Source: Muribaculaceae bacterium
GTDB lineage: Bacteria > Bacteroidota > Bacteroidia > Bacteroidales > Muribaculaceae
Direction: 5' to 3'
NCBI GenBank assembly: GCA_017478855.1
Contig: JAFVCX010000142.1
Span: 1-32,778, forward strand
Length of the DNA: 32,778 nt
This document shows positions 1 through 32,778 of this stretch, piece by piece (positions within the stretch are counted from its first letter, which is position 1; the number at the start of each line of letters is the position of its first letter). The notes beneath the pieces were generated by a model. The model was not told where the DNA came from. It made no database searches and worked only from the letters and a program-made list of their open reading frames with translations. The translations under genes were made by a program, and so were the position numbers.

Positions 1-876
1 ACCCGGATCTTGGGCTTGCTCTTCTTCGAGGGCCGCGATTTCCTCACGGGTCAAGTCGGTGAAAATCTTGATGTAGCGGGCCGCGTCCTCATCGCTCACA
101 TTGAGCCAGAACTGATAGAACTTATAGGGCGAGGTGCGTGCCGGATCGAGCCACACATTGCCGCCCTCTGTCTTGCCAAACTTGGTGCCGTCGGCCTTCG
201 TGATGAGCGGGCAGGTGATGGCGAAAGCCTCACCGCCGTTCATGCGGCGAATCAGCTCCGAGCCGGTGGTGATGTTGCCCCACTGGTCGCTGCCGCCCAT
301 TTGCAGCCGGCAACCCTCCTGCTCATACAGATGCAGGAAGTCATAGCCTTGCAGCAACTGATAGCTGAACTCGGTGAACGACATGCCGTGGTCGGCATTG
401 GCGGCCAAGCGCTTTTTCACCGAGTCTTTGGCCATCATATAGTTCACGGTGATGTGCTTGCCAATGTCGCGAATGAAGTTCAGGAAGCTATACCCCTTCA
501 TCCAGTCATAGTTGTTCACCAGAATGGCATGGTTGGGGGCATCGCTGTCAAAATCAAGGAATTTGGCCAGCTGGCGGCGAATGCATTCCTGATCGTGGCG
601 CAGCGTTTCCTCGTCGATGAGCACACGCTCCTGCGATTTCATGGAGGGGTCGCCAATCATGCCCGTGGCACCGCCAATCAGGGCGATGGGGCGATGGCCT
701 GCACGCTGAAAGTGCTTCAGCATCATGATGCCCACCAAGTGGCCAATGTGCAATGAGTCGGCGGTGGGGTCGATGCCCACGTAGCCCGACGTCATTTCTT
801 TGTTGAGTTGTTCTTCTGTTCCGGGCATGATGTTGTTAATCATGCCACGCCAAGTAAGTTCTTCTACAAAATTCAT
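1..876 (-). CDS. tyrS: Tyrosyl-tRNA synthetase, 5' part (C-terminus beyond the window edge)
   Basis: Reading the minus strand from the ATG at 876-874 gives 292 uninterrupted codons running off the left edge. The protein begins [20 protein letters not shown] and charges tRNA-Tyr in the cytoplasm. Class I synthetase signatures are present: [16 protein letters not shown] contains the HIGH motif, [11 protein letters not shown] follows, [10 protein letters not shown] is the tyrosine-pocket signature of bacterial TyrRS, and KFGKT is the usual TyrRS form of KMSKS. The missing part should be the anticodon-binding and S4-like C-terminal region, since bacterial TyrRS is usually about 420-430 residues. 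The start is supported by the alignment-like opening and by a promoter -7 element 45 bases upstream. The gene is divergent from rnr. No disruption is visible in the part seen. Confidence 0.96.
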
Positions 877-920
877 CGAATGAGTAAATTTTTTTTGAAA
901 CATTAAAAATTTTCAGCCTG

Positions 921-928
921 CAAAGATA
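921..928 (-). promoter_or_regulatory. Probable Bacteroidota promoter -7 element for tyrS
   Basis: On the minus strand this reads TATCTTTG followed by C, a full match to the Bacteroidota -7 consensus TAnnTTTG. No TTTG lies at the usual 19-21 bases upstream; the nearest candidates are 2 and 25 bases away, so only half the promoter is well supported. Transcription would start near 914 and leave a leader of about 38 bases. Confidence 0.5.
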
Positions 929-1184
929 ATCAAAACCTGCCGCATTGTCATGCCAAAAATCTTTTTTTGTTTTTGTTGCCCCGATTCGGCGCATTTTCAT
1001 TACCCTAAAATGAGTGCTCATTTTCAGTGTTTTGCCGCATTGCGAGCCGCGGGCGATTTCTTCATGGAGGTCGTTCTTGTTGCTTAATGTGCAGACTCAC
1101 AATAAAATGCGGGCCACATGGAGGGCGGTATCGCCACGGCGGCAAGTGTGATGAGACGGGGTGGCGCGGTGCGGCACCACGCGC

Positions 1185-1192
1185 TACCTTTG
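1185..1192 (+). promoter_or_regulatory. Possible upstream promoter -7 element for rnr
   Basis: The sequence TACCTTTG followed by CACCGCAAAG matches the -7 consensus TAnnTTTG. It overlaps a perfect inverted repeat, CTTTGC-ACC-GCAAAG (1188-1202), within a larger GCGC...GCGC frame. No TTTG -33 element is present at the right distance. It could be a second start site for rnr or a binding site. Confidence 0.35.
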
Positions 1193-1229
1193 CACCGCAA
1201 AGCGCGAAAGATGGTCATCTTCGCCCCAT

Positions 1230-1264
1230 TTTGCATGAGATATCAAAAAAAAACACTAACTTTG
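1230..1264 (+). promoter_or_regulatory. Probable promoter for rnr
   Basis: TTTG at 1230-1233 and TAACTTTG at 1257-1264 match the Bacteroidota -33 and -7 elements. The spacer is 23 bases, slightly longer than the common 19-21. The predicted transcription start is near 1271, leaving a leader of 27 bases to an ATG at 1298 or 58 bases to the ATG at 1329. Confidence 0.5.
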
Positions 1265-1328
1265 GCCTGAATTGGCTATTCAAAAAACTTTTGAATTATG
1301 GCAAAAAAAGACAACAAACTTAAAAACA

Positions 1329-3689
1329 ATGAAATTAGAGCGTCGCGTCTACCACGACAGGGTGATCAACTTTTTCAATGAAGAAGACGCGGCTTTCAAC
1401 TACAAGCAGGTGAGCGCCGCCGTGGCAGCCACCACTCCCAAACAGCGGGCACTTGTAGTGGAAATTCTGGAACAACTGGCCATCGACGGCTTCTTGGCCG
1501 ACGCTGGCAATGGCAAATATAAGGCCGCCAAACTCTCGATGGTGGCCGAGGGTATCTTCATTCGTCGCAGCAACGGCAAAAACAGCGTGGACATTCATGC
1601 CGACGACGGGAAAACCATCATGGTGGCCGAGCGCAACTCGATGCACGCCCTGAACGGCGATCGCGTGATGGTACACATCAGCGCGGCACGCCACGGCATG
1701 GAGCCGGAGGCCGAGGTGATCCAGATTGTGCAGCGCAAGGAGCAGGTGTTCATCGGCACCCTGCTGGTGAAAAAATATTTCGCGCAACTGGTGACCGACA
1801 GCAAGTTTCTCGCCACCGACATCTTCATCCCCCTCGATCAGCTCAAAGGCGGCAACACGGGCGATAAGGTGGTGGCACGCATCGTCGACTGGCCCGAAGA
1901 TGCCAATACCCCAATAGGCGAGGTGGTGGATGTGCTGGGCAAGGCCGGCGAGAATAACGCCGAGATTCACGCCATTCTGGCCGAGTTTGGCCTGCCCTAC
2001 AAATATCCTGAAAACGTGGAACGGGCAGCCAAGAAAATCGATGCCACCATCACTCCCGAAGAAGTGGCACGCCGGCGCGACATGCGTGGTGTCACCACCT
2101 TCACCATCGATCCTGCCGACGCTAAGGACTTCGACGACGCGCTCTCTTTCCAGCGTCTGCCCAACGGCAACTATGAGGTGGGTGTGCACATTGCCGACGT
2201 GACCCACTATGTGACACCCGGCACCGTCATCGACCGTGAAGCCTACGACAGGGCCACGTCGGTCTATTTGGTAGACCGCACCGTGCCCATGCTCCCTGAG
2301 CGGCTGTGCAACTACATTTGCTCGCTGCGCCCCGACGAGGACAAGCTCACCCACTCGGTCATCTTCGAAGTGGATGCCGAAGCCCGTGTGAAAAAATACC
2401 AGATTTGCCACACGGTCACGCGCAGCATCAGGCGCTTCTCTTATGAGCAGGCGCAACAAGTGATTGAAACCGGCGAGGGTGACCTCAAAGATGAGATTCT
2501 CATTCTCAACGACCTTGCGCAAAAACTGCGCAAGCAACGATTTGAGGAAGGCGGCTCGGTGGCCTTTAACCGTGAGGAAATCAAGGTTGAGATTGATGAG
2601 AAGGGCCATCCCACCGCCGTGGTTCCACACGTTTCCAAAGAAGCCAATAAGCTCATCGAGGAATGGATGCTGCTGGCAAACCGCACGGTGGCCGCCCACA
2701 TAGGCAAGGTGCCCAAAGGGAAAAAGGCCAAAGCCATGATTTATCGCATCCACGAGTCGCCCGATGCCGAGAAGCTCCAGAATTTTGCCGACGTGGCGGC
2801 CCACTTTGGCTATAAGGTGAAAACCACAGGCGATGCCAAGAACGTGAACAAGAGCATCAACCGCATGCTCGAAAAAGCAGCCGGGAAACCTGAGGAGCAA
2901 CTCCTCTCCATTTTGGCCATCCGCTCGATGGCAAAAGCCGTCTACTCGGCTGAGAACGTGGGTCACTACGGCCTCGCTTTCGACTACTACACACACTTCA
3001 CCTCACCCATTCGCCGCTACCCCGACATGATGGTGCACCGCCTGCTCGACCGCTATGCCGTGAAAGGCTCGCGCAGCGTCGGTTTGGAGCAGCTGGAGGA
3101 AGATTGCCAGCATGTGAGCGCCCAAGAGGCGCTGGCGGCGCAGGCCGAGCGTGCCTCCATCAAGTATAAGGAAGTGGAGTTTATGGGCGACCGCCTCGGC
3201 AAGGTGTATGAAGGGCATGTGTCGGGCGTGACCGAGTGGGGTCTCTATGTGGAGCTCGATGAAACCCACTGCGAGGGCATGATTCCCATAAGGGATCTTG
3301 ACGATGACTTCTATGAGTTTGACGAGGCCAACTATCTTGTGCGTGGCCGCCGCCGGCACCGCACCTACCAGCTGGGCGACCGCATCACCATTCAGGTGGC
3401 TCGTGCCGACCTCGTTAAGAAACAGCTCGACTTTGTGCTCGTGGATGAAAACCATCCGGCCGACTCGCAGCGCATTGACCGTGCCCCTATCACCGAAGAA
3501 AACGGTGGGGTGGTGGCACGCCTGTCGCGCGACGAGAAACGGCGTGCCGAGCACGAGGGCGCGGCGGCATCCAAACGCACTCGGCGCGACCGTCGTGGCA
3601 ACAGCACCAAGCGCAATGCCGCCGCAGCCGGCAGGGCCGGTAGCCGCAACAAATCGCGCTCCGGCTCGAAAAAACGCCACCGCTCATGA
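1329..3689 (+). CDS. rnr: Ribonuclease R (RNB-family 3'-5' exoribonuclease)
   Basis: The 786-residue product degrades structured RNA processively from the 3' end. After an N-terminal winged-helix-like segment (about 1-70) and cold-shock OB domains, the RNB catalytic domain begins near residue 230. Its metal-binding acidic cluster TIDPADAKDFDDALS lies at about 260-275, followed by VGVHIADVTHYV, the MLPE segment, and HFTSPIRRYPDMMVHRLL. An S1 domain (YEGHVSGVTEWGLYVEL) follows. The last ~55 residues are very rich in Lys and Arg, an RNA-binding tail as in other RNase R proteins. The ATG at 1329 is chosen because it gives an intact frame. An ATG at 1298 (MAKKDNK) lies in another frame, separated by an A7 run, and may be the ancestral start. 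RNase II is less likely given the length and tail. Confidence 0.95.
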   Translation: MKLERRVYHDRVINFFNEEDAAFNYKQVSAAVAATTPKQRALVVEILEQLAIDGFLADAGNGKYKAAKLSMVAEGIFIRRSNGKNSVDIHADDGKTIMVAERNSMHALNGDRVMVHISAARHGMEPEAEVIQIVQRKEQVFIGTLLVKKYFAQLVTDSKFLATDIFIPLDQLKGGNTGDKVVARIVDWPEDANTPIGEVVDVLGKAGENNAEIHAILAEFGLPYKYPENVERAAKKIDATITPEEVARRRDMRGVTTFTIDPADAKDFDDALSFQRLPNGNYEVGVHIADVTHYVTPGTVIDREAYDRATSVYLVDRTVPMLPERLCNYICSLRPDEDKLTHSVIFEVDAEARVKKYQICHTVTRSIRRFSYEQAQQVIETGEGDLKDEILILNDLAQKLRKQRFEEGGSVAFNREEIKVEIDEKGHPTAVVPHVSKEANKLIEEWMLLANRTVAAHIGKVPKGKKAKAMIYRIHESPDAEKLQNFADVAAHFGYKVKTTGDAKNVNKSINRMLEKAAGKPEEQLLSILAIRSMAKAVYSAENVGHYGLAFDYYTHFTSPIRRYPDMMVHRLLDRYAVKGSRSVGLEQLEEDCQHVSAQEALAAQAERASIKYKEVEFMGDRLGKVYEGHVSGVTEWGLYVELDETHCEGMIPIRDLDDDFYEFDEANYLVRGRRRHRTYQLGDRITIQVARADLVKKQLDFVLVDENHPADSQRIDRAPITEENGGVVARLSRDEKRRAEHEGAAASKRTRRDRRGNSTKRNAAAAGRAGSRNKSRSGSKKRHRS

Positions 3690-3829
3690 GCCAAGACCCC
3701 ATGGGGCACAGCTTCTCACCCGTCTTTACGCCGCCGCTCCTCCTCGCTCATGAACGGGGAGGGCGGTGACTTGTGGCTGCAATAAAGCATAAAAACCACA
3801 AAAAAAGTGTGTGTTTGCATTTTTTGTAA

Positions 3830-3837
3830 TAATTTTG
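3830..3837 (+). promoter_or_regulatory. Probable promoter -7 element for the Na/Pi cotransporter gene
   Basis: TAATTTTG at 3830-3837 is a full match to TAnnTTTG in an AT-rich stretch. A TTTG at 3814-3817 is too close (12 bases) to be a normal -33 element. The predicted start near 3844 gives a leader of about 58 bases before the ATG at 3902. Confidence 0.5.
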
Positions 3838-3901
3838 TAACCGAGAGAATTTTGTTTTTAACATTCACGTCTTAATTGATTGAAACACTTTATTAGGGTA
3901 A

Positions 3902-5722
3902 ATGGACTATTCTTGGGTTAATCTGTTGGCTCTGCTGGGGTCGGTGGGCCTGTTCCTCTATGGAATGAAGGTCATGAGTGAAGGATTGCAAAAAGTGGCG
4001 GGCAACAGATTGCGCAGCATTCTGTCGGCCATGACGCGCAACCGCGCCACGGGCGTGATGACGGGAATGGTCATCACCGCGCTCATTCAAAGTTCCAGTG
4101 CGTCCACCGTGATGATTGTGAGCTTTGTGAATGCGGGCCTGATGAGTCTTGAGCAATCAATGGCGGTTATCCTCGGTGCCAACATGGGCTCCACCTTCAC
4201 TTCGTGGATTGTGTCGTTCTTCGGCTTCAAGGTCGATATGAACGCCTTCACGCTCCCGCTGCTGGCCTTTGCCGTGCCCATGCTGTTTTTGAAGAAGAAC
4301 ACCTATCGCAACTTGGGCGAATTTCTCATAGGATTTGTGTTTCTCTTCATGGGTCTTGCCGCCATCAACGCCAATGTGCCCGACCTCTCGAAGTCGCCTG
4401 AGATTTTTGAGTCGCTGCAGGCCTACACCTCCATGGGGTTCTGGTCGCTGCTCATTTTCTTCGTTTTCGGTCTGCTGGTGACGCTGGTCATCCAGTCGAG
4501 CGCGGCCACGTTTGCCATTGTGCTCATTATGGGCATCAAGGGGTGGATTCCCTTTGATATGGCTTGTGCCATAGTGCTGGGCGGCAATGTGGGCACCACC
4601 ATCACGCCGCTGCTGGCCTCGCTGGGCGGCAATGTGGCGGCCAAAAAGGCGGCCATGGGTCACTTGGTGTATAACTTGGTGAGCGCGGCATGGATGCTGG
4701 TGGTGTTTTTCCCCTTTGTGGACATGATTGTGTGGCTCACGCGCGATGTGCTGCACAGCGGCGACCCCACGGCGCTCTACGATGCCGTCAAGGCCGGCGA
4801 CACGACCCACTTGGCCGCCCTGCAATTCACCATGTCGTTTGGCCTCACGCTCTACCACACGGTGTATAACCTGTTTAGCCTTATCATCGCCCTGCCGTTC
4901 ACCGATTATTTGGTGAAGATTGTGAACAGCGTGGTCAAGACGCACAAAAAGGACGAGGAAGAGTTTCAGCTCAAATACATCTCGGCCGGCCTTGTGGGTG
5001 CCAGCGAGCTGAACCTGCTGGCCGCGCAAAAAGAGATTGTGGTGTTTGCGCAGCGCGTGGAGCGCATGCTGGGCATGGTCAAAACGCTCATCCACACCAA
5101 GACGGGGACTGAAGATTTCAATAAGCTCTACTCGCGGGTGGAGAAATATGAAGACATTGCCGACAGTATGGAGTTTGAAATCGCCAAATTCCTCAATACG
5201 GTGATTGACGGGCGTTTGAGCCACGACGGCAAGTTGCGAGTGAGCACCATGCTCAACATCGTGAGCGAGCTGGAGAGCGTGGCCGACAGTTGCTACAACA
5301 TCGCCAAGACGCTGGTGCGCAAGGAAGAGGCGCAGGCCCACTTCAGCGAATATAATTACCAGAATATCGACACCATATTCAAATATGTGAGCGAGGCGAT
5401 GAGCAACATGATTGCCGTGGTGTGCGACATGGACAACGCCACCCCCGAAGACCTCACACGCAGCTACGACAAGGAGCGCGAAATCAATAACTTCCGCAAC
5501 CAGTGCCGCACCGAGAATATTGAGAATATCAATCAAAAGAAATATCCTTACTCGGCAGGCATCTTCTATATGGACGTGATTTGCGAAGCCGAGAAGCTGG
5601 CCGACTATATCGTGAATGTGATTGACAGCGTGGAGGAGCAAATTCGCCGCAGCCGTCTGGATGAGGCGGGAATGCCCGTCATTGTGGATGAATTGAACCC
5701 TGAGAAAAAGAATTTGAGATAA
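3902..5722 (+). CDS. Na+/phosphate cotransporter with C-terminal PhoU-like domain
   Basis: This 606-residue inner-membrane protein is predicted to import inorganic phosphate with sodium. It has the two inverted Na_Pi_cotrans (NptA/SLC34-type) repeats. Each carries the diagnostic QSSSA-type motif: ALIQSSSASTVMIV near residue 62 and LVIQSSAATFAIV near residue 197, with GANMGST and GGNVGTT nearby. About eight to nine hydrophobic helices fill residues 1-345. The rest (about 370-580) is a charged helical region resembling PhoU, as usual for bacterial members of about 550-600 residues. It starts 212 bases after rnr with its own promoter element; rubrerythrin follows 32 bases downstream and may be co-transcribed. 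The family is clear; the substrate is inferred from the family. Confidence 0.92.
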   Translation: MDYSWVNLLALLGSVGLFLYGMKVMSEGLQKVAGNRLRSILSAMTRNRATGVMTGMVITALIQSSSASTVMIVSFVNAGLMSLEQSMAVILGANMGSTFTSWIVSFFGFKVDMNAFTLPLLAFAVPMLFLKKNTYRNLGEFLIGFVFLFMGLAAINANVPDLSKSPEIFESLQAYTSMGFWSLLIFFVFGLLVTLVIQSSAATFAIVLIMGIKGWIPFDMACAIVLGGNVGTTITPLLASLGGNVAAKKAAMGHLVYNLVSAAWMLVVFFPFVDMIVWLTRDVLHSGDPTALYDAVKAGDTTHLAALQFTMSFGLTLYHTVYNLFSLIIALPFTDYLVKIVNSVVKTHKKDEEEFQLKYISAGLVGASELNLLAAQKEIVVFAQRVERMLGMVKTLIHTKTGTEDFNKLYSRVEKYEDIADSMEFEIAKFLNTVIDGRLSHDGKLRVSTMLNIVSELESVADSCYNIAKTLVRKEEAQAHFSEYNYQNIDTIFKYVSEAMSNMIAVVCDMDNATPEDLTRSYDKEREINNFRNQCRTENIENINQKKYPYSAGIFYMDVICEAEKLADYIVNVIDSVEEQIRRSRLDEAGMPVIVDELNPEKKNLR

Positions 5723-5754
5723 AAAACAGTGAAACAACTAATAACTAAAACATT

Positions 5755-6297
5755 ATGAAAGAATTAAAAGGAACAAAAACGGAACAAAACCTGATGACGG
5801 CTTTTGCCGGTGAGTCGGAAGCGCGCAATAAGTACACCTACTATGCCTCAAAGGCCAAGAAGGACGGTTATGTGCAAATCGCGGCCATCTTTGAGGAAAC
5901 CGCGGCGCAAGAAAAAGAGCATGCCAAGATGTGGTTCAAACTTTTGCAGGGCGGAGCCATCAAGAGCACTCCTGAGAATCTGCTCGATGCCGCCAAGGGT
6001 GAGAACTATGAGTGGACCGACATGTATGCCGAGATGGCTCGCGTGGCCCGCGAGGAAGGGTTTGTGGAGATTGCCGAGAAGATGGAGGGCGTAGCTGCCA
6101 TCGAGAAGACGCATGAGGAACGCTATCGCAAGCTGCTCAAGAACATTGAGGACGAAGTGGTGTTCTCGCGCGACGGCGACTGCATTTGGCAGTGCACCAA
6201 CTGCGGCCACATCGTGGTGGGCAAGAAAGCTCCCGAAAAATGCCCGGTGTGCGACCATCCGCAGGCCTATTTCCAAATCAAGGCCGAGAACTATTAA
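5755..6297 (+). CDS. rbr: Rubrerythrin
   Basis: This 180-residue cytoplasmic protein reduces hydrogen peroxide in anaerobes using a di-iron centre and a rubredoxin-like iron site. The ferritin-like domain (about 1-140) shows the paired metal ligands: GESEARNKY near residue 20, [14 protein letters not shown] near 47-60, and [24 protein letters not shown] near 100-120. The C-terminal rubredoxin-like part has CTNCGH and CPVCDH, the four cysteines for one iron. Length and order match classical rubrerythrin. It lies 32 bases after the phosphate transporter without an obvious promoter of its own, so co-transcription is plausible. Its end converges with the minus-strand zinc-ribbon gene, 44 bases away. 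Confidence 0.96.
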
Positions 6298-6341
6298 GCC
6301 ACCGGTTGTAGAAGGACATCACGCCGGCCTGACGCGGACTT

Positions 6342-6773
6342 TTACACGCCCTGCATCAAGAATCCGAAGATGATGTAGGCGGCCAGCAGCACCAGTGTCC
6401 ACATCACTGTGCGCCACAAGCATCCCCAAGAAGAGATGGGTTGCCACCAGTGGCGCACGTTTTTTGTCTTGCTTTTGCCGGCAGTGGAGCTGGCGCGGCG
6501 GGGCGTGGCGCTGCCGCGGGATTGCCGTGCGGTTTTCGTGCGAGGCGGTGGTGTGGCCGTGCGCTGGGGGCGGCTGGTGGTGCTGTCGTCCGAAGTGAAT
6601 TGAATGGGCTTGGTGCGTGCGGGAGGAGTGGCCTTCTTTGCCGTGTGTCCCGCATAGCCGGCCACTTTGTCGCTGGTGAGGCACTGCGGGCAGAGCACCA
6701 CGCCACGCGTTTCTTGCAGCTGTTCGTCGGAGAAAGTGATGCGCTTTCCGCAATTTTTGCAAATCCAATCCAT
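6342..6773 (-). CDS. Zinc-ribbon protein with C-terminal membrane helix (last gene of the cytoskeletal operon)
   Basis: The 143-residue product starts MDWICKNCGKRITFSDEQL. Cysteines 5 and 8 and cysteines 28 and 31 (LCPQCL) form a probable zinc ribbon. A Ser/Thr/Arg/Pro-rich basic linker (about 45-105) follows. The last ~22 residues (VMWTLVLLAAYIIFGFLMQGV) form one hydrophobic helix, so this looks like a tail-anchored inner-membrane protein with the zinc ribbon in the cytoplasm. The ATG at 6773 is chosen because it opens directly on the zinc ribbon and lies 8 bases after the stop of the upstream gene; an in-frame upstream extension would overlap that gene. I do not recognise the family. Its place in the operon suggests it serves the tubulin/actin-like system, as an adaptor or sensor; this is inference. 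Confidence 0.75.
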   Translation of the reverse strand: MDWICKNCGKRITFSDEQLQETRGVVLCPQCLTSDKVAGYAGHTAKKATPPARTKPIQFTSDDSTTSRPQRTATPPPRTKTARQSRGSATPRRASSTAGKSKTKNVRHWWQPISSWGCLWRTVMWTLVLLAAYIIFGFLMQGV

Positions 6774-6781
6774 AACTAAAG

Positions 6782-7591
6782 TTATGCCTCGTAGTGAATG
6801 AGAGCTTTGGTAACCACGCGCCACTGGCCGCGTTCGCACAGGGCCTCTCCCTCACGGTCGGTGACGATGCGCGTCATTCCTGCTGACACCTGAATGGACT
6901 GCCCCTCGCAGGCGCGCGTGAGGTTCTCGGTGGGCATCATGAGGGCAAAACGATGCACGTCGCGATGGTCAATCACGGCAAAGGAGCCATGCTCGCCGTC
7001 GGTGGTGGTGAGAGCAAACAGAGAGTTGCCCAGCTCGAACTGCCGGCTCACGCGGGTGAATCGTCCGTTTCCGTCGGCTTTGGCCAAATAGAGGGTTGTG
7101 GGTTGTGTTTGGCGTGGCTCGGTGGGCTCACTTGTCGCAACGCTCTTTGTGGGCAGGGGATGGGCCTGACGTTGCTCAAGAGTGGCCACTCGCTGCTGCA
7201 AAACGGCGATTTGGTCGCTGGCTTCGTTGGCGAGCTGCTGCATGTTGTGGTGCAGATTGTCAAGCTCGGCATGTGTGGCGGCTTGCGCTTGCAAGAGGGT
7301 GCGCCTCGTCCACCAAGCTGCGGCTCCGGCACCCAGTGCGAGCAGAGCCAGCAAGATGTCGCACGCAAGGCGACCTTTGAACTTGCCGCGCGCCTCAGGA
7401 GGCAGCGGCGGACGTTGTCCGTGCATGAGGTCGAGCTCCTCAAAGTTGGTGTCGGTGGGGACAAAACGTTCTTCGGTCACGCTCCCGTAGGTGTCGGCCG
7501 TGGGGTCTGAAAGGGTGGCGGTCGTGTCGGGGGTCTGCGCAGCCATCATCAGAGCACACAGGCAGGAGAATGCTAAGAATAGTCGTTTCAT
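6782..7591 (-). CDS. Membrane-anchored coiled-coil protein, function unknown (cytoskeletal operon)
   Basis: The 269-residue product has an N-terminal signal peptide (MKRLFLAFSCLCALMMAAQ), an acidic/Pro-rich segment (20-70), a hydrophobic helix (75-94, ILLALLALGAGAAAWW) followed by RR, and a probable coiled coil (98-142) with Leu and Gln heptads. A Pro/Thr-rich linker leads to a C-terminal globular domain (about 165-269) that looks beta-rich. With signal cleavage and one stop-transfer helix, the short N-terminal part would be periplasmic and the coiled coil and C-terminal domain cytoplasmic. The gene starts 4 bases after the stop of the actin-like gene, so the two are co-transcribed and probably translationally coupled. 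I do not recognise the family. It could link the cytoplasmic filament or ATPase to the membrane, which is inference from topology and context. Confidence 0.8.
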   Translation of the reverse strand: MKRLFLAFSCLCALMMAAQTPDTTATLSDPTADTYGSVTEERFVPTDTNFEELDLMHGQRPPLPPEARGKFKGRLACDILLALLALGAGAAAWWTRRTLLQAQAATHAELDNLHHNMQQLANEASDQIAVLQQRVATLEQRQAHPLPTKSVATSEPTEPRQTQPTTLYLAKADGNGRFTRVSRQFELGNSLFALTTTDGEHGSFAVIDHRDVHRFALMMPTENLTRACEGQSIQVSAGMTRIVTDREGEALCERGQWRVVTKALIHYEA

Positions 7592-7595
7592 GGCA

Positions 7596-10500
7596 TTATG
7601 CGTTGTTGTTGCGGTAACGGGTAATCACGTCGTTACACAGGTTTTTAAGTAAGTTGTAGCGAATGGTGCCGATGATGGGGTAGAAGAAAGGCACATCTTG
7701 CACCACATCGTCGGGTTCGTAGCGTCCCGCAAGGAAGCTGTTGATGCCGGCTGTGAGATAATTGGGCAAATCCCGGCCCACCACCTCGGTGAAGAGGCGC
7801 AGCACGGTGTTGTCGATGCCAAAGTCGTCTTTGGTGGTCTTGTCGAGCAAGGACAGGAAGAAGTCGTTGAAAAGATTCACTTGCTCCACCAGCCGGTTGC
7901 GCGTTTCGATGCTGCCCATTGCGTCCATAGTGAGTTGCTCGCCATCAATCATGGAGTGGCAATACTTCAGCTGGGCGGTATTGCGCGAGCTGTAGGCTTG
8001 GGTTGAGACTTGCCCGTCGAGCCGCTGGTTTTCGAGCTTGATGCCGCCCCGGCAGGTGATTTGCTTGGGGCTTTGGGTTTCAATCTTGATTTCGAACTGC
8101 TCGTTGAACTTCCGGCCGAACACACGCTCAAAGATGGTGAGAGTGAGCTCCTGCACTTGCTGCCGGCTGCCCACGATGTTAAGAATCTTCGAGCCGGTGC
8201 CGCTAAAATACACCTGCTTGGGCATTTCGTAACCCCGTGCCAGCATGGTGTGGGCAATGTAGTAAATGAGTGCGCTATAGAAGTACAGGAAGACGAGTTT
8301 GCGCTGCTCGTCATTGCGCAGCAAGGTGTTGTAACTGTACAGATTGCGGTCGATTTCACGCAAGTCGCGCAGCTCCTCCACATTCTCGATGGAGAACAGA
8401 TAAGCGTTGATGTCCTCACTGCGCTTTTGCCGCATGATGTCTTGCAAAATGCTGGAAAGATAGGAGATGCCGGCACTGCGGTCGCTCGCGATGAGCTGGG
8501 TGAAGTAGCGGCAATAGTGCTGCAAGAGCGGATTGGTGTCGGCATCGCGCTCGCTGAAGGCATCGCCAAAGATGGCATTGCCGGCAAAGCGGAACGAAGA
8601 TATGGCCACCGGCTGGCTGTGCATGCGGTCGGGCGTGGGCTGATAGACAACCACATCGCTGGTGCCGCCACCAATGTCGATGGACACATAGCTGCTGCCA
8701 CTCACTTCGGCTCCTTTATAATAAAACGCCGGAGCGATAGATTCGGGATAGGCCTGCAAGTGGCTCAGGTCGTCGCCCATGTAGGTGCGATAGAGGTCGG
8801 TCCACGCGTCTTGCAACTTGCGCCGGTCGCTGCCGCCCATGCTCACAGGATAAAAATAGATGACCTGCACGCGGGTTGTGTCGACGTTCTCGATGAGCGC
8901 TTTGGCCTTGATGAGCAGCATAAGTTCGCGCAAAAATTCCCGCGAGAGGGTAGTGTCGCCCATCCATTTGAGGTTGGTGGTCACCTCATAACCATCAAAG
9001 TAGCGTCGCTCATACAAGAATGGGATGTTGAGGTCATGAAACAGCCGGTTGCCGCCATCGCTGCCAAAATTGCGCGCTAAAGCCGAGCGCAAGGGGAAGC
9101 CATACACTCCACCTATCTCATCGGGCAGGAATTCGATGCGCTGCAACTGGTGCGCGATGTCGATGCCTCCTTGCTTGAGCAAGGGCGCGATGAGCGTTTG
9201 CCGGCTGCTTCGCTCAAAGGCGAGCGGCTGCGACGCTTGACCGCGGTCGGCCCACTCCACATGGGTGTTGGTGGTGCCAAAGTCCACCGCGAAGATAAGT
9301 TCTCGCGCCGAGGGCGAGTAGGGTGGCCATTGGGGAATGATGAGTCCGGTGAAATTGCCTTGCGGAGTGTGCAGAGTGGTTTCGGCGTAGTCCCAAGTGC
9401 CAGCCACATCATAATAGGTGGTGGTGAACACAGCGCTGGCACGCTGCTTGGCTGTGGTGTTCACGTCGCGTGTGCCCTCTTGGTCACGCAAAAACCGCAA
9501 GGTGGTTTGGGTGTGGGGCATCATGGCGAAGAGCTGCACGGTGTAGTCATCGTTGCGGCTTGTGCGCACAAAGGGGAAGACGGCAATACTCATCACGGCA
9601 TCCACGATGCGCCCCGTGCCTCGCCGCTCATCCCACTGCCAAGTGGGGTCGGCAGTGGCTACATATCGTCGAGAAAGTTCTATATAACGCTTCTTGACGG
9701 GAATGCGCAGGGTCACCGTGACCGAATCGTCGCCGCCTACGGCTATTTCCAGCATGTTGCGCCCGCACACTTGGCCTTTGAGGTCGGCGGCCGCGAACCA
9801 GTTGAAGAACTCGGGCATCACAGGCAGCAGAAAGCCATGCCGCGCCTCACCCCTTTCGACGGTGAGGTTGCCGTCGAAATAGTGGTCGGAATCTATGGCG
9901 TTGCTCAAACGAATGAGCGTGTCGCTCAGCACATCGCTTGTGGTGATGAAGGGATACTGAATGGCGGTGTCGGGCAGTCGCCGCTCGTTAAGAGGCAGAT
10001 TGCCGGTGAGCACCTCGGTGGCGCTATCCCACTCCTTGTCGATATAGCGATAGTGCTCCACGCTGCCGTTAAAGGCACTGCGCAGCACAAGGGGCAGGGT
10101 GGAGCCGGCGGGCTGCTCGCGGGTGGGCTGAATCACAAAATCGCTTTGCGCCGCATCGCTGCGAATGTCGCGCACGCGTTTATGGTAAAGCCTTGCTCCC
10201 AGCACGCTCACGTCCATGCCTTCGCCAAAAGGTTCAAAGGCCTGTTCCAGCCGCTCCAGCACCACGGGTGCCTGCTCACGGCTGAGCGCGTTCAGATTGG
10301 GGATGGCCTCGGTGATGCGGCGATACAGGTCGGGGCGGCGCAGCCGCAGGAAATCGGCATTATGTATCATATAACGATAGACCTCGCCGGCGCGCTCGCG
10401 CAGCACGGGATAGGCATTCATGAGCAAGTACATGTAGTAGACGAAATCCTCGTCGCGCTCCCACAGGGCACGGTCGCTCGAGAAGAGCGACACACCTTGC

Positions 10501-11036
10501 TCCACCTTGATGTCATGAACGGCACCGGTGACCGGCGCGGCCATCACCACGGTAGAGGGAGAGGTACCGCCCAGCACTTTGTTGTCCCAAATGATGATGT
10601 GCCAATCGTGCAGCGTGTCGAAGTTATACACCGAATCGCTGGCCAAGAACAGCTCAAGCGTTTCGCCATAGAGGCGGTGGTGCGGATTGACCCGCAACTG
10701 AGCCAGCTGCTCCTCGCGGTTCCAGCGCACGATGCGCAGCTGCTTTTTGTGGTTCTCGAAGTCGAAAAACAGCTGCGCCACATCGAGGGCATTCGACACC
10801 AGCCGCTCATTCATGGCTGCTCCCCGCAAGTTGGGGTTGGCCAGTTGCGCAAAGGCGTTTTTCACGAGGTCGAGTTGCGCAAAGGGGCTGGGGATGGCCG
10901 TGCGCGGGCTGCGCGCCAGTCCGCCGTCGGGGTCTTTGATGCGTGCGATGTCGTCGTCCTGATAAGGCTCCACAGGAATCCAGTCCTCGGCACCTCCGCG
11001 CGATGTTTTGTTGCTATAAGAAAGTATTTCGCTCAT
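7596..11036 (-). CDS. Very large actin/Hsp70-fold ATPase-like protein with ~570-residue N-terminal extension
   Basis: The 1146-residue product has all the core motifs of an actin/Hsp70 (ASKHA) nucleotide-binding domain in its second half. Phosphate-1 is AVDFGTTNTHVEWAD at about 581-595, a connect-1-like element is YPESIAPAFYY, phosphate-2 is SIDIGGGTSDVVVY at about 783-796, and the adenosine motif is VYFSGTGSKIL at about 939-949. The first ~570 residues match nothing I recognise and look mixed alpha/beta without membrane segments or signal peptide, so the protein should be cytoplasmic. Start: the ATG at 11036 lies 19 bases after the stop of the tubulin-like gene; an in-frame ATG at 11084 would overlap that gene and gives an unlike leader. 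Large actin-fold proteins of the SrfB type (enterobacterial srfABC) are a possible relative, but I cannot confirm this. Its role beside the tubulin-like gene is unknown. Confidence 0.85.
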   Translation of the reverse strand: MSEILSYSNKTSRGGAEDWIPVEPYQDDDIARIKDPDGGLARSPRTAIPSPFAQLDLVKNAFAQLANPNLRGAAMNERLVSNALDVAQLFFDFENHKKQLRIVRWNREEQLAQLRVNPHHRLYGETLELFLASDSVYNFDTLHDWHIIIWDNKVLGGTSPSTVVMAAPVTGAVHDIKVEQGVSLFSSDRALWERDEDFVYYMYLLMNAYPVLRERAGEVYRYMIHNADFLRLRRPDLYRRITEAIPNLNALSREQAPVVLERLEQAFEPFGEGMDVSVLGARLYHKRVRDIRSDAAQSDFVIQPTREQPAGSTLPLVLRSAFNGSVEHYRYIDKEWDSATEVLTGNLPLNERRLPDTAIQYPFITTSDVLSDTLIRLSNAIDSDHYFDGNLTVERGEARHGFLLPVMPEFFNWFAAADLKGQVCGRNMLEIAVGGDDSVTVTLRIPVKKRYIELSRRYVATADPTWQWDERRGTGRIVDAVMSIAVFPFVRTSRNDDYTVQLFAMMPHTQTTLRFLRDQEGTRDVNTTAKQRASAVFTTTYYDVAGTWDYAETTLHTPQGNFTGLIIPQWPPYSPSARELIFAVDFGTTNTHVEWADRGQASQPLAFERSSRQTLIAPLLKQGGIDIAHQLQRIEFLPDEIGGVYGFPLRSALARNFGSDGGNRLFHDLNIPFLYERRYFDGYEVTTNLKWMGDTTLSREFLRELMLLIKAKALIENVDTTRVQVIYFYPVSMGGSDRRKLQDAWTDLYRTYMGDDLSHLQAYPESIAPAFYYKGAEVSGSSYVSIDIGGGTSDVVVYQPTPDRMHSQPVAISSFRFAGNAIFGDAFSERDADTNPLLQHYCRYFTQLIASDRSAGISYLSSILQDIMRQKRSEDINAYLFSIENVEELRDLREIDRNLYSYNTLLRNDEQRKLVFLYFYSALIYYIAHTMLARGYEMPKQVYFSGTGSKILNIVGSRQQVQELTLTIFERVFGRKFNEQFEIKIETQSPKQITCRGGIKLENQRLDGQVSTQAYSSRNTAQLKYCHSMIDGEQLTMDAMGSIETRNRLVEQVNLFNDFFLSLLDKTTKDDFGIDNTVLRLFTEVVGRDLPNYLTAGINSFLAGRYEPDDVVQDVPFFYPIIGTIRYNLLKNLCNDVITRYRNNNA

Positions 11037-11055
11037 ATCGTTGTTGCGTGGTGAT

Positions 11056-12570
11056 TTAGTTGATGTTTTCGTAGCGGTCGGCAATGATGCGTGTTGCCGC
11101 GCGGTTGAAGAGGTCGAGCAGTTTGAATTCTGCCGAATGGTCGCCGTAGTTGCTGTCGCGGCTCAGGCGGTTCATCTCGGCTTTGAATACGTTGTTGTCC
11201 ACCGATTTGTTCCACAACAACGAGCGGCGTGTGGTCACTCCGGTGATGGCTCGGTTCATGTCGGTTTCGCCCATGGCAAACAGGTTGACCGAGCGGTTAT
11301 TGTCGTGCATCTCGGCGAGCCATTCGGCATAGGCCCGCATGAAGTCTTCGCTCAGGGTGCGATGGAATTGTGAGGCCAAGAAATCGCGCTTGATTTTGGG
11401 ACTGTCCTCGGTGAAACCTTGCCCAATCATGCAGCTGAAGCCGGTGCGCAAATAGAGAAAAAACAGATGGAACTTGACGAGCGGTTCATACACGAGTCGT
11501 CGTGTGGCGGCACGCAGGGTGAGGAAATTCACGTTGCGCTCGTCTTTGTCGAGGGCAAATTCATAAGCGCTCGTGGGCAGCGGGAATCCGTCGGGGTCGC
11601 TCAGCTTGGAGATGGGCAATCCTGCAAATTTGAGTGGCGCGAGCGCACCCACCAGCTCCACCAAGTGGGCCCGGTTGCGCTGGCCATGCTCGCCCGGGTC
11701 GTAGACGTAGGGCTTGCTCACCTCTTGGTCGCCCACATAGAAGATGGTGTTCAGGTTGGAGTCATTGGCACCGGTGAGCGTATCCTTATAATAATAGAGC
11801 GCACTTTGCGTCTTGACGATGAAGTCGGCCTTGTCGATGCGCCTGTCCTCGTTGTGCTCAATATTGAAGTAGGGCAACACGGTGAGCCCGCCAATGGGTG
11901 CGCGGCGCAGCACGTCGCGGTTATTGATGTCGAGGTTGGCCGCTTGGCGAATGTTCTTGACCATGATGGGGAAACCTGCCGCACCTGTGCCGCCAAAGAT
12001 GGAGCTGATGAAGAAAATGCGGTCGCCGGCGTTGAATACGTTGGCAAAGGCCTTGAACTCATCAGAATCCTTGATTTCGTTGAGGGCCACGCTGCCAATG
12101 TTGGGCGAGCCCACGAAGCCGATGTTCATCTTGTTTTCAAGCTGATAGTCGGCAAAGAGCAGCGAGGTGAGGGCTTGGTTGGCTTCGTTCATAGTGTCGT
12201 AGCCAATGAAATCGCGGAATTTCTCACGTTCCACCGCTCCGAGATTGAAGATGAAGGTGTCGTTGAGCTGGATGGAGCTGTCGCTCATGATTTCACGCAG
12301 GGTGACAAACCGTGTGGCGAAGAAGCCCTCGGCGTTGAGCCGGTTGCCATATAGCCGCTGGCGCAGCATGCGATACTGGGTGAGCAAGGCTTCGGTGCGC
12401 TTGAGGTCTTCGTTGCTCTTGTGGGGGTCGATGATGACGGGCACAATCTCAACGTTGGGCACGGGCTGGCCGTTTTCATCGACCGGTCGCACTCCCGCGG
12501 CCGAAAGCATGATGAGCGACTTGAGAACGCGGCTACCGGTGCCGCCTATTGCAAAGAGGAATAATCTCAT
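11056..12570 (-). CDS. Tubulin/FtsZ-like GTPase-family protein
   Basis: The 504-residue product opens MRLFLFAIGGTGSRVLKSL, a glycine-rich phosphate loop (GGTGSR at 9-14) after a short beta strand, as in tubulin/FtsZ T1. A second loop, ISSIFGGTGAAGFPIM (GGTGAAG at 193-199), corresponds to the tubulin signature, with Ala in place of the second last Gly-adjacent residue. The segment GGLTVLPYF (228-236) looks like the following strand and RAHLVELVGALAPLKF (300-315) like the helix seen in the Tubulin_2-type families. I see no clear NxDxxD/E T7 catalytic loop, so hydrolysis on polymerisation is doubtful. It is longer than FtsZ's GTPase core and lacks FtsZ's C-terminal peptide. No signal or membrane segment. 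It lies between the four-helix membrane protein (36 bases) and the actin-like protein (19 bases). The fold is fairly sure; the function is not. Confidence 0.86.
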   Translation of the reverse strand: MRLFLFAIGGTGSRVLKSLIMLSAAGVRPVDENGQPVPNVEIVPVIIDPHKSNEDLKRTEALLTQYRMLRQRLYGNRLNAEGFFATRFVTLREIMSDSSIQLNDTFIFNLGAVEREKFRDFIGYDTMNEANQALTSLLFADYQLENKMNIGFVGSPNIGSVALNEIKDSDEFKAFANVFNAGDRIFFISSIFGGTGAAGFPIMVKNIRQAANLDINNRDVLRRAPIGGLTVLPYFNIEHNEDRRIDKADFIVKTQSALYYYKDTLTGANDSNLNTIFYVGDQEVSKPYVYDPGEHGQRNRAHLVELVGALAPLKFAGLPISKLSDPDGFPLPTSAYEFALDKDERNVNFLTLRAATRRLVYEPLVKFHLFFLYLRTGFSCMIGQGFTEDSPKIKRDFLASQFHRTLSEDFMRAYAEWLAEMHDNNRSVNLFAMGETDMNRAITGVTTRRSLLWNKSVDNNVFKAEMNRLSRDSNYGDHSAEFKLLDLFNRAATRIIADRYENIN

Positions 12571-12606
12571 GGTGAAAACCTGTTATCAGGAAAAAGTAAA
12601 ATCGTG

Positions 12607-13053
12607 TTATTGTGGAATGGGGGTGTGCCGGCAGTTGCTGCTCCACCACCGCATGGAGAACGAGGCGACCACAAAAAGCAAGGCGCTCCACACCACATTG
12701 CCCAGCTCGAAGCTGAAAGTTTCGAGCTGATAGTCGAGCCCGGCATCGCTGAAAGCGTGGCTGATGACCAAATAGCTGACGATGGGAGTGAGCAAGGCCA
12801 CGACGGCGAGCACGGCCAGCCAGTGCCACCAGCGGTCGAAGCGCACGCTATTGATGGCATAATAATAGATGGCGGCCGCTCCCCATGCCATGCCGATGGT
12901 GATGAGAGTGGCGGTTTCGTAGAGGCCCAAGTTCCAGAGTTGGTCGTTGAATCCGCTGGAATAATAGAGCGCATTGTAGGCATCCTCGCGCATCAGGAAG
13001 AAAACGATGGTGACGAGAATGCCGGCTATCAAGAAAATCAGGTTGCGTTTCAT
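12607..13053 (-). CDS. Four-helix integral membrane protein, function unknown (cytoskeletal operon)
   Basis: The 148-residue product has four hydrophobic segments, at about 4-20, 46-66, 76-98 and 113-133. The first loop carries MREDAYNALYYSSGF and the third DAGLDYQLETFSFELG, both probably periplasmic if the Lys/Arg at residues 2-3 stays inside. The C-terminus is short and polar. I do not recognise a family. It sits 74 bases after the vWA-like lipoprotein gene and 36 bases before the tubulin-like gene on the same strand. That position makes it a good candidate for the membrane link between the periplasmic lipoprotein and the cytoplasmic tubulin-like protein, which is inference from order only. 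Confidence 0.78.
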   Translation of the reverse strand: MKRNLIFLIAGILVTIVFFLMREDAYNALYYSSGFNDQLWNLGLYETATLITIGMAWGAAAIYYYAINSVRFDRWWHWLAVLAVVALLTPIVSYLVISHAFSDAGLDYQLETFSFELGNVVWSALLFVVASFSMRWWSSNCRHTPIPQ

Positions 13054-13127
13054 GTGCTGTGTGATGACTGGTTGCTGTATTGAGGATTAGACGAACTGAA
13101 AAAGCTGAAAAGTTGCGAGCCGAAGAA

Positions 13128-14564
13128 CTATTTCACAAGTTTTAACCGCAGGGTGGTGTAACTCGCGGCGTTGCCAAAGGCATCTTGCATGCCTTGCATC
13201 CATTGCAGCAGGCCCAGCGTGGTGGAAGCAAACTGCGGCGCGAGGGGGTTGCTGTCGTCGTCGGCAGAGGTTTGTGCCACCCAAGCAGGGAAATCGTTGC
13301 GCAGCTCAATGGTGACCTCATCGCGCACGCCTTGCAGCTTGCCGGTGAGCGTGAGCAGGTGGGTTTTGCCCTCGAGATATTGCCGGTTGTTGGCCGTAAT
13401 CATTTGTGGTGTGATGGGCGTTACCTGCAAGGTGAAGTTGCTTAGGGAGCGCACGTTGTAGTTGGCGGCATCGGCGAGAAATGGCTCGCTTTGCTGCACG
13501 GGGCTCAAGTCGGCCGCAAGGGAGAAGCACAAGATGCCTGTTTCCTTGTCGCCCTCGCATTTCTCAAGCAAATCGGCTTCTTTGTGCGAGGGACGATAAC
13601 GGCCCGCATCGTTGGCCCAGCCGGGCACCAAACAGTGGTCCACCTCATGTTCCTCTTGGTTGAAGCGGTAGGAATGAAGTGCCCGCGCAGGATGGAGGAA
13701 AGACTGGTAACGGGCATCGCGCGTCATGGCGTCGAGGCACGGTGTGTCGGCGATAAGCAGCAGGTAGAAGGGCCTCATGCCGCTATAATTCACGGGCTGT
13801 CCGGTGTAGGGGTAGTACTTGCCGTTGTAGTCGCCCATGATTTGCGTCACGACCACCGATTTGCCTTTGTAGTTGCGGAAAATGCGTGTGGCGAGGCTGT
13901 TTTCCTCATTGAGAATCTTGGTGATGCTCACGTTGCGGGTGTCGGCCGGCGAGTAGATGAGGTCGGTGACCACCACGCTCACGTTGCCGGCGGTTTGCGC
14001 CCGCAAGATGGCACTGAAGATTTGGTTGAAGTCGGTGTAGGCCGGATTGCCGGTATCGGCGGTGGAAGCATAGATGTTGCGATCTTGCAAGAAGGCGTCG
14101 ATGGTGCCTTGATAGGGATAAATGTCGTCGTTGACAATGTTGATGCTCACCTTTTGCCCGGGGAATGAATTGATGAGGTCGTTCACCGTCTTTTTCAGGA
14201 TGCCTTGTCCGCCCGGCGTGTCATAGGGCACCATGGAGCCGCTGCGCTCGAAATAGATGGTGAGCGAAGGCTCTTGGGCGGCATAGGCGTTCAGATTCCA
14301 ATGAATGGGCGGGCGCATGCTGCCGCCTATGCGTTCGACGAGCTGCGCCAGCGCGGCCACGTTCACATCGTCGCCGGTGAGGTATTGCGCGTATTTCTTG
14401 GGATTCTGCTTGATGATGTCGCACAGGTTGTTGAATTGCGCCTGTGTAGTGTCTTGCTGCACAAGGGCATGCCGCACGGCTTTTTCGAGCGGCGATGAGC
14501 CGCATGAGGTGAAGGCCGCCAGCAGGATGGTGAGCAGCGTGAGGATTATGAATGTTCGTTTCAT
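13128..14564 (-). CDS. Lipoprotein with von Willebrand A-like domain (first gene of the cytoskeletal operon)
   Basis: The 478-residue product starts MKRTFIILTLLTILLAAFTSC, a lipoprotein signal with Cys21 as the lipidated residue; the mature protein would face the periplasm. After a helical segment (25-85), LTIYFERSGSMVPYD (101-115) matches a vWA first strand and MIDAS motif with Glu106 in place of the usual Asp, and Ser108 and Ser110 kept. Thr177 (AYTDFNQIF) and Asp201 (SVVVTDLIYSP) fit the other two MIDAS positions. The rest (about 270-478) includes probable beta-sandwich-like segments. The ATG at 14564 is chosen over one 30 bases upstream because the lipoprotein signal starts there and the predicted transcript starts near 14585. 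It is promoter-proximal to the membrane, tubulin-like and actin-like genes. The vWA assignment rests on motif pattern, not on a search. Confidence 0.82.
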   Translation of the reverse strand: MKRTFIILTLLTILLAAFTSCGSSPLEKAVRHALVQQDTTQAQFNNLCDIIKQNPKKYAQYLTGDDVNVAALAQLVERIGGSMRPPIHWNLNAYAAQEPSLTIYFERSGSMVPYDTPGGQGILKKTVNDLINSFPGQKVSINIVNDDIYPYQGTIDAFLQDRNIYASTADTGNPAYTDFNQIFSAILRAQTAGNVSVVVTDLIYSPADTRNVSITKILNEENSLATRIFRNYKGKSVVVTQIMGDYNGKYYPYTGQPVNYSGMRPFYLLLIADTPCLDAMTRDARYQSFLHPARALHSYRFNQEEHEVDHCLVPGWANDAGRYRPSHKEADLLEKCEGDKETGILCFSLAADLSPVQQSEPFLADAANYNVRSLSNFTLQVTPITPQMITANNRQYLEGKTHLLTLTGKLQGVRDEVTIELRNDFPAWVAQTSADDDSNPLAPQFASTTLGLLQWMQGMQDAFGNAASYTTLRLKLVK

Positions 14565-14591
14565 TCGGCGATGTGGTTTGTAATTAGCAAA

Positions 14592-14623
14592 CAAAATTAA
14601 TGAAAATGGAGCGAAGTGCCAAA
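14592..14623 (-). promoter_or_regulatory. Promoter of the tubulin/actin-like operon
   Basis: On the minus strand TTTG (14623-14620) is followed after exactly 20 bases by TAATTTTG (14599-14592). Both elements match the Bacteroidota consensus fully and the spacing is ideal. Predicted start is near 14585, giving a leader of about 20 bases before the ATG at 14564. No further promoter of this quality is seen inside the six-gene operon. Confidence 0.8.
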
Positions 14624-14693
14624 TAAATTATTGGATTTTGCCTTCGCACACTCATGCGATATAGCAAATTTCATGCCACGGCCTATCGCTGCG

Positions 14694-15419
14694 CTAAATG
14701 AAGAGCTGTTTCAGCACCTCGGGGGTCCGCAACGAGCCGAGCGTGGACTGGTGCAGGCGAAAATAGTCGAGCATGGTGTCGAGCACTTGATTGCGCTGGG
14801 TGTGATTGAAGCGGAAACGCCCCATGTTGGCAAACGTCATGCGCGAGAGCAGCCAGATGATGCGTGCCTCGTCGGGTTTGAGCCAATGGATGCCGGCTCC
14901 GGCGCAGGGATGGAAGGTGCCGGCGCTCATATCGAACCACGCTCCCGTGCTGAAGGTGGAGGTGTCGGGCTCGATGCCCAAAAACGCACCCAAATGATAG
15001 GTGAAGCAGATGTGGAAGTTGGCCAAGCCGTCGTCGATGTTTTCGAGCATCTGCACGCACTGGTGCAGGTAGCGAAAGAGCGGCGGATTGGCCTCTTGCT
15101 CTTGGATGGCGTGAGTGAGCAACTCGCTGATGTAGATGGCAATGGCGCTGCGCGCCGGCTCGGCATAGATGCGCGAGAGTGGCACGGCCCGACGCAAATC
15201 GCGCATGGTGGCCAGCTCGCGGCGTGGCGCGATGACGGCTTCAAACTCGATGAGCGACAAAGGCATGAGCAGGGCGTTGCGCATGCGCGACTTGGCTGTC
15301 TTGCCCAGAGGGACGGCAAATGACATGAGGCCGAGTCGGTCGGTATAGACGTGCACGATGTTGGCGCGGTCGCTATACTTGATGGTGTTGAGCACAATGC
15401 CTTGTAGTTTCTCGTACAT
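14694..15419 (-). CDS. recO: DNA repair protein RecO
   Basis: The 241-residue product begins MYEKLQGIVLNTIKYSDRAN, the OB-fold opening typical of RecO, followed by VHVYTDRLGLMSFAVP. RecO loads RecA on gaps with RecR in the RecFOR pathway. The middle and C-terminal helical part (ELLTHAIQEQEANPPLF, NFHICFTYHLGAFLGIEPD) fits Bacteroidota RecO. The treble-clef zinc cysteines of some RecO proteins are not preserved as a full set here. Length is normal (about 240). The gene lies upstream of the cytoskeletal operon on the same strand, 129 bases away, with that operon's promoter between them, so they are probably separate units. It is divergent from tRNA-Glu/rpsT. Confidence 0.93.
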   Translation of the reverse strand: MYEKLQGIVLNTIKYSDRANIVHVYTDRLGLMSFAVPLGKTAKSRMRNALLMPLSLIEFEAVIAPRRELATMRDLRRAVPLSRIYAEPARSAIAIYISELLTHAIQEQEANPPLFRYLHQCVQMLENIDDGLANFHICFTYHLGAFLGIEPDTSTFSTGAWFDMSAGTFHPCAGAGIHWLKPDEARIIWLLSRMTFANMGRFRFNHTQRNQVLDTMLDYFRLHQSTLGSLRTPEVLKQLFI

Positions 15420-15447
15420 CGGGAGTGGGTGGATGTTAAGTGAGGTG

Positions 15448-15481
15448 TAAAGATAGCGAAAAGTCGTGGCATGGAGGCAAA
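15448..15481 (-). promoter_or_regulatory. Possible promoter for recO
   Basis: On the minus strand TTTG (15481-15478) is followed after 22 bases by TATCTTTA (15455-15448), one mismatch from TAnnTTTG. The predicted start near 15441 leaves about 22 bases before the recO ATG. Spacing and the last base are not ideal. Confidence 0.45.
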
Positions 15482-15525
15482 AAAAGAAAAAAAACCTTCT
15501 TTTTTGGCATTTGAGCCATTAAAAT

Positions 15526-15556
15526 TTTGCCAAGTCAAAAATCTTATCTAATTTTG
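15526..15556 (+). promoter_or_regulatory. Promoter for tRNA-Glu / rpsT / tRNA-Glu
   Basis: TTTG at 15526-15529 and TAATTTTG at 15549-15556, 19 bases apart, both match the Bacteroidota consensus. The start would be near 15563, about 12 bases before the first tRNA. No other promoter of this quality was seen up to the second tRNA, so the three genes are probably one transcript. Confidence 0.75.
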
Positions 15557-15574
15557 CAGTCGCTTTTTTGCGAA

Positions 15575-15646
15575 GGCCCATTCGTCTATCGGTTAGGACG
15601 CAAGATTTTCATTCTTGAAAGAGCAGTTCGACTCTGCTATGGGCTA
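15575..15646 (+). tRNA. tRNA-Glu (TTC), copy 1
   Basis: The 72-base cloverleaf starts GGCCCATTCGTCTATCGG. The acceptor stem GGCCCAT pairs with ATGGGCT, with a G-U at the first pair. The D-loop contains GGTTAGGA. The anticodon stem CAAGA/TCTTG encloses loop TTTTCAT, with anticodon TTC at 15608-15610. The T-arm has GTTCGACTC. The 3' CCA is not encoded (A is followed by CAA). It precedes rpsT by 39 bases. Confidence 0.97.
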
Positions 15647-15685
15647 CAATTAACAAACATCAAAATAGGATATTAACTTAAAATT

Positions 15686-15946
15686 ATGGCAAACCATAAA
15701 TCAGCTATCAAAAGAATCCGCCAGTCGGAAACTCGCCGACTTCGCAACCGTTACTATGCAAAGACGATGCGCAACGCAGTGCGTAAGTTGCGTGCGATGA
15801 CCGACAAGACCGAGGCCGAGGCCGCTTATAAGAAGGTGTCGTCGATGCTCGATCGTCTTGCTGGCCGTAACATCATCTCGAAGAACAAGGCTTCGAACCT
15901 GAAGTCGAAGTTGGCGTTGCACATCAACAAGATTAACGCTGCTTGA
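15686..15946 (+). CDS. rpsT: 30S ribosomal protein S20
   Basis: The 86-residue basic protein begins [20 protein letters not shown], the classical S20 opening, and ends [13 protein letters not shown]. It is an all-helical primary binder of 16S rRNA in the small subunit. Length is normal for the family. The start follows the conserved MANHKSA. It is sandwiched between two identical tRNA-Glu genes (39 bases before, 36 after), so its mRNA is probably released by tRNA processing on both sides. Confidence 0.98.
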
Positions 15947-15982
15947 TTCATTTGCCTCGAGGGTGAATGAAAGTGGCATAGG

Positions 15983-16054
15983 GGCCCATTCGTCTATCGG
16001 TTAGGACGCAAGATTTTCATTCTTGAAAGAGCAGTTCGACTCTGCTATGGGCTA
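15983..16054 (+). tRNA. tRNA-Glu (TTC), copy 2
   Basis: All 72 bases match the copy at 15575-15646, including the TTC anticodon. The identity ends one base after the discriminator. Here the discriminator A is followed by CCA (16055-16057), so a 3' CCA is present in the DNA, unlike in copy 1; this may be by chance. A terminator hairpin begins 7 bases after the tRNA. Confidence 0.97.
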
Positions 16055-16060
16055 CCACCC

Positions 16061-16090
16061 AAGCGTTAAGCGTGAGGCTTAACGCTTTTT
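16061..16090 (+). terminator. Rho-independent terminator after the second tRNA-Glu
   Basis: A perfect 11-base stem, AAGCGTTAAGC (16061-16071) with GCTTAACGCTT (16077-16087), encloses the loop GTGAG. It is followed by TTT, making a run of five T with the end of the stem. It closes the tRNA-Glu/rpsT/tRNA-Glu transcript. Confidence 0.88.
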
Positions 16091-16145
16091 GTCGTATCTT
16101 GTGGTGTCGCCGGCAGGTTGTGCCGGCGCAGAAAAAATGAAGCTG

Positions 16146-16179
16146 TTTGGCTCTATGTCGGCGAAATTGATTAACTTTG
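16146..16179 (+). promoter_or_regulatory. Promoter for rpoN
   Basis: TTTG at 16146-16149 and TAACTTTG at 16172-16179 match the two Bacteroidota elements, with a 22-base spacer. The start near 16186 gives a leader of about 20 bases before the ATG at 16207. Confidence 0.6.
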
Positions 16180-16206
16180 TGAATCCTATCAAAATGAGGC
16201 TTGACT

Positions 16207-17691
16207 ATGGCACAGCAGAATAAACAGATTACCAAGCAGACGGGCACCCTCACGCAGAAGCAGGTGCAACAGCAGCGGCTCATGCGGCAGCTGGGCAGCG
16301 TGGTGGAGCAGACCAATCTGGAGATTGAGGATTATGTGCGTCAAGAGCTGGGTGACAATCCCGCGCTGGAGCCGTCGGCCGACGATGCCGGTGGCGACCT
16401 GAACCGCACCGATGAGGAGGGCAAGCTCTCTCGTGACACGAGCGAGGACATCACGCCCAACGACGACTGGGAAGACAGCGGCCAGCAGCTGGTGCGCACC
16501 CGAGGGGGCGGCTTGCGGGCGAGCGACAGCGATTTTCCACCCGAACCACTTATTGTGAATGAAACATCGCTCATCGACTACCTGATGGGCCAACTTGAAG
16601 AGCAGGGACTTGACCCGCAGGAGCGCGTGATTGCCGAGCAGGTGATAGGCAACATTGACGATAAGGGCTATTTAAGGCGCGATGCCGCCTCGATTGCCGA
16701 TGACCTTGCCTTTGACGGCGTGACTCTTGTGGACGATGGCCTTGAGCGTGAGGTGGAAACTGCCGATGTGACGCGCGTGGTCAAGCGCGTGCAGCAGCTC
16801 GACCCTCCGGGCATAGGAGCCACAAGCGTGCAGGAGTGCCTGCTGTTGCAGCTCGCACGCAAAGACACCGCGCAGGCCCGGTTGGCCCATAAAATGCTGA
16901 GCGACTACTTTGATGATTATGCAAGCCATAATTATGGCCGCATCATGACGGCTCTGCACCTCACCACCGAACAAATGGGCGAGCTGACACGTGAAATCAG
17001 GCGACTCGACCCGCATCCGGGCAGCCAGCTGGCTCCGTCGAGCAGCACCCACAGCGCACAAATCACGCCCGACTTTATCATAGAGAGTGCCGGCGACGGT
17101 TTCACCATCACGCTGGTGAACTCCATTCCCGAGCTGCAAATCTCAGAGAGTTATCAGTCGCTGGCCACAGCCGATGCAGCTACCAAAGCCCGCAAAGCCG
17201 TGCGCGACGATGCCAAGAAGAAGGTGGATCGCGCCAGCGACTTGATTGAGCTGCTCAAAATGCGGCAGCAGACGCTATGGCGCATCATCAACGCCATCTT
17301 CACTCGCCAGCGCGAGTATTTTGCCAGTCAGGGAGATGAAACTTGCCTGAAGCCCATGATTCTCGACGACGTGGCCAAAGATGTGGGTTGCCACCCCTCG
17401 GTGATTTCTCGTGCCAATGCCAACAAGTATGTGCAGATGCCGTGGGGCACGAAACCGCTGAAGTTCTTCTTCAGTGAGGCCGTGGGCGACGCTTCGAGCA
17501 AGGCCATACAGGAAACGCTGCGCACGCTGGTGGCCGGCGAAGACCACGAGAATCCGCTCAACGACAAGGAACTGTGCGACCTGCTGGCCGAGCGTGGCTA
17601 CACCGTGGCACGGCGCACGGTGGCCAAATATCGCGACCAACTGCACTTGCCCTCGGCCCAACAACGCAAGAAACGTTATCAACACCCCTGA
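16207..17691 (+). CDS. rpoN: RNA polymerase sigma-54 factor
   Basis: The 494-residue product directs RNA polymerase to -24/-12 promoters that need an AAA+ activator. Region I at the N-terminus is Gln/Leu-rich (LTQKQVQQQRLMRQLGSVVE) and ends NPALE. An acidic region II follows (about 60-110). The core-binding and helix-turn-helix part includes IGNIDDKGYL and CHPSVISRANANKYVQMPWG. The RpoN box is present near the C-terminus as ARRTVAKYRDQL. Length is normal. The ATG at 16207 is preferred to a TTG two codons earlier. The PAP2-like gene starts 5 bases after the stop, so at least these two are co-transcribed. No sigma-54 activator gene is seen in the window. Confidence 0.96.
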   Translation: MAQQNKQITKQTGTLTQKQVQQQRLMRQLGSVVEQTNLEIEDYVRQELGDNPALEPSADDAGGDLNRTDEEGKLSRDTSEDITPNDDWEDSGQQLVRTRGGGLRASDSDFPPEPLIVNETSLIDYLMGQLEEQGLDPQERVIAEQVIGNIDDKGYLRRDAASIADDLAFDGVTLVDDGLEREVETADVTRVVKRVQQLDPPGIGATSVQECLLLQLARKDTAQARLAHKMLSDYFDDYASHNYGRIMTALHLTTEQMGELTREIRRLDPHPGSQLAPSSSTHSAQITPDFIIESAGDGFTITLVNSIPELQISESYQSLATADAATKARKAVRDDAKKKVDRASDLIELLKMRQQTLWRIINAIFTRQREYFASQGDETCLKPMILDDVAKDVGCHPSVISRANANKYVQMPWGTKPLKFFFSEAVGDASSKAIQETLRTLVAGEDHENPLNDKELCDLLAERGYTVARRTVAKYRDQLHLPSAQQRKKRYQHP

Positions 17692-17696
17692 CCGAC

Positions 17697-18344
17697 ATGA
17701 AGAAAGTATCCCGTTTCACCTTCAACCGATTGCTGGCCGCTTCGGCCCGATTTTTCAGCACGGTGATGTCGCCCTTGCTGATGCCCACCTATGGTGCCTT
17801 CTTGGTGCTGTGGGCCTCGGTGCTGTGCCTGCTGCCGAGCGGCACCCGTGTGACGGTGCTGGTGATGGTGCTGGGCATCACATGCGTGCTGCCCATGCTG
17901 GCGATAGGCGTTTTGCATCACTATGGCCTGATTCATGATAAACAGTTCACACGGCGCACCGACCGGCTGATTCCATACGCATTCGGCCTGCTGTGCTATG
18001 TGGGAGCCGCTTTCTATTTGAGGCACATTCACTCGCCGCAATGGTTCATCATGTTTATTGCGGGCGCGGGCTTGTCGTGCTTGGTGTCGATGCTGGTGAA
18101 CTTCAAGTGGAAAATCAGTGCGCACAGTGCCGGCATAGGCGGTGTGGTGGCTTTGCTGTTCCAGCTGCATGTGCAGGGATTGAGTGCCTTCAACTTGTTT
18201 TGGGTCATCTGCGGCACAATGCTGCTGGCCGGAGTACTGGGCACCAGCCGCCTGATATTGAAGAATCACACGGTGGGGCAGGTGCTGGCCGGTTTTGCCA
18301 ACGGCTACCTGTGTGTGATGCTGATGATGAAATATTTGGGATGA
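17697..18344 (+). CDS. PAP2-like integral membrane protein (altered catalytic motif)
   Basis: The 215-residue product has about six hydrophobic helices. Two segments recall the acid phosphatase motifs of PAP2 enzymes: [13 protein letters not shown] (137-149), in the place of PSGH, and [18 protein letters not shown] (183-200), which keeps SRx5H (Ser184, Arg185, His191). The residue three after that His-plus-one, usually Asp, is Gln195. [14 protein letters not shown] (81-94) may stand for KX6RP. PAP2 enzymes remove phosphate from lipids such as undecaprenyl diphosphate or lipid A. The start at 17697 is the first ATG after the rpoN stop; earlier in-frame codons lie inside rpoN. purE starts 25 bases downstream. 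The fold is likely, but activity is uncertain because of the changed residues. Confidence 0.75.
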
Positions 18345-18369
18345 TTTTTTGAAAATAATAACCGACACA

Positions 18370-18894
18370 ATGAGTGAACATAAAACAATGAATCCGCTGG
18401 TGAGCATCATCATGGGCAGCACAAGTGACCTGCCTGTTATGGAAAAGGCCTGCCAATGGCTTGACGACCATCAGATTCCCTTTGAGGTGAACGCTCTCTC
18501 GGCGCATCGCACTCCGCAGGCTGTGGAGGCTTTCGCTCGTGCCGCCGCCGGCCGGGGAGTGGAGGTGATTATCGCCGCCGCCGGCATGGCCGCCGCCTTG
18601 CCGGGCGTGATAGCCGCTCAAACGACCCTTCCCGTGATAGGCGTACCCATTAAGGGAATGCTCGATGGACTTGACGCTTTGCTGAGCATCGTGCAGATGC
18701 CTCCGGGCATTCCTGTGGCCACGGTGGGGGTCAATGCCGCCCAAAACGCCGCTGTGCTGGCGGCACAGATTTTGGCTCTCTCGCATGAGGATGTGGCCGA
18801 GAATGTGGCGAAATTCAAATCGTCGCTGGTTGCAAAAATCGCGAAAGCCAATGATGACTTGGCCGCGGTGCAATATTCATATAAAACGAATTAA
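18370..18894 (+). CDS. purE: N5-carboxyaminoimidazole ribonucleotide mutase
   Basis: The 174-residue product is class I PurE, which converts N5-CAIR to CAIR in purine synthesis. The signature [19 protein letters not shown] lies near residues 16-34, followed by [24 protein letters not shown] and [20 protein letters not shown], all active-site segments of the family. The ATG at 18370 is preferred over an upstream TTG; an internal ATG seven codons on (MNPLVS) is also possible. The gene follows the PAP2-like gene by 25 bases and precedes ispG by 11, so it is inside an rpoN-to-ispG operon. purK is not in the window. Confidence 0.96.
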
Positions 18895-18905
18895 AGAGCC
18901 TGATT

Positions 18906-20549
18906 ATGGCAAGTGTGTTTGACTATCGCCGCCGCCCCACGCTGACCGTGCATGTGGGCGAGTTGACCATAGGAAGTGACTCGCCGGTGCGCATCCAGTC
19001 GATGACCAACACCGACACCAACGATGTGGAACGCAGCGCCGAACAATGCCTGCAACTGGCGCAGGCCGGTGCCGAGCTGGTGAGGCTCACGGCACAGGGC
19101 GTGCGTGAAGCCGAAAGCATGGGCATGCTGCGCAACTCGCTGCGCAAGCAAGGCTGCGAGGTGCCGCTGGTGGCCGACATTCATTTTAATCCGCGCGCCG
19201 CTTTTGCCGCCGCCGCGCTGGTGGAGAAAGTGCGCATCAATCCGGGCAACTTCGTTGACCCGGCCCGCACCTTTCGCGACCTGCATTACAGCGACGAAGA
19301 ATATCGCGCCGAACTCGGCAAGATAGCCGCCACGCTCAAGCCGTTCATAGCCTTGTGCCGTGAGCATGGCACCGCGGTGCGATTAGGCGTGAACCATGGG
19401 TCGCTCAGCGACCGCATCATGAGCCGTTATGGCAACACTCCACAAGGCATGGTGGAGAGTGTGATGGAATTCCTGCGCGTGTTTGTGGCCGAGGATTTTC
19501 ACGATGTGGTCATCTCGATGAAAGCCAGCAATGTGGTGGTGATGGTGGAGGCCGTGCGCCGCCTTGTGGTCGCCATGGATGCCGAGCAAATGCATTTTCC
19601 GCTGCACTTGGGCGTGACCGAGGCCGGTTTTGGCGAAGACGGCCGCGTGAAAAGTGCCGTGGGCATAGGCACACTCATGAACGAGGGCTTGGGCGACACG
19701 ATTCGCGTTTCGCTCAGTGAAGACCCCGTGGCCGAGATACCTGTGGCACGCAAGCTGGTGGATTACATCACGTCGCGCGAGGGGCATGAGCCTATCGTGG
19801 GCGATTATTGTCCGGGTTACAATGCTGTGACGCCGCCGCGCCGTGCCGCGCGGCAGCTGATGGGGTGCCGCTCACCGTGGGTGATCTCGTCGGCCATGCC
19901 CGAAGAAATCACCGATGCGCTCAAGCCTGATTTCTATGGAGAACAGCTCCCCGATTTAGCCGATGCCGGCCTGCTGATTATCACACCCGATAACGACAAC
20001 ATACCCGGCTCGCTGCTTCAGCAACTGCATGAGCTGGCCGCCAACGGTAGTGCCCAGCCGGTAGTGGCGAGGGTGCACTATGATGATGCCGACCCCGAAT
20101 GGCTGCAAGTGAAAGCGGCCAGCGACTTGGGCACGGTGATGATGAGTGGTTTGTGCGACGGCATCTGGATAGATGCTCCCTTTGCCGATCCCAATGAGGT
20201 GGTGCGCCTGTCGTTTGGCATTTTGCAGGCCTGCCGGCAGCGCATGAGCAAAACGGAGTTTATCTCTTGCCCATCGTGCGGCCGCACGATGTTTGACCTG
20301 CAAACCACCGTGCGCAAAGTGCAGCAAGCCACCGCCCACCTCACTCACCTCAAGATAGGGGTGATGGGCTGTGTGGTGAACGGCCACGGAGAAATGGCCG
20401 ACGCTGACTATGGCTACGTGGGTGCTGCTCGTGGACGCATCAGTTTGTATAAAGGCAAGCAATGCGTGGAAAAAAATATTCCTGAAGACGAGGCCATAAG
20501 CCACCTTGTGGCTTTGATTAAGTCGCAGGGCGATTGGGCTGACCCCTAA
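18906..20549 (+). CDS. ispG: (E)-4-hydroxy-3-methylbut-2-enyl-diphosphate synthase, long form
   Basis: The 547-residue enzyme makes HMBPP from MEcPP in the MEP isoprenoid pathway using a 4Fe-4S cluster. The N-terminal TIM-barrel opens with VRIQSMTNTDT and contains LVADIHFNPRAA and KVRINPGNF. The C-terminal reductase-like domain has ISCPSCGRT (Cys455, Cys458) and MGCVVNGHGE (Cys489, Glu496), the three cluster cysteines and the Glu ligand. About 170 extra residues lie between the two domains (roughly 270-440), the long form known in plants, Chlamydiae and Bacteroidota. It starts 11 bases after purE and ends before a strong hairpin, so it is the last gene of the rpoN operon. Confidence 0.97.
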   Translation: MASVFDYRRRPTLTVHVGELTIGSDSPVRIQSMTNTDTNDVERSAEQCLQLAQAGAELVRLTAQGVREAESMGMLRNSLRKQGCEVPLVADIHFNPRAAFAAAALVEKVRINPGNFVDPARTFRDLHYSDEEYRAELGKIAATLKPFIALCREHGTAVRLGVNHGSLSDRIMSRYGNTPQGMVESVMEFLRVFVAEDFHDVVISMKASNVVVMVEAVRRLVVAMDAEQMHFPLHLGVTEAGFGEDGRVKSAVGIGTLMNEGLGDTIRVSLSEDPVAEIPVARKLVDYITSREGHEPIVGDYCPGYNAVTPPRRAARQLMGCRSPWVISSAMPEEITDALKPDFYGEQLPDLADAGLLIITPDNDNIPGSLLQQLHELAANGSAQPVVARVHYDDADPEWLQVKAASDLGTVMMSGLCDGIWIDAPFADPNEVVRLSFGILQACRQRMSKTEFISCPSCGRTMFDLQTTVRKVQQATAHLTHLKIGVMGCVVNGHGEMADADYGYVGAARGRISLYKGKQCVEKNIPEDEAISHLVALIKSQGDWADP

Positions 20550-20570
20550 AAGAGCGTAAAAATAAAAATC

Positions 20571-20604
20571 ATGCAGCCCGAAACTGAGAGGTTTCGGGCT
20601 GCAT
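20571..20604. terminator. Bidirectional terminator between ispG and nnr
   Basis: A perfect 14-base stem, ATGCAGCCCGAAAC (20571-20584) with GTTTCGGGCTGCAT (20591-20604), encloses TGAGAG. For the minus strand the stem is followed by a T-rich stretch (reverse of the A-rich 20557-20569), a good terminator for nnr. For the plus strand only a short GTGGTTTCTT follows, so termination of ispG is weaker by sequence. Confidence 0.85.
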
Positions 20605-20656
20605 GTGGTTTCTTAAAAGAAGCTCAATGCCTTTCATTTGGGGCGAGATGCCGGCT

Positions 20657-22171
20657 TCAGCGCTTGGTGATATCGAGGAAAGCTCGACCCAGATGGTCGG
20701 CTATATCGCTGGCCATCAGTCCATAGGCGCTATGCGTGGCTGCGGCAAGGTCGCCTGCGTGGCCATGCACATAGATGCCGAGGGCTACCGCTTGGTCGGG
20801 TTTGTAGCCTTGTGCGATGAGTGAGGCAATCACTCCCGTGAGCACATCGCCGCTGCCTGCGGTGGCCATGCCTGCGTTGCCGCTGCTATTGATGTAGACT
20901 TTGCCGTCGGGGCGCACCGTCATGGTGTAGTGCCCTTTTAAGACAATGGTGATGCCCAATGTGCGCGATTCGCCAATGGCTTTTTGGAGGCGTTCTTCGT
21001 CGCTGTGATGCTCGCCGAACAGACGGTCGAACTCACTGGCATGCGGTGTGATGACGGAACCTCGCGGAATGCTGCGTAGTAACATGGGCCGGCGGGCGAT
21101 GCAGTTGAGCGCGTCGGCGTCGATGAGGCAAGGCCGGCGGAAGGTCTTCAGGAACGAATCGACGGCTTCCACGGTTTCATCGCTTGTGCCCATGCCGGGG
21201 CCCAGAGCCACCACGCTATACTGGTGGTGCATGTCGATTTGCGTGGTGAAAATCTCGTTGCGGTCAGGCTCAAAAATCACCTCGGGCAGAGCCGTCTGCA
21301 TGGGTGTGAATCCGCATCGCGGGGCGTGTACGGTGACCAGCCCTGCGCCGCTGCGCATGGCACCGCGAGCCGCGAGCTGCGCCGCTCCCATCATGCCATA
21401 ACTGCCGGCAATGAGCAAGATGGTGCCGTAGTAATACTTGCTGCTGAAAGGGTCGCGTGGCAGCACCATGTCGCGAGCGTCTTCGCGCTCAACGAGGTAG
21501 AAGTCGGTGGGGGTGGCAGCTATGGCCTCGGTGCTCATTTCAAGGTCAAGCACCTTGACGTGCCCAAGATAGCGGGCATTTTCTTGGAAGAAGAAAGAGA
21601 GGCGCCTGAAGTTGAATGTGAGCGTGAGGTCGGCACAAACGATGTTGCGCGGGTCGGTGCCCATGTTCCACTCGCCGAAAAGTCCTGTGGGTACGTCGAT
21701 CGACACGACGTAGGCTCCGCTATTGTTGATGTATTGCACCAGTGCTGTGTAGCCTCCGCGCAAGGGCTCGCGCAGTCCCGCGCCGAAGAGCCCGTCGATC
21801 ACCACATCGTTTTCGCCCAGTTCCACGGGGTCGAAAGTCTTGGTGACCTCGGTGAACTCAATGCCTTCGAGGCCCAGCAGACGGTCGCGGTTGGTGGAGC
21901 AGCACTTGGAGAGGCTGGAACGGATGTTGAACAAATACACTTCGGGGCGATAGCCTTGCTCGTGCAACAGCCGTGCCACGGCCAGCGCGTCGCCGCCGTT
22001 GTTGCCCGGCCCGGCAAAGATGACGATGCGTTTCGACACACGCCATCGCGCAATGATTTCAAAGGAAACGGCCTCGGCGGCACGCTCCATCATGTCGAGC
22101 ATAGAAATGTTTTCTTGGTCGATGGTTTTCTCTTCGATGCGGCGAATGCCGTCGGTGGTGAATATCTTCAT
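20657..22171 (-). CDS. nnr: Bifunctional NAD(P)H-hydrate repair enzyme (epimerase + dehydratase)
   Basis: The 504-residue protein repairs damaged NADH and NADPH hydrates. The N-terminal YjeF/NnrE domain (about 1-215) epimerises the S and R forms; it contains VIFAGPGNNGGDALAVAR at about 49-66 and VSIDVPTGL near 155. The C-terminal ribokinase-like NnrD domain (about 225-504) dehydrates the S form using ADP or ATP; LLIAGSYGMMGAAQLAARGA, VALGPGMGTSDET, DADALN, ITPHASEFDRL and ATAGSGDVLTGVIASL are its motifs. Fusion of both domains is usual in bacteria. It is convergent with ispG across a shared hairpin and divergent from hpt. Confidence 0.96.
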   Translation of the reverse strand: MKIFTTDGIRRIEEKTIDQENISMLDMMERAAEAVSFEIIARWRVSKRIVIFAGPGNNGGDALAVARLLHEQGYRPEVYLFNIRSSLSKCCSTNRDRLLGLEGIEFTEVTKTFDPVELGENDVVIDGLFGAGLREPLRGGYTALVQYINNSGAYVVSIDVPTGLFGEWNMGTDPRNIVCADLTLTFNFRRLSFFFQENARYLGHVKVLDLEMSTEAIAATPTDFYLVEREDARDMVLPRDPFSSKYYYGTILLIAGSYGMMGAAQLAARGAMRSGAGLVTVHAPRCGFTPMQTALPEVIFEPDRNEIFTTQIDMHHQYSVVALGPGMGTSDETVEAVDSFLKTFRRPCLIDADALNCIARRPMLLRSIPRGSVITPHASEFDRLFGEHHSDEERLQKAIGESRTLGITIVLKGHYTMTVRPDGKVYINSSGNAGMATAGSGDVLTGVIASLIAQGYKPDQAVALGIYVHGHAGDLAAATHSAYGLMASDIADHLGRAFLDITKR

Positions 22172-22252
22172 AGCGGATGCAAGGTAAAATTCGGTTCAAA
22201 AAAGATGGTGCCTCTAAATTGCTCGTGTGGGCTATTGGAGCAATGAAACATG

Positions 22253-22260
22253 CAAAGTTA
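22253..22260 (-). promoter_or_regulatory. Probable promoter -7 element for nnr
   Basis: On the minus strand this reads TAACTTTG followed by C, a full match to TAnnTTTG. No clear TTTG lies at the right distance upstream. The predicted start near 22246 leaves a leader of about 75 bases. Confidence 0.5.
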
Positions 22261-22331
22261 ATGTTTTTTTATTTGATTCACGCATGAAACAGAGGAAATT
22301 TGTTGCAATTTTTAGATTCGCGTGGCAAAAG

Positions 22332-22363
22332 TTTGCGCATGACGGGATTGTTGCGTAAATTTG
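22332..22363 (+). promoter_or_regulatory. Promoter for hpt-adk
   Basis: TTTG at 22332-22335 and TAAATTTG at 22356-22363 are separated by 20 bases. Both elements and the spacing match the Bacteroidota consensus fully. The start near 22370 gives a leader of about 25 bases before hpt. Confidence 0.78.
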
Positions 22364-22394
22364 CAATCTGTCAATAACTATTAAACCTGCTTTT

Positions 22395-22940
22395 ATGCCT
22401 TTAGTAACGTATCAGGGGCTCACGTTTGAGCCTTATTTGACCCGAGAGGAGATTGCCCGCCAAGTGGAGCGTGTGGCCGCCGAGATTAAGCGTGATTGCA
22501 CGACCGACAACCCCCTGTTTTTGTGTGTGCTTAACGGCGCATTTATGTTTGCCGCCGATTTGTTTCGCGCTTGCGACCTTGCCCGCGCCGAAATCACGTT
22601 CATCCGCTTCAAGTCCTATGAGGGCACCTCGTCCACGGGCAAGGTGCGTGAGATTATGGGACTCCACGAAGACATTTCCGGCCGCGAGGTGATTATCATT
22701 GAGGATATTGTGGACACGGGTGTGACGGCTCATCAGCTGCGCAAAATGCTGCTGGAGCATAATCCCAAAAGCGTGAAGATGGCAACCCTCCTGTTTAAGC
22801 CCGGCTCGCTGAAGATAGGCGACAATCCTGAATATGTGGGCTTTGAGATTCCCTCAAAGTTCATCATTGGTTATGGCTTGGACCTCGACGGCATGGCCCG
22901 CAACTTGAGCGACATCTATGTGCTCAAGAAAGACGAGTGA
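22395..22940 (+). CDS. hpt: Hypoxanthine phosphoribosyltransferase
   Basis: The 181-residue type I phosphoribosyltransferase salvages hypoxanthine (and probably guanine) to the nucleotide using PRPP. The PRPP-binding motif VIIIEDIVDTGVTAHQL lies at about 100-115, with the conserved acidic pair and the T-G-x-T-type loop. LFLCVLNGAFMFAADL (about 41-56) contains the pyrophosphate loop and ITFIRFKSYEGTSSTGKV the flexible catalytic loop. The C-terminal VGFEIPSKFIIGYGLDLDG matches the purine-binding hood of HPRTs. Length is normal. It has its own promoter and is followed by adk after 33 bases, a two-gene purine unit. Confidence 0.95.
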   Translation: MPLVTYQGLTFEPYLTREEIARQVERVAAEIKRDCTTDNPLFLCVLNGAFMFAADLFRACDLARAEITFIRFKSYEGTSSTGKVREIMGLHEDISGREVIIIEDIVDTGVTAHQLRKMLLEHNPKSVKMATLLFKPGSLKIGDNPEYVGFEIPSKFIIGYGLDLDGMARNLSDIYVLKKDE

Positions 22941-22973
22941 TTTTTTTGAGAAACTTTATAAACCAACTGCCTT

Positions 22974-23549
22974 ATGCTTAATATAGTGATTTTTGGTGCC
23001 CCCGGCTCGGGCAAAGGCACCCAGAGTGACAAAATTATTGATAAGTATGACTTGTTCCACATCAGCACCGGCGATGTGCTGCGCGACAACATCAAGCGCG
23101 GCACCGAGCTGGGAGCCACAGCCAAAAGCTACATTGATCAGGGACAGCTCATCCCCGATGAGCTGATGATTAGCATCTTGGCCGATGTGCTCGACGCTAA
23201 TAAGGAAGCTGCTGTGAATGGTGTGATCTTCGACGGTTTTCCCCGCACCATCGCCCAAGCCGAGGCATTAGAGGCCATGCTGCAAGAGCGTGGCACCGCC
23301 GTGAGCGCTGTGGTGGGGCTTGAAGTGCCCGAAGAAGAACTGATAGAGCGCATCATTTTGCGTGGCAAGCAAACGGGCCGTAGCGACGATAACATGGAAA
23401 CGGTGAAAAACCGCCTGAATGTGTATCACAATCAAACGTCGCCCCTTAAGGAATTTTACCAGAAGCGTGGCCTGTATAAGGCCATCAAAGGCACGGGTAA
23501 GATTGAAGAAATCTTTGGCGACATCGCTGCCGCTATCGACGCGCTTTGA
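22974..23549 (+). CDS. adk: Adenylate kinase (short form)
   Basis: The 191-residue enzyme interconverts ATP + AMP and 2 ADP. The Walker A loop is FGAPGSGKGTQ (7-17). The AMP site shows HISTGDVLRDNIKRGTELG and the ADK signature is FDGFPRTIAQAEAL (about 82-95). The lid is short, without the four-cysteine zinc site, as in short bacterial and cytosolic eukaryotic enzymes. It lies 33 bases after hpt on the same strand and ends before a strong hairpin shared with the convergent PorE-like gene. Confidence 0.97.
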   Translation: MLNIVIFGAPGSGKGTQSDKIIDKYDLFHISTGDVLRDNIKRGTELGATAKSYIDQGQLIPDELMISILADVLDANKEAAVNGVIFDGFPRTIAQAEALEAMLQERGTAVSAVVGLEVPEEELIERIILRGKQTGRSDDNMETVKNRLNVYHNQTSPLKEFYQKRGLYKAIKGTGKIEEIFGDIAAAIDAL

Positions 23550-23584
23550 TTCCTCTCCACCCGAATTGTTTCAACAAAATCATG

Positions 23585-23621
23585 CAACGGGGGCGCAGGT
23601 TTTTACACCTCGCCCCCGTTG
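23585..23621. terminator. Bidirectional terminator between adk and the PorE-like gene
   Basis: CAACGGGGGCG (23585-23595) pairs perfectly with CGCCCCCGTTG (23611-23621). An inner AGGT/ACCT extension encloses TTTTAC. The flanking ACAAAA and TTTTGT can also pair and provide a T-rich tail in each direction (GTTTTGT plus; ATTTTGTTG minus). It sits between two convergent stops. Confidence 0.87.
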
Positions 23622-23640
23622 TTTTGTCAGCAAAAAGGGA

Positions 23641-25626
23641 TCAATATAGCTCGTACTCGGTGGTGAGCACTTGAAACTCGGTGCGGCGGTTGATTTGGTC
23701 GGCTGCCACTTTGTCTGCATCGCTGAGGGAGGAAATGAACTCCTCATTGAGCACGTCGCCCTCCTTGAATTGCGGATACTGTTTCTCGATGTGTTTGGTG
23801 ACGGTTTTGGGCACCGTCTTGCCATAACCTTTGGGCTGCAGGCGGTCGCGGGCAATGCCATGGCTCACAAGATAGTCCACCACGCTCTTGGCCCGCCGCT
23901 CGCTCAGACCGTTGTTGTAGTGGTCGCTGCCTATGCGGTCGGTGTGCGAGGCCATTTCGATGGCGATGTTGGGGTTGTCTTTGAGCACTTGCACCATCTC
24001 GTCGAGGGCGGCTTTGCTCTCGTCGCGCAGAGCGGCTTTGTCATAATCATAAAAGATTTGCTCAATCACTTGTGGCTTGAAGATGGCTGCGAGAATGAAA
24101 TCTACATTATATTCGGCATCGGCTTCCTCGATGTCGCTGGTGAAGGCTTGCTTGCTATTGAGGTAGCCCTTCGCACCGGCCTGCATCACATAGTTCACGC
24201 CGCGCTGGAGGTCGAATCGGAAAGAGCCGTCGGGTTTTCCCACCGCTTTCTGGTTGCTGCCGTCGTCGCCCACGATGCGAATGATGGCGTTGGGCACGGG
24301 TTCATCGTCCTTGTCGAGCACATAGCCGCTAATCCATATTTTGAGGTCGGGTTTCTCAAAGCTGTAGATGTGGTCATAGCCTCGCCCGTCGTTGCGGTTG
24401 CTGCTGAAGAAGCCGGCTTCGGTCTGCGTGTGGTCGAAAGTGATGCCAAAGTCGTCGTAGGGTGAGTTCATGGGCGACCCCATGTTTTCGACGAACCACT
24501 TGCCGCTGGGTTGCAGCGTGGCGCGAAAAATATCGAGTCCTCCCATGCCGGAATGCCCGTCGCTGGCAAAATAGAGCACGCTATCGGAGCGGCTGTAGGG
24601 AAAACGGTCGTTGCCGGGCGTATTGATTTGGTCGCCCAAGTTCTCAAGCGTGCCTCGTTGGTCTTTCAGGTTCACTCGCCACAGGTCGAGTCCTCCTTGT
24701 CCACCGGGCATGTAGCTGGTGAAGTAGAGCCATTGCCCGTCGGCACTTACTGCCGGGTCGCCGTAAGAGCTGAGCGTGTCGGCCGTGATCTCAAATCGCT
24801 GTGGCGCGCTCCACTTGGCCTCGCTGCGGCTGCTGGTGTAGATTTCCACATTGCTGGGGGCGTTTTTCCTCACGGCTTTGGCCAGAAACATCTTGGAGCC
24901 GTCGGGCGTGAAGGATGTTATGCCCTCGTCTTGGTCGGTATTCAGCCCTCCCTCAACGATTTCGGGTCGGGTCCACTTGCCTTTATCGTCTTTTTTAGAG
25001 AAGAACACATCGCTTTTCTTGGTGCCGGTAATCTCGCTGCGTGCGTCGCCGGTGGCTTTCTCGGTGCTCGAAGTGAAGTAAAGCTGGTCGCCGCTGGCAT
25101 CGAGAAACATGGGGCTGAAGTCGGCTCGCCGTGAATTGAAGAGTTTTGCGTTCTTCACGATGTAGCGCGAGCCTTCTTTTTTCCACTTGGGAGCGAGCTG
25201 GCACCCCCTGATGCCTTGCTGCGACCGCCAGTCGCCGGGCACGAGTGCGAGAAACTCATTGTAGCGCTTGATGGCTTCATTATATTTTCCCTCGTGATGC
25301 AGGGCTTGGGCAAGGTAGAAGATGGCCATAGAATCTTCATACTCATACCTCAATGCGTTTTGAAAAGCGGCACTGGCACGTGAGCTTTGGTTGAGGTTGC
25401 GGTAGCACATGCCCAGCTGGAAGGCCACTTCGCCTCGCTGCCAGCGGTCTTCTTTGCGAGTGAGCTTGTTGTAGATTTTGCGGTAAATGTTGGCCGCGTC
25501 GTTATATTCGCCTCGCTCATAGGCTTCGTCGGCATCGCGCATCTTGGCGCTCTTGCAACTTTGCATGCAAGGAACGATGGCCATCATAAGGGCCATGAGC
25601 AGCAGGAAAACGAGTCGTCGTGTCAT
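23641..25626 (-). CDS. PorE-like OmpA-family lipoprotein (TPR, beta-propeller, regulatory domain, OmpA)
   Basis: The 661-residue product has a lipoprotein signal with Cys24 (PCMQSC). TPR-like helices span about 30-165 (DEAYERGEYNDAANIYRKI, ALHHEGKYNEAIKRYNEFL). WD40/PD40-type beta-propeller repeats span about 175-435 (SPMFLDASGDQLYFTS, PAVSADGQWLYFTSY, VLYFASDGHSGMGGLDIFR). A carboxypeptidase regulatory-like domain spans about 445-530 and an OmpA peptidoglycan-binding domain about 545-661, with SHTDRIGSDHYNNGLSERR. This exact order and length is that of PorE of the Porphyromonas gingivalis type IX secretion system, which tethers the machinery to peptidoglycan. Related OmpA lipoproteins of unknown role have the same architecture, so PorE function is likely but not proved. 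No other T9SS gene is in the window. Confidence 0.85.
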   Translation of the reverse strand: MTRRLVFLLLMALMMAIVPCMQSCKSAKMRDADEAYERGEYNDAANIYRKIYNKLTRKEDRWQRGEVAFQLGMCYRNLNQSSRASAAFQNALRYEYEDSMAIFYLAQALHHEGKYNEAIKRYNEFLALVPGDWRSQQGIRGCQLAPKWKKEGSRYIVKNAKLFNSRRADFSPMFLDASGDQLYFTSSTEKATGDARSEITGTKKSDVFFSKKDDKGKWTRPEIVEGGLNTDQDEGITSFTPDGSKMFLAKAVRKNAPSNVEIYTSSRSEAKWSAPQRFEITADTLSSYGDPAVSADGQWLYFTSYMPGGQGGLDLWRVNLKDQRGTLENLGDQINTPGNDRFPYSRSDSVLYFASDGHSGMGGLDIFRATLQPSGKWFVENMGSPMNSPYDDFGITFDHTQTEAGFFSSNRNDGRGYDHIYSFEKPDLKIWISGYVLDKDDEPVPNAIIRIVGDDGSNQKAVGKPDGSFRFDLQRGVNYVMQAGAKGYLNSKQAFTSDIEEADAEYNVDFILAAIFKPQVIEQIFYDYDKAALRDESKAALDEMVQVLKDNPNIAIEMASHTDRIGSDHYNNGLSERRAKSVVDYLVSHGIARDRLQPKGYGKTVPKTVTKHIEKQYPQFKEGDVLNEEFISSLSDADKVAADQINRRTEFQVLTTEYELY

Positions 25627-25630
25627 TGCT

Positions 25631-25669
25631 AAAGGGTGTGTATATTAGGCAAAACGAGAAACACCCCTT
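25631..25669 (-). promoter_or_regulatory. Possible leader hairpin before the PorE-like gene
   Basis: On the minus strand AAGGGGTGT (25669-25661) can pair with ACACCCTTT (25639-25631), nine pairs with one G-U, around a 21-base loop. The stem ends about 4 bases before the ATG region, so it could mask the start or act on the message. No TAnnTTTG element was found in the 91 bases upstream of this gene, so read-through from the genes upstream is possible. Confidence 0.3.
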
Positions 25670-25717
25670 CTTTATTGTTTTAAGGTGTGATTCCCATCGG
25701 CTAAAGTCCTCAAAAAA

Positions 25718-26683
25718 TCATGGAATGGGGGTCACCTGAAAAGGATGCTCCTGCGCTTGCTGCGCACAGGCCCAAGCAATCATTTGATTGGTGACACCCA
25801 TGCCCGTCACCTTGCCGTGAGGGTAGGGTATGTTCCAACTGTCTTGAATAGTGAGGGTGGCATCTTGCCATTGCAGGCGCGTGATGGCCAAAAAAGCGGC
25901 GCAGGCCTCCACAAAGCAGCCTATTCCCTCCTGCTGGTGCAGCCCATCGTAGGTGAGGCTTCCCGAAACGCCGTATTGGCCGAGGAGAGTGTGCCGCGCG
26001 TTCTGCACAGCGGTGCCGCATGGCAGCACGAGGTCAAAGTGATAGTCGGTGGTGAGCTGCCGGGCACAAGCGGCGATGGCTTCAAACATCTGGTCGCTGG
26101 TGTAACTGGCGGGTTGACCGTTGAGTTTGAGCAGACCGTTGGTGAGTCCCAAGTAACCGTCGGCATAGGCCGGTGTGACCATCCACGCCAGCCGGCTGCC
26201 GGGGCAATGCTCGTGAAGTAGCCCCATGATGAAATCGATGTGGCGAGTGTAGTTGGCATATTCGTTGCTGTCCACACTGCCTTGCTGCAAGGTGATGATG
26301 CTCCAATCCTGCTCATGAAGCACGTGGTGCGCTTGCGAGTCGGTCATTTTTTGCCATGTCCCCACGTCGGAAGTCCAGCGGTGATAACTCGTGTAGTGGC
26401 GGTTGTTGCCCAAATGGTCATATTGCGTGTCGAGTGTTCCTCCCGGATAGTATAAGATGCCTAATGTGAAGTGGGTTGTGGGCTTGATTTTCTGGAAAAG
26501 ATAGGGCAAGTAGCTCAAGGCGTCGTAGGTAAAGCTGTTGCCAATGGCGAGAATCGACAGGGTGTCGGTTTTAATGTCGGTTTTCTGGGGTTCATAGGCC
26601 GGTTCGTCGGTTCCGTTGGCTGCGCAAGAGTTGGTCATGAGCAGCAGGCACAATAGTGTGAAGAGATGCAAAAGGTGTTTCAT
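25718..26683 (-). CDS. SGNH-hydrolase-like lipoprotein (DUF4886-type)
   Basis: The 321-residue product starts MKHLLHLFTLLCLLLMTNSC, a lipoprotein signal with Cys20. SILAIGNSFTYDALSYLPYL is the opening strand and nucleophile block (GNSF in place of GDS) of DUF4886 proteins, an SGNH/GDSL hydrolase relative. DWSIITLQQGSVDSNEY and WMVTPAYADGY fit later blocks and YDGLHQQEGIGCF near residue 255 supplies the DxxH catalytic pair. Bacteroidota use such enzymes for esters on glycans, but the substrate is unknown. The ATG at 26683 is chosen because it opens the lipoprotein signal; frame upstream lies in the MFS gene. It starts 14 bases after the MFS stop, so the two are co-transcribed. Confidence 0.8.
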   Translation of the reverse strand: MKHLLHLFTLLCLLLMTNSCAANGTDEPAYEPQKTDIKTDTLSILAIGNSFTYDALSYLPYLFQKIKPTTHFTLGILYYPGGTLDTQYDHLGNNRHYTSYHRWTSDVGTWQKMTDSQAHHVLHEQDWSIITLQQGSVDSNEYANYTRHIDFIMGLLHEHCPGSRLAWMVTPAYADGYLGLTNGLLKLNGQPASYTSDQMFEAIAACARQLTTDYHFDLVLPCGTAVQNARHTLLGQYGVSGSLTYDGLHQQEGIGCFVEACAAFLAITRLQWQDATLTIQDSWNIPYPHGKVTGMGVTNQMIAWACAQQAQEHPFQVTPIP

Positions 26684-26697
26684 GTAGCGAAAAAGCG

Positions 26698-27891
26698 TTA
26701 ACGCAATCGGTGTCGTAAGTAATGTCCACGGCTGGCTGTGAAATATCCTGTCACTCCCGCCAAGTTTACCAGCACACTGCACCAGAATGCGCTGGCATAT
26801 CCCATGTGCTCGGCCACCACGCCGCCAATAACCACGCCCAGCCCGATGCCCACATCCCACGACACGAGCAAGGTGCTGTTAGCCGTGCCTCGCTGGTCGT
26901 TGGTGGCAAGGTTGATGAACATGTTTTGGTAAGCCGGCCACAAATGCCCGTTGCCCAACCCAATGAGGATGGCCGCTCCGTAGTAACCCCAATAGCCCGG
27001 TGCCGACACAAAAAGAGTGTATCCCACGAGCGACACCAGCATGCCCATCGAAGCGTTGTGGGTAATGCGTCCCTTGCGCAAGGCCGAAGCCCCTTGAAAA
27101 CGCGAGAGCATCAGTCCGGCCGCCAGCAAAAGGAAGAAAGTGCCCGTGCCGCCGGTGATGCCCATCGTTTCCTTGCCATAGATGGCCAAATAGGTGCTGA
27201 GTACCCCATAGCTGAAGCCGAAGGCCACCATGGTGAGAAACAGCCGCCACCCGATGGTGAGGAAAAAGCGGTCGAGCGACAAGTGACGTGCGCCGGCCAC
27301 AATGGGACGCGGCTTCACGCGCAGGGTGGCATCGACGAGCATGCCTGCTCCGGCAATGAGGAGCGCCAGCACAAAGAGCACTTCGAAGCTGCCCACATAG
27401 TTATAGAGATAGATGGCTACGGTGGGGCCGGTGGCCATGGCAAGGTTGTTGCTCAAGCCGTAATAACCTATGCCCTCGCTGCGACGGCTGCTGGGCAGCA
27501 CGTCGATGGCCATGGTGCTATTGGCCACGGTGAGCGCTCCAAAAGGTGCGCCATGCAGCGTGCGCACAATGCCAAAAAGTAACAGCGTGCCGGCTGCCAG
27601 ATAACCGGCAAAAAACACAAAGAACAAGAAGAAGCACACCATGAGCACTTGCTTGCGGGGAAAACTATCCACCAAATAACCGCTGAAGGGACGAGCCAGC
27701 AGGGCGGCCACCGTGTAGCCGCTCAAGACAGCTCCTATCACGTCCTTCGTGGCATGAAACGTGTCGCTCAAATAGAGCGGGAGCAAGGGCATGAGCAGAT
27801 AGAAGGCGAAAAACAACAGGAAATTGGCCACATTCACCTTGATGAAATTGGCACTCCAGAGTCGTTCTTTTGCTACTTCGGCGGTTGGCAT
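26698..27891 (-). CDS. Major facilitator superfamily transporter
   Basis: The 397-residue protein has about 12 hydrophobic helices. The loop 2-3 motif is GYLVDSFPRKQVLM, close to the MFS motif GxLaDrxGrkxxl, with ARPFSGYL before it. FGALTVANSTMAIDVLPSSRRSEGIGYYGLSNNLAMATGP is split over helices 4-5 and is typical of drug or sugar efflux members of the arabinose-efflux type. The ATG at 27891 (MPTAEVAKER) is preferred over one seven codons earlier, because a -7 promoter element lies just upstream. The substrate cannot be told from sequence. It is followed after 14 bases by the SGNH-like lipoprotein and is divergent from sufE. Confidence 0.88.
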   Translation of the reverse strand: MPTAEVAKERLWSANFIKVNVANFLLFFAFYLLMPLLPLYLSDTFHATKDVIGAVLSGYTVAALLARPFSGYLVDSFPRKQVLMVCFFLFFVFFAGYLAAGTLLLFGIVRTLHGAPFGALTVANSTMAIDVLPSSRRSEGIGYYGLSNNLAMATGPTVAIYLYNYVGSFEVLFVLALLIAGAGMLVDATLRVKPRPIVAGARHLSLDRFFLTIGWRLFLTMVAFGFSYGVLSTYLAIYGKETMGITGGTGTFFLLLAAGLMLSRFQGASALRKGRITHNASMGMLVSLVGYTLFVSAPGYWGYYGAAILIGLGNGHLWPAYQNMFINLATNDQRGTANSTLLVSWDVGIGLGVVIGGVVAEHMGYASAFWCSVLVNLAGVTGYFTASRGHYLRHRLR

Positions 27892-27909
27892 TGTGACAGA
27901 AAATTTCCG

Positions 27910-27917
27910 CAAAAGTA
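27910..27917 (-). promoter_or_regulatory. Possible promoter -7 element for the MFS transporter gene
   Basis: On the minus strand this reads TACTTTTG followed by C, a match to TAnnTTTG. No TTTG is found about 20 bases upstream. The predicted start near 27903 would leave only about 12 bases before the ATG at 27891, which argues for that start rather than one at 27912. Confidence 0.45.
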
Positions 27918-28087
27918 CAACTTTTTTTCAGAATGCGGAGTCACTTTTCCCCATAGGGTCAAAATTCAATTCCATTACTTCGGTGCAAGTTGCCTAAAAC
28001 GCCGGCACCGCACCACGGCGGTCGCGGCTTTTTGGCTCGGTGTGGCCGCATGAGAGCAGCGGGCCGCTGAGAGGTGCCGGCAATGGA

Positions 28088-28119
28088 TTTGCAAACATGA
28101 GATTTTTTCTTTATCTTTG
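28088..28119 (+). promoter_or_regulatory. Promoter for sufE
   Basis: TTTG at 28088-28091 and TATCTTTG at 28112-28119 are separated by 20 bases, a full match to the Bacteroidota consensus. The start near 28126 leaves about 21 bases before the ATG at 28147. Confidence 0.78.
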
Positions 28120-28146
28120 CACCACATTATCCATTAGAATTTAATC

Positions 28147-28587
28147 ATGGCAACGATTAACCAACTGCAAGACGAAATCATCGAGGAGTTTGACGGATTT
28201 GACGACTGGATGGATCGTTATGCCTACATCATCGACTTGGGCAACGCCATGCCCCCTCTGCCCGAAGAATATAAAACCCCCGACAACTTGATAGACGGTT
28301 GCCAAAGCCGCGTGTGGCTCAACGCCGAGCGTAAGGCCGACGGCAGCCTTGTTTTTACGGCCGATAGCGATGCCCTCATCGTGAAAGGCATCGTGTCGAT
28401 GCTGGTGAGGGTGCTTTCGGGGCAGCAGCCGCGTGACATTTTGGCTGCCGACTTGTATTTCATTGACCGTATAGGGTTGCACGACCACCTGTCGCCCACA
28501 CGCAGCAACGGCCTGCTGGCCATGATGAAACAAATGCGCGCCTACGCACTCGCCTATGAAGCGCAGGACGCGACGGCGACTTCGTGA
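28147..28587 (+). CDS. sufE: SufE-family Fe-S cluster assembly protein
   Basis: The 146-residue protein accepts sulfur from the SufS cysteine desulfurase for Fe-S assembly. The sulfur-accepting Cys52 lies in LIDGCQSRVWL, the family signature. The N-terminal FDDWMDRYAYIIDLGNAMPPLPEEYKT and the C-terminal LSPTRSNGLLAMMKQMRAYA match SufE/YgdK. Length is normal (about 140). SufS and the SufBCD genes are not next to it. The POT transporter gene begins 58 bases downstream with no clear promoter between, so partial read-through is possible. Confidence 0.95.
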   Translation: MATINQLQDEIIEEFDGFDDWMDRYAYIIDLGNAMPPLPEEYKTPDNLIDGCQSRVWLNAERKADGSLVFTADSDALIVKGIVSMLVRVLSGQQPRDILAADLYFIDRIGLHDHLSPTRSNGLLAMMKQMRAYALAYEAQDATATS

Positions 28588-28645
28588 AAGCTCTGCAAGC
28601 AAACGGCATAAATCAATTAAAATACTAACTAAAAACTAACCATCT

Positions 28646-30223
28646 ATGTTCAAAAATCATCCTAAAGGACTAATCCCCGCCGCGTTGAGCACCATGGGCG
28701 AGCGATTTGGTTCCTACATCATGAACGCAGTGTTGCTGCTGGTCTTGTGCTCGAAGTTTGGTCTTGACGAGGGCAAGGCGGGCGTGATCTACGCCGTGTT
28801 CTATGCCGGCATTTATGTGTTGAGCCTTGTGGGTGGTCTGATTGCCGACCGCACGCAGAACTACAAGACCACCATCCAGTCGGGTTTGGTGGTGATGGCT
28901 CTCGGCTATGTACTGCTATCCGTCCCCATTACCGCCACCGCAGGCAATACTAATTGGCTGTTAGCCTTCACTTGCGTGGCTCTTTTCTTCATCGCCTTTG
29001 GTAATGGTCTGTTTAAGGGCAACTTGCAGGCTATCGTGGGTCAGATGTATGACAACATGGAGGCTGATGCCATTGCTCGTGGCGTTAAAGGCGAGGAGCT
29101 CGATAACATCAAGGAGCGCCGCGACTCCGGCTTCCAGATTTTCTATGTGTTCATCAACATTGGCGGCCTCATCGCGCCGTTTGTGGCTCCGTTGCTGCGC
29201 CAGTGGTGGCTTGGTGTCAAGGGCATGGTCTACAACGCAGGTCTGCCCGAGTTGTGCCATAAATACCTCAACCACGCTGCCGACATGACCGGTGAGCAAA
29301 TGGACAACCTGACCAAGCTGATGGGCGAAGTGAACAAGGGTGGCCTTGATTTGGCCAACATGCAAGAGGCTTGCCGCAGCTATCTGGAGGTGTTCAACAC
29401 CGGCGTGCACTACTCGTTCATCGCTTCGGTGGTGGCCATGTTTATCTCGCTGGCCATCTTCGTGGCTTATAAGAAAATATTCCCCACTCCGGCCAAGAAA
29501 GAAGCCGCTGCAACCGTCGACTACACTCCCGAGGAGCGTGCCTCAATGGCAAAAGAAATCAAGCAGCGCATGTATGCCCTGTTTGCTGTGCTGGGCGTGT
29601 GCGTGTTCTTCTGGCTGTCGTTCCACCAGAATGGCCAGTCGCTCTCGGTGTTTGCCCGCGACTATGTGATTACCGATAAGATCGCTCCTGAGATTTGGCA
29701 GGCAGTGAACCCCTTCTTCGTGATTGTGCTCACACCTATCATTATGCTCATCTTCAGTGCTCTGACTAAAGCCGGCCGCGCCATTTCCACCCCGCGCAAG
29801 ATTGTGATAGGTATGTTTATCACGGGCTTGGCCTACTTGTTCTTGATGCTGGTGAGCATGAGCTATGGTTATCCTAATGGTGAAGACTTCCGTGCCCTGC
29901 CCATCGACGAGCAGACGGCTATGAAATCGCAATGGTGGGTGCTGATCGCCACCTACTTCTTCCTCACGGTGGCTGAGCTGTTTATCTCGCCGCTGGGTCT
30001 GTCGTTTGTGTCGAAAATCGCTCCCAAGCATTTGCAAGGTATCTGCCAAGGCTTGTGGCTGGGCGCTACCGCACTGGGTAACCTGTTCATCTGGATTGGC
30101 CCGGTGATGCTCAATAAGCTGCCTCAGCTGTGGATGTGCTGGGCCGTGTTCTTGGTCATTTGCCTCGTCGCCATGGGTGTGATGTGGGGCATGGTCAACT
30201 GGCTGGAGCGAGTGACGAAATAA
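28646..30223 (+). CDS. POT/PTR-family proton-dependent peptide transporter, first of a tandem pair
   Basis: The 525-residue protein imports di- or tripeptides with protons. It begins MFKNHPKGLIPAALSTMGERF and has about 14 hydrophobic helices. The PTR2 signature region FFIAFGNGLFKGNLQAIVGQMYD and FQIFYVFINIGGLIAPFVAP match POT motifs. FFWLSFHQNGQSLSVFARDY is the helix-7 block. Of the helix-1 proton-coupling motif ExxERFxYY only GERFGSY remains; the first Glu is replaced. A polar insertion after helix 6 (about 205-250) enlarges the central loop. It is followed after 41 bases by a second, distinct POT gene. Confidence 0.92.
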   Translation: MFKNHPKGLIPAALSTMGERFGSYIMNAVLLLVLCSKFGLDEGKAGVIYAVFYAGIYVLSLVGGLIADRTQNYKTTIQSGLVVMALGYVLLSVPITATAGNTNWLLAFTCVALFFIAFGNGLFKGNLQAIVGQMYDNMEADAIARGVKGEELDNIKERRDSGFQIFYVFINIGGLIAPFVAPLLRQWWLGVKGMVYNAGLPELCHKYLNHAADMTGEQMDNLTKLMGEVNKGGLDLANMQEACRSYLEVFNTGVHYSFIASVVAMFISLAIFVAYKKIFPTPAKKEAAATVDYTPEERASMAKEIKQRMYALFAVLGVCVFFWLSFHQNGQSLSVFARDYVITDKIAPEIWQAVNPFFVIVLTPIIMLIFSALTKAGRAISTPRKIVIGMFITGLAYLFLMLVSMSYGYPNGEDFRALPIDEQTAMKSQWWVLIATYFFLTVAELFISPLGLSFVSKIAPKHLQGICQGLWLGATALGNLFIWIGPVMLNKLPQLWMCWAVFLVICLVAMGVMWGMVNWLERVTK

Positions 30224-30264
30224 AAACCTCGTGCCAACAGGCATGTTAACGACGACAACACATT

Positions 30265-31785
30265 ATGTTTGAGAACCAACCGAAAGGACTATATGCTTTA
30301 GCGCTTGCCAATACTGGCGAGCGCTTTGGCTATTACACAATGATAGCCGTGTTTGCCTTGTTTTTGCGGGCGAACTTCGGCTTGGAACCCGGAACCGCCG
30401 GCTTGATCTACAGCAGCTTCTTGATGCTGGTGTATTTTTTACCGGTGATAGGCGGCTTGCTGGCCGATATGTTTGGCTATGGCAAGATGGTTACCACGGG
30501 CATTATGATTATGTTCTTGGGCTACGTGGCACTCTCGGTGCCTCTGGGTGGCGACACCACGGCGCTCATGGCCATGATGGGTGCCCTTGTCCTCATCAGT
30601 GCGGGTACCGGCTTGTTTAAGGGCAATTTGCAGGTGATGGTGGGCAATCTTTACGATGATCCCAAGTATGCCGACCGCCGCGATGCCGCGTTCAGCATCT
30701 TCTATATGGCTATCAATATTGGTGCCATGTTTGCCCCCACGGCCGCTGTGAAAATCATGGAATATGCGCAGACACAGCTTGGCGTGAGCGAGGCCGACAG
30801 TTACCATTTTGCCTTTGGCGTGGCTTGCGTGTCGCTCATCGTGAGCATCGCCATCTACTATGCCTTCCGTGGCACATTCCGCCACACCGAGGTCAGCTCG
30901 ATGAGCAAGAAGAGAAAGGACGGCATCGCGACCGACGAGCTGCCTGCCGGAGAAACCGCGCGGCGCGTGGTGGCGCTGATATTGGTGTTCATCGTGGTGA
31001 TTTTCTTCTGGATGGCTTTCCACCAGAATGGACTGACGCTTACTTTCTTTGCCAATGAGTTTACGGAGAAAAGTGCCAGCGGCCTGCAGAGCATGGCCTT
31101 CGACGTGTGGAACTTGGTGGCCTGCATTTTCATCGTCTATGCGCTGTTTGCGCTCTTCCAGAGCAAGACCGGCCGGGCGCGTGGCATTGCCGGCGGTGTG
31201 ATAGCTGTGGCTGTCGCTTTCTTGGTGACCCGCTACTTCATGCTGCCCGAGAGCATTCGCCTTGAAGCTCCCATCTTCCAGCAGTTTAACCCCTGTTTTG
31301 TGGTGGCTCTCACGCCGGTGTCAATCGCCATCTTCAGTTGGTTGGCCAAGCGCGGCAAAGAGCCGAGCGCCCCTCGCAAGATTGCCTATGGCATGCTGGT
31401 GGCCGCTGTGGCCTATGTGATTATGGCGATAGGCTCGATGGGCTTACTCACGCCCAATGAGCAGGAGGCGGCAGGCGATGCGGCTACGTTGGTTTCGCCC
31501 AACTGGCTCATATCGACCTATCTGGTGCTCACTTTTGGCGAGTTGTTGCTTTCGCCTATGGGAATTTCATTTGTCACAAAAGTGGCACCTCCCAAGCTGA
31601 AGGGCCTCATGATGGGCGGCTGGTTTGCTTCGACCGCTCTGGGCAACTTCCTCGTGAGCGTGGGTGGCTATCTGTGGGGCGATTTGCCCTTGTGGCAGGT
31701 GTGGTGCGTGTTCATAGGCCTGTGTGTGCTCTCGGCAGGCTTCATGTTTGCCATGATGAAACGCCTTGAAAAAGTGGCCAAGTAA
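30265..31785 (+). CDS. POT/PTR-family proton-dependent peptide transporter, second of a tandem pair
   Basis: The 506-residue protein begins MFENQPKGLYALALANTGERF, like its neighbour but clearly diverged. It has about 14 hydrophobic helices. FKGNLQVMVGNLYDDPKYADRRDAAFSIFYMAINIGAMFAP is split over the PTR signature (given here as the block near residues 120-160), and FFWMAFHQNGLTLTFFANEF is the helix-7 block. The first Glu of ExxERFxYY is Asn, but ERFGYY is otherwise kept. It lies 41 bases after the first POT gene and ends before a hairpin, so both form a unit. Two paralogues may differ in peptide preference; this is inference. Confidence 0.92.
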   Translation: MFENQPKGLYALALANTGERFGYYTMIAVFALFLRANFGLEPGTAGLIYSSFLMLVYFLPVIGGLLADMFGYGKMVTTGIMIMFLGYVALSVPLGGDTTALMAMMGALVLISAGTGLFKGNLQVMVGNLYDDPKYADRRDAAFSIFYMAINIGAMFAPTAAVKIMEYAQTQLGVSEADSYHFAFGVACVSLIVSIAIYYAFRGTFRHTEVSSMSKKRKDGIATDELPAGETARRVVALILVFIVVIFFWMAFHQNGLTLTFFANEFTEKSASGLQSMAFDVWNLVACIFIVYALFALFQSKTGRARGIAGGVIAVAVAFLVTRYFMLPESIRLEAPIFQQFNPCFVVALTPVSIAIFSWLAKRGKEPSAPRKIAYGMLVAAVAYVIMAIGSMGLLTPNEQEAAGDAATLVSPNWLISTYLVLTFGELLLSPMGISFVTKVAPPKLKGLMMGGWFASTALGNFLVSVGGYLWGDLPLWQVWCVFIGLCVLSAGFMFAMMKRLEKVAK

Positions 31786-31814
31786 AAGGAGAGTGGCCAT
31801 TGAACATAAAAAAC

Positions 31815-31846
31815 GAGGGGAGGTCTATCCGTTTAGACTTCCCCTC
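31815..31846. terminator. Bidirectional terminator between the POT gene and folK
   Basis: GAGGGGAGGTCTA (31815-31827) pairs with TAGACTTCCCCTC (31834-31846) with one G-U pair, around TCCGTT. The minus strand then has TCGTTTTTTA, a strong T tract for folK. On the plus strand TTGTTAT follows, a weaker tail. Confidence 0.82.
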
Positions 31847-31869
31847 TTGTTATAAGAGAAAACCGGGAC

Positions 31870-32289
31870 TCAGGGCTTGAGCTGCCGATAGGGCTGGAGA
31901 AAAAACATGCGGTCGTGCAGGTGGGGGTGGGGAATTTGCAGCGTGGCCGAAGACAGGGTGACGGCATTCCCCTCATCGTCGTCGGCCGCCATGATGTCGA
32001 TGTCAATCAGGCGATCGGCATAATGGCCGTGCTCGTCGCGATGATTGTCGCTGCCCAGCCGGCGTTCTATGTCGTGCAGCCAGCTGAGCACTTCGTGGGG
32101 TGGCATGGCGGTGGTGATGGCCACGCCCACGTTGAGAAACGCATGAGGGCTATGAAAACCCCATGGCTCGCTCTCCACCATACGGCTCACCATGCAGCCG
32201 CCACAACCCGCGCTCAACGCCGCGATGGCGCGAAACAGGTTGCGACGCTTGTGTCCCAAGTTGGTGCCTAAGTTGAGATAATATTTCAT
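31870..32289 (-). CDS. folK: 2-amino-4-hydroxy-6-hydroxymethyldihydropteridine diphosphokinase
   Basis: The 139-residue enzyme transfers pyrophosphate from ATP to the pterin in folate synthesis. MKYYLNLGTNLGHKRRNL is the family opening (usual form LGxNLGd), followed by ESEPWGFHSPHAFLNVGV. The signature ADRLIDIDIMAADD (about 91-104) contains the metal-binding Asp pair, and LQIPHPHLHDRMFFLQPY is the C-terminal block. Length is slightly short but normal for Bacteroidota. It lies 75 bases after infB on the same strand. No promoter element was seen between, apart from a hairpin, so it may depend on read-through. Confidence 0.95.
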   Translation of the reverse strand: MKYYLNLGTNLGHKRRNLFRAIAALSAGCGGCMVSRMVESEPWGFHSPHAFLNVGVAITTAMPPHEVLSWLHDIERRLGSDNHRDEHGHYADRLIDIDIMAADDDEGNAVTLSSATLQIPHPHLHDRMFFLQPYRQLKP

Positions 32290-32309
32290 GTGTGGCGAGA
32301 AGAAAAAGA

Positions 32310-32341
32310 GGAGTTAGGACGTAGCTGCGCCAGCTAACCCC
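32310..32341 (-). terminator. Possible terminator or attenuator between infB and folK
   Basis: On the minus strand GGGGTTAG (32341-32334) pairs with CTAACTCC (32317-32310) with one G-U, around a 16-base loop, followed by TCTTTTTCT. It has the form of a rho-independent terminator after infB, though the stem is short. Confidence 0.5.
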
Positions 32342-32364
32342 TCAAGAGAGATATTCATAATGAT

Positions 32365-32778
32365 TTACAATGATTTCTGCACCTCGATTTCCTCGAAGGC
32401 TTCGATCAGGTCGCCCTCGCGAAGGTCGTTGTAGCTCTGAATGGAGAAACCACAGTCGAATCCGCTGGCCACTTCTTTCACGTCGTCTTTGAATCGCTTG
32501 AGCGAAGCCAAGTTGCCCGTGAAAATCACAATGCCGTCGCGAATCACGCGCACCTTGCAAGAACGCTTGATTTTGCCCTCGGTGACCATGGCGCCGGCAA
32601 TGGTGCCCACCTTGCTGATGTGGTACACTTGCCGCACCTCGGCCATACCGCTCACCTCTTCCTTCACGTCGGGCGAGAGCATGCCTTCCATAGCGCTCTT
32701 CACTTCCTCGATGGCATCGTAGATGATGGAATAGATGCGAATGTCCACGCCCTCTTGCTCGGCCATGCGTTTGGCCGC
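32365..32778 (-). CDS. infB: Translation initiation factor IF-2, C-terminal end (start beyond the window edge)
   Basis: The 137 residues visible run from the right edge to a stop at 32365. They form the end of IF-2, which brings fMet-tRNA to the 30S subunit. [20 protein letters not shown] leads into the last beta-barrel domain, with [20 protein letters not shown] and [20 protein letters not shown], the block that in IF-2 binds the initiator tRNA. The GTPase domain and N-terminal part lie outside. No disruption is seen. Confidence 0.95.

What the first reader, a model, noticed from the sequence alone, without database searches (positions are those of the whole stretch)
6342..14623. Six-gene operon joining a tubulin-like and an actin-like protein with membrane and periplasmic partners
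Seen: one strong promoter (14592-14623) followed by six same-strand genes with gaps of 74, 36, 19, 4 and 8 bases. In order: vWA-like lipoprotein, four-helix membrane protein, tubulin/FtsZ-like protein, actin/Hsp70-fold protein, signal-peptide/one-helix/coiled-coil protein, zinc ribbon with tail helix. Known: from memory, Makarova and Koonin (2010) described FtsZ-like families whose neighbourhoods include vWA proteins, a GTPase and OmpA proteins, and suggested membrane remodelling. The combination here, with a giant actin-fold protein and two unrecognised membrane proteins, is not one I know to have a function. Inference: an envelope-spanning machine in which two cytoplasmic nucleotide-binding proteins act through membrane adaptors on a periplasmic metal-binding lipoprotein.
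Basis: partly seen in the sequence, partly recalled or inferred. Interest (0 to 1): 0.9.

Follow-up and report, generated by a model that had tools for sequence, protein, structure and literature searches.

The report
Mobile tubulin–actin cell-envelope operon
A Bacteroidota bacterium carries a horizontally moving set of genes that ties a tubulin relative and an actin relative to cell-envelope proteins; some relatives of the set add a motor pair resembling one known from anti-phage defence, so this looks like an undescribed envelope machine, possibly for defence.

Summary
In detail: six same-strand genes with exactly the stated gaps behind a Bacteroidota-type promoter pattern. Five of them (lipoprotein, small membrane protein, tubulin-like, actin/Hsp70-like, coiled-coil membrane protein) form a conserved cassette. 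In 98 loci chosen by the tubulin-like gene, the actin-like gene follows within 400 bases in 88 of 96 with room. Relatives sit on cyanobacterial plasmids. The cassette is patchy (12 of 395 phylum genomes) and moves: between two classes tubulin-like identity is 90% where RpoB is 70%, and a congener has unrelated genes at the window's site. The 3' end is exchanged: zinc ribbons in 40 of 81 loci with room (the window among them), a ZorA/ZorB-like motor in 18 of 78, never both; some add a nuclease or proteases. The actin-like fold is supported, the tubulin-like one more weakly, the vWA one by motif only. Most likely, by inference: an envelope-spanning NTPase machine of a mobile conflict system. Known defence families were not enriched in the flanks, and function is untested.

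The parts
14592..14623 (-). promoter-like site TTTG-N20-TAATTTTG ahead of the first gene
   Evidence: 5 matches in the window, 0.21 expected in shuffles; sequence
13128..14564 (-). vWA-like lipoprotein (478 aa), Cys21 invariant in 17 aligned rows, MIDAS-like ERSGSM with Glu for the first Asp
   Evidence: cyanobacterial homologues at 42.8, 29.8 and 23.4 bits
12607..13053 (-). small membrane protein (148 aa) with a conserved C-terminal NC-x-x-T motif
11056..12570 (-). tubulin-like protein (504 aa), invariant IGGTG near the N terminus and FGGTGA-x-G loop at 192-199
7596..11036 (-). actin/Hsp70-fold (ASKHA) protein (1146 aa), loops DFGTTN (585-) and DIGGGT (787-), about 570 N-terminal residues without assignment
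   Evidence: hhalign to DnaK 94.7%, to FtsA 94.5% (37 columns), to RpoB 0.1%
6782..7591 (-). one-helix protein (269 aa) with apparent signal peptide, coiled coil and a conserved C-terminal domain
   Evidence: homologues in a Picosynechococcus plasmid at 28.7 and 27.5 bits
6342..6773 (-). zinc ribbon with C-terminal membrane segment (143 aa); exchangeable last gene of this clade
6298..14693 (.). segment between the rubrerythrin and RecO genes; unrelated DNA lies at the same site in congener G527

Best explanation
This is the Bacteroidales form of a mobile, envelope-associated NTPase cassette that I did not find described in the papers I could search. Shown: a conserved five-gene core in fixed order (lipoprotein, small membrane protein, tubulin-like, actin/Hsp70-like, coiled-coil membrane protein), horizontal movement, and an exchangeable 3' module that is a zinc-ribbon protein with a terminal membrane segment here and, in relatives, a ZorA/ZorB-like motor, TerD proteins, or nuclease and protease genes. 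Inferred: the tubulin-like and actin-like proteins form a nucleotide-dependent assembly under the inner membrane, docked by the coiled coil and C-terminal domain of the one-helix protein and by the small membrane protein; the vWA-like lipoprotein senses or binds a partner in the periplasm; binding is passed inward and triggers assembly; the 3' module gives the output (ion flow and force from a peptidoglycan-anchored motor, hydrolases in the periplasm, or the zinc-ribbon protein acting at the membrane). Most likely role, inferred: a conflict system acting at the envelope, plausibly against phage or incoming DNA.
For: Order and spacing: actin-like frame within 400 bases of the tubulin-like one in 88 of 96, lipoprotein or its TM-anchored counterpart upstream in 88 of 89, small membrane protein or counterpart in 89 of 94, coiled-coil gene in 66 of 83 loci with room (loci picked by the tubulin-like gene). 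The same six plasmid records are found with the tubulin-like and with the actin-like protein as query, five of them cyanobacterial. Three cyanobacterial regions opened keep the order, with the lipoprotein gene turned round in Gloeothece. Horizontal transfer: Cryomorpha (Flavobacteriia) against Membranihabitans (Saprospiria) RpoB 70%, tubulin-like 90%, actin-like 85%, lipoprotein 79%. Unrelated genes at the window's site in a congener; RecO and rubrerythrin found beside no other copy among 104 loci searched. ZorB-like protein at PADLOC E 2.3e-15 in one relative and 4e-8 or better in three more, with an Asp in the membrane segment invariant in 15 of 15; its partner matches ZorA at E 9e-8 in one of four and only at about 0.005 or not at all in the others, with three hydrophobic segments. 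Motor and zinc ribbon in one locus: 0 of 98. SNase E 7e-26 and aspartyl protease E 3e-14 (L052), trypsin-like E 2e-21 (L119) in 3' genes of relatives. Lipoprotein and coiled-coil protein less conserved than the tubulin- and actin-like pair in all 36 genome pairs.
Against: Known defence families are not enriched in the flanks: 55 PADLOC families hit by 140 flank proteins against 56 by 134 control proteins at E 1e-15. The window copy lies between housekeeping genes and has no motor; none was found elsewhere in its genome, a search without positive control. 23 of 78 loci with room show neither motor nor zinc ribbon by these profiles, so the output module is often unknown. None of the six proteins matches a PADLOC model better than E 0.022. 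No match of the tubulin-like protein in 50,697 phage records. Folds could not be predicted, and no contact between products is shown. Lower conservation of envelope proteins may reflect weaker constraint and not an arms race.
Confidence: 0.42

Rival explanations
1. An envelope or metal stress-response system of the Ter kind: the lipoprotein senses damage or a metal, and the cytoplasmic NTPases build a protective or repair scaffold at the membrane. No infection is involved.
For: In the distant branch the tubulin- and actin-like genes are followed by TerD genes (Pfam TerD E 8e-43 and 6e-32 in L129; 8 loci labelled TerD). vWA and zinc-ribbon proteins would fit metal sensing. No enrichment of defence families in the flanks.
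Against: TerD is confined to one branch of the tree. Nuclease and protease genes in other branches are unusual for stress repair. The first MIDAS aspartate is lost in 75 of 85 loci.
Confidence: 0.25
2. A membrane-remodelling, vesicle or transport machine as proposed for FtsZl1 operons: tubulin and actin filaments shape or power an envelope complex that moves material across the envelope.
For: Makarova and Koonin proposed remodelling for vWA/FtsZ-like operons and a reviewer suggested transport or signalling (PMC2875224, parts 1-3 of 5 read). A peptidoglycan-anchored motor in relatives could power transport.
Against: The patchy, mobile distribution and exchangeable hydrolases fit a housekeeping envelope process poorly. 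No outer-membrane channel or transporter was recognised by eye among the recurrent neighbour clusters printed, apart from lineage-specific ones.
Confidence: 0.22
3. A plasmid or chromosome partition system of the TubZ/ParM type.
For: Copies lie on plasmids in five cyanobacterial records.
Against: The Gloeothece plasmid already has ParA/ParB. Partners are lipoproteins and membrane proteins. Several copies lie on chromosome-sized contigs (1.1 to 7.0 Mb). No centromere repeat was looked for.
Confidence: 0.04
4. Chance clustering of unrelated genes.
For: None found.
Against: Conserved order in 88 of 96 loci and in two phyla.
Confidence: 0.01

Closest known systems
vWA/FtsZl1 operons (Makarova and Koonin 2010, PMC2875224; parts 1-3 of 5 read)
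   Same: A divergent tubulin-superfamily protein beside a vWA protein and membrane proteins; predicted membrane-associated complex.
   Different: Most FtsZl1 proteins there have an FtsZ-like domain, a long coiled coil and a helical domain (1051 aa in the example) and are linked to a GTPase, kinases and OmpA proteins; no actin-like operon partner is mentioned in the parts read, and the additional files were not seen. Ours is about 500 aa and scores far below genuine Bacteroidota Tubulin_2 proteins (997-1215 aa). Five such Tubulin_2 loci showed none of the five core genes by profile; one had a zinc-ribbon profile match.
GAP1-N2 DO-GTPase conflict systems with tubulin or HSP70 (Kaur et al. 2020, PMC7159879; sections 27 and 29 and passages read)
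   Same: Mobile neighbourhoods, often membrane-near, with tubulin homologues, vWA proteins, HSP70 family proteins and variable effectors.
   Different: Defined by a DO-GTPase and GAP1. The window's six proteins have no GTPase match beyond the weak tubulin ones, and no GTPase was recognised by eye among recurrent neighbours. The paper says its GTPase systems are nearly absent from cyanobacteria, whereas this cassette occurs there.
Zorya anti-phage systems (PMC11890865, abstract and passages read)
   Same: A subset of relatives has a ZorB-like protein with a membrane Asp and an OmpA-like part, and a ZorA-like protein with a long tail.
   Different: No Zorya effector was recognised; the partners are the tubulin/actin/lipoprotein core. 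The window copy has no motor.
FtsA/FtsZ
   Same: An actin-fold and a tubulin-fold protein as neighbours.
   Different: The window genome has its own ftsA and ftsZ on another contig (G000:C81). The cassette is accessory and its actin-like protein is about 2.5 times as long as FtsA.
TubZ-type plasmid partition (recalled)
   Same: Tubulin-like gene on some plasmids.
   Different: Membrane and lipoprotein partners; also on chromosome-sized contigs.

Membership tests
FtsZ/tubulin superfamily (11056-12570) | N-terminal GTP-binding core with T1 and T4 glycine loops | tested here: met
   Invariant IGGTG and FGGTGA-x-G. Tubulin_2 E 4.6e-6 to 8.2e-5 in four carriers, one over the cut-off only together with its neighbours in the frame; at least two carriers (G000, G072) did not match. 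PF00091 E 0.012 over the T4 region. The Gloeothece homologue is named tubulin-like in its record. Weak: hhalign at most 46% to Tubulin_2 and 2.8% to FtsZ, controls at most 1.8%.
FtsZ/tubulin superfamily (11056-12570) | tubulin fold and GTP-dependent polymerisation | not testable with these tools
FtsZl1 / Pfam Tubulin_2 | score over the family cut-off; about 1000-aa architecture with coiled coil | tested here: not met
   Window protein 13.3 bits against a cut-off of 27, and 504 aa. Genuine Bacteroidota members are in frames of 997-1215 aa at E 1e-32 to 7e-70.
actin/Hsp70 (ASKHA) superfamily (7596-11036) | phosphate-1 and phosphate-2 loops in an RNase-H-like domain pair | tested here: met
   DFGTTN and DIGGGT invariant in 19 rows. 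hhalign 94.7% to DnaK (13 rows, 191 columns) and 94.5% to FtsA (4 rows, 37 columns); RpoB 0.1%, FtsZ 0.4%. A cyanobacterial homologue hits Pfam FtsA at E 4.8e-5, under the cut-off. Fold itself not predicted.
vWA domain (13128-14564) | DxSxS MIDAS motif | tested here: inconclusive
   One frame a locus: ExSxS in 75, DxSxS in 7, neither in 3 of 85. No Pfam vWA hit at E up to 1 among the 17 members of A3. VWA_2 E 0.0038 in one distant relative.
Zorya | ZorA and ZorB motor | tested here: not met
   Absent from the window operon and not found in its genome (no positive control). ZorAB-like genes in 18 of 78 loci with room.
Zorya | a Zorya effector (ZorC/ZorD or ZorE) | tested here: not met
   None of the window's six proteins matches such a PADLOC model; effectors of the relatives were not searched exhaustively.
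GAP1-N2 DO-GTPase systems | TRAFAC DO-GTPase with GAP1 | tested here: not met
   No P-loop GTPase family match for the six window proteins at E up to 1. For relatives only judged by eye on the printed neighbour clusters; no GTPase or GAP1 profile was run.
Ter systems | TerD/TerC/TerB proteins | tested here: not met
   None among the window's six proteins. TerD follows the core in a distant branch.

The most novel reading that the evidence does not exclude
A family of mobile, envelope-spanning immune machines in at least two phyla in which a tubulin-fold and an actin-fold NTPase assemble together beneath the membrane, read a periplasmic lipoprotein sensor, and drive swappable outputs, among them a Zorya-like rotary motor and secreted nucleases and proteases. 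The window holds a version with a membrane-anchored zinc ribbon in place of the motor.
Probability: 0.3. Interest if true: 0.93.

Novelty: new variant of a known kind. Interest (0 to 1): 0.74.

Why it matters
Tubulin-like and actin-like proteins are rarely encoded as one unit outside cell division. A mobile cassette that pairs them, ties them to the envelope, and is followed either by a zinc-ribbon protein or by a ZorAB-like motor would link prokaryotic cytoskeletal folds to envelope sensing, and possibly to anti-phage defence, and would suggest that Zorya-type motors are used more widely than known. It also makes the 2010 proposal about vWA/tubulin-like operons testable, because named strains carry it (Chitinophaga silvisoli, Cryomorpha ignava, Picosynechococcus sp.).

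Tried and rejected
Structure prediction was switched off, so folds rest on profiles and motifs. Sequence searches of solved structures gave nothing convincing. hhalign of the tubulin-like family to FtsZ failed and to Tubulin_2 was weak. SrfB was considered from memory because of its size; no SrfB match at E up to 1. Plasmid partition was rejected (see rivals). Defence-island enrichment was tested and not found; these calls count families, list only 25 of 55 and 56, and do not say how many proteins matched. A motor elsewhere in the window genome was looked for and not found, without a positive control. Phage records gave no match for the tubulin-like protein; the others were not tried there. 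In the TerD branch the 540-aa-type protein matches the lipoprotein family at 58%, the small protein the small membrane family at 11%, and the 663-aa-type protein DnaK at 14%. The cyanobacterial small membrane protein does not match the family profile.

Faults of my own: in the tree the label 'cyano' wrongly includes every row with an empty module label, so that group's counts are not used. The gene caller missed genes in GC-rich loci, the window's zinc ribbon and small membrane protein among them, so recounted on stop-to-stop frames. One search left out L138 by mistake; one search repeats it with L138 and is the one cited. The motif counts held the window twice and some contigs twice and used too narrow a pattern; one search replaces them.

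Rows dropped before counts: L135-L137 and L139-L142 (same DNA as loci already held, checked) and L242 (same as L057); L116 and L124 (interrupted tubulin-like frames) and identical sequences from the tree. For some searches, 140 of 265 flank proteins and 134 of 296 control proteins were scanned, drawn at random to fit the cap. Of the six plasmid records, four were opened.
Full report
OBSERVATION. The window holds six same-strand genes on the minus strand: a lipoprotein (13128-14564), a small membrane protein (12607-13053), a tubulin-like protein (11056-12570), a 1146-aa actin/Hsp70-like protein (7596-11036), a one-helix protein with apparent signal peptide and coiled coil (6782-7591), and a zinc ribbon with a terminal membrane segment (6342-6773). 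A Bacteroidota-type promoter pattern (recalled) lies at 14592-14623; five matches in the window against 0.21 expected. The neighbours tested are ordinary: RNB exonuclease, Na/Pi cotransporter and rubrerythrin on one side, RecO and GcpE on the other.

CONSERVATION. A scan of the genome collection with the tubulin-like protein gave 61 loci, and iterated profiles of the six genes showed the same order in most of them. With loci from other genomes and plasmids, 98 loci with distinct tubulin-like frames were counted: the actin-like frame lies within 400 bases downstream in 88 of 96 with room, and within 4.5 kb in 91 of 96; the lipoprotein or its membrane-anchored counterpart lies upstream in 88 of 89; the small membrane protein or counterpart in 89 of 94; the coiled-coil gene in 66 of 83. 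The loci were chosen by the tubulin-like gene and the profiles were built from many of them, so these numbers say what accompanies it, not how often the others occur alone. From the other side, in 395 phylum genomes the actin-like profile matched strongly in nine, all of which also carry the tubulin-like gene. The other 27 actin-profile matches are weak (E 7e-6 to 1e-3), in frames of 420-502 aa, over a short segment at profile positions 743-854, and were not identified. G390 has an interrupted tubulin-like frame and no actin match; G184 and G284 have distant copies of both.

TWO PHYLA. A translated search of 72,556 plasmid records found six records with the tubulin-like protein and the same six with the actin-like protein: five cyanobacterial plasmids and a 1.77-Mb replicon of Prevotella sp. 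oral taxon 299. Three cyanobacterial regions and the Prevotella one were opened. Each cyanobacterial region has a gene with the lipoprotein profile, a small hydrophobic protein, the tubulin-like gene and the actin-like gene; of these only the Gloeothece tubulin-like gene is named beyond 'hypothetical' or 'unknown', and in Gloeothece the lipoprotein gene is on the other strand. Scores in a search of only 19 proteins: tubulin-like 191-196 bits, actin-like 140-194, lipoprotein 23-43, coiled-coil protein 28.7 and 27.5 in Picosynechococcus PCC 73109, 10.4 in NIES-970 and none convincing in Gloeothece. The small membrane protein is equivalent by position only. The Prevotella copy has all six genes, the zinc ribbon at E 2e-5.

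FOLDS. The actin/Hsp70 assignment is good for a profile method: hhalign gives 94.7% to DnaK over 191 columns and 94.5% to FtsA over 37, against 0.1% to RpoB and 0.4% to FtsZ, and a cyanobacterial homologue hits Pfam FtsA at E 4.8e-5, under its cut-off. The tubulin assignment is weaker: both glycine loops are invariant, four carriers match Tubulin_2 at E 4.6e-6 to 8.2e-5 but at least two do not, and hhalign is at most 46% to Tubulin_2 and 2.8% to FtsZ. The lipoprotein's vWA label rests on the motif: ExSxS in 75, DxSxS in 7 and neither in 3 of 85 loci, with VWA_2 at E 0.0038 in one relative and no vWA hit in the 17 aligned members. The glutamate makes metal binding uncertain.

EXCHANGEABLE 3' END. 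Clustering of unlabelled neighbours and profile counts show that what follows the core varies. Zinc-ribbon proteins follow in 40 of 81 loci with room, the window's clade; in L031 a second one carries an FtsK gamma domain (E 1.9e-12). In 18 of 78 it is a pair resembling ZorA and ZorB: ZorB profiles at E 2e-15, 8e-11, 4e-8 and 2e-13 in the four members scanned, ZorA profiles at E 9e-8 in one, about 0.005 in two and none in the fourth; an Asp in the membrane segment invariant in 15 of 15; three hydrophobic segments in the ZorA-like partner and a long tail. No locus of 98 has both zinc ribbon and motor, and 23 of 78 have neither. Five loci add genes of the aspartyl-protease and staphylococcal-nuclease clusters, both lipoproteins by eye; others a trypsin-like gene or TerD genes. 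On the tubulin tree the zinc-ribbon rows form a clade next to motor-bearing lineages. Loss of the motor in the window's lineage is plausible, but the motor label needs several changes on that tree, other lineages lack it too, deep branches are long and the root is unknown.

MOBILITY. The tubulin-like gene is in 12 of 395 phylum genomes and 27 of 119 family genomes. Between Cryomorpha ignava (Flavobacteriia) and Membranihabitans marinus (Saprospiria) RpoB is 70% identical but the tubulin-like protein 90% and the actin-like 85%; between three Muribaculaceae-type genomes the reverse holds (RpoB 85-88%, tubulin-like 59-65%). RecO and rubrerythrin, the window's flanks, were found beside no other copy among 104 loci, whose flanks vary in length. 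In congener G527 the two flank genes lie 2.2 kb apart with unrelated genes between them; whether G527 carries the cassette elsewhere was not tested. In 13 further congeners the two genes were on different contigs, and two could not be judged, so synteny here is loose in general and G527 is one case.

MECHANISM. The anatomy suggests two cytoplasmic NTPases held at the inner membrane, a periplasm-facing lipoprotein, and a one-helix protein whose coiled coil and conserved C-terminal domain follow the helix on its basic, probably cytoplasmic, side (inference). The simplest model is a sensor outside, a nucleotide-driven assembly inside, and a swappable output. The link to conflict is inferred from mobility, exchangeable hydrolases and a Zorya-like motor; the envelope proteins also diverge faster, which weaker constraint would explain as well. 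Against it: no enrichment of known defence families in the flanks (55 families hit by 140 proteins against 56 by 134 controls), no match in phage records, housekeeping surroundings and no motor in the window copy.

LITERATURE. Makarova and Koonin 2010 (PMC2875224, parts 1-3 of 5 read) describe vWA/FtsZ-like operons and propose membrane remodelling; the parts read mention no actin-like operon partner. Kaur et al. 2020 (PMC7159879, abstract, sections 27 and 29 and passages read) describe GTPase-centred conflict systems with tubulin, HSP70 and vWA proteins, nearly absent from cyanobacteria. The Zorya paper (PMC11890865, passages) and the stator-evolution paper (PMC12505986, passages) give the motor comparison. 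Eight searches of the open library listed no paper recognisable by title or abstract start as describing this cassette; subscription papers, preprint servers and supplements were not seen.

VERDICT. It is a real, mobile cassette in two phyla, classed as a new variant of the vWA/tubulin-like membrane-associated kind because related predictions exist, with a function still to be tested.

Noticed in passing
L009:11528-12793 (a relative by clustering in L002; extra DNA between the tubulin- and actin-like genes also in L007 and L138): A YhcG/DUF1016 PDDEXK nuclease gene (Pfam E 7e-42) lies between the tubulin-like and actin-like genes and begins with the same residues as the actin-like protein (by eye), as if inserted just behind its start codon.
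   Followed up: partly
L031:17157-17768: The second zinc-ribbon protein carries an FtsK gamma winged-helix domain (E 1.9e-12) and a terminal hydrophobic stretch, which would put a DNA-binding domain at the membrane.
   Followed up: partly
L121, L124, L125: A second actin-like gene lies upstream of the lipoprotein gene, with a long gene between them in L121 and L125.
   Followed up: partly
G411 (C11, C14), G421 (C2, C42), G475 (C319, C184): Some genomes carry two divergent copies of the tubulin-like gene.
   Followed up: no
L114, L127, L129-L134: Distant branch: a protein with a DxSxG motif and, in the example read, an N-terminal membrane helix replaces the lipoprotein; the actin-like protein is 1282-1333 aa in the seven complete frames; TerD genes follow in most; next to them in L129-L131 lies a gene that looks by eye like a P-type ATPase.
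   Followed up: partly
L241:7428-9606: At the window's integration site, congener G527 has genes that look by eye like LemA and TPM-domain proteins (not checked by a family search).
   Followed up: partly
G524:C69:8769-9260 and G523:C208:12538-12990: Second, shorter FtsZ-like frames (373 and 344 aa) besides the normal ftsZ in two congeners.
   Followed up: no
window:15983-16037 and L241:10479-10533: A 55-base stretch 98% identical between the window and the contig end of G527, possibly a dispersed repeat.
   Followed up: no
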